Assembly (NCBI RefSeq): GCF_000025605.1
Contig: NC_013894.1
Coordinates: 171,529 to 235,528 of the forward strand
Direction: 5' to 3'
Length of the DNA stretch: 64,000 nucleotides
From: Thermocrinis albus DSM 14484
GTDB lineage: Bacteria > Aquificota > Aquificia > Aquificales > Aquificaceae
Under the pieces are notes generated by a model. It was not told the origin of the DNA. It saw nothing but the letters and a program-made list of their open reading frames with translations, and did no database searches. Of this stretch, positions 1-64,000 are shown piece by piece. Numbering within the stretch: the stretch's first letter is position 1; each line of letters opens with the position of its first letter. Position numbers and translations under genes: made by a program.

Positions 1-2
1 CA

Positions 3-1349
3 CAGGGGGGTGTGGCCTGTGCTTTCCATCCCAAGGACAGCACCTACCTTCACTTTATGGATACTGTAAAGGCGGGTCGTGGTCTCTGCCACCACCAGGC
101 GGTTACGACTATGGTGGAGGAAGGCGTCCAGCGTATCGGTGACCTGATAAGGTGGGGTGTGACCTTTGATGCCGAGACCACCACCGAAGGGGGACATTCT
201 TTCCCTCGTGTTCTTAAAGTAAAGGATTACACAGGAAGAGCCATATACCAAGTTCTTTGGAAAAAGGTTCAGGAGTTGGGTATAAGAGTTCTCAGGGGTG
301 AGCTGGTGGAGATACTGGGGGATGACAAAGTGGAGGGTGTACTGTACGTAGAGGATGGTAGCATCCGTTTCTTGAGAGTAAAGGCGGTGGTACTGGCCAC
401 AGGCGGTGCTGCCTCCCTTTACCTTCACACATCCAACCCTTCACCTACCCGTGGTGACGCCATCGGTATAGCCATCCGAAAAGGTATCCCTCTGGTAAAT
501 CCTGAGTTTGTCCAGTTTCATCCCACGGTACTTGACGGAACCAGCTTCCTGATATCGGAGGCGGTAAGAGGTGAAGGAGCCACTCTGATAGATGAAAGGG
601 GTGAGAGATTCGTGGATGAGCTCCTCCCCAGAGACCAGGTAGCCAGAGCTATATACAGAAAGCTGAAGGAAGGCCATCGTGTCTTCTTGGACATGAGACC
701 CATCGTGGGTAAAGGTGTCAACATAGAGGAACGTTTCCCCACTATAGTTTCATACCTGAGGGAGAAAGGTATAGACCCATTGAAGGACCCAATACCTGTG
801 GTTCCGGCAGCTCACTACTACATAGGAGGTTTGGAAGTAGATCTGTGGGGGCGAACAAGGCTACCCGGGCTATACGCTGTTGGAGAGGTGGCATGTACAG
901 GTGTTCACGGAGCTAACCGCCTTGCTTCTAACTCTCTCCTGGAGGGTTTAGTTTTTGGATTCCGTGTGGCCCACAGAGTACTACATGACCTTAGCACCCT
1001 AACCTTTTCTTCCTCTTCCTTCAGGAACATGCATGAAGGAAAGGAAGAACCCCCCTTTACCCTCACCCATCTGAAAGAACTCATGTGGGAGTACTGTGGA
1101 TTAGAGAGGGATGAGGAGGGACTAAAACACGCCATAGGGATACTGACCGAGTGGTTGCACAGTTGGAAAAGCTGGAGAAGAACACCGGAGAACAGGGCTC
1201 TTTTGGATATATCTCTGACAGCATTAGGAACACTGCAGGGAGCTTTAAACAGAAGGGAGAGTAGGGGTGTCCACTTCAGGAAAGATTATCCTTACCAAGA
1301 TGACCGATACAGAAAGGACACATTGATAAGCGTGGGACTAAATTGGTAA
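3..1349 (+). CDS. nadB: L-aspartate oxidase, 5'-truncated by window edge
   Basis: Oxidises L-aspartate to iminoaspartate, the first step of de novo NAD synthesis, in the cytoplasm. The frame is open from base 3 and begins with QGGVACAF, the conserved segment that follows the FAD-binding fold in NadB, so the N-terminal FAD-binding motif lies outside the window. Visible family signatures are the covering-domain stretch GHSFPRVL, the substrate region VQFHPT, the SEAVRGEGA motif, the [10 protein letters not shown] active-site segment and the C-terminal flavin segment [13 protein letters not shown]. The end is complete and overlaps the possible TTG start of uvrC. Succinate dehydrogenase/fumarate reductase flavoproteins are related, but GGLEVD and the C-terminal helical domain favour NadB. 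The true start cannot be seen. Confidence 0.93.
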
Positions 1350-1351
1350 GT

Positions 1352-3049
1352 ATGATAGATCTTGAAACCCTCAAAAGAGCTCCCGAAAGTTGCGGTGTTT
1401 ATCTTTTTCAAAGAAAGGGAAGACCTATATACATAGGAAAGGCAAAGAACATAAAGGAAAGACTGTTACAGCACTACAGGGCATCTACCTCAGATCCCAG
1501 AGAGAAAGCCATACTGGAGCAAGCCGACAGTGTGGACTGGTTTATCACCCGTAACGAGTTTGAAGCTCTAACTTTAGAGATAGACCTCATTCAAACTCAT
1601 AAACCCAAATACAACATACTTCACAAGTACGGTGCAGGTTATCCCATGCTCCTCATCACCGAGGATCCTTTTCCCACCCTTCGCGTTGTGAGAGGTGCCC
1701 ATCACAGAGGCAAACTCTTCGGTCCTTTCTTTACAGCCAGTAAGGCCTACAAAGTTAAAAGATTGGTGCACAGTCTTTTTAAACTACGCACATGTGATCC
1801 TATGCCTATCAGGAAGGAACCTTGCATGGATTATCATCTGGGCCTCTGCAGTGGTCCGTGCTGCGGAAAGATAGATAGGGAGGATTATCTACTGTCGGTT
1901 ATGTCTGCGGAGTCTATGCTTTCGGGAGAAGTGGGAGAAGTGTTACCCTTGCTCTACCAGCGCATAGACCAGCTTATGGTGAACATGGAGTTTGAGAAGT
2001 GTGCCGTCATAAGGGATCAGATACAGGCTTTAGAGCGTTTAGGACAAGGGCAAAAGGTAAGTCCATTACCTTACGCCAGTGCAGATGTCTTCTACAGAAT
2101 GGGTAACGTGGTGGGAATATTTCTTATCCGTTCCCATAAGTTGGTGGACAAACAGATACACACTTTGGAGAGTGAGAGCCAACTGGAAGAGATGCTGGCA
2201 GGTTTCTACTACGCCAACGTGCTGCCTCAGGTACTGCTGGTGAATTTTCCCATCAGTGAGGAACTAATACAGTGGTTACAGAAAAGGGGAGCCTGCAAGA
2301 TACTTCCATTAGAAGATCCTGAGCTGGAAAAACTCCTGAGGGAGAACGTAGGTGCTGCCGTACCCTACCAGGTCCTAAGGGAGGAGTTTCTCAAAACCCT
2401 ATCTGTACCTTTACCGGAGGTGATAGAAGGGTTTGATGTCTCCCATTTTTACGGGGAGTATGTGGTAGGATCTTGTGTGGTTTGGGAAAAAGGCTTCATG
2501 AACAAAAAGCGTTACAGGAGATACAGGATAAAGAGCTTTGAAGGTATAAACGACTATATGGCACTGGAAGAGATACTATCCAGAAGGGCGAGGCGCCTGA
2601 AAGAGGGAGAGGAAAAAATGCCCGACATATGGCTCATAGATGGAGGAGTAGGGCAGCTGAACGTAGGAATAAGGGTGAGGGATAGATGGGATCTACCCAT
2701 TAAAGTCATGGCTCTCGCCAAAGAGGAGGAACTCCTCATAACGGAGGATGGTAGGAAGATCCCCCTCAAAGAGAACCCACTCCTCTACAAGGTGTTTGGT
2801 CTTATAAGGGACGAAGCACACCGCTTTGCCCTATCCTACAACCGACAGCTGAGACTCAAAAACGCCCTCACCGACATACTGGACAAAGTGAAAGGTATAG
2901 GAGAGGTAAAGAAGCGCATCATCTACAGGAACTTTGACAACCTTTATGAGTTTCTTCAGGCAGACCCTAACTATCTGAAGCAGTTAGGTATAGACCCTTC
3001 CCTAAAACAGGAGGTAGAAAAGTACCTTGCAGGTGATAAAGGGAGTTAA
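1352..3049 (+). CDS. uvrC: UvrABC excinuclease subunit C
   Basis: Makes both incisions around bulky DNA lesions in nucleotide excision repair. The N-terminal GIY-YIG nuclease is clear (GVYLF at residues 15-19, PIYIGKAKN at 25-33), followed by a UVR-type helical hairpin around residues 205-230, a C-terminal RNase H-like endonuclease (GFDVSHFYGEYVVGS, WLIDGGVGQLN) and a helix-hairpin-helix end (VKGIGEVKKRI). At 565 residues it is slightly shorter than E. coli UvrC. The ATG at 1352 is preferred because MIDLETLKRAP fits the family N-terminus; an in-frame TTG lies at 1343 and overlaps the nadB stop. It is tightly packed with nadB and the next gene, so probably cotranscribed. Confidence 0.95.
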   Translation: MIDLETLKRAPESCGVYLFQRKGRPIYIGKAKNIKERLLQHYRASTSDPREKAILEQADSVDWFITRNEFEALTLEIDLIQTHKPKYNILHKYGAGYPMLLITEDPFPTLRVVRGAHHRGKLFGPFFTASKAYKVKRLVHSLFKLRTCDPMPIRKEPCMDYHLGLCSGPCCGKIDREDYLLSVMSAESMLSGEVGEVLPLLYQRIDQLMVNMEFEKCAVIRDQIQALERLGQGQKVSPLPYASADVFYRMGNVVGIFLIRSHKLVDKQIHTLESESQLEEMLAGFYYANVLPQVLLVNFPISEELIQWLQKRGACKILPLEDPELEKLLRENVGAAVPYQVLREEFLKTLSVPLPEVIEGFDVSHFYGEYVVGSCVVWEKGFMNKKRYRRYRIKSFEGINDYMALEEILSRRARRLKEGEEKMPDIWLIDGGVGQLNVGIRVRDRWDLPIKVMALAKEEELLITEDGRKIPLKENPLLYKVFGLIRDEAHRFALSYNRQLRLKNALTDILDKVKGIGEVKKRIIYRNFDNLYEFLQADPNYLKQLGIDPSLKQEVEKYLAGDKGS

Positions 3050-3521
3050 TTTCCCCAGTTATGTGTTTGCCAGCCTGGTAGCAGGCTACGTTATGATGGG
3101 TGTGGATATTATGTTGGAGGGTTTTCTAGGGCTTTTTGGTAGTTACAGACAGTATGTAGAAATAGTTTCCTACACAGGACTTTTCAGAGGATACGAGGAT
3201 TTAGCGATGGTTATAGGACACACTTTCAATTCTATGATCTTTGCTATCTTTTTTGTTACACCTCAAGTGTACCACAGATTACCGTCGCCGTGGGGAGCTG
3301 TCAAAGGGCTCTTCTTTGGCATCTGTTGGCATGCCCTTGCTTTAGCCTTTTTGGTAATAACTTCCCTATTAGGTGCCCGTATGTCAGAGCTTATGTTACC
3401 CCACCATCTACATCAACACCTGACCCTTCTTTTACTACACGTCGTATGGGGAGTGACCCTCGGTGCCCTCTATAATTTAAAGGATGATAATGATAGTTAT
3501 ACACGTGAAAGCAAAACCTAA
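3027..3521 (+). CDS. Small integral membrane protein of unknown function
   Basis: I do not recognise this family. The 164-residue product has about four hydrophobic helices: roughly residues 10-35, 55-78, 88-115 and 130-148. It ends in a short charged, hydrophilic tail. Histidines are concentrated near the last two segments (LPHHLHQHL), which could bind a metal or heme, but that is speculation. The start is uncertain: TTG at 3027 follows GGAGGT at 3011-3016, and GTG at 3033 is an alternative. It overlaps the end of uvrC and, at its own end, the start of the YggU-family gene, so it sits inside the same operon. There is no sign of transfer or damage. Confidence 0.7.
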   Translation: MQVIKGVNFPSYVFASLVAGYVMMGVDIMLEGFLGLFGSYRQYVEIVSYTGLFRGYEDLAMVIGHTFNSMIFAIFFVTPQVYHRLPSPWGAVKGLFFGICWHALALAFLVITSLLGARMSELMLPHHLHQHLTLLLLHVVWGVTLGALYNLKDDNDSYTRESKT

Positions 3522-3717
3522 GGCCTCTAAGGAGTACGTGAAGGAATTATCCCCCAACTTTTACGAGGTGGCGGTAAAGGAACCACCCGAAGACGGAAAA
3601 GCTAACGAAAGGATACTGGAACTACTGTCAAAACATCTAAAGGTACCCAAGAGTCGTATAAAGCTCCTTAGAGGGACTTCCTCAAGGATAAAAGTATTCT
3701 GCATCTCACAGCTTTGA
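3484..3717 (+). CDS. YggU/DUF167 family protein
   Basis: A 77-residue protein of the DUF167 (YggU) family, whose biochemical role is not established. It shows the characteristic pattern: an N-terminal beta strand VHVKAKPKAS, the central VKEPPEDGKANERILELLS helix segment, and the closing KSRIKLLRGTSSRIKVF strand-helix-strand. The overall length matches the family. It starts at ATG 3484, or at ATG 3490, inside the tail of the preceding membrane-protein gene, and stops just before the PP2C gene. A TATAAT sequence lies just past its stop codon and may be the promoter of the next gene. Confidence 0.88.
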   Translation: MIMIVIHVKAKPKASKEYVKELSPNFYEVAVKEPPEDGKANERILELLSKHLKVPKSRIKLLRGTSSRIKVFCISQL

Positions 3718-3719
3718 TT

Positions 3720-3725
3720 TATAAT
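3720..3725 (+). promoter_or_regulatory. Predicted -10 box for PP2C-truA
   Basis: TATAAT, 12 nt before the ATG at 3738. No convincing -35 box is seen 16-18 nt upstream. The predicted transcript would have a leader of only about five nucleotides. Confidence 0.35.
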
Positions 3726-3737
3726 CTTAAAAGTCCT

Positions 3738-4454
3738 ATGGTGGTTTACTTTTACACTCACAGGGGTAAACAAAGAACCAACAACGAAGACGCTCTTTTG
3801 GTGAACGGAAGAGTCTTCCAAACAGAAGCTATGGATGTGGTACAAAGCGAGAACTTTCAAGGTGGTTGGCTGGTTGTGGCTGATGGGTTAGGCGGTCATG
3901 CCAGGGGTGAGGTGGCCTCCAGGATAGTGTTGGAGATTCTGCAGGAAAGAAACCCTCAGGATAAGGAGAGTCTTATGTCTACCCTTTGGGAAGCCAAGGA
4001 TGTACTCTTAGAATACGCGCGTCAGCATCCTCAAGCTTACGGGCTAGGCACAGCTTTGGCAGGTTTCCTTGTAAGGGAAGAGGATGTTTTGGTTTTTAAC
4101 GTGGGTGACTGTAGAGTTTACGGCTACTCAAAAGGTTGGGTTCGCCTCACCAAAGACCACACGGTGGTTGAAGATCTAATAGACAAAGGTCAACTTACAC
4201 CCCAGGAGGCAAAGAACCATCCCCGCAGACATATTCTTACCTCTGCCCTTACGGGAGATATGTCGGACTTTGAGATCTACATAAGACAGGTGGATATACC
4301 AGTGGCTCTTTTGGCATGTTCCGACGGTTTCTGGGAAGAAATGGAAGATGACCTTAACGCCTGTGGCACAGACGTGAATCTCATCATGGAGGTGTTAAAA
4401 GAAAAACCTCAGAAGGACAACGTGAGTTTTCTTCTTCTGAAAAGGAATGTTTAA
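3738..4454 (+). CDS. PP2C-type serine/threonine protein phosphatase
   Basis: Predicted metal-dependent (Mn/Mg) protein phosphatase that removes phosphate from Ser/Thr residues of cytosolic proteins. Family motifs are in order: RGKQRTNNEDA (residues 9-19), the metal-binding VVADGLGGHARGE centred on Asp49, GLGTALAGFLV, VGDCRVYGYS with the second metal-binding Asp, LTKDHTV and LLACSDGF. The chosen ATG at 3738 fits the normal PP2C N-terminus; an earlier TTG at 3714 would add eight residues with no family similarity. TATAAT at 3720-3725 suggests its own promoter with a very short leader. The end overlaps truA by 8 nt. No matching Hanks-type kinase is visible in the window. Confidence 0.9.
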   Translation: MVVYFYTHRGKQRTNNEDALLVNGRVFQTEAMDVVQSENFQGGWLVVADGLGGHARGEVASRIVLEILQERNPQDKESLMSTLWEAKDVLLEYARQHPQAYGLGTALAGFLVREEDVLVFNVGDCRVYGYSKGWVRLTKDHTVVEDLIDKGQLTPQEAKNHPRRHILTSALTGDMSDFEIYIRQVDIPVALLACSDGFWEEMEDDLNACGTDVNLIMEVLKEKPQKDNVSFLLLKRNV

Positions 4455-5172
4455 CTACGGTCTAATTCTGTCCTTCGTAGGTACTCACTTTCACGGTTGG
4501 CAGATACAACCCTCCCTACGCACCGTTCAAGGTGAACTCTCTTCCTGCCTTAGCAAGATTTTTGATCGCACCATCAAACCTATAGGGTGTTGTAGGACAG
4601 ACGCAGGAGTACACGCCAAGGAGTATGCAGCCAACTTTAAAGCACCCACCTTTATAGAACCAGATAAGCTTCTGAAAGCCCTTAACTCCCTTTTACCTCA
4701 CGACATAGGAGTAAAGAAAGTTTGGCTGGCAGAAGAGAAGTGGAACTCCCGTTACTCTATCAAAGGTAAAACTTACGTATACAGAATCCATATGTCCCAT
4801 GCCAGAGATCCCTTTTTGGAGCCCTTTGTTTGGAGAATCCCCTATACCTTACAGGTGGACAAGATGAGAGAGATCAGTCAGCTTTTAGTGGGAACTCATG
4901 ACTTTTCCGGTTTTTCTAAAAAAGAGGATGATAAGAACCCTATTATAGACTTAGAGGAATTGGTCCTCCTACAGGAAGGCGATATACTTATTTTGAGTTT
5001 TAGAGCACGGCGTTTTTTAAGATACATGGTAAGGAGAATGGTAGGTGCGTTGGTACAGGTAGGGTTAGAAAAGATAGGAAAAGAAGAGATAGAGCGCTAT
5101 CTATCAGGTGAAAACTGCCCATACACAGCTCCCGCAAAAGGTCTCACATTGGAAAAAATCCACTTTAGCTAA
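4447..5172 (+). CDS. truA: tRNA pseudouridine(38-40) synthase
   Basis: Isomerises uridines 38-40 in the tRNA anticodon arm. The catalytic motif CCRTDAGVHAKEYAANF contains the invariant aspartate. Other family marks are the N-terminal FVGTHFHGWQIQP strand, the central WNSRYSIKGKTYVYRI (RY..GK.Y.Y) motif, and the C-terminal RFLRYMVRRMVGALVQVG motif. The length of 241 residues is normal. ATG 4447 overlaps the end of the PP2C gene, indicating translational coupling. It is the last gene of the housekeeping run before the accessory island. Confidence 0.95.
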   Translation: MFNYGLILSFVGTHFHGWQIQPSLRTVQGELSSCLSKIFDRTIKPIGCCRTDAGVHAKEYAANFKAPTFIEPDKLLKALNSLLPHDIGVKKVWLAEEKWNSRYSIKGKTYVYRIHMSHARDPFLEPFVWRIPYTLQVDKMREISQLLVGTHDFSGFSKKEDDKNPIIDLEELVLLQEGDILILSFRARRFLRYMVRRMVGALVQVGLEKIGKEEIERYLSGENCPYTAPAKGLTLEKIHFS

Positions 5173-5256
5173 CTGTCAATTAGCCCATATCACAGTACCA
5201 TGTGGGACATAGGAAAGTATGTTGTGTATTAAAATTATTTTGTGAGGAGGGATAAA
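5173..5256 (+). promoter_or_regulatory. Promoter region of the delta-60 gene
   Basis: A short AT-rich intergenic stretch with a plausible -10 (TAAAAT near 5229-5234) and a strong ribosome-binding site (GAGGAGGG at 5243-5250) that fixes the start of the next gene at ATG 5257 rather than at GTG 5242. Confidence 0.4.
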
Positions 5257-5703
5257 ATGAAGAGGTATGTAGGTTATTTTGTTTTCGGTTTAATTGCAAT
5301 GGGGATTGTTTTTAGTGGTTATGGTGGAGGCGGTGGAGGTGGTGGAAGAGTTATAACAGCACCATCTGGAAGCCTTGATACCACCTTCGGCAGAGGAGGC
5401 ATAGTAACAACAGATATTGGAACGAATAGGGAGGATGAAGCCAAAGCCCTTGCCATCCAGTCAGACGGGAAGATTGTGGTCGTAGGATATTCCTATAATG
5501 GCACAAACACTGATTTTGCCGTAGTGAGGTATAATCCAGATGGAAGCCTTGATACCAGCTTCGGCACAAACGGCATAGTAACGACAGATATTGGAACGAA
5601 TAGTGAGGATAAAGCCTATGCCCTTGCCATCCAGAGAGACGGTAAGATTGTGGTCGCAGGAACTTCAGACGGTGATTTTGCCATAGTGAGGTATTGGCCA
5701 TAG
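5257..5703 (+). CDS. Short delta-60 (beta-propeller type) repeat protein with defective lipobox
   Basis: The 148-residue product has an N-terminal hydrophobic signal-like segment (residues 3-22), a glycine run, and two copies of the roughly 55-residue delta-60 repeat (GSLDTTFGRGGIV... and GSLDTSFGTNGIV...), each containing the DGKIVV..G motif. Members of this family are normally much longer, with many repeats forming beta-propellers, so two copies probably do not make a complete propeller. The segment VFSGYGGGG looks like a lipoprotein signal in which the expected lipidated Cys has become Tyr (TAT for TGT). The gene stands alone between truA and a strong terminator, in the same island as a transposase remnant and the CRISPR array, which suggests acquired DNA. 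Function unknown. Confidence 0.8.
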   Translation: MKRYVGYFVFGLIAMGIVFSGYGGGGGGGGRVITAPSGSLDTTFGRGGIVTTDIGTNREDEAKALAIQSDGKIVVVGYSYNGTNTDFAVVRYNPDGSLDTSFGTNGIVTTDIGTNSEDKAYALAIQRDGKIVVAGTSDGDFAIVRYWP

Positions 5704-5724
5704 AGACAGAATCTATAAAAATAG

Positions 5725-5757
5725 AAGGGCAGGAACATAGTCCTGCCCTTTTATTTT
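5725..5757 (+). terminator. Rho-independent terminator
   Basis: Perfect 10-bp stem AAGGGCAGGA (5725-5734) with TCCTGCCCTT (5741-5750), loop ACATAG, followed by a T-rich tail (TTATTTTT). It ends the delta-60 gene transcript and insulates the CRISPR region on its right. Confidence 0.92.
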
Positions 5758-5776
5758 TGATATTCAATTTCAATAA

Positions 5777-5910
5777 AGATCATACAGATTTCTTGAGTCT
5801 GGCAAGAGGGAGCTTCTTAATGGAGGATCTGACGATAATCATTACAAGGCAGAGATAGAGAGGCCCCAGAGGATAATAGGCAAACAGACCATACAGATAG
5901 AGATATTAAA
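5777..5910 (+). pseudogene. Transposase (IS3-family OrfA-like) fragment
   Basis: Frame 2 translates to a 40-odd-residue fragment with no start codon: ESGKRELLNGG, then YKAEIERPQRIIGKQTIQI and EILKT. The pattern E(I/L)ERL.RIIG.Q.(I/L)(E/Q)IE.LKK is typical of the C-terminal leucine-zipper end of IS3-type OrfA proteins. There is a stop at 5774, and the frame runs directly into the first, degenerate CRISPR repeat at 5914. It is therefore a broken piece of an insertion sequence at the distal end of the array. No terminal inverted repeats or OrfB can be seen. Confidence 0.6.
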
Positions 5911-5913
5911 AAC

Positions 5914-8607
5914 TTTTCAACTCCACACGGTACGTTAGAAACTAGCTCTTGCAAGTTCAGATTTTCTTTGAAACTCAAACTTTCAACTCCACACGGTACA
6001 TTAGAAACACAGAGAGGTCTTAGTAAATTCTGGGCTGAACGTTACCTTTCAACTCCACACGGTACATTAGAAACTCTCCCCGTAAAGCGGATACTTCATC
6101 TGTCAGAGCATCTTTCAACTCCACACGGTACATTAGAAACTAGAAGATGATGAAAACTCGTTCCCTGTTGTCTCCCCTTTCAACTCCACACGGTACATTA
6201 GAAACCTGACTATAAAAACTTTTTCGTTGCTCAAATCATAACTTTCAACTCCACACGGTACATTAGAAACACAGAGAGGTCTTAGTAAATTCTGGGCTGA
6301 ACGTTACCTTTCAACTCCACACGGTACATTAGAAACTCTCCCCGTAAAGCGGATACTTCATCTGTCAGAGCATCTTTCAACTCCACACGGTACATTAGAA
6401 ACCTCCACAGCTATGAAGCGTATGAGAAGTTAATGGATCTGAAGCTTTCAACTCCACACGGTACATTAGAAACCATGCGTGAGAGACTTATCTATGTAAT
6501 TTATCCCCTCACTTTCAACTCCACACGGTACATTAGAAACAAGAAAACACGTTCTCCAAAGCTCCCGCCACTTCCTGCTTTCAACTCCACACGGTACATT
6601 AGAAACGGGGCAGTTTAGGAGCTTCGGCGGGTTGGGTAGTTTGCTTTCAACTCCACACGGTACATTAGAAACAGCCTAAAAGTCAGATGATTGGCACGAT
6701 GTTTGCTATCTTTCAACTCCACACGGTACATTAGAAACACCCAGTGAAGGAAGTCCCCGTGTCAAAACTACTCCCATCTTTCAACTCCACACGGTACATT
6801 AGAAACAATACTAGACAAGGATGAAATCCGTAAGGCACTAAAGCTCTTTCAACTCCACACGGTACATTAGAAACGGGGCAGTTTAGGAGCTTCGGCGGGT
6901 TGGGTAGTTTGCTTTCAACTCCACACGGTACATTAGAAACTTTAACTATGAGCCTGTCGCATATTTCCTTGAGCATCCTTTCAACTCCACACGGTACATT
7001 AGAAACTGTCCACAATCTTCACTATCTGCGTTGGAATCACCTTCTTTCAACTCCACACGGTACATTAGAAACCCGTACACCGCTACCCGTAGTTCCTTAC
7101 CCCAATGAGACTTTCAACTCCACACGGTACATTAGAAACAGGGACGTTTTTGTTGCGTGCGTGCGTGCGTGCCTTTCAACTCCACACGGTACATTAGAAA
7201 CAAGGGCTTAATGCTATTAAATTCGGTCAAGGATAAAACTTTCAACTCCACACGGTACATTAGAAACCCTTTTAGGGACATCCCTCATGCCTTCTATGTC
7301 AAGCCTATGCTTTCAACTCCACACGGTACATTAGAAACAGAAATACATGTACTGCTGTTATGACAGTGTGTTTGCACTTTCAACTCCACACGGTACATTA
7401 GAAACCCATGATCACGGTGAGAGTTCTTGAAAAGAATAATGACTTTCAACTCCACACGGTACATTAGAAACGTGAAGATAGATAGCCCCGATGAGGCTCT
7501 GGATGCTTTCTTTCAACTCCACACGGTACATTAGAAACGACAGGTTCAAACTCCCACGACCTCATGGCTAAATACTGTCTTTCAACTCCACACGGTACAT
7601 TAGAAACAGTGGTCAGGGAGGAGTTTGACCCCAGACAACTGAGACTTTCAACTCCACACGGTACATTAGAAACAGTGGTCAGGGAGGAGTTTGACCCCAG
7701 ACAACTGAGACTTTCAACTCCACACGGTACATTAGAAACTCTTGATAGTGTTCCAACTCCTTGCCCGCCTTGAGGAGCTTTCAACTCCACACGGTACATT
7801 AGAAACTGTAATCTTGTCAATGCTTTCTTGATAAGATTTGACACTTTCAACTCCACACGGTACATTAGAAACTGCTTCCATAATGGTTATATGATTTTTA
7901 CAATCAATAACCTTTCAACTCCACACGGTACATTAGAAACAAACGTCAGGTCTTTCGCTCAGTTATCATTACATTTACCTTTCAACTCCACACGGTACAT
8001 TAGAAACACATCTACATAGTTCTTGCTGATTACATGCTTCCTTATTTTCCTTTCAACTCCACACGGTACATTAGAAACATTCCTCATAGAGGCTTTTCAC
8101 CTCCTGAGGAATTTCCTTTCAACTCCACACGGTACATTAGAAACTGAATATGTGCCAGAAGACTCCGACGGCAAAAAACTCCTTTCAACTCCACACGGTA
8201 CATTAGAAACTTTAGCCAGTCCTTGAATGGTAATGTTCTTAAATAGCTTTCAACTCCACACGGTACATTAGAAACAAGTATTAACTTCTTTAGCTTTTTG
8301 AGAGCAAGCTTGCTTTCAACTCCACACGGTACATTAGAAACGGTATGTTAATTGGAGGAATGGGTGGTGGCATGATGGGCTTTCAACTCCACACGGTACA
8401 TTAGAAACCATCTTTTCTGCAAAAGACAGAGCAAGGGCATACATAGACTTTCAACTCCACACGGTACATTAGAAACCGAGGTAAAAGAACTGCTTGTCAT
8501 AAGAAAGATAATGCTTTCAACTCCACACGGTACATTAGAAACGATATCTTTTTCAAAACAGATGAGAAATACCAACATCTTTCAACTCCACACGGTACAT
8601 TAGAAAC
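5914..8607 (-). CRISPR. CRISPR array, 41 repeats of 29 bp and 40 spacers, no cas genes nearby
   Basis: Repeats of 29 bp recur every 65-71 bp. On the plus strand each starts CTTTCAACTCC and ends ACATTAGAAAC; on the minus strand each begins GTTTCTAATG and ends GTTGAAAG, a normal crRNA 5'-handle. I read transcription as leftward because the leftmost repeat (5914-5942) is degenerate (T for the first C, and G for A in TACGTTAG), as expected at the old, leader-distal end, and because the unexplained AT-rich flank is on the right (8608-8650). Spacers are mostly 36-40 nt. Duplicated spacers occur: 6009-6045 with 6271-6307, 6075-6111 with 6337-6373, 6607-6643 with 6875-6911, and 7608-7644 with 7674-7710. 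No cas gene is present in the 64 kb, so the effector is encoded elsewhere. The handle and repeat are compatible with type I-B or III, but this is not proof. Confidence 0.98.
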
Positions 8608-8650
8608 CCTAACTCTTCATATTAATCTTATCCTACAGAATCAATAACTT
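8608..8650 (-). promoter_or_regulatory. Putative leader-proximal segment of the CRISPR array
   Basis: AT-rich stretch immediately outside the rightmost intact repeat. Read on the minus strand it lies just upstream of the first repeat, where a leader and crRNA promoter are expected. I see TTGATT followed by TAATAT, but at poor spacing (14 nt), so no promoter is called with confidence. Confidence 0.4.
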
Positions 8651-8651
8651 T

Positions 8652-8734
8652 AGAGAGGGGGTACCCTTCGCAAAATGAAGTTTATTTTCGGAAACTCCAG
8701 GTGTCTCGGATAGCATCCAAAAGTACCCCTCTCT
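8652..8734. ncRNA. Inverted-repeat element: 12-bp closing stem with small internal hairpins
   Basis: AGAGAGGGG(G)TAC at 8652-8664 pairs with GTACCCCTCTCT at 8723-8734: 12 bp with one bulged G. The 58-nt interior contains three small helices: CTTC/GAAG (8666-8680), GGA/TCC (8690-8698) and GGAT/ATCC (8708-8718). The multi-branched outline can form on either strand. There is no U tract, so it is not an ordinary terminator. It does not match any riboswitch consensus I can recall. A miniature transposable element with terminal inverted repeats is the alternative. Confidence 0.5.
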
Positions 8735-8765
8735 GAGCTTACTCTCTCAAGCATTAGAAATTTCT

Positions 8766-8801
8766 GCATCAAGACATCAATACTAAAAAATGTCTAGATG
8801 C
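8766..8801. other. Long hairpin in the CRISPR-plsY intergenic region
   Basis: GCATC-A-AGACAT (8766-8777) pairs with ATGTCT-A-GATGC (8790-8801): 11 bp with a single A-A mismatch and a 12-nt A-rich loop. It could be an RNA hairpin or a protein-binding palindrome. No poly-T follows on either strand. Confidence 0.45.
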
Positions 8802-8846
8802 CTAAAAGTCACTCTTGCAAAGAAATACCAACCCTCTATTCAGTTG

Positions 8847-8885
8847 CCAAGATAACAAGGGTCCTATGTGGACCCTCCGTCTTGG
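8847..8885. other. Two-tier hairpin upstream of plsY
   Basis: An outer helix CCAAGA/TCTTGG (8847-8852 with 8880-8885) encloses an asymmetric 5/3-nt internal loop and an inner helix AGGGTCC/GGACCCT (8858-8864 with 8870-8876) with a TATGT loop. It lies about 90 nt before plsY. The nested helices around an asymmetric internal loop resemble a structured RNA more than a terminator. I cannot assign it to a known class. Confidence 0.45.
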
Positions 8886-8935
8886 TGGATATTATATACC
8901 AAAAGGAGGAAGATGACAAGGTTCTTCTTGACCCC

Positions 8936-8964
8936 TTGCATTAGGAAAGTAACCATAAGATAAT
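8936..8964 (+). promoter_or_regulatory. plsY promoter, predicted leaderless
   Basis: TTGCAT (8936-8941), a 17-nt spacer, GATAAT (8959-8964), then 7 nt to the ATG of plsY at 8972. A start site at the usual distance from the -10 box would fall on or beside the ATG. Confidence 0.55.
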
Positions 8965-8971
8965 ACTACCT

Positions 8972-9553
8972 ATGGACTCCATACTGCTGGTACTGTTGGC
9001 GTACCTTTACGGTTCCGTCCTATTCGGAGAGCATATAGCTAAGTGGAAGGGGGTTGATATAAGAAGCGTGGGTAGTGGAAACGTAGGTGCCACCAATGTG
9101 GCTCGTGCTTTAGGTAAAAAGTATGCCTTACTGGTGTTTCTGTTGGATATGTCAAAGGGTCTTGTTCCTGTCTGGCTGGCTCGTTTTTACATGGGAATTG
9201 ACTCGTGGACTGTTTTCTTAGTGGGTGTGGCCAGTGTGCTGGGTCACATGTATCCCATTTTTCACAACTGGAAAGGGGGAAAGGGTGTGGCTACCGCTTT
9301 TGGTGTACTTTTGGGAATTTCTCCCTTCCTAGCTTTTCTTACGCTGTTGGTCTGGCTTATGGTGTTTAAGTGGAAGGGTTATGTGTCTCTGGCTTCCTTA
9401 ACTGCCTGTGTCTTTGCTGTGGTGTTTTCCCTCTTCTTTATGCCCGCTAAGATTTTTCTACTGGCACTGGTGATTACTGTTCTGATATTTTACAGGCACA
9501 AGGACAACATAAAGAGACTTATGGAGGGTAGAGAGTTAAAAGTGGGTTCATGA
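8972..9553 (+). CDS. plsY: Acyl-phosphate:glycerol-3-phosphate acyltransferase PlsY
   Basis: Integral membrane enzyme that transfers an acyl group from acyl-phosphate to glycerol 3-phosphate, the first step of phospholipid synthesis. The 193 residues contain about five membrane segments and the three PlsY motifs: GSGNVGATNVARALG near residue 35, the SVLGHMYPIFHNWKGGKGVAT block near residue 90, and a later hydrophobic motif before RHKDNIKRL. The start follows the well-formed promoter at 8936-8964 with no visible Shine-Dalgarno sequence. The stop overlaps the ATG of the glycosyltransferase gene. Confidence 0.95.
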   Translation: MDSILLVLLAYLYGSVLFGEHIAKWKGVDIRSVGSGNVGATNVARALGKKYALLVFLLDMSKGLVPVWLARFYMGIDSWTVFLVGVASVLGHMYPIFHNWKGGKGVATAFGVLLGISPFLAFLTLLVWLMVFKWKGYVSLASLTACVFAVVFSLFFMPAKIFLLALVITVLIFYRHKDNIKRLMEGRELKVGS

Positions 9554-10980
9554 GGGGTCTTCTTTTCTTTCTTTCATCAATAACCTTTTTCAGAATTCTG
9601 TATGTGATTTTCTATCCTTTGGACCTATTTCCGGAGGAGGCTCAATACTGGGACTGGTCAAGAGATCTGGATCTTAGCTATTACTCTAAGCCTCCTATGG
9701 TGGCTTACCTTAACTTTATCAGCAGAACTATCTTAGGAAACACAGAGATAGCGGTAAGAGTATGGCCCATTTTTTTCTCTTTCCTTCTGTCTGTTTTTAC
9801 GTACATCTTTGTAAAAAGGTTGTTTGATGAGAAAACAGCTCTCGTGGCATCTGTGATACCACAGCTGTCTGTGGGTTTTTCCGTAAACTCCCTTCTTATG
9901 ACTACCGATGCTCCTTTTTTGTTTTTCTGGTCCTTGAGTGTTATGACTATTTACCATGCGTCAGAAAAAAACTCTCTAAGATTGTGGCTTTTGGCAGGTT
10001 TTTTAGCCGGTCTTGCTTTTCTTAGTAAGTATCCTGCTGTTTTTCTATTACCTTGTACTCTCCTCTATCTTCTCCTTTACCGAAGGAATGTTCTCCTTAG
10101 TTACAAGCCTTACGTAGCTCTTCTGCCTGCCTTTTTTCTGGCTACACCGGTCATATACTGGAACATGAAACACGGTATGGTTTCCTTCTTGCATGTTTCC
10201 ACTCTGGCCACAAAGGGTGGCGGTTCTGTGTGGGAGCATATCCTGGAATATCTGGGAGGGCAGATGCTGATTCTTTCAGTTATCCCCTTCTTCTTCATGT
10301 TAATGGGTTGGTTAAAAGGATGGAAGAACAGTACCACAGCCTTTCTGTCCCTTTACTCTTTGCCTGTTTTTCTGTTTTTTTCAATGCTTTCTCTTCACAA
10401 AAGAGTGGAGGCCAACTGGCCAGGGTTTGCCTACTTTACAGGTAGCATACTGGCATCCTACCACTTGGCCAGAAGCAGGTGGCTTGTTCCTTCTTTTGGT
10501 CTTTCTCTCTTTCTTTTCCTGTTTCTTCACTTTACACCTTTACTGGATGTGGTGGGTCTAAGGAAGATACTACCTCCTCAGAGGGATCCTACTAAGATGG
10601 GCGTAGGATGGAGCTTGTTGGGGGATGAGGTAAGCCGACTTTATACCGGTGAGGAGATGGTATTCAGTCCTCAGTATCAGATATCGGCGGAACTGGCCTT
10701 TTACACCAAGGGTAATCCTCGCACCTTTTGCGTAAATCTGGGTAGGAGGATGAACCAGTACGATCTTTGGAGAGAAGGCATGAAGAACTATGTGGGAAAA
10801 GACGCTATCTTTGTGGACCTTAAACCCATAGACAGCAGAGTCCTCTCAGGTTTTGAAGGTATAATAGAGGAGAGGAGCCTTGTTGTCAAATGGAGAGGTG
10901 AGGAGGTGAGAAGGTTTTATATATACAAGCTGAGAAAATTCAACGGTCATATGGAGGAAAGCATGCCTGAAGGTTATTAG
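9550..10980 (+). CDS. Glycosyltransferase, GT39/ArnT-like, polytopic membrane
   Basis: Predicted polyprenyl-phosphate-sugar-dependent transferase acting at the outer face of the inner membrane, of the PMT/ArnT superfamily. The N-terminal loop after the first helix has the acidic motif PEEAQYWDWS and then YYSKPPMVAYL, which corresponds to the catalytic first periplasmic loop (usually DE or EE). About ten hydrophobic helices follow to residue 345, then a soluble C-terminal region to residue 476. ATG 9550 overlaps the plsY stop, so the genes are coupled. The acceptor (lipid A, protein or glycolipid) cannot be inferred from sequence. A second, divergent paralogue lies at 53190-54428. Confidence 0.82.
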   Translation: MRGLLFFLSSITFFRILYVIFYPLDLFPEEAQYWDWSRDLDLSYYSKPPMVAYLNFISRTILGNTEIAVRVWPIFFSFLLSVFTYIFVKRLFDEKTALVASVIPQLSVGFSVNSLLMTTDAPFLFFWSLSVMTIYHASEKNSLRLWLLAGFLAGLAFLSKYPAVFLLPCTLLYLLLYRRNVLLSYKPYVALLPAFFLATPVIYWNMKHGMVSFLHVSTLATKGGGSVWEHILEYLGGQMLILSVIPFFFMLMGWLKGWKNSTTAFLSLYSLPVFLFFSMLSLHKRVEANWPGFAYFTGSILASYHLARSRWLVPSFGLSLFLFLFLHFTPLLDVVGLRKILPPQRDPTKMGVGWSLLGDEVSRLYTGEEMVFSPQYQISAELAFYTKGNPRTFCVNLGRRMNQYDLWREGMKNYVGKDAIFVDLKPIDSRVLSGFEGIIEERSLVVKWRGEEVRRFYIYKLRKFNGHMEESMPEGY

Positions 10981-11014
10981 ATGGTTTCTATCTGTATATC
11001 TGGCCCTGTTTTTT

Positions 11015-11770
11015 GTGTATCATCTGTATCCTGTTTCTTTCTTTTCCAGCACCAACTACTCACCTTTAAGACCATCTCCAATTCCCTATAGTAGAGAGTG
11101 TAGGGTAGCTTTGGGTGTTAGGACCGTTTACAACGCTCCCTTAGGTAACCCCCACAAACTACAACAGGAACTTTCTCTGTTAGGTATCCACAAAGAAGTA
11201 CCTTACCAAGAGGGTTACGGTTTTGAGGACATAGGCGTGATAAGGTGGTTTTCTTACTTCCTTTTTGATTTTATCCCATCATACCTTCTACGTGCAGAGC
11301 CTCCTGATCCTTACCAACTTTTACCCAAAGGTGATTGTAAACCCATCTTATCGGACATTCCGGTCCTTATCTCTGTCTGGAACTGGGACTTTCCTTCCTA
11401 CTCTTTCATATTGGGTAAGAGGTATAACTTGCTACTTAGGTGTGATGAGGAGGATATGAGTAAGGCGGTGCCTGTAGTAGGAAGGAACCTTAGTGTCTAC
11501 ATATATTCACCTAAGGGTTTCTTTTTGGGAGACAAAGAGGTACCTCTCCAATCTGTTTTGACCCTCAACACGGAGGGTAACACGTTGGTTTTGGTGTGGA
11601 AGAATCAAGAGCTATGGGGCGTTTACCCGCAAAGCGGTCTAAGCCTGGTCCTGACAGAGGAAGGGATCTATCGCGTGGAGATTTTCTCTTACAAACTGCG
11701 CGTATGGAACATATTTATGGGACTGCGTTTTGTTTCGTGCCTTCCACCCTTCAAGGTTCAGGCTATGTGA
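11015..11770 (+). CDS. Unknown protein, possible membrane-anchored periplasmic domain; start unclear
   Basis: I do not recognise this family. From GTG 11015 the product is 251 residues. The same frame stays open back to 10934 and encodes a convincing hydrophobic segment (LKVIRWFLSVYLALFFVYHLYPV), yet it contains no ATG, GTG or TTG upstream of 11015. A GGAGG at 10953-10957 sits 9 nt before a CTG at 10967, so a CTG (or ATT at 10976) start giving a signal anchor is plausible. The C-terminal 90 residues read as beta-rich and end like some PHP-associated domains (GIYRVEIFSYKLRVWNIF), a weak resemblance only. It is probably coupled to the GT39 gene and converges with recG, overlapping it by 13 nt. 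Confidence 0.6.
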   Translation: MYHLYPVSFFSSTNYSPLRPSPIPYSRECRVALGVRTVYNAPLGNPHKLQQELSLLGIHKEVPYQEGYGFEDIGVIRWFSYFLFDFIPSYLLRAEPPDPYQLLPKGDCKPILSDIPVLISVWNWDFPSYSFILGKRYNLLLRCDEEDMSKAVPVVGRNLSVYIYSPKGFFLGDKEVPLQSVLTLNTEGNTLVLVWKNQELWGVYPQSGLSLVLTEEGIYRVEIFSYKLRVWNIFMGLRFVSCLPPFKVQAM

Positions 11771-14086
11771 GAAAGATCCATCTTATCACCGTACCGATAA
11801 AGGACCATCTTTCTGAGATCAGCATGGTTTAGGAGGAAGGGATCCTTCTTTATGAGCTCTGACGCATCTTCTCGGGCCAGCTCCAGAAGTCTTCTGTCTT
11901 GTTCCCTCATAAAGTTGGCCACTCTGAAACCAAAGAAGCCTGATTGAGACTCTCCGAGAAGCTCTCCGGGACCTCTCATCAACATATCCTCTTCTGCTAT
12001 CTTAAAACCATCGTAGGTGGACACCAGAACCTTGAGTCTTCTCATGGCTGGCGAATACCTTTCTTGATCGGGTACCACCAGAAAACAGTAGGAGGTGAGG
12101 TTAGATCTCCCTACGCGACCTCTAAGCTGGTGTAACTGAGAAAGTCCAAACCTGTGAGCCGACTCTATCACCATCACGGTAGCGGTAGGCACATCAACAC
12201 CTACCTCCACCACACTGGTAGACACCAGTATGTCTCCCTTCTCTCTAAACTCCTCCATGATGGCTATCTTTTCTGAATCTTTCATCTTACCGTGCAGCAG
12301 GAGAACGTTCCTCTCAGGAAACAGGTTCTTCCACCTTTCGTACTCGGTGGTGGCAGCTTTCAAAGATAACCTTTCTGACTCCTCTATAAGGGGATATATC
12401 ACGTAAACTCTGTGACCTGCTTGGAGTTCTCTTCTTATAACTTCCAGCATTTCCTCTGTGCGAGACTCAAAAACTATAGTGGTGATGACAGGTTTTCTGC
12501 CAGCAGGCATCTGATCCAAAAAGGACACATCCAGGTCACCGTAGAGGGATAGGGCTAAGGTACGGGGTATGGGGGTGGCACTCATCACCAAACAGTGAGG
12601 GTAAAACCCTCTCCCTTTCTGAAGAAGTATCTTCCTCTGAAGAACGCCGAACCTGTGTTGTTCATCTACCACCACAAAACCTAAACGGTTAAATTCCACC
12701 TCTTCCTGTAAAAGGGCGTGAGTACCTATCAGTATGTGGAGGTGGCCTCTGGCGGTGTGATACTTAACGCTGAGCCTTTCTCTTCCCTTTACAGAGCTGG
12801 TGAGAAGACCCACCCTTACCCCCATAGGTTCCAGAAACTTTCTGAAGTTTTCGTAGTGTTGACGGGCCAGTATCTCGGTAGGTACCATCACCGCCGTCTG
12901 GTAACCCTCTTTAGCAAAGGCGTAGCTTATGGCCATAGCCACCACTGTTTTACCGCTTCCCACATCTCCTTGCAGGAGTCTGCTCATGGGTACTTCCTTT
13001 TCCACGTCAGTCAGTATCTCCTGTATAACCCTTTTTTGGGCACCGGTAAGTTCAAAGGGCAGGCTGCTTACGAACTGCTCCACCCATTCTTTGCCTTCTT
13101 TCAGGGTAGGGGCTTTCTGGCTGCGTATCTCCGAACGTCTTAGCTGCAAAGCCAATTGGAAGATGAAAAGTTCATCGTACACAAGCCTTCTCTGAAAGGG
13201 TGCCAAAAAGCTGTTGAGGGTCTCCTCATCACCGGTTGGAGGTCTGTGGGTGAGATAGAAACTTTCTCCTATTTCCAAGAAGTTATACTTCTGCAGAATT
13301 TCCCGAGGTATGTATTCTGGCATGTGTTTGGCCAATTCCGTTATGTGAAACATGGCCTTTCTTACGCGCTTGTGCCGTGTCTTAGCGGATAGACTCTGTT
13401 CGTTTTTGGTTCTGATGTTGTAAAAAGGTAGTATTGATCCTGCCTCTTCCTCCGATAGAATCTCGGGATGTACCATGTACTTTTCTCCCTGAAACTCTTT
13501 GACTCTTCCGTAAACTATCAGTTGTGTGGAGGGTTTAAAGCGAAGCTTAACACGGGGATCTTTGTATCTGAACCTGAGAACCAGATAACCTGTACCGTCT
13601 GTACACACCACGCGCAGAGGATATGTATCAGAACTGTCCTCTCTTAGTTCCACCACCTTTACCTTTAGGGCGTAACGCTTGCCTGGAAGGGCTGTGCGCA
13701 CGCTGGTAGAGAGTCTTCTGTCTTCGTATCTCACGGGAAGAAACCAAAGGGCGGAAAGAATATCCTCCACTCCAAGGCTCTTGAGGAGTTTCTTTTCCTT
13801 GAAATCCAGACCCTTTACTTTATCTAAAGGTTCCAAGAACCACTCTAACGGATACTTTTCCTCATTTTGGAAACTAACGGCGGGAACAGTGGGCTCTTTG
13901 ATGGCCTCCTTAATTAGTCGTAGTACAGCCACTTTCTTTTCAAAGGGAAGCTTGTCAAATTCTTTCAGAAGCTCAAGGCAGGAAGGTTCCAGGTACTCTT
14001 TGAGGAGGTTAAAAAGGTACATTCCCGCTCCCCAGCTCCTCTTTAGTCTGAGATAGTTTTGTTCCTCCAGTTGCTTTATAAAGTCC

Positions 14087-14109
<23 letters not shown>
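11758..14109 (-). CDS. recG: ATP-dependent DNA helicase RecG
   Basis: Branch-migration helicase that remodels stalled forks and Holliday junctions. After an N-terminal extension, the wedge OB-fold lies around residues 120-215 (VEDILSALWFLPVRYEDRR). The helicase core follows, with Walker A LLQGDVGSGKT, a DEQHRFG motif II, SATPIPRT motif III and the C-terminal HQLRGRVGRS motif VI. At 783 residues it is about 90 longer than E. coli RecG, mostly at the N-terminus, where a helical domain (first ~110 residues) is found in some deep-branching species. It overlaps the 3' end of tadA and converges on the unknown plus-strand gene. Confidence 0.96.
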
Positions 14110-17045
<2,936 letters not shown>

Positions 17046-17047
17046 TT

Positions 17048-18346
17048 TTACACCCCCAGATCCTTTGCCTGCTCTTCTGTAAGAGCTCTGTCTTCTTGTT
17101 TTTCTTTGGCTACAGACTGACACTTATCTAACAGTTCCTTGAGCCTTATAGGTGCCTCCGTAAGAGGCAGTGTGGAGTCGTATATCTCTCCCTTAACACC
17201 ACACTCTTTGAAGGCTTCGTACAACATACGGAGACCTTTCTCCGCTTCTGGTCCATTCCTACGCACCACCCATATCCAGTTGGGATCTAACTTACCTTCC
17301 TTGTAGAGATCCCTTATAGCGTTAGCCACACCTTCACCCAAAGTGACATCTATACGCGTGTTGTTGGCGGTACCTCCACACACCAGAACACCCCTTATAC
17401 CAGGCTTGGAGAGGATGATGCGGGTTATCTTGTACATCTTCTCGGCAGGGGGATTACCACCTATGTCGGTGAAGTTGGCAGGCTTGAGTCCCACCGCGTA
17501 AGCGGTCTCTATGGTAACGGTGGAACCACCACCACCGAAGGTCATCATAGCTATATCACCGTCCATCTCTACGTAGGAACCAGCCTTCCCTCTGTGGTCA
17601 TCTCTATCTATGAGAGAAGCTTGTATCTCCCTCTCTGTAGGAGGTCTCTTGAGAGCCGTACGCACACCGTATATCTTTGTGGGAGGTACAGAAGCATCGT
17701 CATCTATAGTGACAACAGCATCCAACGCTAAGACCTTCTGCTTATCACCCACCTGACATATGGCAAGAGGGTTTATCTCCAAAAGTCTCGCCTCCGACTC
17801 CCAAAAAGCCCTCCACATGTTGGCTATCACTTCCGACAACTCCCTGAGAACACCCATGTACTCCTGAGGGAAACCCAGCTCCAAAAGGTAGTTTCTCACC
17901 ATATGAGGATACAGGCCCTTCAGTGGATCTATAACCCAGCTTCTTACCTTCTCCGGAGGGACTTCCTCTATGTCCATGCCACCTTCTAAGCTAAGGGTCA
18001 CTACGGGAGCTCTAACCTCTGTAGAGTAGGTTATGGAAGCGTAGAGCTCTTTCAGTATGTTGGCTTTCTCCACCACCAAAACACCTACAGGCATCTCACC
18101 GTAGACGGGATATTGGAGGAGAGCCTCAACGGTTTCCACAGCCTCCTCAGGGTTCTTACACACCTTCACCGCACCCGCTTTACCCCTCTTTCCTACCAGC
18201 ACCTGAGATTTAACCACACACTCACCCAGCTGGTTTATAAACTCCACAAGCTGGTCGTTGACATGGTCGGCAAACATGTATCTGGGGACAGGTATCCCAA
18301 ATTTCTTAAAGATCTTATCGTAGGCCTCGTACTCGTAGAGGTTCAT
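17048..18346 (-). CDS. ccsA: Citryl-CoA synthetase large subunit (SucC-like)
   Basis: ATP-grasp subunit partnering CcsB. The N-terminus MNLYEYEAYDKIFKKFG and the nucleotide-binding segment VVKSQVLVGKRGKAGAVKV are typical of SucC. ARLLEINPLA is the metal/nucleotide region, and GGNPPAEKMYKITRIILS with GVLVCGGTANN belongs to the CoA-ligase domain. At 432 residues it is longer than SucC (about 388), as expected for CcsA. ATG 18346 is chosen because GGAGG lies about 8 nt upstream; the frame stays open to 18391. A TATAAT box at 18380-18385 drives it, divergent from copA. The partner citryl-CoA lyase is not in the window. Confidence 0.82.
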   Translation of the reverse strand: MNLYEYEAYDKIFKKFGIPVPRYMFADHVNDQLVEFINQLGECVVKSQVLVGKRGKAGAVKVCKNPEEAVETVEALLQYPVYGEMPVGVLVVEKANILKELYASITYSTEVRAPVVTLSLEGGMDIEEVPPEKVRSWVIDPLKGLYPHMVRNYLLELGFPQEYMGVLRELSEVIANMWRAFWESEARLLEINPLAICQVGDKQKVLALDAVVTIDDDASVPPTKIYGVRTALKRPPTEREIQASLIDRDDHRGKAGSYVEMDGDIAMMTFGGGGSTVTIETAYAVGLKPANFTDIGGNPPAEKMYKITRIILSKPGIRGVLVCGGTANNTRIDVTLGEGVANAIRDLYKEGKLDPNWIWVVRRNGPEAEKGLRMLYEAFKECGVKGEIYDSTLPLTEAPIRLKELLDKCQSVAKEKQEDRALTEEQAKDLGV

Positions 18347-18379
18347 CCCGTCTGCCTCCGTCAAAAAGGTATGATGAGA

Positions 18380-18429
18380 ATTATAACACAAATTGAAAGA
18401 TTGAATTCACATGCCTGTGCCTTTATATT
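18380..18429. promoter_or_regulatory. Divergent ccsA / copA promoter region with palindrome
   Basis: For ccsA (-): TATAAT at 18385-18380, followed by a short leader with GGAGG. For copA (+): TTGAAT (18401-18406), a 17-nt spacer, TATATT (18424-18429), and 7 nt to the ATG at 18437. Between the copA -35 and -10 boxes sits the inverted repeat CACA-TGCC-TGTG (18408-18419), a reasonable place for a repressor or activator of copper export. Confidence 0.6.
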
Positions 18430-18436
18430 GGAACCC

Positions 18437-20449
18437 ATGAGGTTGAGTCTTAAGGTTTCTGGTATGACATGTGTTAACTGTGCACGAGCCATAGAGCTTA
18501 ACCTGAGGAGACTGCACGGGGTTAAGGACGTTAAGGTCTCCTTTGAACTGGGAAGAGTTTGGGTGGAGATAGAGGAAGAGCTTATATCTCCTCAAGATGT
18601 GGTGGCCGTCATAGAGTCCTTAGGTTACCGTGTGGAGGACTCATTGACGGGTAGAGATTTCTCTGCTGTGGTGCTGGCGCTGTGTTATATCCTGAGTGTC
18701 CCCATAGTCTTCCTTATGTTTTTACACCAACCTTGGAGTTTGTACTTACAAGCTCTCTTAGCGGGTGTGGTACAACTGGTGGGTGGGTGGAGTTTTTACA
18801 GATCTGCTTACCTCTCTGCAAGGGCAGGTGTGGGCAACATGGACCTTCTGGTGGCTGTTGGTAGTACCACCGCTTACCTCTACAGCCTCCTGAGCCTCGT
18901 AGGTTTCCTAAAGGCGCATCCTATGTTTGAGACTTCTGCTCTTCTCATTACCTTCGTAAGGACGGGAAAGTGGGTGGAAGACAGATTTAAAAAACGTGCC
19001 ACCCGTAAGCTTAGGGATCTTTTTGGTTTTCAGACTGTCAAGGTGAGGGTGTTGGGTCCTAAAGGTGAGGAGGAGAAAAGTCCCTCCGAGGTGTTTAAGG
19101 GAGATAGGGTAATTCTACGGAAAGGTGATCTGATACCGGTGGATGGCCATCTGCAAGAAGGTACTGTGTGGCTGGATCAGTCTCTCATAACAGGTGAGTC
19201 AGAACCGGTGAAGATGGAGGCAGGTGCTCTTCTTCTGTCGGGTAGTTTGGTGGTGGATGGATACGGTGTGATGAAGGTGGAGAAAACCTTTAGCGGTAGC
19301 TACGTGTCTTTTCTCATAAAGCTGGTGGAAAAAGCTCTATCAGAAAAGCCCAACATACAGAGAATTTCCGACAAGATAGCCCACTATTTCGTGCAGGGCG
19401 TACTGATACTGGCGCTGTTAGTATTTGCCTTTTGGATGTGGAGAACCCACGATCTTGAGAGAAGCTTAACTTACGCTCTGGCGGTGGTGGTGGTGTCGTG
19501 TCCGTGCGCTTTTGGAATAGCTGTGCCTTTAGCTATAGTGGTGGGTCTTTCCCGTGCATACAGTAGAGGTATCCTCATAAAGGAACCTTCCATTTTTGAG
19601 AGGGAAGTGGATGTGGTGTTTTTGGATAAGACAGGGACGGTTACAGAAGGAAAGCCTAAGGTGGTGAAAGTCAGAGTAAGAGATGAGGAAGCTTTGAGAG
19701 TAGCTCACGCTCTTAGCAGTCTCTCCAATCACCCTTACTCTAAGGCCATAAGGGAATACACAGCCAATTTGGGTATCTCGGCAGATCCTCCATCCCACTG
19801 TAAAGAGGTGGTGGGTGTAGGTATTCTGTGCGATGAGTACGCCCTTAAAGGTAAGGAGAACGGCTGGGTGGCCATTTACAGAGGTGAGGAGGTTTTGGCG
19901 GAGTTTTACGTAGAAGATACATTAAGGGAGGACGCACCACAGGCGGTGGACCAACTAAAAAGAATGGGTCTTAAGGTGGTGATGCTTACGGGAGACCGAG
20001 AAGAGAGAGCCAAGAGCATATCTGATGCGCTAGGTATAGAAGAATGGTACGCTTCGGTAAAACCCGAAGACAAGATGCAAGTGCTGGAGGAGTATCAGAA
20101 AAGAGGGTACAGAGTGTGTATGGTGGGGGATGGCATAAACGACGCTCCTGCGTTGGCCAAAGCGGACATGTCGGTGGCTATGGGATCGGGTACTGAAGTG
20201 GCAAAACTGGTGGGAGATGTAGTGCTCCTTGGAGGTATAGGTGGGCTCGTGGAACTGTTTCGTATAAAGAAAACTGTAAGTAGGAGAATAAAACAGAACC
20301 TTTTTTGGGCCTTCTCTTACAACGTACTTCTTATTCCTGTGGCGGCCGGAGGACTGGCCAGTTTTGGCATATCCCTAAAACCCGAATGGGCAGGACTTCT
20401 CATGGTCCTATCCTCGGTGGCTGTGGTGATCAACTCTGTAAGACCATGA
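18437..20449 (+). CDS. copA: Copper-translocating P1B-type ATPase
   Basis: Exports Cu+ across the inner membrane with ATP hydrolysis. One N-terminal heavy-metal domain carries GMTCVNC (residues 9-15). The membrane metal site is CPC at 355-357, the phosphorylated aspartate is D397 in DKTGTVTEGKP, the SNHPYSKAI loop is the nucleotide-binding HP motif, and the hinge is GDGINDAPALAKAD. The length of 670 residues with one metal-binding domain is short but complete. The start at 18437 is supported by the promoter and by the metal-domain N-terminus, although the frame is open far upstream across ccsA. Zinc or cadmium export is less likely because of the CPC and N-terminal CxxC combination. Confidence 0.92.
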   Translation: MRLSLKVSGMTCVNCARAIELNLRRLHGVKDVKVSFELGRVWVEIEEELISPQDVVAVIESLGYRVEDSLTGRDFSAVVLALCYILSVPIVFLMFLHQPWSLYLQALLAGVVQLVGGWSFYRSAYLSARAGVGNMDLLVAVGSTTAYLYSLLSLVGFLKAHPMFETSALLITFVRTGKWVEDRFKKRATRKLRDLFGFQTVKVRVLGPKGEEEKSPSEVFKGDRVILRKGDLIPVDGHLQEGTVWLDQSLITGESEPVKMEAGALLLSGSLVVDGYGVMKVEKTFSGSYVSFLIKLVEKALSEKPNIQRISDKIAHYFVQGVLILALLVFAFWMWRTHDLERSLTYALAVVVVSCPCAFGIAVPLAIVVGLSRAYSRGILIKEPSIFEREVDVVFLDKTGTVTEGKPKVVKVRVRDEEALRVAHALSSLSNHPYSKAIREYTANLGISADPPSHCKEVVGVGILCDEYALKGKENGWVAIYRGEEVLAEFYVEDTLREDAPQAVDQLKRMGLKVVMLTGDREERAKSISDALGIEEWYASVKPEDKMQVLEEYQKRGYRVCMVGDGINDAPALAKADMSVAMGSGTEVAKLVGDVVLLGGIGGLVELFRIKKTVSRRIKQNLFWAFSYNVLLIPVAAGGLASFGISLKPEWAGLLMVLSSVAVVINSVRP

Positions 20450-20459
20450 TGTTTTTGGT

Positions 20460-20963
20460 TTACCTGTCACACGATAACTTTTTTCTAAGGTCAGGTGAGT
20501 AACCACTGACCACCGTATAATCTCTTAGGAGGATATTATAGGGGACTGCAGACACACCCATTTCCTTAGCTATCCTTTCGTGCTCTTTGAGAAGAGGACA
20601 TGACTTTACAGGTAGAGGCCTTTGATCCCATTTTCCCGAAAGAACCTCGTCGAGGGCTCTTAGATGATTCTTAGAACAGACCACATAGGCGGACTTTTGA
20701 TAGCTTTCGGGAAATCTGGGAAAAGGTACCAAAAACACGTAAAGGCGCAGTTTATGAAGACAACCCTTCAGTTCCTGCCATTCTTTTCTACAGTGAGGGC
20801 AGTCAGGGTTCATAAAAACCAAAACTCTCTCTTTTCCTTTGCCAACTATCACCGCTTTGTTTAAAGGAACACTCTTGATCTGCTCCTTTAGAAACTCCTT
20901 CTCTATATCCTCTCCCTGCACAAAGGAGGCGATGAGAAAGAGGAAGAAGACAAAACGTACCAT
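20460..20963 (-). CDS. Secreted thioredoxin-fold (DsbC/DsbG-like) protein
   Basis: A 167-residue protein with an N-terminal signal peptide (about residues 1-17, ending FVQGE) and a thioredoxin domain carrying the redox motif CPHC in VFMNPDCPHCRKEW. The cis-proline loop is visible as VSAVPYNILL. It resembles the catalytic domain of DsbC/DsbG without the dimerisation domain, so a periplasmic disulfide oxidoreductase or isomerase is likely. It begins 2 nt after the pstB stop, so it is the last gene of the pst transcript; a role in phosphate uptake is not implied. It converges with copA 10 nt away, where I see no terminator. Confidence 0.82.
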   Translation of the reverse strand: MVRFVFFLFLIASFVQGEDIEKEFLKEQIKSVPLNKAVIVGKGKERVLVFMNPDCPHCRKEWQELKGCLHKLRLYVFLVPFPRFPESYQKSAYVVCSKNHLRALDEVLSGKWDQRPLPVKSCPLLKEHERIAKEMGVSAVPYNILLRDYTVVSGYSPDLRKKLSCDR

Positions 20964-20965
20964 GT

Positions 20966-21721
20966 TCAGCCAAACCTCCCCGTTATATAGTCTTCTGTCA
21001 ACTTTTGAGAAGGTCTGGTAAAGATCTTTTCTGTAGGACCGAACTCCACCAACTCACCTAAGTACATAAAGGCGGTGTAGTCCGATACACGGGCAGCCTG
21101 TTGCATGTTATGGGTTACTATAACCACCGTTATACGCTTCTTAAGTTCCACCACCAGCTCCTCTATTTTAGCGGTGGAGATGGGATCTAAGGCTGATGTT
21201 GGTTCATCAAAGAGAAGCACTTCAGGTTCTATGGCTATGGCTCTTGCTATGCACAACCTCTGCTGTTGTCCACCCGACAGGGAGAAGGCGGACTCCTTGA
21301 GCCTGTCCTTAACTTCTTCCCAGAGGGCTGCGTCCTTCAGTGCCTGCTCCACTCTATCGCGGAGCTCACTGCCTTTCACACCCCTCAACCTGAGACCAAA
21401 GGCCACGTTGTCAAATATAGACATAGGGAAAGGAGTAGGTTTTTGAAACACCATCCCTACCCTACTTCTGAGTTCCATAAGATCTACGTCTTTGTCCAGT
21501 ATGTTCTTACCGTCCAGAAGAATTTTACCTTCGTACCTGTTACCTGGATAAAGGTCATGCATCCTATTGAAGCACCTCAATAAAGTGGTCTTACCACAAC
21601 CGGATGGTCCTATTATGGCGGTAACTTTGTTTTCGTAAACAGGCATGTTGATGTTCCTAAGGACGTGATTCTTGTTGTAGTAAAAGTTCAGATCTATCAC
21701 CTCTATCTTAGGTGAGTTCAT
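20966..21721 (-). CDS. pstB: Phosphate ABC transporter ATP-binding protein
   Basis: Cytoplasmic ATPase that powers high-affinity phosphate import. Walker A is GPSGCGKT (residues 38-45), the signature is [15 protein letters not shown], Walker B is [12 protein letters not shown], and the switch histidine is in VTHNM. The PstB-specific motif FNRMHDL is present. The start at 21721 (MNSPKIEV) overlaps the pstA stop by ATGA; the frame is open upstream to 21865 but that part has no similarity. The length of 251 residues is normal. No phoU follows it here. Confidence 0.96.
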
Positions 21722-22596
21722 AACCCGTTCCTCCGTAACAGAGATTTTATGATGTAGTATATGGGAGAGGTGAAACGGGTATGGAGCAGTATTCTGGACA
21801 GGAGAAAGAGAAACAACACACCCACTGTTAAAACCAGAGCTAAAGCCCAGGCCTGTTGGTGCCATTCCTCATAAGGTCCCATCACGTAGTTATACATCAT
21901 AACAGTGAGAGAAGCCATAGGCTTGAGCAAAGAGAAGGAGGTATCATCGTTGTAAAAGGCGGTAAAAAGAAGTGGGGCTGTCTCACCTGCCACACGAGCT
22001 ATACCTAAGAGGATCCCTGTCATAACACCCCTTTTGGCCGCTCTGAGTACTACTTTCCAGATGACATTATAACGGTAAGCCCCCAAGGCGTATGCAGCTT
22101 CTCTCATCTGAAGAGGAACAAGTTTCAGCATCTCGTCGGTGGTTATGGCTATAACGGGAAGCATTATGAGGGCTAAAGCAACGGAACCAGCAAGAGCACT
22201 GAAATGACCCATAGGTTTCACCATAAGAGCGTAAACTACAGCACCCACCACTATAGAAGGGGCACTCACCATAATATCGGTAACATGACGCAAAACCCTA
22301 AAAAGGGGAGAGTTTTTCCCGTATTCTGAAAAGTACACACCTGCCATTACACCTATGGGTACTCCCATCATGGTGGCCAGAGCGGTTATGATAAGGTGGC
22401 CTACAAGAGCGTTTTTGGCACCACCTCCTTCCATACCGGCAGGAACTGGGTCTTGGGTAAAGAAATCCACATTTATGTATCTCACTCCGTTAATGAAAAG
22501 GGTAAAGAAGATCCAAGAGAGCCAGGCTATTCCGTAAAAGGCCAACAAGCCGGAGAGTATCATCATAAGGTTGCTGATGAGCTTGCGCCTCTTCAT
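21718..22596 (-). CDS. pstA: Phosphate ABC transporter permease PstA
   Basis: One of two membrane subunits of the phosphate importer. It has about six hydrophobic helices and the permease coupling-loop motif ([19 protein letters not shown], with downstream G), preceded by [15 protein letters not shown], typical of PstA. At 292 residues the length fits. The start at 22596 shares a base with the pstC stop, and the end overlaps pstB, so the subunits are translationally coupled. Confidence 0.95.
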
Positions 22597-23540
22597 TAGC
22601 TTGTCCTCCCCTCAAAGCGCGCCAGAAGGTACTTAGACACCGCCAGTAGGGTTATGGAAACTAGAAAGAGCAGGAGAGAAAGGTAGTAAAGGGAGGAAAG
22701 ATAAAGATCCGTATCTGCTTCTGTGAACTGGTTGGCCAAGGCCACCGTTATAGTGGTAAAAGAGTCCAGAAGAGATCTGGGTATCTGGGGAGTGTTACCT
22801 GCCAAGAAGGCCACAGCCATAGTTTCTCCCAAGGCTCTTCCTGTGGCCAGTATGGCACCACCCACCATGGCGGACATGGTGTAAGGCATCACCACTTTCC
22901 TTATAACCTCCCAACGCGTAGCACCCATGGCGTAAGCAGATTCCTTCATCACGGGTGGTACCATCTGAAAAGCATCCTTTATAACGGAGGCCATAAAGGG
23001 CATTATCATAAGGGAGAGGATAACGCTGGTGGTGAGAAGATCTATGCCTGTGGGTGTGCCATCAAAGAGTTTACCCACCAAAGGCAGTTGACCCAAACTT
23101 TTCTGTAGGAAAGGTTCCACCTTCTGAGCCATTATGGGAGCCAGCACCAAAAACCCCCACATACCGTAAACTATGCTGGGAATAGAGGCCAGAAGTTCCA
23201 CCAAGGAAGCCGTTATAGGTCTTAACCAACGGGGAGCCATCTCTGTTTGGAATATGGCCACTCCTATAGCTACGGGCACAGCTATCAGAAGGGACAGAAA
23301 AGTACTCAGCAAGGTGCCCACCACCATGGTGGCACCCCCAAACTGCTGAGCTACCGGATCCCACGTGGTGTTTACCAAAAAGGAAAGTCCAAAGGTGTTT
23401 ATGGCTAAGCGAGCTTCCTTAACCAGTACTGTAAGAACAAGGAGTGGGAAGAGAAGCCCCACCCCCAAACTGCACAGCGCCAAAAGTAAGGCCAGTGTTC
23501 TGTCCAGAAGTTTTTTTCCCAGACCAGCCACTGTATGCAT
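22596..23540 (-). CDS. pstC: Phosphate ABC transporter permease PstC
   Basis: Second membrane subunit of the phosphate importer. It shows six or more hydrophobic helices, the LLASIPSIVYGMWGF motif, and the cytoplasmic coupling loop ESAYAMGATRWEVIRKVVMP followed by GGAILATGRALGETMAV. The length of 314 residues is normal. It begins 8 nt after the pstS stop. Confidence 0.95.
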   Translation of the reverse strand: MHTVAGLGKKLLDRTLALLLALCSLGVGLLFPLLVLTVLVKEARLAINTFGLSFLVNTTWDPVAQQFGGATMVVGTLLSTFLSLLIAVPVAIGVAIFQTEMAPRWLRPITASLVELLASIPSIVYGMWGFLVLAPIMAQKVEPFLQKSLGQLPLVGKLFDGTPTGIDLLTTSVILSLMIMPFMASVIKDAFQMVPPVMKESAYAMGATRWEVIRKVVMPYTMSAMVGGAILATGRALGETMAVAFLAGNTPQIPRSLLDSFTTITVALANQFTEADTDLYLSSLYYLSLLLFLVSITLLAVSKYLLARFEGRTS

Positions 23541-23547
23541 TATACCA

Positions 23548-24540
23548 TCAAGGATTTACACCGTGCTGTTGCCAGTACTTGAAGATTTCTTCCTTAACCT
23601 TTTTGGGAAGAGGTACGTAATGGAGCTGAAGAGCGGTGTTGTCACCCTTCTCAAAGGCCCAACGGAAAAAGGTGGTGGCCTTCTTGGATCTTTCGGGTTG
23701 GTCTTTGGCCAACAAGATGAAGGTGGCACCCGCTATAGGATAGCTGTCCTTACCAGGTTGATTTACCAAAACCTCATAGAAGTGCTTGGAAGGATCCCAC
23801 TTAGCTCCCGCTGCTGCTGCCTGCATGGTTTTGGGAGAAGGCTCAACCCAATGACCTGCGCTGTTCTTTATCCTGGCCATGGGAAGGTTGTTCTCCTTGG
23901 CATATATGTACTCCACATAACCTATCCCACCCTCGGATCTTTTCACGTAGTTGGTTACACCGGGATTACCTTTGGCACCTATTCCTGTGGGCCAGTTTAC
24001 CGCAGTTCCCGCACCTACCTTCTCCTTCCATTCTGGACAAGTTTGAGACAACCATGTGGTGAATATAAAGGAGGTACCTGATCCGTCAGATCTGTGTACC
24101 ACCACTATGTCCCTATCGGGAAGTCTTACGCCAGGGTTTATACTTTGCAGGTAAGGATCGTTCCACTTGGTTATCTTACCCAGGTATATATCACACACCG
24201 CCTTTGAATCTAAGTTGAGGACCCTTTTACCCAACTCCGGAACGTTGTAGGTAACAACCACAGCACCGATGACGGTGGGAAACTGTAGAAGCTTGTTCTT
24301 CTCCAACTCCTCCGGGGTCAGAGGAGCGTCCGATGCACCAAAGTCTACGGTTCTGTTGGTAATCTGCCTTATACCACCACCCGACCCTATTCCCTGATAG
24401 TTCACCTTATAACCCGTAGCCTTCTCAAATTCGTAAGCCCAACGCTGATAGAGGGGTTGAGGGAAGGTAGCACCGGCACCTGTTATCTCCATAGCAAAAA
24501 GGGGGGCCGATACGGCAAGAACAGCCAAAGTTTTTCTCAT
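23548..24540 (-). CDS. pstS: Phosphate-binding protein PstS
   Basis: Periplasmic phosphate receptor of the Pst importer. The signal peptide is MRKTLAVLAVSAPLFAM, then the mature start EITGAGATFPQPLY typical of PstS. Phosphate-contact motifs are visible: GSGGGIRQI, DFGASDAPL and HRSDGSGTSF. The ATG at 24540 has AGGAGG at a good distance; a second ATG six bases upstream overlaps that spacing and is less likely. It is first in the operon pstS-pstC-pstA-pstB and is preceded by a Pho-box-like direct repeat. Confidence 0.95.
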   Translation of the reverse strand: MRKTLAVLAVSAPLFAMEITGAGATFPQPLYQRWAYEFEKATGYKVNYQGIGSGGGIRQITNRTVDFGASDAPLTPEELEKNKLLQFPTVIGAVVVTYNVPELGKRVLNLDSKAVCDIYLGKITKWNDPYLQSINPGVRLPDRDIVVVHRSDGSGTSFIFTTWLSQTCPEWKEKVGAGTAVNWPTGIGAKGNPGVTNYVKRSEGGIGYVEYIYAKENNLPMARIKNSAGHWVEPSPKTMQAAAAGAKWDPSKHFYEVLVNQPGKDSYPIAGATFILLAKDQPERSKKATTFFRWAFEKGDNTALQLHYVPLPKKVKEEIFKYWQQHGVNP

Positions 24541-24568
24541 AGCCATACCTCCTAAGGTTTTACCTTTC

Positions 24569-24600
24569 AGTATACCGATCGTCTGTTAAGAATCTGTTAA
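24569..24600 (-). promoter_or_regulatory. pstS promoter with PhoP/PhoB-box-like direct repeat
   Basis: On the minus strand, TTAACA-GATTC-TTAACA (24600-24584) is a direct repeat with an exact 11-bp period, followed 9 nt later by the -10 box TATACT (24574-24569). This is the architecture of PhoP boxes in Bacillus (TTAACA repeats, 5-bp spacer) and replaces the -35 element. It overlaps the last codons and stop of the upstream exonuclease gene. Confidence 0.68.
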
Positions 24601-25223
24601 GATACGGGAAGCTGGGAGAGTCTCTTACCTCTGTGTTTCGTCATAAGTACAAGAAAGAGGAGGGCCGTCATGTAGGCATCTTCGATGGCAGAGTGCCTTT
24701 GGGTTACCGGAAGACCATAGTGGAGTAAGAGCTCCTCTAAAGGGATGTTTTTCTTACTGGGTGGAAGAAGATCCAGAAGGTCCAGGGAAGGAGGACAGAA
24801 AGGTGGCTTCTTGTGTCTTCTCAGTGCTCTGTTTATAGCCCTTATGTCTAAGTCTAAAAAGTAACCAACGAGAACACTTCCCTTAGCATAGGCTAAGAAA
24901 AGGTCACACACTTCTTCCTCTTTCATACCTTGTCTGATGTCGTGAGGTGTTATGCCGTGCACCTTTATCCCCGTGTGGTCTGTGGGCGTACTCTTTACCG
25001 TTACGTGAAAGGCTGTGGAGAGATCTAGAGTAAGGTTCACCACCTTTAGTGCACCTACACTGAGGAGGTTTGTACCTTTTATGTCAGAGGTTTCTGTATC
25101 CAGCACCACGAAAACGGTATCCTCCACCCTCCTGTTTCTGTCCACATCCCAGTTAACATCGTAGAACCTGTCTCCCAAAAGAAACTTTAGAATGCCTCTT
25201 TTCATCTTCTTTTCATACAGCAT
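24597..25223 (-). CDS. DnaQ-like 3'-5' exonuclease
   Basis: DEDD-family exonuclease. Exo I is FVVLDTETSDIKG with two acidic ligands, Exo II is around VLVGYFLDLDIRAINRAL, and Exo III is the DEDDh-type RHSAIEDAYMTALLF. HGITPHDI is the common DnaQ-family link motif. At 208 residues it is a stand-alone nuclease domain, either a proofreading subunit-like protein or an RNA/DNA trimming enzyme. The start at 25223 (MLYEKKMKRG) is supported by TATAAA 7 nt upstream, which predicts a leaderless message; an internal ATG (MKRGILKF) is the alternative. Confidence 0.87.
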   Translation of the reverse strand: MLYEKKMKRGILKFLLGDRFYDVNWDVDRNRRVEDTVFVVLDTETSDIKGTNLLSVGALKVVNLTLDLSTAFHVTVKSTPTDHTGIKVHGITPHDIRQGMKEEEVCDLFLAYAKGSVLVGYFLDLDIRAINRALRRHKKPPFCPPSLDLLDLLPPSKKNIPLEELLLHYGLPVTQRHSAIEDAYMTALLFLVLMTKHRGKRLSQLPVS

Positions 25224-25230
25224 GACGAGT

Positions 25231-25251
25231 TTTATATTCTAAGGAGGTGAA
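25231..25251. promoter_or_regulatory. Overlapping divergent promoters, exonuclease and small secreted protein
   Basis: Minus strand: TATAAA (25236-25231) then 7 nt to the exonuclease ATG. Plus strand: TTATATT in the same bases, then the strong ribosome-binding site AAGGAGGTGA (25241-25250) for the gene at 25254. The two -10 regions share bases, so initiation may be mutually exclusive. Confidence 0.45.
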
Positions 25252-25253
25252 CC

Positions 25254-25472
25254 ATGAGAAAACTGATGCTACTTTTAGCAACAGCCGGTTTTGTTATGGC
25301 ACAGCAAGGTGCCACACCTGCCACACCTGCAGAACCTACACCGGGTACTCCGGGAGCGAAACCCGCCGTACCGGCAGAACCCCATAAGGGAAAGGCAGAG
25401 AGGAAGCACAAAGAGGCTCATGGTAAAAAGAAGGGACACATCAAGCACGGAAAACAGAATAAGATGAAATAA
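25254..25472 (+). CDS. Small exported Ala/Pro- then Lys/His-rich protein
   Basis: The 72-residue product has a clean signal peptide (MRKLMLLLATAGFVMAQ), then an Ala/Pro/Thr-rich linker with repeated ATPAxPAEP-like units, then a very basic tail rich in Lys and His (KHKEAHGKKKGHIKHGK). I do not recognise a family. The histidines could bind a metal such as nickel, copper or zinc, and the charge could bind nucleic acid or anionic surfaces; neither is shown. The ribosome-binding site is one of the strongest in the window, suggesting high expression. The last 32 nt overlap the convergent dehydrogenase gene. Confidence 0.72.
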   Translation: MRKLMLLLATAGFVMAQQGATPATPAEPTPGTPGAKPAVPAEPHKGKAERKHKEAHGKKKGHIKHGKQNKMK

Positions 25473-26445
25473 AAGTCATATCACCTTCAGCGTAGGCCCT
25501 CAGGATCCTGAGGGTCTCTTCCCTTATCTTACTGACAGCCCTATCTGTCAGGAAGGCTACGTGAGGTGTTATGATGACTCTGTCACTGTGGGTCATCTCC
25601 AGGAGTTTTAAGAGTAGTGAGCTACCTTCACCATCTCTGTACCTTCCCAAAATTAGAGTCTTCTCCTCCTCAAAAACATCTAAACCAACAGCTCCTATCT
25701 TTCCTTCTCGGAAAAAGTGATACAGGGCCTTTGTGTCTATAACAGCACCTCTGGATGTGTTGATAATGATACAGCCGTCCTTAAGAAGGGACATGTTGGA
25801 GGCGTTGAGAAGATGATGGGTCTGGGGTGTGTAAGGTACGTGAAGGGATACAGCGTCACTTTCCCTCAGCAGATCTTCTAAGGATGTGTATCTGACTCCC
25901 AGATCTAGCAGATCTTTTCGGGTAACCACATCGTAGGCTAGAACCTTCATACCAAAAGACAGAGCATACCTGGCCATAAGGGAACCTATCCTACCGGTAC
26001 CTATGATCCCCAAAGTCATGTCCTCCAGATTTCTGGACATCAGTTGATAAGACTGGGAGAAATCCATCCTTCTGACGCGCTCCTTTATCGTATCCAGTTT
26101 TCTTACTAGATGCAGTAGGAGGGCAAAGGCGTGTTGAGCCACTGCCGAAGGTGAGTATTCGGGCAGATGAGTGACCACTATACCCCTATTTCTGCACTCC
26201 TCTATGTCTATGTGGTCATAACCTACCGAACGGGTGTGAAGGAGTTTTAATCTAGGCATCTTTTCCAAAACCTGAGAAGATACGCGATCCATCACAAAGA
26301 CACAGGCCACCTCTGCCTCACACAGAACCTCTTCCGGAAGCTCCTCTATACTCTGAGAAAAGGTAAGGACCTTCATACCTTTCAGATGTTCCCTGTAGTA
26401 TTCCTCATCCTCCCTCCACAAGCTGGTGAAAACTACTGTGGTCAT
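25441..26445 (-). CDS. D-2-hydroxyacid dehydrogenase, NAD-dependent
   Basis: Reduces a 2-oxoacid such as pyruvate to the D-2-hydroxyacid, or the reverse. The Rossmann motif is GIIGTGRIGSLMARYA. The catalytic Arg is in INTSRGAVID, the Glu in the VFEEEKT segment, and the His in ITPHVAFLTDRAV. The 334-residue length and the ...YRDGEG... loop near the active site resemble the LdhA-type D-lactate dehydrogenases rather than the serine-pathway SerA. It is divergent from a GlcD-like FAD-oxidase, and the 29-nt gap must hold both promoters (GATAAT, 26457-26452, lies 6 nt from this ATG). D-lactate or another D-hydroxyacid is the likely common substrate. Confidence 0.9.
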   Translation of the reverse strand: MTTVVFTSLWREDEEYYREHLKGMKVLTFSQSIEELPEEVLCEAEVACVFVMDRVSSQVLEKMPRLKLLHTRSVGYDHIDIEECRNRGIVVTHLPEYSPSAVAQHAFALLLHLVRKLDTIKERVRRMDFSQSYQLMSRNLEDMTLGIIGTGRIGSLMARYALSFGMKVLAYDVVTRKDLLDLGVRYTSLEDLLRESDAVSLHVPYTPQTHHLLNASNMSLLKDGCIIINTSRGAVIDTKALYHFFREGKIGAVGLDVFEEEKTLILGRYRDGEGSSLLLKLLEMTHSDRVIITPHVAFLTDRAVSKIREETLRILRAYAEGDMTFISSYSVFRA

Positions 26446-26474
26446 ACAGTAATTATCACATAAATTTCTAACTT

Positions 26475-27869
26475 ATGTTGGGCATACTGAGACGGAAGCC
26501 AGAGGACAAGCTTATAGAGATACTGGGAAAAGACAAGGTGCTTACTTCATTGGTGGAGAGGAAGCTCTACTCCTACGATGCCACACCCATACCTATAGAG
26601 AGAGCGGTTCCCATGGCGGTGGTGTTTCCGGAAAATCACCATGACGTGGAGAAACTGGTGGAGGTGTGTTATCAGGAAGATATAGCCATCTTTCCGAGAG
26701 GTGCAGGATCAGGACTGACTGGGGGTGCGGTTCCTACCGTGGAACGGGGTGTGGTGGTTTCCTTTGAACGGATGAATCGCTTTAGGGTAGATCTGGATAA
26801 CGCGGTAGCTTACGCTGAACCGGGTGTCGTAACCGCTCAGTTGCAGGAGTATGTAGAGTCCTTGGGACTGTTCTATCCTCCGGACCCTTCTTCCTTCAAA
26901 TACTCCACCATAGGGGGGAACATAGCGGAGAACGCCGGTGGACCCAGATGTCTCAAGTACGGTGTCACGAGAGAGTACGTGTTAGGCCTTACGGCCGTCA
27001 TAAAGGAGGGGAAAACGGTAAAGACAGGTGGCCCTGTGATAAAGGACGTAGCCGGTTATGACATCACCAGACTACTGGTAGGTTCGGAAGGCACGTTAGG
27101 ACTCATCACAGAGGCTGTTTTGAAACTCATCCCTAAGCCAAGGGCGAGACTGACTGCTTTAGCTATCTTTCACAACCTGGAAGATGTAGGACATGCGGTC
27201 ACCAAAATCTTCACGTCGGGAGTTTTTCCCTCTGCTCTTGAGTTTATGGACAAGAACGCCATAAGGGCGGTGGAAGAGTTCAAACCGGTGGGACTACCCA
27301 AAGACGCGGAAGCGGTCCTCCTCATAGAGGTGGACGGCACACCTCAGAGCGTGCAGGAAGACATAAAGCTGGTAAAAGAGCTGTTAGAAGGCATGAAGGT
27401 TAAGGTGGAAACGGCCAGTACCGAGGAAGAAGCTCAGAAGCTGTGGACAGCTAGGAAAAACTTAGGTCCTGCTCTCGGAAATCTCAAAACAGGAAAGATA
27501 AACGAAGATATAGTGGTCCCACGCTCCACCCTTCACCAGGTGATACCCAAGGTGAGAGAGATAGCCCAAAAGTACCAGCTTATGGTAGCGGTGTTTGGAC
27601 ACATAGGTGATGGAAACCTCCACGTGAACTTTCTCTATGACAAAGCTAACAGAGAAGAAGAGGAAAGGGCAGAACAAGCTGTGGATGAGGTTTTTGAGAT
27701 GACGCTGGCCTTTGGTGGATCCATAACAGGAGAACACGGTGTGGGACTCACGAAAAGAAAGTTTTTGAAGTGGCAGATGGGAGATGTTGGTTACGAGCTA
27801 CTGAAGTCTATAAAGTCTGTTTTTGATCCCAAAAACCTCTTCAATCCCGGTAAGATGCTGGAAGTATAG
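26475..27869 (+). CDS. FAD-linked glycolate/D-lactate oxidase subunit (GlcD-like)
   Basis: Flavoprotein of the VAO/PCMH superfamily that oxidises a 2-hydroxyacid. FAD-contact motifs include PRGAGSGLTGGAVP, the NIAENAGGPRCLKYG segment and the C-terminal GHIGDGNLHVNF and GEHGVGLTKRKF metal/substrate region. The length of 464 residues is standard for GlcD or D-lactate dehydrogenase (cytochrome type). No GlcE or GlcF partner gene follows. Pairing with the divergent hydroxyacid dehydrogenase suggests interconversion of the same compound with different electron acceptors. Confidence 0.9.
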   Translation: MLGILRRKPEDKLIEILGKDKVLTSLVERKLYSYDATPIPIERAVPMAVVFPENHHDVEKLVEVCYQEDIAIFPRGAGSGLTGGAVPTVERGVVVSFERMNRFRVDLDNAVAYAEPGVVTAQLQEYVESLGLFYPPDPSSFKYSTIGGNIAENAGGPRCLKYGVTREYVLGLTAVIKEGKTVKTGGPVIKDVAGYDITRLLVGSEGTLGLITEAVLKLIPKPRARLTALAIFHNLEDVGHAVTKIFTSGVFPSALEFMDKNAIRAVEEFKPVGLPKDAEAVLLIEVDGTPQSVQEDIKLVKELLEGMKVKVETASTEEEAQKLWTARKNLGPALGNLKTGKINEDIVVPRSTLHQVIPKVREIAQKYQLMVAVFGHIGDGNLHVNFLYDKANREEEERAEQAVDEVFEMTLAFGGSITGEHGVGLTKRKFLKWQMGDVGYELLKSIKSVFDPKNLFNPGKMLEV

Positions 27870-27871
27870 TT

Positions 27872-27877
27872 TATACT
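27872..27877 (+). promoter_or_regulatory. secA -10 box, predicted leaderless
   Basis: TATACT, ending 7 nt before the secA ATG at 27885. No good -35 box is seen at 16-18 nt, and no Shine-Dalgarno sequence precedes the ATG. Confidence 0.4.
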
Positions 27878-27884
27878 TAATGTT

Positions 27885-30683
27885 ATGTTAAGCTGGATCA
27901 TCCGGAAAATATTAGGTACAAAGAACGAAAGGGAAGTAAAGAGATTAAAGAGGTTTGTGGAAGAGATAACTAAAAAAGAGAAGGAGCTGGATCCTCTCAC
28001 CAACAGAGAGATAAGACAGCTGGCTCAGGATCTTTACACTAAGGTACTCAACGACGAAGAACTGAGAGAAGACATAACCCGAGGAAAGATAAGGGAAGAA
28101 GTTCTTCTGGCCTTTGCCATAGTGCGGGAGGCAGGAAAACGCACATTAGGCCTTAGGTTCTTTGACGTGCAACTTCTGGGTGGTTTGGTGCTTCACGAAG
28201 GCAAGATAGCGGAGATGAAGACGGGAGAAGGTAAAACCCTCGTGGCTACATCCTCAGCCTTTGTGAATGCTCTTACAGATCGCGGTGTTCATGTGGTGAC
28301 GGTAAACGACTATTTGGCGAGGCGTGATGCTCAGTGGATGGGTCCCATTTACAAGTTTTTGGGGCTTAAGGTGGGGGTAATAAACTCTGACTACTCCTCT
28401 TATCTGGTGGAGTGGGTGGATGAGGAACTTGCCCAGAGAGCTATAGAGGAAAACCTGAGAGTCTGGCCGGCGGGTTATACCGAAGAGGTTTTACCTTCTC
28501 ATCTTGCCAGTGTGGAGGCCAAGAAGGCCTTCTTTACCAAGCTGGTACCCACCACCAGGAGAGAGGCCTACGAGGCTCACATCACCTATGGTACCAACAA
28601 CGAGTTTGGTTTTGATTACCTAAGAGACAACATGGCCTTCTCCTTGGAAGAGATAGTACAGGTGAAAGGACACCACTACGCTATAGTAGACGAAGTGGAC
28701 TCTATACTCATAGATGAGGCGAGAACCCCCCTCATCATATCAGGACCGGCAGAAATGGACACGGAGATATACTACACGGCGGACAGGGTAGTGCGTAAGC
28801 TGGTCAAGGACGAAGATTTTACGGTGGACGAAAAACACAGGACAGTTCATCTCACGGAGTCAGGTATAAAGAAACTGGAACAGCTTCTGGGAGTAGAAAA
28901 CCTCTACGACATAAGACACATAGACCTCCTACATGCTATACACCAGGCCATAAGGGCACATCATCTCTTCAAGAGGGACGTTCACTACATAGTGAGGGAT
29001 AACCAAGTACTGATAGTGGACGAATTTACAGGAAGGGTTCTGCCCGGAAGACGCTGGTCGGATGGTCTGCATCAGGCTATAGAGGTAAAGGAAGGTGTGC
29101 CTATACAACAAGAAAACCAAACTCTTGCCTCTATAACCTTCCAAAATTACTTCAGACTTTACACCAAACTGGCCGGTATGACAGGAACGGCAGAAACGGA
29201 GGCTTTAGAGTTTAAGGAGATATACGGTCTTGATGTAGTGGTGGTACCTACCCACAGACCCATGAGGAGGATAGATCATCCTGATCTGGTTTTTAAAACC
29301 AAGAAAGAAAAATGGAAAGCGGTGGTGGACATCATAAAACAAGAACATGCCAAAGGAAGACCTATACTGGTAGGTACCATATCCATAGAGGACTCCGAAC
29401 ATCTGTCACAACTTCTCCAGAAGGAAGGAATACCTCATAACGTTCTCAACGCCAAGCATCACGAAAAAGAGGCTCAGATTATAGCCCAGGCTGGGAGGTT
29501 GGGTGCCGTTACCATATCCACCAACATGGCAGGTAGGGGGACCGACATACTGCTGGGAGGTAATCCTGAGTACTTGGCCAGAGAGATCCTTATCAAGAGG
29601 GGTAAGGATCCTCAGGAAGCTTCCCAGGAGGAGTGGAAAGAGGCCCTTGAGGAAGCTTACAGAATTACGGAAGAGGAGAAAAAGAAGGTAGTAGAACTGG
29701 GTGGTCTTCTGGTGATAGGAACCGAAAGACACGAGAGCAGGCGTATAGATAACCAGCTTAGGGGCAGAGCAGGTAGGCAAGGAGATCCCGGTGAATCGCG
29801 CTTTGTACTATCCCTAGAGGACGATCTTATGCGCATTTTCGGGGGTGACAGAGTAAAGAAACTTATGGAAGTCCTGAAGATCCCGGAAGGTGAACCCATA
29901 GAGAGCAGGATGGTTACCAAGGCCATTGAGAACGCCCAGAAGAGATTAGAAGCCCAGAACTTCCAGATAAGGAAGAGACTGCTGGAGTACGACAACGTTA
30001 TGAACACCCAGAGGATGGCTGTTTACGCTATGCGTAGAGACATACTGGAAGGTAAGGGTCTGGAGGAGTATCTGGAGGAGTTTGTGAGAGATGTTCTGTC
30101 GGAACGAGTGAAGGAGTTTCTGCAAGAAGATGATCCGGAGTTATGGGATACAAAATCTCTGGAAGAGTACCTTAGGGACCTCACAGGTGAGGAGATAAAC
30201 TTGCCTACCGTTAGGGATAGAGAAGAACTGGTGGAGTTAGTGGTGAAAAAGGTTATGGAGACACTGAGTAAGAAGAAGGAAGAGCTAGGGGAAGAACTAT
30301 ACCAACAAGTTCTTAAGATAGTTATGCTGTCCACCCTTGATCATCTTTGGAGGGAGCATCTGCACATACTGGACAGGCTAAGAGAGGGTATATACCTGAG
30401 AGGTTACGCAGCCAAGGATCCTCTTGTGGAGTACAAGAAGGAGTCCTTTTACCTCTTTGAGGACATGATGAGAAACTTCAAAGAACGTGTGCTAGGAGAT
30501 GTACTGAGACTACAGGTAAGATCTCCGGAGGAGCTGGAAGAAGAGATACAGAGGGAGGAGGAAGAGAAGGAAGAGCTCCTCAAGAAAGCCGTTTACTTGG
30601 CTCCTCAGGAAAAGGCAGATCAAAAAGGGCCAAAGAGGAAAACTCTTAAGGAGCGGCTTCAATCAAGAAGAAAGAAAACGTAG
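27885..30683 (+). CDS. secA: Preprotein translocase ATPase SecA
   Basis: Motor of Sec-dependent protein export. Walker A is MKTGEGKTLVAT, DEAD-box motif II is VDEVDSILID, and the translocation domain has MAGRGTDI and GRAGRQGDPG. Between the first-domain segment LGLKVGVINSD and ITYGTNNEFGFDYLRDN there is about 70 residues instead of the usual short link, an insertion I associate with Aquifex SecA. The C-terminus is basic (RKTLKERLQSRRKKT) and lacks the CxCxSGxxxxxCH zinc motif that binds SecB. The length is 932 residues. The end overlaps the convergent tsaC gene by 21 nt, with no terminator seen. Confidence 0.97.
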   Translation: MLSWIIRKILGTKNEREVKRLKRFVEEITKKEKELDPLTNREIRQLAQDLYTKVLNDEELREDITRGKIREEVLLAFAIVREAGKRTLGLRFFDVQLLGGLVLHEGKIAEMKTGEGKTLVATSSAFVNALTDRGVHVVTVNDYLARRDAQWMGPIYKFLGLKVGVINSDYSSYLVEWVDEELAQRAIEENLRVWPAGYTEEVLPSHLASVEAKKAFFTKLVPTTRREAYEAHITYGTNNEFGFDYLRDNMAFSLEEIVQVKGHHYAIVDEVDSILIDEARTPLIISGPAEMDTEIYYTADRVVRKLVKDEDFTVDEKHRTVHLTESGIKKLEQLLGVENLYDIRHIDLLHAIHQAIRAHHLFKRDVHYIVRDNQVLIVDEFTGRVLPGRRWSDGLHQAIEVKEGVPIQQENQTLASITFQNYFRLYTKLAGMTGTAETEALEFKEIYGLDVVVVPTHRPMRRIDHPDLVFKTKKEKWKAVVDIIKQEHAKGRPILVGTISIEDSEHLSQLLQKEGIPHNVLNAKHHEKEAQIIAQAGRLGAVTISTNMAGRGTDILLGGNPEYLAREILIKRGKDPQEASQEEWKEALEEAYRITEEEKKKVVELGGLLVIGTERHESRRIDNQLRGRAGRQGDPGESRFVLSLEDDLMRIFGGDRVKKLMEVLKIPEGEPIESRMVTKAIENAQKRLEAQNFQIRKRLLEYDNVMNTQRMAVYAMRRDILEGKGLEEYLEEFVRDVLSERVKEFLQEDDPELWDTKSLEEYLRDLTGEEINLPTVRDREELVELVVKKVMETLSKKKEELGEELYQQVLKIVMLSTLDHLWREHLHILDRLREGIYLRGYAAKDPLVEYKKESFYLFEDMMRNFKERVLGDVLRLQVRSPEELEEEIQREEEEKEELLKKAVYLAPQEKADQKGPKRKTLKERLQSRRKKT

Positions 30684-31268
30684 AACTTCCCGAAAAGGAA
30701 CGTTCCCCTCACGGACCAGTCTTACACTCCTGTAACCTATAAGTCTCACTATGGTGGAGGGCTTACCCACTATCTTACCTGCATCCACGTAAATATTCAC
30801 TCTCCTACCAAAGTAGGCCATACCTTCCTTCACGCTGGTGGCTGGTTTCAGTCCTTCTGGATTTGCGCTGGGTGCTACGAGAGGAACTCCCACCACCTTT
30901 AGCAGATCTCTTATGAAACCTGCCGTAGAAGAAGGTAACCTGACGGCAAGACTTTTCCTACCCCTCGTAAGGTAAAGGGGTACAGATGTTCTCTTAGGGA
31001 TCACCAGAGTTATACCAAGGGAGAGGAGTTTTCTCTGGCGTGGGCCTATAATGAGACCCAGCTCCTCTATCCAGTCCTCTTGAGGAATCAGCAGAAGAAA
31101 AGGTCTTCCTGAAGGTCTTCGTATGGCGAAGAGTCTCTCCACCGCTCTCCTGTCTAGAGCGTTAGCCAGAAGGCCATATATGGTATCGGTGGGTGCAAAA
31201 GCTATCCCTCCTTCCAGTATAACCTCGGCCACCCGAAACACCTTGGAGGGACTCACCACCAAACTCAT
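30663..31268 (-). CDS. tsaC: Threonylcarbamoyl-AMP synthase (YrdC/Sua5 domain)
   Basis: Makes threonylcarbamoyl-AMP from threonine, bicarbonate and ATP for t6A37 in ANN-decoding tRNAs. The YrdC-domain marks are AFAPTDTIYGLLANA, the KR-containing nucleotide region (PKRTSVPLYLTRGRKSLAVRLPS) and APSANPEG. At 201 residues it is a single-domain YrdC type without the C-terminal Sua5 extension. ATG 31268 overlaps the pth stop, so it is the last gene in the prs-rplY-pth-tsaC run. Confidence 0.93.
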   Translation of the reverse strand: MSLVVSPSKVFRVAEVILEGGIAFAPTDTIYGLLANALDRRAVERLFAIRRPSGRPFLLLIPQEDWIEELGLIIGPRQRKLLSLGITLVIPKRTSVPLYLTRGRKSLAVRLPSSTAGFIRDLLKVVGVPLVAPSANPEGLKPATSVKEGMAYFGRRVNIYVDAGKIVGKPSTIVRLIGYRSVRLVREGNVPFREVLRFLSS

Positions 31269-31837
31269 AGTATGGGAGCGTTACAGAAGTTCATGGAACT
31301 TTCGGGTGATGTTTCCAAAACCCGCAGGATACATTCGGTGGCTCGCTCCAGCACCTTGAGGAGTATGGGCTCTTCTTCCTTTGAAAAAGGAGAAAGCACG
31401 TACTGAACCACCTTACTTTTGTCTTTAGGTCTTCCTATACCTATCTTAAGGCGCGGAAAACGTTCCGTCTTTATCTCCCTTATTATGGACTCTACGCCGT
31501 GATGTCCGCCGCTACTCCCTTCCGTTCTCAACCTCATTTTACCTAAAGGAAGATCAAGATCGTCGTGTACTACCAGAAGCTCTTCCGGTAGTATTTGGTA
31601 ATCCTCCAGAAGGTTAAACACAGCAAGACCAGAGTTGTTCATATAGGTCTGTGGTTTTACCAGGAACACCTCTCTGCCCCCCACCTTAGCCCTGTACAGG
31701 TGGGAAAGACACTCCTCCGTGTAATCCCTTACCCTAAGTCTACTCACCAGCTGATCCAAAACCATAAAACCTACGTTATGTCTGGTTCTCTCATACTCTT
31801 TACCGGGATTACCCAATCCAACGACCGCCTTTATCAT
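31265..31837 (-). CDS. pth: Peptidyl-tRNA hydrolase
   Basis: Releases peptides from stalled peptidyl-tRNA. The active-site block GLGNPGKEYERTRHNVGFMVLD contains the catalytic His, with further contacts in KPQTYMNNSG, HDDLDLPLGKMRL and GHHGVESI. The length of 190 residues is normal. It overlaps the rplY stop by ATGA and tsaC at its other end. The rplY-pth pairing is widely conserved. Confidence 0.97.
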   Translation of the reverse strand: MIKAVVGLGNPGKEYERTRHNVGFMVLDQLVSRLRVRDYTEECLSHLYRAKVGGREVFLVKPQTYMNNSGLAVFNLLEDYQILPEELLVVHDDLDLPLGKMRLRTEGSSGGHHGVESIIREIKTERFPRLKIGIGRPKDKSKVVQYVLSPFSKEEEPILLKVLERATECILRVLETSPESSMNFCNAPIL

Positions 31838-32415
31838 CCGGTGGTTTCGGTAGTTTCTGTGGTTTCTTCTACCTCAGGTTCTAGCACAACAGCTACCACC
31901 TCCTCAGGGTTATCCATGATGATACAACCTTCCGGAGGCTGTATATCTCTAACGTGAAGGGCATCACCTAAACCTAAGGACGATACGTCCACCACTATCT
32001 TGTCAGGTATCCTGTCTATGGGTGCCTTTACGGTGAGAGTAGTTAGTACCGCTTCAAAGGTGCCACCCAACCCTACACCTGCCGGTGTGCCTACAAACTC
32101 TACGGGCACCTCCAACTCCAACTCTCTCACGTGGGATATATCGTACAGATCCACGTGGAGAGGATCGTCACCTAACCAACCCGTCTGAACTTCCTTAAGG
32201 AGACACACTCTTTTTTCTCCTTCTATCTCTGCCACCAGAAGGAAGGTTTCACCGTGAGGCAAGCTGAGAAGATCCTTCACTTTCATATAGGCGTGTGTGT
32301 TCTCCACATCCTTACCGTAGATCTCTACAGGTACATAACCTTCCTTACGCATGCGCTTTATCTCACTTTTCTTGCCAGGCTTTCTGGGAATCAGTTTTAC
32401 CTCTATCCTCTTCAT
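31834..32415 (-). CDS. rplY: Ribosomal protein bL25, long CTC form
   Basis: Binds 5S rRNA loop E. The N-terminal L25 beta-barrel (KRIEVKLIPRKPGKKSEIKRMRKEGYVPVEIYG) is followed by a CTC/TL5-type C-terminal domain (to residue 193), so this is the extended form found in Thermus and many thermophiles. The C-terminus is acidic and Thr-rich. The ATG at 32415 has only a modest ribosome-binding site, and a strong hairpin ends 16 nt upstream, which suggests translational control. Confidence 0.95.
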   Translation of the reverse strand: MKRIEVKLIPRKPGKKSEIKRMRKEGYVPVEIYGKDVENTHAYMKVKDLLSLPHGETFLLVAEIEGEKRVCLLKEVQTGWLGDDPLHVDLYDISHVRELELEVPVEFVGTPAGVGLGGTFEAVLTTLTVKAPIDRIPDKIVVDVSSLGLGDALHVRDIQPPEGCIIMDNPEEVVAVVLEPEVEETTETTETTG

Positions 32416-32429
32416 CTTCCACGTCCTAC

Positions 32430-32522
32430 AACCCAGACACTAACTGTGCCTGGGGCTGGGGTATTTGTATCCCGCCCTTTTAAAGGTGCCCATCCCCAGC
32501 AGGCGGCCTTTGGGACACCTTT
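32430..32522 (-). promoter_or_regulatory. Structured leader upstream of rplY with mutually exclusive helices
   Basis: Three helices are visible on the minus strand. A: AAAGGTGTCCC (32522-32512) with GGGCACCTTT (32491-32482). B: GCCTGCTGGGG (32504-32494) with CCCCAG...CAGGC (32461-32448), a 3-nt bulge. C: CCCAGGCAC (32454-32446) with GTGTCTGGG (32440-32432), nine pairs including one G-U and an AGTTA loop. B and C compete for the same CCCAGGC strand, while A and B interleave as an H-type pseudoknot. C ends 16 nt before the rplY ATG. This fits a cis-acting switch or an autoregulatory binding site; a simple prs terminator is less likely because no U tract follows. Confidence 0.5.
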
Positions 32523-33450
32523 ATGTGAAGAGAGAGCTCACGGACTCTCCTTCGTGTATTCTCTTTATGGCTTCCCCTAGGAGAGGAGCCACCGATACCA
32601 CTCTTAACTTAGGAAAGTCTTTGGGAGGGATGGTGTTGGTCACCACCACCTCCTGAATGGGTGATTTCATGAGACGATCCACTGCTGGACCCGAAAAGAT
32701 ACCGTGGGTGGCCACCACGTCCACCCTTGTGGCTCCACGCGCCAGTAGAAGTTCAGCAGCAGCGCACACGGTTCCCGCCGTGTCTATGATATCGTCCACT
32801 ATAACCGCTCTCTTACCTTCCACATCTCCTATTATGTCCAGAACTTCTGCCACATTGGGTTCAGGTCTACGTTTGTAGATGATGGCTATGGAACTTCCCA
32901 GTTTGTTGGCCAATAGACGTGCCCTCTCCACACCACCGGCGTCGGGAGAGACCACCACCGTGTCTTTACCGGCATCTTCCTGTAGATACTGATGAAGGAC
33001 CTGAAGAGCGTAGAGGTTGTCCACAGGTATGTCGAAAAAGCCCTGTATCTGGGGTGAGTGGAGATCCACCACCACTACCCTCTGAGCTCCGGCGGTAGTT
33101 ATCAGATCTGCCAGCAAGCGAGCACTTATAGGAACACGGGGCCTGTCCTTTCTGTCCTGTCGCGCGTAAGCGTAGTAAGGGATGACGGCGGTGATTCTGC
33201 CGGCAGATGCCCTCTTTATAGCATCCAGAATAAGGAGAAGCTCCATTATATTTTCATTGGCAGGAGGACACAAAGATTGTAACACAAATACATCCTCACC
33301 CCTCAGAGATTCATTTATCTGGACTCTGACCTCCCCGTCACTGAAACGGGTCACCAGCATATCGGTGAGGGGAACACCCAGATACTCGGCCACTTCTCTC
33401 GCTAAAGTAGGATTACTGTTTCCCGTCAGGAGCTTTATAGAACCATACAT
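32521..33450 (-). CDS. prs: Ribose-phosphate pyrophosphokinase
   Basis: Makes PRPP from ribose 5-phosphate and ATP. The family motifs are present: ATP-loop FSDGEVRVQI, the metal-binding VVVDLHSPQIQGFFDIPVDNL, the flexible-loop region VVSPDAGGVERARLLANKL and the PRPP-binding VIVDDIIDTAGT. The length of 309 residues is standard. The ATG at 33450 follows AAGGAG with an 8-nt gap. TATAAA just upstream, only about 10 nt after the tRNA-Gln gene, could be its own promoter. Confidence 0.96.
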   Translation of the reverse strand: MYGSIKLLTGNSNPTLAREVAEYLGVPLTDMLVTRFSDGEVRVQINESLRGEDVFVLQSLCPPANENIMELLLILDAIKRASAGRITAVIPYYAYARQDRKDRPRVPISARLLADLITTAGAQRVVVVDLHSPQIQGFFDIPVDNLYALQVLHQYLQEDAGKDTVVVSPDAGGVERARLLANKLGSSIAIIYKRRPEPNVAEVLDIIGDVEGKRAVIVDDIIDTAGTVCAAAELLLARGATRVDVVATHGIFSGPAVDRLMKSPIQEVVVTNTIPPKDFPKLRVVSVAPLLGEAIKRIHEGESVSSLFT

Positions 33451-33466
33451 AATGACTTCTCCTTAT

Positions 33467-34360
33467 TTATAAAAGGGGAAAGCTGGGGTGCCTGGACTCG
33501 AACCAGGAGCCCCCGGATCCAAAGTCCGGTGCTCTGCCAGTTGAGCTACACCCCAAGCTCTCCACCTCAAAAACTCTCCAACCTCTTAGGTGAGCTCCTT
33601 CTCTCACCCTTTCGTCCAACCTTCCCACGTAAAACACACACGCTCCAGATCCACTTACCAAACCCCTGTAGCCTAAATCTTCCAAAAACCTCACCACCTC
33701 ACCCACGGCAGGCACCAGCCTTGCCGCCAGCCTTCCCAAGGCGTTCTCCAAAACTTCCCAACGCCCTTCCTTCAGCAAGCTTATTATTTTATCACTGTCC
33801 ACCCTGTCTGTCAATTCTTCCTGTCCTACATGTCGGTAAACCCACCGGGTGGATACCGACACTCCCGGATATATCACCGTGAATACAGCGTGAGGAAGCT
33901 CCACCGGTGTTATCTTCTCTCCTCTTCCCTCACCGATCGCGCTGCCACCCCATAAGAAAAAGGGGGCGTCGGAGGAGACCTTGCCTGCCACGTAAGCCAG
34001 TTCCTCCTGAGAGAGGGATAGTCCCAAAAGTTGGTTCACCGCCTTAAGAACTGTGGCCACATTGGAGGAACCTCCACCTAACCCGCCACCTACAGGTATA
34101 CGCTTCTGGATGTAAACGCTTACCTCTATCTCTTTTCCTGTAACTTTCTGCAGTTCCATCAGAGCCTTGTAAACCAGATTCTCCTCTTGAGGTATATCTA
34201 TGGAAGTCTCAACCTTCAGGGGTCCTTCCTTTACGTATATCTCGTCCCACAGACTGATGGCCTGATAGATGGTGAAGATCTCATGATACCCATCAGGCCT
34301 TTTCCCCAAAATCCAAAGACCTAGGTTCAGCTTGGCGGGAGAGATAAACTTCCTCACCAT
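33467..34360 (-). CDS. ispE: 4-diphosphocytidyl-2-C-methyl-D-erythritol kinase; frame runs through tRNA-Gln
   Basis: GHMP-family kinase of the MEP isoprenoid pathway. The ATP motif [21 protein letters not shown] and the N-terminal [21 protein letters not shown] are diagnostic, and the C-terminal [10 protein letters not shown] motif is intact. The open frame has no stop before the tRNA-Gln gene: residues from about 269 to 297 are encoded by the tRNA itself and the bases beyond it. Without them the enzyme is about 268 residues, near the family norm. Cleavage of the tRNA 5' end would therefore leave a non-stop ispE message. The start at 34360 overlaps the mutS stop. Confidence 0.94.
33483..33555 (-). 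tRNA. tRNA-Gln(UUG)
   Basis: Full cloverleaf on the minus strand: acceptor TGGGGTG/CACCCCA, D-stem GCTC/GAGC, anticodon stem CCGGA/TCCGG with loop CTTTGGA (anticodon TTG), T-stem CCTGG/CCAGG with TTCGAGT loop, discriminator G. U1-A72 and G73 match bacterial tRNA-Gln identity. The CCA end is not encoded. The gene lies wholly inside the ispE frame, same strand, and 5' of prs. Confidence 0.97.
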
Positions 34361-36900
34361 TTGTGAGTGTACCTTATATTCTTTACCATTTCCTTAAGCC
34401 TGGCCAGTGTTATAAGAGCATCCAAAGGTGTGGTGGTGGCTATGTCTATGCCTTCTATGAGGCGTAGAATTTCTTCCGTAAGTCTCTTAGCTTCCTCCTC
34501 TTGACTCTTTTCGTACACCTTCTCCAAAATGGGTTCTGACAGAAGTTCCTGAGCTCTGTTTACCACCTCTTGAGGTAGACCCGCCATCTTGGCCACGTAT
34601 ATACCCAAACTGGCCTCTGCTTTGCCTCTCCTGAGTCGGTACAGAAACTTTATTTGGGAACCATCACGGGATACAGCCATATGATAGTTCACCACGTGGG
34701 GTAGCTTATCTTCCAGTTCTGTAAGTTCTGTGTAGTGGGTGGCAACTAAGGTCCTTGCCCCTATTTTACGAACGATGTACTCCACTATAGCTTTGGATAT
34801 AGCTATACCATCGTGGGTAGATGTTCCTCTACCCACCTCATCCAGCACTATGAGGCTTCTTCTGTCTGCGGAAGACAGAATACCTGCCACCTCCAGCATC
34901 TCGTTCATGAAGGTGGATATACCCAAAGCCAGAACATCACCCGAACCTACCCTAGCATGTATGGAGGAGACTATGCCTATACGAGCAGAGCGGCAGGGAA
35001 GGAAAGATCCCATATGAGCCAAAAGAGTGAGGAGAGCTACCTGTCTTATGTAGCTGGACTTACCAGCCATGTTAGGGCCTGTGATAATGTACACAAAACT
35101 AGATTCATCCATGTGAGTGTCGTTGGGTACAAAGTCCTTTACGTAAGCTTCCACCACCGGATGCCTGCCTTCCTCTATATGGAGGACTGGCTCTTCCACC
35201 ATTTGGGGTTTTATCCAACCCTTCTGAAGGGCTACGTAAGCTAAGGACTGGAGGTAATCTACGTGAGCAACAGGTGACGCTGTGGAGGAAACGGCGGGGA
35301 GTTTTTCCAAAACCCGTTCTCTGAGCTGTAGAAAGAGTTGATACTCTAACTCTTTGATGCGTACATCGGCAGACAGGAGTTTCTCCTCCAGGGTCTCAAG
35401 TTCCTGTGTGGTGAACCTCTCACCAGAAGAAAGGGTCTGACGTCTCTTAAAGTAAGAGGGTACGAAACGCAGGTTGGGTTTTGTGACCTCTATGTAGTAG
35501 CCCATCACTTTGTTAAAACCTATCTTCAGACTGTTGATACCTGTTTCCCTTCTGAGTCTGTCTTCGTACTCCCTAAGGATCTGTTCACCCTTTTCCTTTA
35601 TACTTCTCAACTCATCCAGTGTAGGATTCACACCCTCCTTTATGAGACCACCCTCCTTCACATGAAGGGGAGGGTCCTCTACTAAGGTGTTGTCTATATC
35701 TCTTCTAAGATCTTCCAGATCCTCCATCTTCTCCGCCAGTTCTCTGAGTAGCTGAGACTTTGCCCTTTCCATCAACAGAGCTTTGAGCTTTGAGACCTTC
35801 TCCGCAGCCTTCTTTAGGAGAACTAGGTCTCTGGGTGTGGCTACGTTTCCACTTATACGAGAAACAAGTCTCTCTAAATCCGGCATGCCTTCCAATACTT
35901 CTCTAACATCTTTCAGAAGCTCCCTGTCCTTTAGAAGCTCTTCCACCGCTTCCTGAACTTTCAAGATCTTCTCCCTTTTACCGAAAGGGTGAAGAAGATA
36001 GAATCGCAGGAGTCTTCTGCCCATGGAGGTGAGGGTTCTGTCTATTACACCGAGGAGGGAAAGATCCTCTCGTCCTTCGTAACTCTCTATCAGCTCAAGA
36101 CCCCTCCTCGTTCTGTAATCTATCCTTACGTAACCTTCATCCGAGTAAGGCTTTGGTCTCCCTACGAGGGGCATAAAACCCTTCTGTGTGATCTTCAGGT
36201 ATCTGTAAAGTACACCACAGGCATAGAGAGGTCCTTCTTCTTCAAAACCAAGAGCAGTAGGATGATAAACACCCATATCTTCCTTAAGGAGCCTGTATCC
36301 TTCCTCTACGTCCTCCTCCTTTATGGGATTTATAAAAACCTTCAGTATCTTCTGGAGTTTCTCCGTGGGATAGTTGGGAAGTACCAGAAGCTCCTTGGGA
36401 GAAAACTTAAGGAGGAACTCTTGGGCACCTTCCGATGAGAAACTACCGGCCACAAACTCACCGGTGGAGGGGTTAAGATAAGCGCAGTGGTGTTTTTTGT
36501 TTTTTACGTAAACGGCGGCTACGCCGCACACTTCCTTTTCAAAGTAAGTACCGGGTGTTATGACCCTTATTACGTCTCTCCTCACTATACCCTTGGCCTG
36601 AGAAGCGTCTTCCAGTTGTTCGCACAGAGCCACTTTGTATCCCTTACTGACGAGACGGGATATGTAAGAGGAAGCCGAGTGATAAGGTACACCACACATA
36701 GGTATCCTCTCCTTCCCTTTGCCAGCTGGTCGTGACGTGAGCACCAAGCCCAACTCCTTGGAGCCTATCTGAGCATCTTCGTAGAAAAGTTCATAAAAGT
36801 CCCCCAACCGGAAGAAGAGAAGACAGTCAGAGTACTGTTGTTTTAACGCATGATACTGGGCCAGCATGGGAGTTAGGTCATCACTTGGCGTACTCCACAT
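34354..36900 (-). CDS. mutS: DNA mismatch repair protein MutS
   Basis: Recognises base mismatches and small loops. The mismatch-binding Phe-x-Glu appears in the N-terminal block [15 protein letters not shown]. The ATPase has Walker [20 protein letters not shown], Walker [18 protein letters not shown] and the HYTEL segment. The length of 848 residues is normal, so this is MutS1, not MutS2. The ATG at 36900 overlaps the rny end by 20 nt; an internal ATG (36867) just before LAQYHALK is also reasonable. It belongs to a tightly packed cluster with rny and ispE. Confidence 0.96.
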
Positions 36901-38491
36901 GCCTGACCTCCCTTATAACCACCACCTTCACCTGACCTGGGAAGTCTACCTCCTCTTCGATCTTACGGGCTATCTCCTTAGACAGCACGTAAGCCTCCTC
37001 GTCGGAGATCTCCTCAGGGTTGACTATAACTCTTATCTCTCTACCCGCCTGCACAGCGTAGGCGTTGGCAACACCTTTAAAGGACTTTACTACCTCTTCC
37101 AGTTTTTCTAACCTTTTGATGTAGGCCTCAAGGCTCTCTCTTCTGGCTCCAGGCCTTGCTGCTGAGAGGGCATCCGCTGCACACACTAAAGCCACCTCAG
37201 GGTATCTCACAGGTTCCTCGTTGTGGTGAGCTTTTATAGCGTTCAGCACGGGATCCGGCTCTCCGTACTTTTTACAGAGCTCTATACCTATGTCGGTGTG
37301 GGAACCTCCCAGTTCGTGGGACACAGCTTTCCCTATGTCGTGAAGAAGTCCAGCCCTACGGGCCATCTTGGCATCCAAACCCAGCTCTTCGGCCATGAGG
37401 CCTGCCAGGTAGGCCACTTCCTTAGAATGGAGTAGCACGTTCTGAGAGTAGCTGGTCCTGAAGTACAGTTTACCTATGTAGTAGTAAAGACCGGGGTTTA
37501 TATCGTAAAGACCAAGCTCCACACATGTCTCCTCTCCCATCTTCCTGATCTTTTCATCAAACTCCCTCTTTACCTCGGTGACAACCTCTTCTATCCTGGC
37601 GGGGTGTATCCTTCCGTCTTCTATCAGTTTCTCAAGGGCTTCCTTTGCTATCGCTCTCCTCAAGGGGTCAAAAGAGGATATGGTGACTATGTCGGGTGTG
37701 TCATCTATGATGAGATCAACACCTGTGAGGAGTTCAAAGGTTCTTATGTTTCTTCCCTCTCTTCCTATGATCCTACCCTTAAAGTCGTTGGAGGGAAGTT
37801 CTACGGTGGTGGTGGTGTAGTTGATGGCTATTTCGGGGGCGAGTCTCTGTATGGCTGTGGCCACTATCTTTTTCGCCTCCATCTGAGCCATCTGACGGGC
37901 CTCTTCCTCTATCCTCTTCATAACCCTTATAGCCTCCACTCTGGCTTCTTCCTCTGCTTTGCGTAGCACCTCTATTCGGGCCTCTTCCATAGTGAGAGAC
38001 GCTATCCTCTGAAGTTCAAGAAGCTCACGCTGACGGAGGGTTTCTATCTCCTTCTCCTTCTCTTCCAGATCTTTTATCCTTCTCTCTATCTCCCTCTGTG
38101 CCAGATCCAGCTGTTTCTCCAACTCCCTTATCTCCTTCTCTCTCCTGTAGAGTTCCTCTTCCCTCTTCTCCAGAGCGCTGAGTCTCCTATCCAAAGTCTG
38201 CTCTTTTTGAGCCACCCAGCTTTCCCTCTCCTTTAATTTCCTCTCTGCTTCCTCCTTGATGCTCTGAGCCTCCTCTTTGGCCAGTCGGATGATCCTCTCC
38301 ACCTCTTCAGAGGCCGTTTGAGTTATGCGCTGGGCCTCCCTCTGGGCCTCTTCCTTTATCTGTCTGGCCTCCTCCTTGGCTTTCTCCAAAATAGCTTGGA
38401 CATCTATATCCCTCTTCCTCTTGCCCAGCCACCAACCCACGGCCATACCTAAAATCAAGAAAAGGGACGATGCTAGAACTACGTTAATCAT
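36881..38491 (-). CDS. rny: Ribonuclease Y
   Basis: Membrane-anchored endoribonuclease that starts decay of many mRNAs. It has an N-terminal transmembrane helix (residues 3-19), a long Glu/Arg/Lys-rich coiled coil (about 30-200), a KH domain ([22 protein letters not shown]) and an HD nuclease domain ([17 protein letters not shown], then [12 protein letters not shown] with the catalytic HD). The length is 536 residues, normal. It lies between fthC and mutS, overlapping both. Confidence 0.97.
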
Positions 38492-39059
38492 GGTTCACAC
38501 CTCCTGTTGGTAGAATTCCTTCCTCCGTGATGACCAGATCCACCTTCTGGTCCCACGGGTCTACGGGTATTCTTTCTAAGACTTGAAAGCTGTAAGCTAC
38601 ACCTACTTTTGGAGCTTTTACCCTTACCAGAAGCCTGTCGTAGTATCCTTTACCCATACCCAGACGATACCCCCTTCTATCAAAGGCAACACCCGGCACC
38701 ACCGCCAGATCCAGATCCTCAGGCTCCACTTTTTCACCCTCTACCGGTTCCCTTATGCAGAAAGCTCCCACCCTAAGATCCTCCAGTCTTTCTGTCTTCA
38801 GTAACAGTAGATGGTCACCTTCCACCTTGGGTAACACAAGACTCTTCCCTTCCTTGAGAACATAGTCAAAGGCCGGGGTAATGTCCGGCTCGTTATCAAA
38901 GGGACAGAAGAGTAGTATGCTCTTGGCGTTACAAAAAAGGTCCAAAGAGAGAAGGTGTCTGAGGATCCTATCCGAAAACTCTTGACGCAGGTCCGCTGTC
39001 AGACTCCTCCTCTTTCGGAGAAGAGTCCTTCTAAGGTCGTTTTTTGTGATAGTAGTCAT
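38484..39059 (-). CDS. fthC: 5-formyltetrahydrofolate cyclo-ligase
   Basis: Converts 5-formyl-THF to 5,10-methenyl-THF with ATP. The 191-residue protein has the N-terminal basic KNDLRRTLLRKRRSL helix, the FDNEPDITP substrate region and the C-terminal phosphate loop RLGMGKGYYDRLL. It overlaps rny and lies just downstream of a structured RNA region. In many bacteria this gene (ygfA) adjoins the 6S RNA gene, which is relevant to the region at 39095-39229. Confidence 0.93.
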   Translation of the reverse strand: MTTITKNDLRRTLLRKRRSLTADLRQEFSDRILRHLLSLDLFCNAKSILLFCPFDNEPDITPAFDYVLKEGKSLVLPKVEGDHLLLLKTERLEDLRVGAFCIREPVEGEKVEPEDLDLAVVPGVAFDRRGYRLGMGKGYYDRLLVRVKAPKVGVAYSFQVLERIPVDPWDQKVDLVITEEGILPTGGVNHD

Positions 39060-39094
39060 TCTTCCGCCTCCTTAACGGAGGGGAAGGCAAGATA

Positions 39095-39229
39095 GAAACC
39101 CACCCATGGGGTGGCAGAAGAGGCAACTGTGGGCCCCAGATCTCCATAGGTGGGTGCCCTCCCGGGAAGCCCTCGGTGGAGCCGTCCCGGAGACCGGACT
39201 CCCTAAGGCCTCACTTTGTGGACCCCAAT
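39095..39229 (-). ncRNA. Structured non-coding RNA, possibly 6S RNA (ssrS)
   Basis: The 201-nt gap between pheT and fthC contains no convincing ORF and is rich in GC pairs. On the minus strand, TGGGGT (39227-39222) can pair with ACCCCA (39112-39107), enclosing GAGGC (near 39212) with GCCTC (39126-39122), and then a GC-rich distal arm with GGAG/CTCC and CCGG/CCGG elements. The 3' end, CCACCC-CAT-GGGTGG followed by GTTTC, looks like a weak terminator. Position directly upstream of fthC/ygfA is the classic place for 6S RNA. The core of about 120-135 nt is short for 6S and I cannot confirm its central bubble. Confidence 0.45.
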
Positions 39230-39260
39230 AAAAACCTCTCCACCACCCACAGGGCAGGCT

Positions 39261-41540
39261 TTACCTGAGCCTCACACCATAAGTTTCCTCAAGAAGGCGC
39301 ACCACTCTGTCTACCAGAGCGTTGGCCTCCTCGTCCGACATACTTCTTTCATTACTTCTCAGTATCAACCTGAAGCTCACGCTCTTCTTGCCTTCCCCTA
39401 TAATTACAGGGTCTATGTAAACATCAAAAACACTCACGTCCTCTACTCCTTCCATTCTCCTGATACTGGATATTAATTTAGCCACAGAAACCTCCTTGTC
39501 CATAACCAGGGATATGTCCCTCACCACGGGTGGAAATGGAGACACGGTGCCAAGTTCTTCCCTCTTTTTTCCAGAAGAGGGGGGCCTGAGCTCCGCCAGA
39601 AGTACCTTTCCCTTTATCTCCAACTTTTCTTCTAGCGCAGGGTGCAGCCTTCCCATGAAACCGATAACCTCATCTTCTACCTTCAAAAGAACCTGTAGGT
39701 GGGGATGTAGGAAAGGTATTGCAGAAAACTCTGTCTCCAGGTGGTAACCTTCCAAGAGACGGTAGACTATGTTTTTAAACTCCTCCACGCTGTGAAGATT
39801 GGTGGAGAGAAGACCCAACCTCAGTTCCTCTCCATCTTTGTGGTATACTTTCCCCAGTTCAAAGATGGCCACCTGCTGGTTGTAGTTCCTCTGGTTGTAA
39901 AGGCACGTGCGCAGAAGAGATGGCACTAAGGAAGATCTCATGTAACTCTGAGACTTAGCCAGAGGGTTCACAAGGCTCAGTGTAGGTCTCTCCAAGTTGA
40001 GGAGATGATAAAGCTGGTCATCTTCAAAACTGAAAGTGATGACCTCTCTAAAACCTACGTGGGCGAGAAAGTCTGCCCATCTTTCCACCTCCGAGCTTGG
40101 GAAAGATACTCTGGCAGGTAAGTAAAGAGGATGGGAAGGTAGTTGATCATATCCCTCTAACCTCAAGATCTCTTCCAAAACATCCACATCTTCCTTTATG
40201 TCAAAACTCCTCCAGGAAGGCACCTTCACCTCAAGACCACACCGTAGAAGGTTTGTCTGAAAACCTAGTGGCTCAAGCCGTTTTTGAAGTTCTCTTAGAT
40301 CCCACCTTTTGCCTGTGTACCTCTCCATCTTACCGATGGTCACCATGATGGTTTTTGGGGTGTAAGGTGTTGGGTAGATGTCCTTGACGGCTACCAGCTG
40401 GCCACCAGCCAGGCGGAGGATTAAATCCACCGCTGAGTTCTGATAGAAGGCTACACCTTCTATATCTACACCCCTCTCAAAGCGATAAGAGCTCTCTGTC
40501 TGGATTTTGTGCCTTTTGGCTGAACGTCTAACCCTCACGGGATCAAAGAAGGCCGATTCCAACAGAATCTTGTTGGTGGAGTGAGTCACACCACTGTCCA
40601 GACCACCTATCACTCCCGCCAGTGCAAGAGGTCTCTCTTGATCCGCTATGACGAGATCTTCTTTGGTAAGGGTTATCTCCTGGTGGGCCAATGTGATTAA
40701 TCTTTCGCCTTCTTCAGCAGATCTTACCCTTATACCACCCTTTACTTGGTCCATATCGAAAGCATGAAGGGGTTGTCCGTCTCTAATGGTTATGTAGTTG
40801 GTCACGTCTACCACGTTGTTGATGCTTTTCATGCCACACTGCCACAAGACTTTCTTAAGCCAGAGAGGAGAAGGTCCCACCTTCACCTTCTCTATGTAGA
40901 CACCCCTGTAGCGTTTGCAGTCCCCGTCATGTACCTCTATGTCCAGACTACCTGTCTCCTCAAAGGTGGGTGTATCTTCCTTCAGCATAGGTCTTCCGAA
41001 AAGAGCCGCCACTTCACGAGCCACACCCCTCACACTCAGAAGATCTCCTCTGTTGGGTGTCACATCTATCTCCAAAAGAATCTCCCCAAAGGATAGGAGA
41101 TCCCTCCCACTTGTTCCGAGAGGTGTGTCATCCATCCACTTTATAACACCCTGCTCCGAGTCCTCCAGCTTAAGGTCTTGGTAAGAGAGAAGTACACCCT
41201 CCGAAACCACACCACCTATGGTCCTTTTCTCCACGCGCTTACCCATAACGAAAGATCCTGCAGGTGCCAACAAGACCAAGTGTCCCTCTTTAACTCCACC
41301 GTCACGGGTGATCACCTGAAGGGTCTCCCTACCTGTGTAAACTTTCACCAAAAGGAGACCTATGTCGGAGGGATGGGGTTCACAACTCAGTACTTTACCT
41401 ACCAAAACTCCCTCTATGTCCCTCTCCCACACCAGTAAGCTGGTCTCCGCGCTGCAAAGAGTTAGTCGGTGAGCTATCTCCTCCGGCTTTAATCCCTCTG
41501 TGTCCACCAGCTGAGAAAGAAGAGAGAAGGGGACTATCAT
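39261..41540 (-). CDS. pheT: Phenylalanyl-tRNA synthetase beta subunit
   Basis: Large subunit of the alpha2beta2 enzyme. The domains are in order: an N-terminal EMAP-II-like tRNA-binding domain (about residues 40-150), a B3/B4 editing region, a B5 domain, a catalytic-like core (EILRLEGYDQLPSHP) and the C-terminal FDX-ACB anticodon-binding domain (FPPVVRDISLVMDKEVS...). The length of 759 residues is standard. pheS is not adjacent, which is common in Aquificales. It starts 7 nt after hpt. Confidence 0.96.
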   Translation of the reverse strand: MIVPFSLLSQLVDTEGLKPEEIAHRLTLCSAETSLLVWERDIEGVLVGKVLSCEPHPSDIGLLLVKVYTGRETLQVITRDGGVKEGHLVLLAPAGSFVMGKRVEKRTIGGVVSEGVLLSYQDLKLEDSEQGVIKWMDDTPLGTSGRDLLSFGEILLEIDVTPNRGDLLSVRGVAREVAALFGRPMLKEDTPTFEETGSLDIEVHDGDCKRYRGVYIEKVKVGPSPLWLKKVLWQCGMKSINNVVDVTNYITIRDGQPLHAFDMDQVKGGIRVRSAEEGERLITLAHQEITLTKEDLVIADQERPLALAGVIGGLDSGVTHSTNKILLESAFFDPVRVRRSAKRHKIQTESSYRFERGVDIEGVAFYQNSAVDLILRLAGGQLVAVKDIYPTPYTPKTIMVTIGKMERYTGKRWDLRELQKRLEPLGFQTNLLRCGLEVKVPSWRSFDIKEDVDVLEEILRLEGYDQLPSHPLYLPARVSFPSSEVERWADFLAHVGFREVITFSFEDDQLYHLLNLERPTLSLVNPLAKSQSYMRSSLVPSLLRTCLYNQRNYNQQVAIFELGKVYHKDGEELRLGLLSTNLHSVEEFKNIVYRLLEGYHLETEFSAIPFLHPHLQVLLKVEDEVIGFMGRLHPALEEKLEIKGKVLLAELRPPSSGKKREELGTVSPFPPVVRDISLVMDKEVSVAKLISSIRRMEGVEDVSVFDVYIDPVIIGEGKKSVSFRLILRSNERSMSDEEANALVDRVVRLLEETYGVRLR

Positions 41541-41547
41541 GAGACTA

Positions 41548-42084
41548 TTATACTACGCCGTAGATACCTCTCAGGTTTCTGCCTTCCTCATCCCAGTCAA
41601 GACCGTAACCTACCAGAAACATATCCGGCACCTCAAAACCTACGTAATCCACATCTACGTGTACCTTTCTCCTCGGTTTCTTATCCAAGAGGACGCATAC
41701 CTTCAGATCTGCAGGTTCACGCAACCTAAGGAGTTCCACTATCTCCCTGAGGGTGTAACCTGTATCAAGTATATCATCTACCAGCAACACCTTTCTGTTT
41801 TTTATGTCCACACTCAGATCCTGTATGACCCTTACGTTCCCTTCACTCTCCTGAGAAGATCCATAACTGGAGACCCACATAAAGTCCACCTGCACAGGGA
41901 TCTCCATAAAGCGTATCAGGTCAGCCACAAAGATGAAGGAGCCCTTCAGAAGCCCCACCACCAAGAAGGGTCCCCCCATATCTCGCTGTATGCGTTTAGC
42001 CAGCTGGCGTACCCTTGTCTTTATTTTCCTTTCAGGTATGAGGAGTTTCAACGGCCTGCCCTTTATACTGGGAGTCTTCTCCAT
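41548..42084 (-). CDS. hpt: Hypoxanthine(-guanine) phosphoribosyltransferase
   Basis: Purine salvage enzyme. The PRPP loop is VLLVDDILDTGYTL, with the family block PFLVVGLLKGSFIFVADLIR upstream and the C-terminal YVGFEVPDMFLVGYGLDWDEEGRNL purine-binding segment. The length is 178 residues. It overlaps the glycosyltransferase gene by 22 nt. Confidence 0.94.
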   Translation of the reverse strand: MEKTPSIKGRPLKLLIPERKIKTRVRQLAKRIQRDMGGPFLVVGLLKGSFIFVADLIRFMEIPVQVDFMWVSSYGSSQESEGNVRVIQDLSVDIKNRKVLLVDDILDTGYTLREIVELLRLREPADLKVCVLLDKKPRRKVHVDVDYVGFEVPDMFLVGYGLDWDEEGRNLRGIYGVV

Positions 42085-42908
42085 AGTCGGAACCCCCTCT
42101 TAAGAAGATTTAAAATCCGCCTTTTATCCATCAGGATAGAAGGCTGCGCGGTAAAGGCTTTAAACACAAAGGCCCAACCCCTCTTAAAGTCTCCAAAACG
42201 CAGACACACGTCACCCACATGAAAGGTAAAAGCCGGCACATACTGTACAGGTATTCTACCCACATAATCCTCGTAGATCTTGAGGGTAACTGTGTATAGC
42301 TTTATGTTCTTATAACTGTTTCTGTGAGGATGATCCCTTATCATAACGGTGTCTGTGTCCACTATCTTTATTTTCAAACCGTTTACAGCACTTCTGAGGA
42401 GTAATTCCCAGTCCTCTCTATGTAGGTATTCGTTTCTATAACCCAGAAAGGCATTTCTTCTGAAGGCACAGGCAGAAGGGTAGCCCACCTCTCCACCAAA
42501 GAGGAGAAGAAGGGGATCTTTGGGTATTTTTTTATGGGATCTTCTTATAACCCTCCCCTCACCATCCACAAAGGTGCGCGGCACAGAGTAAAGCACCTGC
42601 GCATCTTCCAACAGGGACAGCATACGAATCACGTGGTCTTTGTCCCAAAGATCATCGTGATCCAGAAAGAATATAACATCACCGGAACTTATCTCCACAC
42701 CTAGGTTGCGAGATAAACACCTCTCCTGTCGGTACTGGTTTCTGTAATACACCACAGGGTAAGAACTCACTATCTTGGATGTGTTATCGGTGGAGGCATC
42801 ATCCACCACAACCACCTCCACGGGATAAGTTTGAGCCAGAGCGGACTCAATGGCTCTGGCCACAAAGTTTTCACCGTTATAAACGGGAATAACTACAGAT
42901 ACCTTCAC
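42063..42908 (-). CDS. Family 2 glycosyltransferase
   Basis: A soluble GT-A fold transferase using a nucleotide sugar. The N-terminal VSVVIPVYNGENFVARAIESA and VVVDDASTDNT are the nucleotide-binding part, and FFLDHDDLWDKDHV carries the metal-binding DxD. The protein ends at residue 281 without membrane helices. Substrates cannot be inferred. It overlaps DHQ synthase II at its start (ATGA) and hpt at its end. Confidence 0.88.
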   Translation of the reverse strand: MKVSVVIPVYNGENFVARAIESALAQTYPVEVVVVDDASTDNTSKIVSSYPVVYYRNQYRQERCLSRNLGVEISSGDVIFFLDHDDLWDKDHVIRMLSLLEDAQVLYSVPRTFVDGEGRVIRRSHKKIPKDPLLLLFGGEVGYPSACAFRRNAFLGYRNEYLHREDWELLLRSAVNGLKIKIVDTDTVMIRDHPHRNSYKNIKLYTVTLKIYEDYVGRIPVQYVPAFTFHVGDVCLRFGDFKRGWAFVFKAFTAQPSILMDKRRILNLLKRGFRLWRRLPV

Positions 42909-43900
42909 TTCTCTAAGATGGTCTCCTCCACCTTCATACCGAAGTGTCTGCCGGCTTCTTCCACATAACCTAAAACCTCGTCTCCTTCCTTGAGTTCCAC
43001 CACCGACACAGGATTACCATCAGGTTTGACCAATCTTATAGTTTCTGCGTTTTGGAGAATAGCACTCACCTTTTTACCGTTTACCTTACCCTCCACCAGA
43101 AGCATGGGTCTTCTCTCCACCTTAGCCCTTCCCACGTAAACGACCCTTCCCTTACCTGTGTGGTCATATACCATAACCTCATCTCCCGCTTTAAGCTCAC
43201 ACAGGTAGCGCGTTCTGTTTTCCGGAACTCTTATGTACATATGAACGGCACCTGCGTTCACACGGAAAGGTCTTGACGCCACGTAAGGGTTCTCTTCTGT
43301 CTCGGCATGTACCAAAAACATACCCCCCGAAGAGTTACCCACCAACATGCCCTCTCCCCTCTTCAGGAGAGACGTGGTGTCTACGCACACCCTGTCTCCC
43401 AGTCCGAGGGGTAGCACCCTGGTTATGCGCACCTTCACCAGAGGTATGGTTTCCTCTTCCTCTTCCAAAACTCTGGCCACTTTTCTCACCAGATCTGGAT
43501 CCGAGGTTCTCAAGACCACACCCTTGACCCCCTTTTCCAGAATCTTGATGGCTGTCTTGGCCTGCTCTTCGTTTCTCACAACGGCGTAAAGCTCCTCCCT
43601 TTGGGCTATAAGGTTCTCAAGGGGTATAATGGTCCAGTCGGTGGTCTCCACCACCACCTTAACATGAGGCGCGAACTTGGCGGCACGCTCCTCATCCTCT
43701 TTTCCCTTTATGAGAACATACACGTAGTCCTCACCTTCTTTGAGATCACCTTCCGGACCTGCCACCAGGATCCTACTGAGTTTTTTGACCTCTTTCACAT
43801 CCTCTGGTTTTGAAAGCACCAAAACTTTGGCACCGGCTTCTATAGCCGCGGTTACCACATTTTTGTCGGGCACATCTGGCCAAACCCACAGTTCCTTCAT
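42905..43900 (-). CDS. 3-dehydroquinate synthase II (archaeal-type)
   Basis: Makes 3-dehydroquinate by the archaeal-type route, from 2-amino-3,7-dideoxy-D-threo-hept-6-ulosonate with NAD, instead of the DAHP/AroB route. The family marks are MKELWVWPD at the start, KGVVLRTSDPD, LGLGDRVCVDTTSLLKRGEGMLVGNSSGGMFLVHAET and FRVNAGAVHMYI. The 331-residue length fits. Its presence means the shikimate pathway here probably begins with ADTH synthase; that gene is not in the window. Confidence 0.9.
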   Translation of the reverse strand: MKELWVWPDVPDKNVVTAAIEAGAKVLVLSKPEDVKEVKKLSRILVAGPEGDLKEGEDYVYVLIKGKEDEERAAKFAPHVKVVVETTDWTIIPLENLIAQREELYAVVRNEEQAKTAIKILEKGVKGVVLRTSDPDLVRKVARVLEEEEETIPLVKVRITRVLPLGLGDRVCVDTTSLLKRGEGMLVGNSSGGMFLVHAETEENPYVASRPFRVNAGAVHMYIRVPENRTRYLCELKAGDEVMVYDHTGKGRVVYVGRAKVERRPMLLVEGKVNGKKVSAILQNAETIRLVKPDGNPVSVVELKEGDEVLGYVEEAGRHFGMKVEETILEK

Positions 43901-43906
43901 AGAGTT

Positions 43907-45079
43907 TTAGTATACCACCAGCTGGTGTGGTACAGGAGGTAGTCTCTTCAGCTTAGCTTCGATAATCTTCTGGGAATACTGTTGGAGGTAGTAGGCTATA
44001 GTCTCCACCCTTATCCTCACACTTCCCGAAGGTTTTGTCTCGTCAAGCTCACCAAACTTGAAGAACATAGTTCCCGAACTTTCCACAATACGCTGAACGG
44101 GGGTGAAGGTAGGTTGGTCCATGCCGCACTCGTAGGAGGAGAGCCTTATCACGGCGGTTATCCAGGGAAGTCTACTACCGAACTTGGCACCCCATATGAT
44201 CTCGTTGGTATTAGAACTGTACGAAGAAGTCCACACATCGGAGATGTCAAGGGGATGTCTTATTCTTCCTTCTTCCACATCTTTTCCAAAGAGCCAGTTC
44301 AAAAGCCAATCCTCCAGCGGTAGGTAGTTGTACCATAACACCGGATATCCCAGTAGCTGAAATTCTGCATCTATCTCATGGCCTATACCCGGATCCATGT
44401 GGTACGGTCTTGCTAAGATCAGAACGGCGGGCCTGTTGTTGGTGGTGCACCATCTTATAATTTTCAAGGAAAGCTCTCTGGCCTTTCTGTCAAACTCCCT
44501 AAGGGCTTTGAAGCCTTCCTCAACGGCCAGCTTAACTTCCTCCATCGTTATATCCTCAATTGCAGAACGTAGGGCTCGGTAAAGATACAGGGGCAGAAGT
44601 TCTGGCTCACCGAAGGGGACGAAGGGAGATACGTACCTTATTCCTCTCTTTGCAAACTCATCACCCTCCCGTAGAAAGCCTGCCTTTATGTTCTCAGGTG
44701 CCATCATCACCCTCGTACAGGACAAGGTGTCCTGAACATAACCCTTTAGGAAGGAGGGAAGGGAGTATATCATGGGGACCACCAGTAAGTTTATGTCCTT
44801 ATGAAGTAACTCTCCTATATGTCCGGCAAGGGCTTTTACCGGATAACAGCTGTCCATCGTTACTCTACCTTTACCGTAGGTTCTGTACTGCTCCTCCGAA
44901 GTCTCCGAGCTGAAGACCACCTTACCCACTCCAAGACTCTGGAAAAAGGCTGTCCAGAAAGGTGCTGTTCCCCACACGTTCAGGAACCTGGGTATACCTA
45001 CCTTAACCCACTCCCTGCTTTTCCTTTCTGTACCTGAAGGCCTCCTTTTTAACAAAGTGAGCGACGTTAGGAAACTCAT
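43907..45079 (-). CDS. DUF2229-type dehydratase-activation protein (split activase module)
   Basis: Matches the DUF2229 module that follows two BadF/BadG ATPase domains in the giant single-chain activase/dehydratase proteins: KVGIPRFLNVWGTAPFWTAFF, then MDSCYPVKALAGHIGELL with a conserved Cys, VVPMIYSLPSF, and VLILARPYHMDPGIGHEIDAEF. The role is probably as a scaffold or iron-sulfur component of a 2-hydroxyacyl-CoA dehydratase-like system; no substrate is known. The start is problematic: the module begins at KVGIPRF (near 45004), right at the stop of the preceding gene in the +1 frame, but the nearest start codons are TTG 45055 and ATG 45079, inside the upstream gene. Internal initiation or frameshifting are both possible. 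Confidence 0.78.
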   Translation of the reverse strand: MSFLTSLTLLKRRPSGTERKSREWVKVGIPRFLNVWGTAPFWTAFFQSLGVGKVVFSSETSEEQYRTYGKGRVTMDSCYPVKALAGHIGELLHKDINLLVVPMIYSLPSFLKGYVQDTLSCTRVMMAPENIKAGFLREGDEFAKRGIRYVSPFVPFGEPELLPLYLYRALRSAIEDITMEEVKLAVEEGFKALREFDRKARELSLKIIRWCTTNNRPAVLILARPYHMDPGIGHEIDAEFQLLGYPVLWYNYLPLEDWLLNWLFGKDVEEGRIRHPLDISDVWTSSYSSNTNEIIWGAKFGSRLPWITAVIRLSSYECGMDQPTFTPVQRIVESSGTMFFKFGELDETKPSGSVRIRVETIAYYLQQYSQKIIEAKLKRLPPVPHQLVVY

Positions 45080-47162
45080 TCTGCACCCTCCTCAATCTCT
45101 CTTTTATAACGGCCAGCTCTCTTTCATCCTCCACCAGTCCTTTGGGACATGCGTTACCCACAATTAACCTTATCCATCCTTTTTCGAGAGGTACCTGACT
45201 CCATTCTCTTCCCTCGCCATAACCTACATCTACGTCTATGAAGGTTCTCTGACAATGGATGGGACACCACCTGCAGACGGTACGTGAGTCAGTGGTGGCC
45301 CTGTAGTTGAGTTTCTCTAGAAGGGGGAAGCCACGAAAGTTGCTTTTGTTACCTCTACGGTAATACTCCAGTGCCAGAAGGGCTACACCCAGCGCACCCG
45401 CCTCTCCAGGGAAGGGATGCAGGTACACCTCAGCGTCTGGGACACGGGACGTTATAAAATCCACCTGCGCCTTCACCACCGCCAGATTACGGTGAGTGCC
45501 ACCCTGAAGTATAAACTTTCTGCCCACCTGAGCCAGATTGTTGATGTTTCCCGCATACACCCAAACGTTGAGGGGTAGAACGGCACACAGACCCGCCAGT
45601 ATTTCCTCCGCTTTCCAGCCTTTTCTCTGTTGGTTTACTATGTCGCTCTGAAGGAAAACTCCACATCCCATACTGAAGGATGGTACAGCCTTCGCAGAAA
45701 AAGCCCTATCTGCTACCTCTTCCAGAGGTATCTGGAACCTTTCGGCCACACCCTGCAGGAAAGCCCCGTTTCCTGAAGAACACTGGGAGTTTAACCTGAA
45801 GTCTACAACGGAGCCGTTACGCAGTATCAGGATCTTAACATCCACACCACCCACATCGCATATACAATCAGCATCGGGGAAAAAGTGCAGCCCTGCGGTA
45901 GCATGCGCCACAGTCTCAACCACCGTTACATCAGCACCCAGCACACTTCCCATCAGGTCCTTGCCGTATCCTGTGACACCTAATGCCAGCACTTGAACAT
46001 CGCCCATAAAGGCACGTATCTGACCGAAGATGGAGCGAGCATCCTCTATGGGGTTACCCTTGCTAAGGGTGTAGCAGGTGTAAACTACCTGACCCTCTTC
46101 AGAAAGGCACACAGCCTTAGCACTGGTGGAACCAAAGTCACATCCCACCACTATCTTGTCAACCTTTTTAGGTGTAACACGAGAGAAGCTGCTGCTGTAC
46201 TTCTTAAGAAAACTCTCTAACTCCTTGGGAGACCTCACGAGCCCACCTTTACCTTCCTTCAACTTCTGCTGGTACTGACCTTCCTCCACCCACCAACGGA
46301 GTTTTTCTGTACCCTGATAAACACCTCCTTCCTCTTCCATGGCGGTCAGAACACATCCAAGGGAGGCGTAATACAGAGAGTTTTCGGGAACTACCACCAG
46401 CTCTTCCATCTCCTGATCGCTGAAGTCTCCTACACCTCTCTCTTTCCAAAGTCTCTGTAAATGTACCATCCAAGCCTCCCTCAGGCCTCTGAAGAAGAGA
46501 TTAGGGCCCCCCAACAGCAACACCTTAGGATAAGGTGTGTTACCTTTTGTAAGCTGCGTAAGGTTTTGGTAAACTACAGCGTCAAAGAGGGAAGCCATAA
46601 CTTCTTCTACCGGCACACCCGCCTTTATGAGGGTGTTCACATCTGCCTCTGCAAAGATACCACACTTGGAACTCACCCTGTGAATACTGTAACCTTTGTA
46701 TCCCATATACATAAGTTTCTCAGGGGGAATACCCAGTTTTCTCGCCGTTTTCTCTATAAAGGTACCTGTCCCTCCTGCGCAGGCGTTCTGCATAACCACC
46801 TGTTTCGTCCTTCTTCCGTCTATTTCCCTTATGAAAACCGCCTTCATATCCTCACCACCTATCTCGCTGACGAACCTAACATCAGGATGGAGCTTCTCCA
46901 CCGCTGTAGAAACCGCCACAACTTCCTGCAGAAACCTGCCCCCCACCAAGGTGTGTATGAAACTCGCCCCAGAGCCTGTAAAATAGACCCTGTCCTTACC
47001 AGGACTGAGATGGTATTTCTCTTCCAACCTAATTAAGAACTCCAAAACCTTCTCTGCAGTGTGAGTGTTATGGCGTTCGTAAGCTTTATCCAAGATGTTA
47101 CCGTTGTCGTCCACGAGGACATACTTACATGTGGTACTTCCCACATCTATACCCACTATCAT
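45003..47162 (-). CDS. Tandem BadF/BadG-type acyl-CoA dehydratase activase (ASKHA ATPase)
   Basis: Predicted ATP-driven electron injector. Two ASKHA ATPase domains are fused: the first (residues 1-280) begins IVGIDVGSTTCKYVL with cluster ligands C128 in QNACAGGTGTF and C167 in SSKCGIFAE; the second (residues 335-590) begins VVGCDFGSTSAKAVC, with C461 in NSQCSSGNGAF and C500 in FSMGCGVF. Thus the cluster-binding cysteines occur in both halves. The C-terminus (CRWCPIHCQRTF and CPKGL, residues ~635-680) is Cys-rich and may hold another metal centre. In fermenting bacteria such activators reduce 2-hydroxyacyl-CoA dehydratases, benzoyl-CoA reductase or double-cubane-cluster proteins. It overlaps the previous gene by ATGA and the next by frame-shifted overlap. 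Confidence 0.85.
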   Translation of the reverse strand: MIVGIDVGSTTCKYVLVDDNGNILDKAYERHNTHTAEKVLEFLIRLEEKYHLSPGKDRVYFTGSGASFIHTLVGGRFLQEVVAVSTAVEKLHPDVRFVSEIGGEDMKAVFIREIDGRRTKQVVMQNACAGGTGTFIEKTARKLGIPPEKLMYMGYKGYSIHRVSSKCGIFAEADVNTLIKAGVPVEEVMASLFDAVVYQNLTQLTKGNTPYPKVLLLGGPNLFFRGLREAWMVHLQRLWKERGVGDFSDQEMEELVVVPENSLYYASLGCVLTAMEEEGGVYQGTEKLRWWVEEGQYQQKLKEGKGGLVRSPKELESFLKKYSSSFSRVTPKKVDKIVVGCDFGSTSAKAVCLSEEGQVVYTCYTLSKGNPIEDARSIFGQIRAFMGDVQVLALGVTGYGKDLMGSVLGADVTVVETVAHATAGLHFFPDADCICDVGGVDVKILILRNGSVVDFRLNSQCSSGNGAFLQGVAERFQIPLEEVADRAFSAKAVPSFSMGCGVFLQSDIVNQQRKGWKAEEILAGLCAVLPLNVWVYAGNINNLAQVGRKFILQGGTHRNLAVVKAQVDFITSRVPDAEVYLHPFPGEAGALGVALLALEYYRRGNKSNFRGFPLLEKLNYRATTDSRTVCRWCPIHCQRTFIDVDVGYGEGREWSQVPLEKGWIRLIVGNACPKGLVEDERELAVIKERLRRVQNEFPNVAHFVKKEAFRYRKEKQGVG

Positions 47163-48670
47163 CTTCTACCCCTCATAAGTTGTGCCACGTGATACACGTA
47201 ATTGGCAGCTGTCCCAACAAAACCGTAACGAGGTACGTGATAGGTGGCTCTCCTTATATGAGGGTTATCCTCCTCAAATTCCCTGATCCTCTCCAAGGTA
47301 AGACCAGTCATCTCCAACACTTGGTAAAACTCCTCCTTAGCTCTTTTCTTAGCCTCCGTGAGCACCATCTGACAACGGGAGAGAGCGTGGACCTCTGCGT
47401 CACCTTTTACCTCTATGGGTGCATAGAGCAGGTGAGGATAATCAGCCAAAACCTTTGCCATGGCACCCACCGACATAGTGTTGGGCAAACATCCGTAAGG
47501 TGACAGTTCGCATATCATATGAGCCTGTTTGTGTTTTAGAGCGTACAGAGCCTTACCTATCAGCATGTGTCCTTCACCACCTGTGAGGCGGTAATGAAAG
47601 TAAGGTTCCGCCAAACGGCGCAGCTCTCTCTGGGAAGGCAGAGGGTTTGGAATGTTTCCAAGAGCCTTTCGGAGTCTGTCGTAAGTTCTTCTATAAAGAT
47701 AGGCCACCAAAGTTGCCACCGTCTTCTTGAGGAAATAACCCTTCACGAAGGGTTTCGCATCCTCTAGCTTAAAGATCTCCATATGAATCAGATAATCCAT
47801 CCACACGGCTACAGGCGGAGGTATGACCTCAGCCCCCTCCCTCTCCAACCATCTTTTTATATTGTAGTTACCTTCACCTTCGTGGGTCTGAAGCCAGAAC
47901 TCTCCCGTTATCTTCACCTTTGGTTTGGGTTGGAGTCTGTCCACCTCCACCTCGTCCCAAAGCTTCTTAACCTCTTTCAAAGCCTTTGTAAAGTAATCGG
48001 TAAACAGATGCCACAGAAGATTTCCCCACTTTTTACCCCTCAAAGGTCTGTTTTTGAGGGCCTCGTAGAGGATTTGGATGCTCTCCTCCACCACCTTATC
48101 GGTCTTTCCCTGCTCCTTTTCGTAAGGTCTCGTGCTGTACTCCATATCGGTTATGAGATCTCCCAAGAACATACCCATGAAGAGTCCCAGCGTCAGGGGC
48201 GTGTTTATCTCCAGACCACCCCCTTCCACCGCCTGCTCCATACGCATAAGATCCAACAGGTACATTCTGAACTCTCTCAGATTAAGTCCCTCAAGGACCC
48301 TCTCGTAGGATTCATGATACTGCCCGAACCTGCAGGGCCCACAAGCACCTACAGTGACAAAAACGTAGTTCTCCTTCACCCCATCTTCCCCTTCTTCTTT
48401 CTTAAGAGTTTCCAGAGTTCTTGCCAAGTTACCCGCTGTAAAAGTGGTGGGGCAGCACGCACCTACATCTACAAATTCCTTACCTATATCCAAATCCTTC
48501 CTCTCTATCTGAGGTAACGGCTTAGCTCTATAGCCCATATTCTCAAGAGCTCCCTGCAGTAATCTCTCGTGCTTCCAGGTAAGACCTCCGTACAGAAGGG
48601 TAACCTTGGATCTCTCCTCCTTCCTGAAAGGCCTTGGTCTGTATGCCAGATAATCCTGCTGTCCTCTCAT
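47159..48670 (-). CDS. 2-hydroxyacyl-CoA dehydratase-like iron-sulfur component (split from giant activase)
   Basis: 503-residue cytosolic protein resembling the C-terminal module of giant activase/dehydratase proteins. The key elements are VGACCPTTFTAGNL (C72, C73), VGACGPCRFGQYHESYE (C110, C113), and CELSPYGCLPNT (about C391 and C398), which look like iron-sulfur ligands. It lies first in the operon, followed by the tandem activase and the DUF2229 protein, so the order is permuted relative to the fused homologues. The ATG at 48670 has the purine-rich GGGGGAGAG upstream and a promoter with an FNR/CRP-type palindrome at 48726-48739. The substrate is unknown; no CoA-transferase or other dehydratase subunit is nearby. 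Confidence 0.78.
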   Translation of the reverse strand: MRGQQDYLAYRPRPFRKEERSKVTLLYGGLTWKHERLLQGALENMGYRAKPLPQIERKDLDIGKEFVDVGACCPTTFTAGNLARTLETLKKEEGEDGVKENYVFVTVGACGPCRFGQYHESYERVLEGLNLREFRMYLLDLMRMEQAVEGGGLEINTPLTLGLFMGMFLGDLITDMEYSTRPYEKEQGKTDKVVEESIQILYEALKNRPLRGKKWGNLLWHLFTDYFTKALKEVKKLWDEVEVDRLQPKPKVKITGEFWLQTHEGEGNYNIKRWLEREGAEVIPPPVAVWMDYLIHMEIFKLEDAKPFVKGYFLKKTVATLVAYLYRRTYDRLRKALGNIPNPLPSQRELRRLAEPYFHYRLTGGEGHMLIGKALYALKHKQAHMICELSPYGCLPNTMSVGAMAKVLADYPHLLYAPIEVKGDAEVHALSRCQMVLTEAKKRAKEEFYQVLEMTGLTLERIREFEEDNPHIRRATYHVPRYGFVGTAANYVYHVAQLMRGRR

Positions 48671-48697
48671 GACTCTCCCCCTGACGTTTTTACCATA

Positions 48698-48739
48698 AAT
48701 TTACCGGGTGTTGGAGGGATGTAAGATGATTTTAATCAT
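48698..48739 (-). promoter_or_regulatory. Class II FNR/CRP-type promoter of the dehydratase/activase operon
   Basis: ATGAT-TTTA-ATCAT (48726-48739) matches the FNR/CRP-family half-site pattern TGAT-N4-ATCA. The -10 box TAAATT (48703-48698) predicts a start at about 48691, putting the palindrome centre at exactly -41.5, the class II activator position. There is no good -35 box, as expected for activator-dependent promoters. The palindrome overlaps the last codons of the small ORF after feoB. Confidence 0.6.
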
Positions 48740-48813
48740 TCACAGCAACGTCTCCTTTTAAAGAGGAAAACCAGAATCAGTAGGGCTGTCACAGAGATAA
48801 CAAGATACTCCAT
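48736..48813 (-). CDS. Tiny membrane protein after feoB, FeoB-associated Cys-rich type
   Basis: A 25-residue ORF starting inside the 3' end of feoB. It has one hydrophobic helix (residues 3-17), then a basic Arg-rich stop-transfer (FKRRR) and a terminal CCE. This is the layout of FeoB-associated Cys-rich membrane proteins, though shorter than usual (40-60 residues). It begins with ATG, has AGGA about 10 nt upstream, and overlaps feoB by 25 nt. It could be chance; the class assignment is inference. Confidence 0.4.
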   Translation of the reverse strand: MEYLVISVTALLILVFLFKRRRCCE

Positions 48814-50720
48814 AGCCTGTAGATTCCTACACCCGCCATCCAAGCAATCAAAAAGCTGTACGCCAGAAAGAGGAGGGCAAATCTACCTCCTGCTTCTCTT
48901 TTCAACACAGAAAAGGTTCCCAAACAGGACATATAGAGGAGCATAAACACCATAAAGGCCAAAGCCGTGGGAGGATCCATCACACGGGACACCGCTTGTC
49001 TCAGTGGAGAGTGTTCCTCCTTCACTTCAAAGACTTTGGGGACAGGACTCAGGAGGTTTCTCCCGGCCTCTTTAAAGGCGCTCAACAGTGCCACTCCTTG
49101 TTCCTCAAGAGCTTTCCATGGGTCTTCTAACTCTCTACTTTCTTCTTCCACCGCGTATATGGTGGCCATGGAACCTAACACCACCTCTCTTGCCATAAAA
49201 GCTGGGATGAGAGAGGTGGTTATCCTCCAGTCGTGTATTCCCATAGGTTCAAAGATGGGCAGCAGCACCTTTCCTATGTGAGCGGCCACACTGTCCTCCA
49301 CCTTACTGACTCCTACCGGTAAGTGTAAGAGGGACCACACCACCACCGCCACCGCCAAGATGAGGGTTCCAGCCCTGTAAAGGAAGTCTTTAACGTGTAC
49401 CCATGTGATGCGTAAAAGGAGCTTGAGGGTAGGAAGCCGGTAAGGTGGTAACTCCATAACAAAATGGGTCAAACTTCCCGTGTAAACCAGTTTCTTTAAG
49501 ACAAAACCCGTTACAATAGCTGTCATCACGCCCATCAGATAGAGACCTAGCATAACGAGGACGGGAGATGGAAAGAAGAGGGTTGCAAAAAAGGAGAAAA
49601 CCACCAAGCGTGCAGGACAACTCATGAAAGGTATCATGGCCAGTACCAACATCTTATCTCTTTTGGTATCAAGAGTACGAGTAGCTAAAACAGCAGGCAC
49701 GTTACATCCAAAACCCAGAAGAAGAGGTATCACACCTTTACCGTGAAGACCTATTCTGTGCATAAAACGATCGGTGAGAAAAGCTACCCTTGGTATGTAA
49801 CCGGAAAACTCAAGAAAGGACAGAAGAAAGAACAGAGATGCTATGAGGGGAACAAAGGTTAGTACAAAACCAACTCCACCCACCACAGCTTCCGATAGGA
49901 AACTTCCCCAAAAGCCATTCCCCACATACCTTTTCACCAACGGTCCCAGAAAGTTTTGGAAGAAACCGTCCAGCCAATCCATAAAGGGTGAAGAAACGTC
50001 AAAGGCCACCTTAAAGAGAAGAAACATAACAAAAACAAAGAACACGGGTCCCATTACAGGGTGTAACACTATCCTGTCAAGGGCTTCCGTGATGTCCTGT
50101 GATACGGTAGACCTTCTCTTCACCACTTCCGTGTAGAGGCCGTGGGCAAAACCCAACCTTCTGTCTCTCAGTTCCTGATCCTGGAGAGGAGTTCTCAGGT
50201 AAGGCAATGGGAAGGGGCGGAGGTCACTTTCTATAGCTCTCACTACAGCCTCCAGAAGATCCTTTACACCCTCACCTTTTCTACCGTTGGTCTTCACTAC
50301 AGGTAAGCCTAACAGCTCCTGCATTCTGGAAGTATCTATATCTATACCCAATCTCAGTGCCTCATCCCACATGTTGAGGGCTATCACCATCGGTTTCCCC
50401 AACTCCATGAGTTGTGCCGTTAAGAAGAGATCCCTTTCCATATTGGGTGCTTCTATGACGTTTATGATGAGATCCACTTTCTCCTCTTTCAGGAAATGGT
50501 AGGCTATCTGCTCGTCTTCCGAAACAGGTTCCAAAGTGTATATACCCGGTAGATCTACAAAGGTTATCTCATAATCACCGTAAAAGATCTTTCCCTCCCT
50601 TTTCTCTACCGTGACACCTGGCCAGTTACCCACCCGTAAGGTGGTCCCGGCGATATGGTTGAGAAGACTGGTCTTACCTACGTTAGGGTTGCCCACCAGG
50701 GCAACCAAAACTTTCTTCAT
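48789..50720 (-). CDS. feoB: Ferrous iron transporter FeoB
   Basis: GTP-dependent Fe2+ uptake across the inner membrane. The N-terminal G domain has GNPNVGKT (residues 10-17), DLPGIYTLEPVSEDE and NMWD, followed by the helical spacer and about eight to ten membrane helices with the Gate motifs (GFGCNVPAVLATRT and the SCPARLV segment). At 643 residues it is compact compared with E. coli (773). It is coupled to feoA by a 4-nt overlap. A tiny Cys-containing ORF at its end may be the third Feo component. Confidence 0.96.
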   Translation of the reverse strand: MKKVLVALVGNPNVGKTSLLNHIAGTTLRVGNWPGVTVEKREGKIFYGDYEITFVDLPGIYTLEPVSEDEQIAYHFLKEEKVDLIINVIEAPNMERDLFLTAQLMELGKPMVIALNMWDEALRLGIDIDTSRMQELLGLPVVKTNGRKGEGVKDLLEAVVRAIESDLRPFPLPYLRTPLQDQELRDRRLGFAHGLYTEVVKRRSTVSQDITEALDRIVLHPVMGPVFFVFVMFLLFKVAFDVSSPFMDWLDGFFQNFLGPLVKRYVGNGFWGSFLSEAVVGGVGFVLTFVPLIASLFFLLSFLEFSGYIPRVAFLTDRFMHRIGLHGKGVIPLLLGFGCNVPAVLATRTLDTKRDKMLVLAMIPFMSCPARLVVFSFFATLFFPSPVLVMLGLYLMGVMTAIVTGFVLKKLVYTGSLTHFVMELPPYRLPTLKLLLRITWVHVKDFLYRAGTLILAVAVVVWSLLHLPVGVSKVEDSVAAHIGKVLLPIFEPMGIHDWRITTSLIPAFMAREVVLGSMATIYAVEEESRELEDPWKALEEQGVALLSAFKEAGRNLLSPVPKVFEVKEEHSPLRQAVSRVMDPPTALAFMVFMLLYMSCLGTFSVLKREAGGRFALLFLAYSFLIAWMAGVGIYRLWSILLSL

Positions 50721-50929
50721 GCCACCCTTACTTTACTTGCCACATCTCTGCTGAGTACAAGACGTGAGTTACCTAAACGTAACAGTATGACACGACCCAC
50801 TCTCTGAAGTATGCGTACTTCCTTGCCCTTTCTCAAACCCATGGCCTCCAACTTTCTTATGACAGCATCCTCACCATCAAAACCCTCTACTCGCACGATG
50901 GCACCCACCGGGATATCCTCAAGACGCAT
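50717..50929 (-). CDS. feoA: FeoA, iron transport accessory protein
   Basis: A 70-residue SH3-like cytosolic partner of FeoB. The FeoA pattern is clear: LEDIPVGAIVRVEGFDG, LEAMGLRKGKEVRILQRVG and the closing LVLSRDVASKVRV. ATG 50929 has AGGAGG upstream and a good promoter (50950-50977). It overlaps feoB by 4 nt. Confidence 0.94.
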   Translation of the reverse strand: MRLEDIPVGAIVRVEGFDGEDAVIRKLEAMGLRKGKEVRILQRVGRVILLRLGNSRLVLSRDVASKVRVA

Positions 50930-50949
50930 CCTTGCCTCCTGTGGATATT

Positions 50950-50977
50950 AATATACAATCTCAAGATAATCTGTCAA
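50950..50977 (-). promoter_or_regulatory. feoAB promoter
   Basis: TTGACA (50977-50972), 16-nt spacer, TATATT (50955-50950), then a short leader with AGGAGG before feoA. It is the best -35 match in the window. A Fur-type site is expected from biology but I cannot see an unambiguous one. Confidence 0.68.
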
Positions 50978-51030
50978 GGGGTGACCTAAGTCATAATGGG
51001 AAGCTCTTTGGACTCATAAAATTTAAAGGC

Positions 51031-53211
51031 ATGTGGCGTGTGGTATTTACGGGAGAGAGGCCCCACTACGAGAACGTCGCCCTAGACAGGATAATGTTGG
51101 ATCTGAGAGGAGAGGGAAAGATACCCAACACTATAAGGTTCCTCAAGTTCAAGCCTGAATGTGTGCTGATAGGTTTTCATCAAGCTGTGGAGCAAGAGGT
51201 GAGATTGGAGTATGTGGAGAGAGAAGGTATACAGGTAGGAAGGAGGATAACGGGAGGAGGAGCCATTTACTTTGACGAAACCCAGATAGGGTGGGAGATC
51301 ATAGCAGACAGAGAAAGTGTGGGAGGCGGAAACTTTGAAGAGATAACAGCAAAGATATGCAGAGGTATAGCTAGAGGGCTCCGAAAGCTGGGTATACCCG
51401 CCCAGTTTAGGCCGCGTAACGACATAGAGGTGGATGGTAGGAAGATTTCCGGAACAGGTGGTGTCTTTGAAGGTAACGCCTTTCTTTATCAGGGAACCCT
51501 TCTCATGGACTTCAACGTGGAAAGGATGCTCAAATCTCTCCAGATACCTGTGGAGAAACTCACCTCTAAAGGAATAAAGGCCGCCGAGGACAGGGTAGAG
51601 TGGGTAAAAAGATACCTGGGATATCTGCCCTCTGACGAGAAGATTTTCTCCGCCTTGTTGGAGGGACTTAAGGAGGAACTGGGCATAGAGTATAACTGGG
51701 GACATCTCACGCCGGAAGAGGAAAGTCTTTTGGAGAAGAACAAGGAGTACTACAGGAGTGAAGACTGGGTTTTTCACATAAGGAGAGCTCCCCACCAGAT
51801 GCAGAGCCTTTACGGTATCTACAGGTGTCCCGGTGGTACCTTCCGTGTGTCGGTGCGCGTTGATCTAGAGAGAAACATCTTACAGCAGGTGAACATAAAC
51901 GGAGACTTTTTCGTAAATCCCAGAAGACTGGTCTACGATTTGGAAGCGTACCTCAAGCACACTCCCCTTCAGGATGTGAAGACTAAGGTGGAGGAGTTCT
52001 TCAGCCAACGTCAGTGGGAGGGTCTTAACCTGACGGTGAACGACTTTGTGGAAGCTATTCTGTTTCCCATCAGAAAGGCTGAGGGACTGCAGCTGGGAAT
52101 AGATAAAAAAAAACTTAACAACATAATAGCCAGCATAGGAGATGGCCTTATAGAGAACCTCCGTAAAGCAAAGGTGATGCTCCTCCCTTACTGTGCAAAA
52201 CCCCGCTGGTGTGATTACCGACATCTAGATGACTGCGGTGAGTGTGGAGGATGCACGGTAGGAGACGCTTATAGGTTAGCCTACCAGAAGGGTATGATAC
52301 CTATTACTATAACTTCCTTTGAACTGTTACGGGACACACTTCTATGGTGCGCCAGAAACGGATACACCTACATAGGTCACTGTTGTTACGAGTTTTTCGA
52401 AAAACGGTACGAGATATTCCAAAGGGCGGCACAGGAAGGAGCCAAGGGGGTTCTGTTGGATATTGTGGGTACCACTTGTTACAGTTTAGGAGTAGAGGAA
52501 GAGGAAAAAGCTTATCACGGTGAGTTCACTGTGGAGTTAGACCTCCTTAAAGAAGAGCTGTACAAAACGTTAAAGGTAAAGGAAGATGTGTGGGAGAAAC
52601 CCAAGAGACAGAGCAGAACCTTCGATTTTTCCCCATACTTCCGTGACTTTGTTCCTACCTATTACAAGAAACCTAAGGCTGTGCCATCACCTGAGGAAGA
52701 CAGAACGAGAACAGCTGTTCAAGAAGAGGTCTTTCTCGGCGAAGCTACCATAGAAGACAGAATAGTTAGCTCTTCTGAAGCCCTGGCTACCCTTGCCGAC
52801 TGGATAAAGAGAGCAGAGAGACCAACCCTTGTGGTTGGTCCCCTTTTGGTGTGGGATTGGGGAGAGGAAGAACTACGACAGAAGGCTGAGGCTCTGCGTA
52901 CACTGATAGAGAAGATACCCCACCTTAAGGTAAAGGTGCTGCCCGATTACAGACCCAAGTTGGGTAAGTACGACCCATCGGTGGAGATGGATCCGCCCAA
53001 CCCTCATCAATGCGTGCTTCACGACAGAAACGATCTTACACTGCTGGTGGGTGTTCACTGTTACCGTACCGACTTTGTTATAAGGCTACTGAGAAAACAC
53101 ACACCCACCCGTGTTGTTACCCTCTGTGGACTTTACGGACATCCAACCGCTCACCTCTCGGTGAGCTTCACTGACGCAGAAAAGCTGTATTATCTTTCTC
53201 GACTACTCTGA
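51031..53211 (+). CDS. Lipoate-protein ligase fused to DUF116 and a CODH-epsilon-like domain
   Basis: Three domains in 726 residues. Residues 1-240 form a lipoate ligase: MWRVVFTGERPHYENVALD, RRITGGGA at 71-78 and GRKISGTGG at 137-144. Residues 245-315 form a LplA-C-type accessory domain. Residues 380-500 form a DUF116 Cys-rich domain (C388, C394, C402, C405, C408, C451, C452, C483), probably binding iron-sulfur. Residues 595-726 resemble the epsilon/beta accessory subunit of CO dehydrogenase. The start at 51031 matches the ligase N-terminus; the frame is open to 50932. Its substrate may be a glycine-cleavage H protein or a lipoate-binding protein of the sulfur-oxidising sHdr system; this is inference. 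Its 3' end overlaps the convergent GT39 gene. Confidence 0.85.
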   Translation: MWRVVFTGERPHYENVALDRIMLDLRGEGKIPNTIRFLKFKPECVLIGFHQAVEQEVRLEYVEREGIQVGRRITGGGAIYFDETQIGWEIIADRESVGGGNFEEITAKICRGIARGLRKLGIPAQFRPRNDIEVDGRKISGTGGVFEGNAFLYQGTLLMDFNVERMLKSLQIPVEKLTSKGIKAAEDRVEWVKRYLGYLPSDEKIFSALLEGLKEELGIEYNWGHLTPEEESLLEKNKEYYRSEDWVFHIRRAPHQMQSLYGIYRCPGGTFRVSVRVDLERNILQQVNINGDFFVNPRRLVYDLEAYLKHTPLQDVKTKVEEFFSQRQWEGLNLTVNDFVEAILFPIRKAEGLQLGIDKKKLNNIIASIGDGLIENLRKAKVMLLPYCAKPRWCDYRHLDDCGECGGCTVGDAYRLAYQKGMIPITITSFELLRDTLLWCARNGYTYIGHCCYEFFEKRYEIFQRAAQEGAKGVLLDIVGTTCYSLGVEEEEKAYHGEFTVELDLLKEELYKTLKVKEDVWEKPKRQSRTFDFSPYFRDFVPTYYKKPKAVPSPEEDRTRTAVQEEVFLGEATIEDRIVSSSEALATLADWIKRAERPTLVVGPLLVWDWGEEELRQKAEALRTLIEKIPHLKVKVLPDYRPKLGKYDPSVEMDPPNPHQCVLHDRNDLTLLVGVHCYRTDFVIRLLRKHTPTRVVTLCGLYGHPTAHLSVSFTDAEKLYYLSRLL

Positions 53212-54428
53212 CATCTGTAGAGTCTGTAGCGGCCGTCAGGCTCGTAACCCTCCAGAAGGAGGGTACAGTTCGTTACAGTTTCCTTTGTTATAACGTAGCC
53301 ATCCACCGCTGTACTTTCCGTAGTAGGCACGCACTTTCTGAGATAGAAAGGGACCGGCGATAACTCCGCCCTGTAAAAGTAAAGGGGAACATCCTCTTTA
53401 CCAACAACTTTTAGAGCTTTTGACAAAAAGCGTTGTTTTTCTAAAACGCTTGCCGTAAAAAGAAGCATCAACAACAGAGCAGAAGCTAGAAAAAGAACCC
53501 TTTTTATATATCTGAAACTAACGCTGTTAGCCAAAAGGAGAGCTATCGGAGGATAAGAAAACAAGATGTAATGATGTAGTTTGTTTTTAGCCAAACTAAA
53601 GAAAACTATCACCCAGCCGGCCCACAACAGAAGAAACACGTGATTTTTCCTTATGTTTTTCACCACAGATGGGATCTTGGGTATGTAGAAGAGGAAGGCT
53701 ACAGCCAGTACCACCAGATAGTAATAAAAGGGGTAAGGATGTATAATACGTTGTCCTGTAAAGCGCATTATGTTCTCTTCTACAAAGAAACGGTAAAGGT
53801 AGTAAAGTCCCAGCTTGTAGACCATCAGAAAGTACCAACTACCACCCAAGAGGAACAGTAGAAGAAGATAGCGCCAGTGTAGAATATTAAGGTCCCTCTT
53901 CCAGATTAGGGCCAAAGGCAGAACTAAAAGGAGAGCCACAGGTCCCTTGGTGAGGAGAGCTAAGGACAGGAGAAGGTGACCCATAAGGTATCTGCCAGAA
54001 AGGAAAAGGTAAAGAGATGAGAGCATAAAAAAGGTAAAAAGCATCTCTGGTACGAAGGCACGGGTCTCTATCCACATGTGGGGAAGCGTGGCAAGTATAA
54101 CGGTGGCTTTAAGGGCGGTGTCTCTGTCGTAAAAGGTTGTTCCCACCTTATAGGTGATCCAAAGAAGCCCTATCCCAGAAAGACCCGAGACTAGCCTCAG
54201 AGAAAACTCGTTGATGCCAAAAGGAAGAGAGGTGAGAAGAGCCATCCAGTAAAGCATGGGAGGTTTCTCTAACCTAAGATGACAGTTGTAGAAAGGCAGA
54301 AGGTAGTCTTCTCTCACCAGCATATACCACACGACAAATGCGTTCCTACCCTCGTCCAAAGATGTGAAACTAAGGATCCAGTTTCCTACCACATAAAAGA
54401 AGAGTCCCAGAAGTAGTATCCTAACCAT
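53190..54428 (-). CDS. Second GT39/ArnT-like membrane glycosyltransferase
   Basis: Polyprenyl-phosphate-sugar transferase of the PMT/ArnT superfamily. The first periplasmic loop has the acidic [14 protein letters not shown] and [13 protein letters not shown] motifs, where DE is the catalytic pair. About ten hydrophobic helices occupy residues 1-340, then a short soluble tail with Cys ([22 protein letters not shown]). I place the start at ATG 54428 (MVRILLLG), which overlaps the restored PAP2 stop by 8 nt; GTG 54440 is also possible. It probably modifies the same lipid or glycan system as the neighbouring PAP2 phosphatase. Confidence 0.8.
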
Positions 54429-54932
54429 AGCCTGTGACACGTCTTACAAAGAGGCAAGAAGCTAACCCCAAGAGGGCACCCACCAGGACATCTAACGGGA
54501 AATGAGCACCTACGTATATCCTACCATAAGCTATGAGTAGAGCATACACTGACAGAAGCAGCCTTCCGTATGGACCAACACGAGGAAAAAAAAACAAGCC
54601 AGCATAAAGGCCATAGCTGTATCTCCGGAAGGAAAGGAACGGTGATACACAGGTTCTATTAGATACACGTCGGGTAATAAAGAGGCAGGTCTCGGTTGTC
54701 CAGTGAGTGTTTTAAGAACTTCCACAAGGAGGGTTTCCAGAGATAAGGTGAGTAGGAAAGTCCTTAAGTGTTTTCTCTGAAATAAAAGGAGGAAGGAAAG
54801 AGGGATCAGAAGTACCCAGCCCTTCCCAAGAAGATAGAAGTAGGAGAAAAAAGAATCCAACAGAGGATGCCTACTGTGGTTGATAAGGTAAAAGAGCTCC
54901 ACATTTAGCGGTAAATCCTCAAAAACCATCAA
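54421..54932 (-). CDS. PAP2-family phosphatase interrupted by a frameshift at a T9 run
   Basis: Membrane-bound phosphatase of the PAP2 superfamily, likely undecaprenyl-pyrophosphate or lipid phosphatase. Motif 1 is KTLTGQPRP, motif 2 is SFPSGD. In the first frame the protein ends at 54531 (133 residues). Motif 3 ([12 protein letters not shown] with the catalytic His and Asp) is in another frame, which is open to the stop at 54421-54423. The frames join at a run of nine T (minus strand; 54586-54594): ten or seven T would restore a 170-residue protein. The restored frame overlaps the GT39 ATG, supporting its use. Transcriptional slippage, phase variation, real inactivation or sequencing error are all possible. 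Confidence 0.78.
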
Positions 54933-55354
54933 CTGTACACGTAAACTATCTTTCCTCTTTCTACACGTTCAGGAGTGAGGGTGGCTTTCTCGTTGCTCAT
55001 AAAGGACACAAAACCCTCTATGAGGCCAGCAAAGAAGTACACGATGGGAGAGTCTATAAGGTTTTCACCCAATATAGCGTCGGTGAATATATCCTCTTCC
55101 ACTACTATTTTCCCATCCTCACGTCTGATACTTTTGGCGAAGCCCAGCTGTTCCAGTATGGCACAGCTTCTTCTCAGAGCCTCCTCCCTACCCAAGACCT
55201 CCGGAAAATGTCCTATCAGACTCTCCAAAAGGCGAGGTCCTGACTGGCGCCCTGCATCTCGCATAACAGCTTTTGCTCCCTTGTCTCCTATCAGGGCTTT
55301 TACACCCTCCGCCATGTTCACTATGGCAAGAAGCAGTATATCGGGATCCACCAT
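54929..55354 (-). CDS. Small V4R-like sensory/ligand-binding domain protein
   Basis: 141-residue soluble protein. The N-terminal helical segment LLLAIVNMAEGVKALIGDKGAKAVMRDAGRQSG and the later acidic beta-rich part resemble 4-vinyl-reductase (V4R) or hydrocarbon-binding domains, but the match is by eye and weak. It may bind a small hydrophobic ligand. The start at ATG 55354 is 7 nt after a TATACT box. It is coupled to the PAP2 gene, overlapping its start by 4 nt. Confidence 0.55.
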   Translation of the reverse strand: MVDPDILLLAIVNMAEGVKALIGDKGAKAVMRDAGRQSGPRLLESLIGHFPEVLGREEALRRSCAILEQLGFAKSIRREDGKIVVEEDIFTDAILGENLIDSPIVYFFAGLIEGFVSFMSNEKATLTPERVERGKIVYVYS

Positions 55355-55361
55355 GGTGGAT

Positions 55362-55369
55362 AGTATAAC
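55362..55369 (-). promoter_or_regulatory. Extended -10 promoter of the V4R-PAP2-GT39 operon, leaderless
   Basis: TGTTATACT on the minus strand (extended -10; TATACT at 55367-55362), then seven bases to the ATG at 55354. The bases CCACCATGGTGG around the start codon form a palindrome. Confidence 0.5.
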
Positions 55370-55376
55370 ATAACAT

Positions 55377-56741
55377 CTAACCTATCACGTCGTATTCCCT
55401 GGCGCGCCATCCGGCACCCAAAGATCTAGCAAGAGCCTCCGTTTTCTTAAGATCTACCCCTTCCACCCCTACCGCTGTCGCTATCACCTGAAAACCTTCC
55501 TCCAAAGCGGCTTTAATAAACTCCACCACCTTTTGAAAAGCGTGAGGCTGCGCTGGTCTACATACCCGCGCGTAGGTTTCTGGATCAGGAGCGTTCAAGC
55601 TCACTGACCACACATCCACCAGTCCCCTAAGTTCCTTGAGCTTCTCCCTAGGCAGGAAAGTGAACATAAGACCGTTAGTATCTACCCTCACCTTTCCACC
55701 TTTTGACTTTACGTAGGTGGCTATCTCTTTGAGAGCGGAGAAACGTAGCGTTGGTTCTCCGTAACCGCAGAACACCACCTCTTGGTAATTAGATGGATCC
55801 CCTATGGCTTTTATGACCTCCTCTACAGATGGATCTCTCGTCACCCACACCCAGTAACCTTTTACCGTGAAGTCTCTTTCTCTCTCCCTCTGACAGAAAC
55901 TACAGTGAAGATTACATTTGTTGGTAAGGTTAACGTAAAGCTTGTTGTTGATGACGTAGACTATGGTGTCCTTTTTCTCCTCTGTATCAAGGCGGAAGAG
56001 TAGTTTGGCGTTATGGGACGTCATTCTGTCCACATCTTCCAGGGAGGTGTTGGGTATAAGCTGGGTTAAAACTTCGGCTGTGTACCAGATATAGGATGGC
56101 CTGTTAGGTCTTCCTCTCACGGGCTGAGGTGCCAGAAAGGGACTGTCTGTCTCCAGCAGTATCCTGCTGGTGGGTGTTTTCTTCACCACCTCCCTCAGGG
56201 AAGAGGCGTTGGGGTAGGTTATTATCCCGGAATAAGATATGTAAAAACCCATATCAACGCACGCCCGCATAAACTCATAGCTCCCCGTAAAGCAGTGGAT
56301 GACCCCACCTACCTCGTAGGCTCTCTCCTCCCTGAGGATCCTAACGGTGTCTTGCTCAGCCTCCCTCGTGTGGATGACGAGAGGAAGACCCAGTTCTCTG
56401 GCTACCGCTATCTGCTTTCTGAACACATCCTCCTGCTTATTTTTGTGGGAGTAATTCTTGTAAAAATCGAGACCTATTTCACCTATAGCACGCACCTTAG
56501 GGTTCTTCTTAGCCAGATCCTTCAACCACTCTATGTCCTCATCTTTAACCTTGTCTGCTTCGTGGGGATGAAAGCCTATGGCACAGAAGACGTGCCGCTG
56601 TTCCTGTGCCAACTGTAGAGCTCTCTGAATGGTATTTCTGTCATAGCCTACCGTGATAAGATACTCCAAGCTGTCATCTTGTAGAGTGAGGTTCCTATCC
56701 TCCTCTTTCAGAAGGTCCAAGTGGCAGTGAGTGTCAATCAT
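55377..56741 (-). CDS. TatD metal-dependent hydrolase fused to a radical SAM domain
   Basis: Residues 1-255 are a TatD-type nuclease/deacylase: HCHLDL, GFHPHEAD, EIGLDFYK, LVIHTREA, HCFTGS and LLETDSPFLAP. Residues 262-454 are a radical SAM domain with C276, C280 and C283 in CNLHCSFC, then VVFCGYGEPTLRF and VRVDTNGL. The arrangement corresponds to the TatD-linked radical SAM family, which exists both as fusion and as adjacent genes. The substrate of the radical SAM part is unknown. Single-chain fusion suggests the two activities act on one pathway. It lies alone between cdaA and the V4R operon. Confidence 0.92.
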   Translation of the reverse strand: MIDTHCHLDLLKEEDRNLTLQDDSLEYLITVGYDRNTIQRALQLAQEQRHVFCAIGFHPHEADKVKDEDIEWLKDLAKKNPKVRAIGEIGLDFYKNYSHKNKQEDVFRKQIAVARELGLPLVIHTREAEQDTVRILREERAYEVGGVIHCFTGSYEFMRACVDMGFYISYSGIITYPNASSLREVVKKTPTSRILLETDSPFLAPQPVRGRPNRPSYIWYTAEVLTQLIPNTSLEDVDRMTSHNAKLLFRLDTEEKKDTIVYVINNKLYVNLTNKCNLHCSFCQRERERDFTVKGYWVWVTRDPSVEEVIKAIGDPSNYQEVVFCGYGEPTLRFSALKEIATYVKSKGGKVRVDTNGLMFTFLPREKLKELRGLVDVWSVSLNAPDPETYARVCRPAQPHAFQKVVEFIKAALEEGFQVIATAVGVEGVDLKKTEALARSLGAGWRAREYDVIG

Positions 56742-56759
56742 AAGATATTAAATATACTC

Positions 56760-57506
56760 TCACGTTCCCAGTTCCCTCACTAAAAGTTCTCTGAGAGCTT
56801 CCGGATCCAAGTTCCTGTAAAACTTCCCTCCCACAGCCACGGAGATCTCACCGGTTTCCTCAGACACTACCACCGCCACCGCATCACTCTCCTCCGATAT
56901 TCCCAGAGCCGCTCTGTGTCTGGTACCGTACTTTTTGGGAAGGTCAGCTGTTCTGGAGAGAGGTAAAACACACGAAGCGTAAGCTATCCTGTCGCCCCTT
57001 ATAACTACCGCACCGTCGTGAAGAGGTGTTATAGGTTCAAATATAGTGATGAGGAGTTCTACCGACACTATGCCGTCTATAGGAACACATCCTTCCACAA
57101 GACTCTCTATGTTCTGACCCCTCTCTATCACTATGAGAGCTCCTATCTGTCTTTCCGAAAGGAAACTGCAGGCTCTGACCACTCTGTCAATAACCCTCTC
57201 ACCTACCGACTTACCTCCTGTTATTCGTGTGGTCTGTCCTAACCTGCTGAGGGCTTTCCTTATCTCTGGCTGAAATATCACCACTATGGAGAAGAGCCCC
57301 AGTGTCCAGAGTTTTTCAAAAATCCACGACATGGTTCTCAGATTCATAACCTCTGCAGATATCCACAGAACGGCCAGCAGGATGAGACCTTTCAGAATCT
57401 GCATACCTCTTGTTATCTTCAGAAAGTAGATGATGGCATACACAAATATAGAAACCGCCAGTATATCCAAAAGGTCCCTGTAGGTAAAGAGATGGTCAAA
57501 ACTCAT
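56760..57506 (-). CDS. cdaA: Membrane diadenylate cyclase
   Basis: Makes c-di-AMP from two ATP. The N-terminus has three hydrophobic helices (about residues 10-30, 36-52, 62-80), and the DisA_N domain follows with DGA at 164-166 and GTRHRAALG at 194-202, the catalytic motifs. The length is 248 residues, normal for CdaA without a C-terminal extension. It overlaps folP by 11 nt, a pairing also seen (folP-cdaA) in other deep-branching bacteria. No CdaR or GlmM gene is adjacent. Confidence 0.95.
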   Translation of the reverse strand: MSFDHLFTYRDLLDILAVSIFVYAIIYFLKITRGMQILKGLILLAVLWISAEVMNLRTMSWIFEKLWTLGLFSIVVIFQPEIRKALSRLGQTTRITGGKSVGERVIDRVVRACSFLSERQIGALIVIERGQNIESLVEGCVPIDGIVSVELLITIFEPITPLHDGAVVIRGDRIAYASCVLPLSRTADLPKKYGTRHRAALGISEESDAVAVVVSEETGEISVAVGGKFYRNLDPEALRELLVRELGT

Positions 57507-58683
57507 GATATGTCCTTATAGAATCAAGAACCGCCAAAAACTCCCTTGTAGGACCTACGTCGTGTACCCTAACCACACAGGCACCCATCGTTACAGCGTA
57601 GGCCAAAGCTCCCAAACTTCCGTAAAGGCGTTCTGCAGGCTGCGTTTTCTTTTTCAGAAGCCCTTCCAGTATAAGACCTATGAAGGACTTTCTGGAAACT
57701 CCCACCACGGTAGGTAAACCAAAAATCTTGAGTTCATTGAAACGCTTCAGAATCTCCACGTTGTGTTCCGGTAGTTTACCGAAACCTATACCCGGGTCCA
57801 GCAGAACAGTTCCTTTGTATCCCATCGCACGGAGAGAGGAAAGTCTATCACCAAACCACTCTATTATCTCTTGCATAACATCTTCGTAGACGATGGGCAT
57901 ACTCTTCCATTCCTCGGGTCTACCTTTGATGTGGCACATGATATAAGGACAGTGGTACTGGCTCACCACACGGAACATCTCTTCGTCAAAGGTTCCTCCA
58001 CTTATGTCGTTTATGATGTCAGCGCCTTCCTCTAAACATATCCGTGCCACCTCAGCCTTGTAAGTATCTATAGATATCCACACGTTAGGTAGCTCTTTTC
58101 TCACCTCCCTTAAAACGGGTAAAACTCTCCTCAGCTCCTCCTCAAAAGACACCCTCTGAGAGCCCGGTCTCGTAGATTCTCCGCCTATATCAATTATCTC
58201 GGCACCTTCTTCTACCATTTTTACAGCTCTCTCTACCGCCTTCTTGGGTTCTGTGTACATACCACCATCGGAAAAGGAGTCAGGAGTTACGTTAAGAACA
58301 CCCATTATAGCTGTCTTTATGCCCAGAGGAAGGATTTTTTCTCTGTATTGTAGACGGAAGGCCTTCTTTCTGTAACGTATGAGGCTCTCCAGTATCTCAG
58401 TGGCAACGTCTCTATTAGACTTTACCAAACATGAACAGAACTTCCTTATCTGGGCTTCTGTACCAGAAAGAGCATACCTGTCTTCGTTGTGAAAGATGTG
58501 CAAGCATGCCCACCGGGCGCATTCATGGATCTTCTGAGGGTCTATCTTCTCCTTCTCCAGGTAAATGACTCTGTTTAAACCTTCAAAGGACCTCTCCTCA
58601 GCCTCCCTGAAGAACACTCCCACTTTGTCCTTGAGGAATCTGTAAAAGGCATCCTTATCTCTGAACTCCCTTATAAGGATCAT
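57496..58683 (-). CDS. folP: Dihydropteroate synthase with N-terminal extension
   Basis: Joins pterin pyrophosphate to p-aminobenzoate in folate synthesis. The catalytic TIM barrel starts near residue 126: IMGVLNVTPDSFSDGG, then DIGGESTRPGS, INDISGG, DPGIGFGK and GVSRKSFIG. The first 120 residues are an additional alpha/beta domain; similar extensions occur in some other thermophiles and anaerobes and their role is unclear. The ATG at 58683 lies 6 nt after TATAAT, predicting a leaderless message. It shares its promoter region with the divergent CDGSH gene. Confidence 0.93.
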   Translation of the reverse strand: MILIREFRDKDAFYRFLKDKVGVFFREAEERSFEGLNRVIYLEKEKIDPQKIHECARWACLHIFHNEDRYALSGTEAQIRKFCSCLVKSNRDVATEILESLIRYRKKAFRLQYREKILPLGIKTAIMGVLNVTPDSFSDGGMYTEPKKAVERAVKMVEEGAEIIDIGGESTRPGSQRVSFEEELRRVLPVLREVRKELPNVWISIDTYKAEVARICLEEGADIINDISGGTFDEEMFRVVSQYHCPYIMCHIKGRPEEWKSMPIVYEDVMQEIIEWFGDRLSSLRAMGYKGTVLLDPGIGFGKLPEHNVEILKRFNELKIFGLPTVVGVSRKSFIGLILEGLLKKKTQPAERLYGSLGALAYAVTMGACVVRVHDVGPTREFLAVLDSIRTYHEF

Positions 58684-58689
58684 GTAGGT

Positions 58690-58712
58690 ATTATATTTGA
58701 TGTAAGGAGGGA
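58690..58712. promoter_or_regulatory. Divergent folP / CDGSH promoter region
   Basis: Minus strand: TATAAT (58695-58690), 6 nt before the folP ATG. Plus strand: overlapping ATTATATT as a probable -10 and AAGGAGGG near 58705-58712 as ribosome-binding site for the CDGSH gene at 58719. Confidence 0.5.
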
Positions 58713-58718
58713 AAAGTT

Positions 58719-58910
58719 ATGGCAAGGCTCGTTAAGTTTACGGAGAAAGGTCCCTATAAGCTGGAAGTAGGAGGGGAGACCTACTACATATGTATGTGTG
58801 GTCTATCTAAGAACAAACCCTTCTGTGATGGGTCCCACAAGAGGACGAAGGACGAAGAGGAAGGGAAAATATACCTTTACGACGATAGCGGGAGAGTGGA
58901 GATAAGCTAA
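58719..58910 (+). CDS. CDGSH-type [2Fe-2S] protein
   Basis: A 63-residue soluble iron-sulfur protein. The binding motif is complete: C25-x-C27-x8-C36-DGS-H40 (CMCGLSKNKPFCDGSH), giving the three-Cys one-His coordination of the mitoNEET family. There is one CDGSH motif, no membrane anchor. The likely role is in electron transfer or cluster carriage. It has a strong ribosome-binding site and sits just before the fliG operon. Confidence 0.95.
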   Translation: MARLVKFTEKGPYKLEVGGETYYICMCGLSKNKPFCDGSHKRTKDEEEGKIYLYDDSGRVEIS

Positions 58911-58916
58911 AATATT

Positions 58917-58922
58917 TATACT
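58917..58922 (+). promoter_or_regulatory. fliG -10 box, predicted leaderless
   Basis: TATACT, ending 7 nt before the fliG ATG at 58930; no Shine-Dalgarno sequence in between. Confidence 0.4.
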
Positions 58923-58929
58923 TTACTTT

Positions 58930-59934
58930 ATGGCGGAGGCAAGGGGAAAACTCAGTAAGGCTCACAAAGCTGCCATCCTACTTATGGCACTACCTCCACA
59001 GATAGCTGTAGAAGTGATGAAAGAACTGAGCGAGGAGGAGATTCAGGAGGTACTGATACTAGCCACAAGCCTAGAGGGTGTCACTCTGAAGGACCTGGAC
59101 GAGGTGGGCAAAGAGTTTCTTGAAGAATACAAGGCTACCAGCTTTCTGAGCCCTGATCTGGATGCACTCCTCGAGTTTGCCAGAAAGGTGCTTCCTCCTG
59201 AAAAGTTTGCCAAGATATACGAGTTCCTCAGTAGTTCCACCCTAATAAAAAGTTTCCAGGAGCTGGAAAGGGTGGACAATCGCTTACTGGCCAACCTTCT
59301 TCGATCTGAGCATCCCCAAACGATAGCTGTTGTGCTTTCTCAGTTATCCTACCAAAAATCTGCCGAGATACTGAAACTGTTACCGGACACGCTGCGCGTG
59401 GAAGTGGTCAGAAGAATGGCAACATTGGAGAATATATCACCCGAGGCTCTAGGGGAACTCATAGAGGTGATGGCGGAAGAGATAAGAGGCATGGGCGTCA
59501 GCGGTATAATGCAGAAGATGGAGGGAGTGCCCCTCGTAGCGGGTATCCTCAATTTGCTAGACAAAAACACAGCTGGTGGTATCCTGTCAAAGTTGGAGGA
59601 GGAAGACCCTTACCTTGCCGAGAAGATAAAGGAGAAGATGTTCACCTTTGAAGACATTAGAAAGCTGGACAACAGGTCCATAGTGGAGATTCTCAAAGCC
59701 GTTGAAAGAAACACGTTACTTTTGGCACTCAAAGGTGCGCCTGAGGATATAAAGGAGAAGTTTTTTTCCAACATGTCCAAAAAGGCCGCTGAGATCATGA
59801 AGGAAGATATGGAGGCCATGGGTCCTGTGAAGGTGTCGGAGGTGGAAAAGGCTCAGAAAGAGGTGGTGAGGATAATAAAGCAACTGGCAGACCAAGGTGT
59901 CATAGATCTCTCAGGGGGAGAGAGTTATGTCTGA
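58930..59934 (+). CDS. fliG: Flagellar motor switch protein FliG
   Basis: Rotor-ring protein that transmits torque and controls direction. All three domains are visible: the N-terminal FliF-binding part (LSKAHKAAILLMALPP), the middle domain with EHPQT as LRSEHPQTIAVVLSQL, and the C-terminal torque domain (FEDIRKLDNRSIVEILKAV) with the conserved charged helix. The length of 334 residues is normal. It overlaps fliH by 8 nt, so the motor-switch and export-ATPase genes are cotranscribed. Confidence 0.97.
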   Translation: MAEARGKLSKAHKAAILLMALPPQIAVEVMKELSEEEIQEVLILATSLEGVTLKDLDEVGKEFLEEYKATSFLSPDLDALLEFARKVLPPEKFAKIYEFLSSSTLIKSFQELERVDNRLLANLLRSEHPQTIAVVLSQLSYQKSAEILKLLPDTLRVEVVRRMATLENISPEALGELIEVMAEEIRGMGVSGIMQKMEGVPLVAGILNLLDKNTAGGILSKLEEEDPYLAEKIKEKMFTFEDIRKLDNRSIVEILKAVERNTLLLALKGAPEDIKEKFFSNMSKKAAEIMKEDMEAMGPVKVSEVEKAQKEVVRIIKQLADQGVIDLSGGESYV

Positions 59935-60592
59935 GGATTTTGTCCCCATTCATCCTCTACACGCTGAAAGTACGTTCCAGACAGAACCGGAGGAGCACAG
60001 AGGGGATAAAGAACTTTTGGAGGAAGAGCTGATAAAGTGCAAAGAAGAGGTACAGCGTCTCACTAAGCTTTCCCAAGAACTTAAAAAGGATAAGGAACTT
60101 GCCCATCTACAGGTGGAGGAGTTGAGGGAGGAGGTAAATTTCCTGAAGGAACAGCTTCGGAAAGTAGGAGACCTAAACGTACTTGTGGAGAGATTGGGCA
60201 GTAGGCTCCGAGAAGAACTGTCTTTGTGTAGAAGACATCTGACCGAAGAGCTCCTATCCCTTGTGGAAGTTGTCGTGAAGGAACTGTTGATCACCGACGT
60301 GCTCCCCAGAGAGGAAGCCCTGTTAAAAGCCCTCTCATCTATCTTTGAGTCCTATGTAAAACTAAAGGGACGTTTGGTGATACATCTTAACCCCGCAGAT
60401 GTTCCTGTGACAGAACCTTATCTGCGCAGGATGGTACAGCAGTTGGACGGTATAGAACTTCAGATAAGAGAAGACCTCCAGTTAATGAGGGGAGAGTTTG
60501 TCATGGAAACACCTCAGTTTTGGATAGAGAGACGGTACGAAGACCTACTTCAGGATCTTCTGGGGGAACTCAGAGGTGAGAAAGGTATTTAG
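59927..60592 (+). CDS. fliH: Flagellar assembly protein FliH
   Basis: Stator-like regulator of the flagellar export ATPase. The 221-residue protein has a low-complexity acidic N-terminus, a long coiled coil (about residues 30-110: EELIKCKEEVQRLTKLSQ...) and a C-terminal domain similar to V/F-ATPase peripheral-stalk subunits (VEVVVKELLITDVLPRE, LVIHLNPADV). Identification relies on this pattern and on its place between fliG and fliI. It overlaps both neighbours. Confidence 0.88.
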   Translation: MSEDFVPIHPLHAESTFQTEPEEHRGDKELLEEELIKCKEEVQRLTKLSQELKKDKELAHLQVEELREEVNFLKEQLRKVGDLNVLVERLGSRLREELSLCRRHLTEELLSLVEVVVKELLITDVLPREEALLKALSSIFESYVKLKGRLVIHLNPADVPVTEPYLRRMVQQLDGIELQIREDLQLMRGEFVMETPQFWIERRYEDLLQDLLGELRGEKGI

Positions 60593-61853
60593 GGTATACT
60601 CTCGTGTAACTAAGGTGAGCGGTGTTTACGTAGAGGCCTTCAACGTAGAGGGAGCTGTAGGAGACAGGGTCATTATAAAGACCGTGGATGGTGAACGAGA
60701 AGGAGAAATCATAGGGTTACACGAAGACAGGTGTATCATCATGCCCTTCGGTAGTATGATGGGTGTGAAGGTAGGAGACAAAGTGTTGATTACGGGGGAG
60801 AAAGTTCACACCTTTACCGGAGACAGAGTGATAGGGGCGGTGTTGGATCCCTTTGGGCGGAGCTTGACAGACGGAAGGGTGGTGGGTGAGGAGAAAATAC
60901 GGGTGGACTTTGTTGACGTAAATCCATTGGAGAGAGAGAGGATAAGGGAAGTTCTGGATTGTGGCGTGAGGTCTGTAAACGCTCTCCTCACTTTGGGGAA
61001 AGGACAGAAGGTGGGAGTGTTCGCGGGTGCAGGTGTAGGCAAAAGCACCCTTTTGGGGATGATAACACGGTGGGCGCAGGTAGATGTGGTGGTACTCGCT
61101 CTTATAGGGGAGAGAGGCAGGGAGGTAAGGGAGTTTCTGGAAGATGTTTTGGGGGAAGAAGGGCGTCGTAGAAGTGTAGTGGTGGTGACCACTTCCGATC
61201 AGACACCTATTATGAAGGTTAAGGGAGCCATAAGTGCGGTAGCACACGCAAGGTACTTTGCTGGAAGAGGTAAGGACGTACTCCTCATCATGGACTCTTT
61301 GACGAGGTTTGCTATGGCTCAGAGAGAGATAGGCCTTGCGGCGGGAGAACCCCCAACTCTGAAAGGTTACACTCCTTCTGTGTTTCACATGTGTGCTAGA
61401 TTAGTGGAGAGTTGCGGGAAGTTTGTAAGGGGAGGAAGCATAACGGGGATATTCAGTGTACTGGTGGAGGGAGATGATCTTCATACAGATCCTGTGGCAG
61501 ACGCTCTTCTCGGGATGTTGGACGGACACATAGTCCTCTCCAGAAAGAGAGCCAGTTCAGGTCTTTACCCCGCTGTGGACCCGGTGAGGAGTTTAAGTAG
61601 AGTCATGCCTCATTTGGTGACGGAGGATCACATGCGCATGGCCCTCCACATAAGGGATGTTCTCTCTGTGTACGACGCCATGGAGGAGGTAGTCCATGTG
61701 GGTCTGTACCGACAGGGTTCCAATCCCTTTGTGGATAAAGTGATAAAACACAGAGATGAGATAAGATCTTTCTTCCATCAACCTGCAGAGGTAAAAGTGA
61801 GTTTTCAAGAAAGCGTGGAGGCTCTTAGGGAGCTTTACCGACTTTTGAGTTAA
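60576..61853 (+). CDS. fliI: Flagellar export apparatus ATPase FliI
   Basis: Hexameric ATPase of flagellar type III export. Walker A is FAGAGVGKSTLLGMI, Walker B is VLLIMDSLTRFAMAQREIGLAAGEPP with the type III-specific GYTPSVF. The length of 425 residues is normal. It starts at GTG 60576 within the 3' end of fliH. The stop overlaps the -10 box of proA. Confidence 0.97.
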   Translation: MRKVFRVYSRVTKVSGVYVEAFNVEGAVGDRVIIKTVDGEREGEIIGLHEDRCIIMPFGSMMGVKVGDKVLITGEKVHTFTGDRVIGAVLDPFGRSLTDGRVVGEEKIRVDFVDVNPLERERIREVLDCGVRSVNALLTLGKGQKVGVFAGAGVGKSTLLGMITRWAQVDVVVLALIGERGREVREFLEDVLGEEGRRRSVVVVTTSDQTPIMKVKGAISAVAHARYFAGRGKDVLLIMDSLTRFAMAQREIGLAAGEPPTLKGYTPSVFHMCARLVESCGKFVRGGSITGIFSVLVEGDDLHTDPVADALLGMLDGHIVLSRKRASSGLYPAVDPVRSLSRVMPHLVTEDHMRMALHIRDVLSVYDAMEEVVHVGLYRQGSNPFVDKVIKHRDEIRSFFHQPAEVKVSFQESVEALRELYRLLS

Positions 61854-61864
61854 AATTCTTCCCT

Positions 61865-63190
61865 ATGATTGACGTGGTGAGCTACGCAGAGGAGAAGGTA
61901 AATAGAGCGAGATCCACCCTCAGAACCCTTATGTCTCTTCCCACCGAAGTAAAGAACAGAACTCTCTTGAGAGCTGCTCAACTTATGCTGGAAAGAAAGG
62001 ACTTTATAAAAGAGGCCAACGAGAAGGATATCCAGTATGCCCAAGAGGCCGGACTCTCACCCGCACTGATAGATAGACTACTCCTTAACGATAAACGTAT
62101 AGAGGGGATGGCAAAGGTTCTTAGGGATGTGGCATCTCTCCCAGATCCCGTAGGAGAGATCACTCGCATGTGGACCTTACCCAACGGTCTGAGAGTGGGC
62201 AGGATGAGGGTACCTCTGGGTGTGGTTTTTATCGTCTACGAAGCACGCCCCAACGTCACTGTGGAGGCCGCATCCCTGTGTATGAAATCTTCCAACGCCA
62301 TAGTTCTACGTGGTGGTAAGGAGGCTATAAACTCCAACAGGGCCTTGGTGGAAATTTTGAAGGAAGCCTGCAGAGAAGAAGGTTTCCCGGAAGATGCCAT
62401 TCAGTTTATAGATATTCCTGACAGGGAGATAGTCTGGCACATCCTTCAGATGGAGGGTAAGATAGACGTAGCTATCCCGAGAGGAGGGGAGAGCCTTATA
62501 AGAGCTGTTGCCGAAAGAGCCCGTGTACCCGTCATAAAACACTACAAAGGTGTATGTAACATCTACGTGGACGACGAAGCTGATCTGGAAAAAGCCTATC
62601 ACATCGTCTACAACGCTAAGGTTCAAAGGCCATCTGTCTGTAACGCTGTTGAAAATCTCATCATAAACAGAAAGATACTGCACAAATTCTTCCCTAAGAT
62701 GGCCTACATACTGGGGAAAGCGGGAGTGGAGTTACGATGTGATGAGGAGAGTTTAGAGGTTATAAACTCGGACCCACGCCTTTCCTTTGTGAAGGCCAAA
62801 CCAGCCGTGGAAGAAGATTACTACGAAGAGTTTCTAGATCTTATCCTGGCCGTCAAGGTGGTGGAGGATATAGATGAAGCCATAGCCTTTATAGAGAAAT
62901 ACGGGTCCAAACACTCGGATGCCATCGTAACAGAGAACTACAGCAAGGCCCTCAAATTTATCAGGGAGGTGGATTCTGCAGCCGTTTACGTGAACGCTTC
63001 CACACGGTTTACAGACGGCAACGAGTTCGGTCTAGGAGCAGAGATGGGTATATCCACCGACAAGATCCACGCCAGAGGCCCTATGGGTCTTGAAGAACTC
63101 ACCATTCAAAAGTTTGTGATTTTGGGAGAAGGACAGGTAAGGGACAACTTCCGTGTTCCTTCCCATATCCTCAAAGAGTGGGACGGCTGA
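61865..63190 (+). CDS. proA: Gamma-glutamyl phosphate reductase
   Basis: Second step of proline synthesis, an NADPH-dependent member of the aldehyde dehydrogenase superfamily. The catalytic Cys is in VQRPSVCNAVENLI, and other family segments are MRVPLGVVFIVYEARPNVTVEA, IPRGGESLIRAV and NEFGLGAEMGISTDK. The length is 441 residues. TAAAAT lies 8 nt before the ATG, overlapping the fliI stop codon. Confidence 0.97.
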   Translation: MIDVVSYAEEKVNRARSTLRTLMSLPTEVKNRTLLRAAQLMLERKDFIKEANEKDIQYAQEAGLSPALIDRLLLNDKRIEGMAKVLRDVASLPDPVGEITRMWTLPNGLRVGRMRVPLGVVFIVYEARPNVTVEAASLCMKSSNAIVLRGGKEAINSNRALVEILKEACREEGFPEDAIQFIDIPDREIVWHILQMEGKIDVAIPRGGESLIRAVAERARVPVIKHYKGVCNIYVDDEADLEKAYHIVYNAKVQRPSVCNAVENLIINRKILHKFFPKMAYILGKAGVELRCDEESLEVINSDPRLSFVKAKPAVEEDYYEEFLDLILAVKVVEDIDEAIAFIEKYGSKHSDAIVTENYSKALKFIREVDSAAVYVNASTRFTDGNEFGLGAEMGISTDKIHARGPMGLEELTIQKFVILGEGQVRDNFRVPSHILKEWDG

Positions 63191-63194
63191 GGCT

Positions 63195-63200
63195 TATAAT
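63195..63200 (+). promoter_or_regulatory. infB -10 box, predicted leaderless
   Basis: TATAAT, 8 nt before the infB ATG at 63209; no ribosome-binding site between them. Confidence 0.4.
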
Positions 63201-63208
63201 TAATACCT

Positions 63209-64000
63209 ATGAACAAAGTAAGACTTCAGGATTTGGCAAAAGAGCTGGGTGTCAAGGTAAAGGAGGTAAAAGAGGTCCTTAAAGAGTGGGGCATAGAGAA
63301 AAGTAACTTTTCCTATCTTGACGAAGAGGAGATCCAGATAGTACTGGATCACTTTAAGGGTGGCACCGGTACGGAGTTGGCGGTGGCTACCGCAGTGGCC
63401 GTACAGGAGGAAGGCCAAGAAGAGAGGACTGCTGTTACCTCCACGCAGGTGGAGGAGAAGGAAAAGCCTAAAAAACACGAAAGGAAGGAGAAGGTAGAAA
63501 AGGTTGAGAAGAAAGAAGAGGAGGAGATAAAGATCCTTCAGATCCCGGAGATAATCACGGTGAGGGAGCTGGCGGAACTTATGAAGATACCACCTAACCA
63601 GGTTATGGCCGAACTTCTCAAGAGGGGTATACTGGCCACTATAAACCAGACCATACCACCTGAAGTGGCCCTACAAGTAGCTGAGGCTTTCGGTTTCTTG
63701 GCCGAGATAAAAGGGGAAGAGGAGCAGATACAAGAGGAGGAAGAAGAACTTAGGGGAGAGGTAGGTGAGCCGAGGCCTCCCGTTGTGGTAGTTATGGGGC
63801 ACGTGGACCATGGTAAGACCACCCTGCTGGACACCATACGCAAGACCAACGTGGCAGCAAGAGAGAAGGGTGGCATAACCCAGCACATAGGTGCTTCTGT
63901 CGTGCAACTTCCCGACGGGAGGAAGATAACCTTCTTGGACACACCGGGACACGAGGCTTTCACCTCTCTGAGAGCGAGAGGTGCTCAGGTAGGAGATATA
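63209..64000 (+). CDS. infB: Translation initiation factor IF-2, 3'-truncated by window edge
   Basis: GTPase that brings fMet-tRNA to the 30S subunit. The 264 residues present include the N-terminal IF2-N helix-turn-helix segments ([24 protein letters not shown] and, later, [24 protein letters not shown]), a Glu/Lys-rich linker, and the G domain start: [19 protein letters not shown] (G1), [10 protein letters not shown] (G2) and [17 protein letters not shown] (G3). The N-terminal region is short compared with E. coli. It continues past base 64000. Confidence 0.95.

Follow-up and report, generated by a model that had tools for sequence, protein, structure and literature searches.

The window analysed here, a stretch of 64,000 nucleotides from Thermocrinis albus, contains three overlapping genes, and the question they raise is which reaction their products perform in a microaerophile. 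The original prediction placed the genes in the superfamily of ATP-driven, low-potential iron-sulfur reductases and recognised their correspondence to a fused chain of about 1400 residues in other bacteria, both of which hold, and proposed an undescribed reduction linked to autotrophy or anaerobiosis. We arrive at a different function: the three genes very probably specify a split version of the PlsA-PlsR/Ger enzymes, a glycerol ester reductase of three subunits that produces the alkyl (mono)ether phospholipids found in T. albus.

The Aquificales are hyperthermophiles whose straight-chain glycerol ether lipids are used as hot-spring biomarkers, and ether lipids were found in the group more than 20 years ago. 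Among the papers that our literature search covered, none assigned a gene to ether-lipid synthesis in the Aquificales. Nor did it find the term glycerol ester reductase paired with Aquificales or Aquificota, the main Ger paper (Sahonero-Canavesi et al. 2022) lying outside its scope.

The three-gene locus

The genes, here called A, B and C, lie on the minus strand as originally described (Table 1), in a species for which the complete genome of strain HI 11/12 comprises 1,500,577 bp (PMC3035279). By their ORF coordinates A shares 4 nt with B, and B shares 77 nt with C. A B/C overlap of 74-77 nt recurs in other Thermocrinis and in genus g11, and the N-terminus of C (MxFLxxLxLLKRR) is retained even where C is detached or does not overlap B. 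All three are genuine, intact genes that have been conserved.

Table 1. Coordinates of the modules and associated features of the locus (positions in the window)
Feature	Position	Strand	Basis
Module A, PlsR-like protein, 503 aa, BCR/HAD/double-cubane fold	47159..48670	-	ORFs, profiles, model
Module B, tandem ASKHA (BcrAD/BadFG) ATPase-activase, 719 aa, with C-terminal four-Cys tail	45003..47162	-	
Module C, DUF2229 protein, 390 aa	43907..45079	-	Pfam, profiles, model
First activase half of B, cluster Cys C128 and C167 (domain end approximate)	46338..47162	-	
Second activase half of B, residues 339-597, cluster Cys C461 and C500	45372..46148	-	
Four-Cys tail of B, residues 607-718, CxxCxxxC...C (C630, C633, C637, C672)	45009..45344	-	
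B/C overlap, 77 nt	45003..45079	-	
Gap between feoB and A, 118 nt, with GGGGAG ribosome-binding-like sequence directly 5' of the A ATG	48671..48788	-	

The operon is flanked by feoB and the gene for 3-dehydroquinate synthase II, with no adjoining TetR gene. feoB (ferrous iron transport; window positions 48789-50720, minus strand) is the next gene upstream of A and runs in the same direction, and its co-expression with an iron-rich enzyme is possible. No promoter-like match was found on the minus strand of the gap between feoB and A, and a scan for promoters and terminators returned nothing exceeding chance. A 759-aa ORF on the plus strand (50932-53211) resembles, by eye, a lipoate-protein ligase in fusion with a DUF116-like domain rich in Cys.

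Family assignment of the modules

Pfam identifies two BcrAD_BadFG domains in B (PF01869, 242 bits in total) and one DUF2229 domain in C (PF09989, 162 bits), the latter as originally proposed, and A matches no model in Pfam or NCBIfam. HMMs were built from five PlsA-type proteins only, four of them fused (Listeria, Collinsella, Acetoanaerobium and Haliovirga) and one encoded by two genes (Fusobacterium), with the loci taken from plasmid-filed records. These HMMs score 445 bits against B, 152 bits against C and, with the profile of the last, PlsR-like module, 160 bits against A, and none of 150 shuffled control sequences scored. Two features of PlsA/Ger proteins are present: a tandem activase in which each half has its cluster Cys, in B, and a DUF2229 module that follows the activases after a four-Cys linker, with the linker carried on B and DUF2229 on C.

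Counting against assignment to this family, the T. albus proteins share little identity with those of plasmalogen type (29-33% for B, 23-29% for C and 19-24% for A), in a comparison that covered relatives other than the characterised Ger proteins of Thermotoga maritima and Desulfatibacillum alkenivorans and PlsAR of C. perfringens. A scan of genome contigs returned an Aquifex-like group but neither T. maritima nor C. perfringens, and the plasmid-filed records served in their place; in the control genome set, T. maritima matches both PF01869 and PF09989. DUF2229 was also matched in the control genomes of Thermus composti and Deinobacterium chartae, which belong to aerobic lineages.

The strong match of B to the activator family (TIGR00241, 224 bits, NCBIfam) would also suit a canonical 2-hydroxyacyl-CoA dehydratase and its activator, acting in amino-acid fermentation, as would the fold of C described below. 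However, true dehydratase activators are single-domain homodimers, no PF06050 (HGD-D) dehydratase subunit is found in A, in C or anywhere in the T. albus genome, and neither A nor C, the latter a DUF2229 protein, matches any dehydratase family in Pfam or NCBIfam. This candidate was rejected for want of a PF06050 protein and is largely refuted, and we regard it as extremely unlikely. The class I benzoyl-CoA reductase models TIGR02259, TIGR02261 and TIGR03192 all score far under their curated cut-offs.

Conserved cysteines and predicted folds

Three Cys in A, three in C and eight in B are conserved family-wide. Invariant in 28 of 28 taxa are C461, C500, C630, C633, C637 and C672 of B, C78, C121 and C318 of C, and C72, C113 and C394 of A, and C128 and C167 of B are invariant in all 26 taxa with residues at those positions. 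The tandem activase and its two Cys pairs had thus been read correctly, but the four-Cys tail motif of B and the three invariant Cys of the DUF2229 module had been overlooked. The tail segment (45009-45344) is missing in ordinary activators, and it may be a site for zinc or for another Fe-S cluster.

For A, the pair originally placed at C391/C398 is in fact C387/C394, and only C72, C113 and C394 are family-wide. C110 is absent from only five of 94 sequences. The combination of C73, C387 and C433 is confined to the Thermocrinis/Hydrogenobacter clade (15 of the 94), where all 15 sequences carry seven Cys (C72, C73, C110, C113, C387, C394 and C433), compared with four Cys at those positions in 74 of 79 sequences outside it. 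This clade might represent a distinct, microaerophile class of ester-to-ether reductase, in which the seven-Cys A holds an extra or non-standard Fe-S cluster missing in PlsA and known Ger and serves as an electron store so that reduction can run fully to the alkyl ether, a proposal that we consider unlikely.

Neither A nor C has a relative of solved structure in a PDB sequence search, profiles included, so a fold search was required. The AlphaFold2 models (pLDDT 87.0 and pTM 0.89 for A, pLDDT 86.5 and pTM 0.86 for C) gave matches with modest TM-scores of about 0.4-0.5, A to the double-cubane protein (DCCP) and BzdNO, and C to the beta subunit of 2-hydroxyisocaproyl-CoA dehydratase, DCCP and BzdNO. 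Read from DSSP strings without superposition, the conserved Cys precede helices in both models, and C95, C128 and C380 of BzdO precede helices likewise (PMC11971306). In A, a DCCP-like fold is joined to the seven Cys of the Thermocrinis/Hydrogenobacter clade, and no Cys is apparent at positions matching C36, C263 and C293 of the double-cubane BzdN, as judged from the DSSP strings and a published ligand list, without coordinates (PMC11971306). HHalign detects no sequence homology between A and C, though both adopt the BCR/HAD fold. From the folds and the placement of Cys before helices, A and C probably form a dehydratase-type pseudo-heterodimer, with B as its ATP-driven electron donor.

Gene orders and co-inheritance

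A gene-order survey of 80 named loci and five plasmid-filed loci found the modules as one chain, B+C+A (for instance in Listeria, Haliovirga and Collinsella), as two genes, either B+C followed by A (for instance in Planctomycetota, Chloroflexota and Fusobacterium) or A followed by B+C (41 loci, mostly Acidobacteria). Three-gene forms exist as well, in the orders B-C'-A and A-B-C. The T. albus arrangement, described originally as permuted, is so relative to the fused chain, but its A-first order is shared with the 41 two-gene loci. Within the Aquificota, Thermocrinis, Hydrogenobacter-like and g6 genomes have A-B-C, or A-B with C elsewhere, whereas Aquifex-type genomes (L042 and others) have B-C'-A, the order of the fused chain, and in genus g3, of the Aquifex type, A is on a separate contig. 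The four-Cys segment lies at the N-terminus of C' in the Aquifex type and at the end of B (607-718) in T. albus, a difference that marks the site at which the ancestral chain was cut. In the tree the two Aquificota forms are separate, fully supported clades, and the T. albus proteins sit on a long branch apart from the plasmalogen-type group. In one locus (L044, 5596-6990, plus strand) a DUF2229 gene is inverted between A and B with boundaries exactly as in the collinear form, which is either a real inversion or an assembly artefact.

Homologues of A occur in 24 of 61 Aquificota relatives and those of C in 23 of 61, with B in the same set. Four genomes at least 90% complete from otherwise positive genera (G004, G020, G025 and G032) have none of the three, and in six others C or A is unlinked yet present (G033, G027, G012, G019, G008 and G017). 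We take G033 to be Hydrogenobacter thermophilus, G003 to be T. ruber and G009 to be Aquifex, the last name being backed by a named relative (L082) at 87% identity. The joint gain and loss of A, B and C, unlinked cases included, points to a single functional unit.

The neighbourhood varies between the forms. A TetR gene, 55-60% conserved across genera, lies directly upstream in Aquifex-type and g6 genomes (for instance L042 12631-13170, L040 9469-10068 and L079 4156-4740), and none adjoins the system in Thermocrinis and Hydrogenobacter. In Acetoanaerobium and Collinsella the fused gene also has a TetR gene beside it, and in Enterococcus one lies upstream of plsA (PMC9702350). Detached C genes adjoin genes for a CDP-alcohol phosphatidyltransferase (L075), FabF (L074) and a GDPD with AcpS nearby (L077).

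Ether lipids of the host and the probable reaction

The polar lipids of T. albus comprise diacyl and monoether glycerols, with C18:0 making up 78.5% of the ether chains (PMC3035279), and those of H. thermophilus include glycerol monoethers but no diether (PMC3111988). Diethers are reported from Aquificaceae including Aquifex and T. ruber (PMC5552659, PMC4339782), and Kaur et al. traced part of the environmental diethers to Aquificales, Hydrogenobaculum and Venenivibrio among them (PMC4339782). A possible division of the two Aquificota clades into monoether-only and diether lipids was abandoned on account of T. ruber, a member of the Thermocrinis clade that is listed with diethers (PMC4339782).

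Heterologous expression has shown that PlsA/PlsR and Ger reduce a phospholipid ester bond, yielding a vinyl or an alkyl ether (PMC12838417, PMC11150832). plsA is a single ORF in facultative anaerobes and the two genes plsA-plsR in C. perfringens (PMC12838417), Listeria is among the plasmalogen makers with these genes (PMC9702350), and Ger expressed in E. coli yields alkyl ethers (PMC11150832). Taken with the ether lipids of the host, the module homology, Cys conservation, fold, co-inheritance and genomic context lead to an ester-to-ether reductase: A, B and C probably catalyse this reduction, with homology, context and host phenotype in agreement, and the reaction in T. albus is probably the known one. 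The original prediction had named homologues with a single known reaction as what would overturn it, and PlsA/PlsR and Ger largely supply them.

An undescribed low-potential reduction of a CoA ester, small molecule or redox cofactor, tied to autotrophy or anaerobiosis, draws on the fact that the ATP-driven superfamily sharing this fold also acts on CoA esters and small molecules, and on the Cys set in A peculiar to the Thermocrinis/Hydrogenobacter clade. We nevertheless think it improbable: the fused and two-gene relatives, with which the entire module set is shared, are PlsA/PlsR and Ger, enzymes of known reaction (PMC12838417, PMC11150832), the genome encodes no PF06050 dehydratase subunit, gene context and the reported alkyl monoethers of the host favour lipids (PMC3035279), and all sampled relatives of family f3 are without the system.

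If the system is an ester-to-ether reductase, it could be a PlsA-type enzyme forming vinyl ethers (plasmalogens). PlsA and Ger are indistinguishable from sequence alone (PMC13274423, PMC11868695), and two activase halves complete with the four Cys are likewise present in the homologue from Listeria, which is assigned as an orthologue of plsA. Against vinyl ethers, the ethers reported for T. albus and H. thermophilus are glycerol monoethers with saturated or monounsaturated alkyl chains rather than plasmalogens, the two-activase architecture accompanies alkyl-ether Ger enzymes (PMC13274423), and the T. albus proteins stand apart from the plasmalogen-type group in the tree. The product would probably be alkyl, and a vinyl-ether enzyme seems quite improbable. 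It is slightly less probable still that T. albus makes its ethers by another route, AGPS-like or ElbD, with A, B and C doing something else. ElbD or AGPS is used in other bacteria (PMC11868695), but the sole FAD-oxidase_C protein of the genome (window 26475-27869; TIGR00387, 482 bits, under the curated cut-off of 568) is GlcD-like, and AGPS-type synthesis was rejected on this ground.

For the favoured ester-to-ether reductase, a mechanism can be proposed. A low-potential donor, probably ferredoxin, would reduce a [4Fe-4S] cluster held by four Cys of the tandem activase B, and ATP hydrolysis would push the electron onto the A-C pair, the two BCR/HAD-fold subunits, each with a putative three-Cys cluster site. 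One of these sites would then reduce the sn-1 ester carbonyl of the phospholipid via a ketyl-radical-type intermediate, and loss of water with further reduction would give the alkyl ether.

Several observations weigh against this assignment in addition to low identity. Recombinant work with Ger is anaerobic and several PlsA proteins are inactivated by air (PMC11150832, PMC12838417), as against the microaerophily of Thermocrinis, and a homologous Ger2 is inactive in E. coli (PMC11150832). Two of the genomes without the system (G004 and G020) are close relatives, and if Hydrogenobaculum and Venenivibrio are without the genes, another route to diethers exists.

Implications

The locus provides three expressible candidate genes for ether-lipid synthesis in the Aquificales and would extend an anaerobic family of ester-to-ether reductases to oxygen-using chemolithoautotrophs. 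Because A and C are only 19-29% identical to plasmalogen-type proteins, screens with identity cut-offs above 30% could miss such genes. Furthermore, the fused Ger of about 150 kDa forms inclusion bodies (PMC11150832), and a naturally separate three-subunit form may be easier to purify and solve. What is new is a split, reordered form with seven invariant Cys in A.

Comparison with known systems

PlsA-PlsR, encoded by two genes in C. perfringens and fused in Enterococcus, Lactococcus, Bifidobacterium and Listeria, has the same two activases, four-Cys tail, DUF2229 and PlsR-like reductase as T. albus, with the same conserved Cys, and a TetR gene adjoins it in several lineages. The T. albus system differs in its three genes with A first, in an identity of 19-33% by module to the PlsA-type proteins compared, in the additional C73, C110 and C433 of A, and in the alkyl rather than vinyl ethers of its host.

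Ger, known from T. maritima (Tmari_0479) and D. alkenivorans, is a PlsA homologue with two activase domains that converts the sn-1 ester, and in some cases the sn-2 ester, to an alkyl ether, in agreement with the ether type of the T. albus lipids. In contrast to the three genes of T. albus, it is described as one polypeptide (of 159 kDa in D. alkenivorans) from anaerobic hosts, and our literature search found no three-gene Ger or Ger of the Aquificota.

More distantly, the superfamily of class I benzoyl-CoA reductases, 2-hydroxyacyl-CoA dehydratases and DCCP shares the fold of A and C, homology of the activase and Cys at corresponding helix starts, while the substrates of benzoyl-CoA reductase and 2-hydroxyacyl-CoA dehydratase are CoA esters.

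The Aquifex-type system (L042, with relatives in Planctomycetota, Chloroflexota and Acidobacteria) has the modules and Cys of T. albus, with the Aquifex proteins 48% identical for B, 40% for C and 40% for A, but differs in the three-gene B-C'-A order of Aquifex, in the tail carried on C', in having only four Cys in A, and in forming a separate, well-supported clade.

Follow-up and report, generated by a model that had tools for sequence, protein, structure and literature searches.

What turns on the activase operon of Thermocrinis albus DSM 14484? The question arises from a 64-kb stretch of the genome (the window), in which a sequence-only reading had placed an FNR/CRP-type palindrome at exactly -41.5 of this operon and had proposed an FNR- or CRP-type regulator as its switch. 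To our knowledge, little is known about how microaerophilic, deep-branching hydrogen oxidisers adjust their respiration to oxygen, and searches of the open-access literature turned up no account of a CRP/FNR regulon from the Aquificaceae.

The operon lies on the minus strand. Its first gene (47159..48670, the last base of the start ATG being 48668) encodes a 503-residue protein that has no Pfam or NCBIfam match and whose profile matched no solved structure up to an E value of 1; seven cysteines are invariant in an alignment of eight orthologues. On the same strand follow a 719-residue double activase (45003..47162), with two BcrAD_BadFG / acyl-CoA dehydratase activase stretches, and a 390-residue protein (43907..45079) with a DUF2229 (CoA enzyme activase) domain. 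A gene for 3-dehydroquinate synthase II (42905..43900, minus strand) begins 6 nt downstream of the gene for the 390-residue protein and is possibly carried on the same transcript. The upstream gene, feoB (48789..50720), is also on the minus strand. Beyond it, on the plus strand, a single 759-residue ORF (50932-53211) joins a lipoate-ligase domain, a DUF116 stretch and a CO-dehydrogenase epsilon-like domain.

The palindrome and its promoter context

Re-reading of the sequence confirmed a perfect 6-2-6 inverted repeat at 48726..48739 (ATGATT-TT-AATCAT, ATGATTTTAATCAT on the forward strand; ATGATTAAAATCAT on the coding, minus strand), within the 118-nt gap between the feoB stop and the activase operon. 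The minus-strand -10-like hexamer TAAATT (48703-48698), a four-of-six match to TATAAT, is likewise present and spaced as the sequence-only reading had described, 22 nt past the 14-mer and 23 nt past its TGA-N6-TCA core (48727-48738). A ribosome-binding-site-like sequence, AGGGGGAGA, is found at 48674..48682 on the same strand. The description of the promoter as having no good -35 box was nearly right: a weak minus-strand -35-like CTTACA (48720..48725, four of six matches, 16-bp spacer) does exist, although it is not conserved in relatives.

A class II arrangement was defined here as one in which an operator with its centre near -41.5 takes over the role of the -35 box. With the palindrome centred at 48732.5 and +1 at 48691 (minus strand) the arithmetic behind the -41.5 position is correct; its exactness is only conditional, because 48691 is itself derived from the -10 hexamer alone, and the value is a good prediction, not a measurement. 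If the -10 is correct, the 23-nt gap corresponds to a centre at -41.5, and the gaps of 22 to 25 nt seen across orthologues to predicted centres of -40.5 to -43.5. For comparison, an FNR class II site is described at -42 (PMC5934665), and a FixK box at -44.5 in a promoter where only the -10 resembles the consensus and no good -35 is present (PMC3050613).

By itself the palindrome is unremarkable and weak as evidence. The window contains 14 perfect inverted repeats of the 6-2-6 type and 84 of the 5-4-5 type, and the FNR consensus searched with two mismatches gave 22 matches there against 25.7 expected, which is no better than chance. Such counts would suit a chance inverted repeat without function. 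At the same time, no other place in the 1.5-Mb genome (1,500,577 bp) matches ATGATTNNAATCAT exactly. The significance of the site comes from its conservation and not from the palindrome itself.

Conservation of the site before orthologous operons

The 503-residue protein had matches in 24 of the 61 genomes. In a first set of 15 close orthologues, 12, all from the Aquificaceae genera g1, g7 and g11, carried TGA-N6-NCA at -68 to -71 from the start codon, followed by a TANNNT hexamer 22-24 nt later. The layout rule was fixed in advance from these 15 and then applied to eight newly fetched g7 and g11 orthologues, of which all eight had the motif and six the full layout. By chance the full layout would pass at rates of 0.0003 (shuffled upstream regions) and 0.0005 (random anchors), and the motif alone at 0.004 and 0.009, respectively. 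In all 20 orthologues examined from the three genera TGA-N6-NCA begins 67-71 nt before the start codon (L075 was tested from a GTG start), and the TANNNT hexamer lies 22-24 nt past it in 18 and 25 nt past it in two (L074 and L077); as the sequences are related, the 20 do not represent 20 independent events. This count leaves aside one g11 match (G083), which is partial, and those g6 matches for which there was no locus. In g7 and g11 the proximal half-site is degenerate and reads GCA, CCA or ACA. The genes upstream differ between genomes, so that the site goes with the operon. The search for the same palindrome in relatives, which had been named as a check, came out positively in three genera. 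A chance repeat is highly improbable against a position kept in 20 of 20 orthologues and a held-out set that largely passed.

In a fourth genus, g6, it was found in none of the 10 orthologues examined (3 + 7), and at the three g6 loci viewed more closely the 503-residue gene directly follows another ORF. Orthologues outside the Aquificaceae (at least 58% identity, 110 nt upstream) were rejected as carriers, TGA-N6-NCA being present in 0 of 22; L116, without upstream sequence, falls outside the 22, and for four of the 22 the anchor is approximate because the aligned start is not an ATG. Orthologues of the 503-residue protein (L105-L132) occur at about 58-65% identity in Acidobacteriota and scattered other phyla, which suggests that the gene has been transferred.

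A quite different reading is that the operon is transcribed from an ordinary sigma-70 promoter, with the palindrome serving for repression or only for modulation. In three relatives from g1, the genus of T. albus (G001, G003 and G006), the motif is closely followed by a good sigma-70 promoter of the form TTGACC-N17-TATAAA, which would put the operator centre at about -46.5, and the window has CTTACA-N16-TAAATT. Set against this, no conserved -35 was found in g7, g11, G002 or the window, and the distance between site and -10 stays within 22-25 nt, which is what class II activation would require. A COX3 site positioned as for a repressor (see below) also speaks for the sigma-70 reading, which we regard as unlikely. 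The activase promoter is probably a class II target of a CRP/FNR-family regulator, though not demonstrably of FNR or CRP themselves.

A wider family of sites at energy genes

Searches with ATGATNNNNATCAT (ATGAT-N4-ATCAT) in five relatives gave 37 matches against 2 for the reversed control. Of these, 26 are intergenic; among the other 11, scored as 'in-gene', one or more (COX3 in G016, L294) result from a start-codon miscall. Neighbouring genes include COX3, POR/CO_dh-like, isocitrate dehydrogenase, AhpC, cytochrome c, COX1-like, NIR_SIR and molybdopterin oxidoreductase, as well as CRISPR-like repeats, mobile-element-like genes and hypothetical genes. In three genomes a DUF2249-type ORF shares one palindrome with a divergent neighbour, which is a cytochrome c in L300 and L214 and a DnaJ-like protein in L217; the DUF2249 assignment was Pfam-tested in L300 only (965-1450, minus strand), and the ORFs in L214 and L217 are similar.

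In the T. albus genome the looser ATGAN6TCAT is mildly enriched (45 matches against 31 for the control); 34 of the 45 lie in genes and 11 between genes, and those in genes and the two of the 11 that fall in CRISPR arrays were discounted. The full ATGAT-N4-ATCAT occurs seven times, five of them intergenic and outside CRISPR arrays, namely at the activase operon, on the nuoB side of metK, at the [NiFe] hydrogenase/antiporter genes, at COX3 and at a TnpB-like gene. Coding sequence makes up 97.26% of the genome of strain HI 11/12T according to its description (PMC3035279), and with 2.7% non-coding DNA five of seven intergenic sites have a p of about 3e-7. Further sites precede Fe-SOD (ATGATATATCTCAT) and POR/CO_dh (one mismatch). 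This enrichment of the family at energy genes also speaks against a chance repeat at the activase operon. The TnpB-like gene has a perfect palindrome 18 nt upstream (G000:C1:330766-330779; L005:1501-1514). At L176:1501-1542 one perfect palindrome separates the gene of a [NiFe]-hydrogenase small subunit from an Mrp/Nuo antiporter-like gene that runs the other way, and in either direction a -10-like box follows it at class II distance.

Plotting TANNNT hexamers on 50 gene-ward sides, the activase side included, gave peaks at gaps of 23 and 24 nt (8 each, mean 2.1 per gap). Of the 13 T. albus entries with the class II pattern, however, only five, at three places, are both intergenic and clear of CRISPR arrays. 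The SOD promoter was surveyed in 30 of the 55 SOD-bearing genomes: TGA-N6-TCA with a downstream -10-like box is present in 13/13 g11 and 5/5 g7 genomes and in T. albus itself, which is the exception among six g1 genomes, the other five missing the site. TGA-N6-NCA is found at both g4 loci, and the SOD loci examined from g2, g6 and g10 (1, 1 and 2) have no site. The hydrogenase promoter was dropped as an example of a fixed-spacing footprint, the position of its site differing between genomes.

Other layouts also occur. At the cytochrome c promoters of G016 and G029, which have TTGACA-N17 and a -10, the site is centred at -60.5, near where a class I activator binds. The COX3 site (T. albus and G029) is about 32 nt from the ATG with no class II -10, and the isocitrate dehydrogenase site is too near its gene for class II; both would fit repression, and some members of the family may therefore act as repressor sites.

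A candidate regulator

A PF13545 search of the T. albus genome found two genes, L001 (E 1e-18) and L002 (E 8e-4, below the HTH_Crp_2 cut-off). L001, of 239 residues and encoded near G000:C1:1288291, is the genome's single full-length CRP/FNR-family protein, with HTH_Crp_2 (4e-18) and cNMP_binding (2e-14) domains that place it in the superfamily. Its AlphaFold model (pLDDT 85.5) has GlxR/CRP structures as best Foldseek matches, and a profile search of solved structures gave DNR as the best match. Across the order, 58 of the 61 genomes searched have a PF13545 protein above the cut-off. No CRP-like ORF was found beside the activase operon in 80 loci (phmmer with L001), and a regulator gene adjoining the operon was rejected on that ground.

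The recognition helix TTVETxIR is present in all 42 aligned L001-type sequences (L001 and 41 orthologues); invariant columns were taken from an 18-row subset. The main DNA contacts of FNR are Glu209, Ser212 and Arg213 (PMC4505428); L001 keeps the Glu209 and Arg213 positions and has Ile at that of Ser212. By a published rule (PMC1274295), Arg180 pairs with G3 and Glu181 with A6, and the Val and Glu of L001 at these positions fit sites without G3 and with A6.

The protein on this operator could instead be L002, a divergent 189-residue protein adjoining nifK, or some regulator that does not belong to the PF13545 family. A cNMP-binding-type domain is present in L002, its helix, YEHVVR, keeps the Glu and Arg, and short family members of about 187-213 residues with weak scores are found elsewhere. 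The 99% complete genome G002, however, keeps the site and has the L001 orthologue as its only PF13545 protein detected at E <= 0.001, and L002 itself scores below the cut-off. We give this alternative a minor share of the probability and favour L001.

Could the regulator be a true FNR, an oxygen-labile [4Fe-4S] protein that turns the operon on at low oxygen? The target genes, of respiration and oxygen defence, and the FNR-like recognition helix would suit it. L001 and its site share with the E. coli FNR system (PMC4505428) a CRP-like fold, the predicted class II geometry, the Glu209/Arg213 positions and a TGAT-N4-ATCA core. Unlike FNR, with its four cysteines, L001 and each of its 41 orthologues have one cysteine only (residue 140 in L001), and L001 lacks the N-terminal cysteine cluster and the Ser212 equivalent. 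The outer base of the site is A instead of T, and the canonical FNR box TTGATNNNNATCAA occurs 0 times in the T. albus genome (6 against 1 for the control over six genomes). The FNR consensus was accordingly rejected as the motif, its looser matches in the window being at chance level, and a true FNR is extremely improbable.

CRP and GlxR-type cAMP receptors share with the L001 system the fold, the cNMP_binding domain and the TGA-N6-TCA core. They differ in that L001 has Val at the Arg180 position, and no Arg-Ser motif of the kind that binds phosphate in cAMP receptors was seen in L001. CRP boxes (TGTGAN6TCACA), a form that the activase site does not have, are without clear enrichment, with 3 against 1 for the control in T. 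albus and 6 against 4 over six genomes. DNR and HcpR are, like L001, without the FNR cysteines, and DNR/HcpR/FixK sites (TTGAT-N4-ATCAA, TTGA-N6-TCAA) resemble the operator found here (PMC1274295, PMC3050613). The present operator differs in starting with A and not T, and its putative targets are broad energy and redox genes. Of the claim that an FNR/CRP-type regulator switches the operon on, what survives is the superfamily geometry and the class II spacing to the -10, and the narrow identity as FNR or CRP is unsupported.

Model and implications

What the computation provides is the site with its near-fixed spacing, an enriched intergenic family of similar palindromes at energy genes, of which many show class II spacing, and a candidate regulator that is conserved; from these we infer that L001 binds the site and that binding activates. 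We consider it likely, on these sequence grounds, that a class II activator of the CRP/FNR superfamily in the Aquificaceae, most likely L001, has its operator at the activase palindrome. In this model a dimer of the activator would sit on the palindrome about 41.5 bp upstream of the start, replace the missing -35 contact and recruit RNA polymerase to the activase operon, and L001 would also control respiratory and redox genes. The target genes make redox or oxygen status a plausible signal.

More tentatively, and with the odds rather against it as a whole, the Aquificota may have a new type of CRP/FNR-superfamily protein as their one order-wide master regulator. It would be without an Fe-S cluster or cAMP signature; its single invariant cysteine, Cys140, placed by the L001 model in a long helix (residues 132-157), the dimerisation helix, would be a possible thiol redox switch, and it would have its own operator, ATGAT-N4-ATCAT. 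If this is true, such a regulator would coordinate oxygen defence with hydrogen oxidation, the oxygen-reducing chain and the ferredoxin-dependent enzymes of carbon fixation, and would bring in the activase that serves a putative low-potential iron-sulfur enzyme as well. With an operator predicted and one clear candidate for the regulator, the whole regulon can be tested, and the poorly understood activase operon would become linked to redox control.
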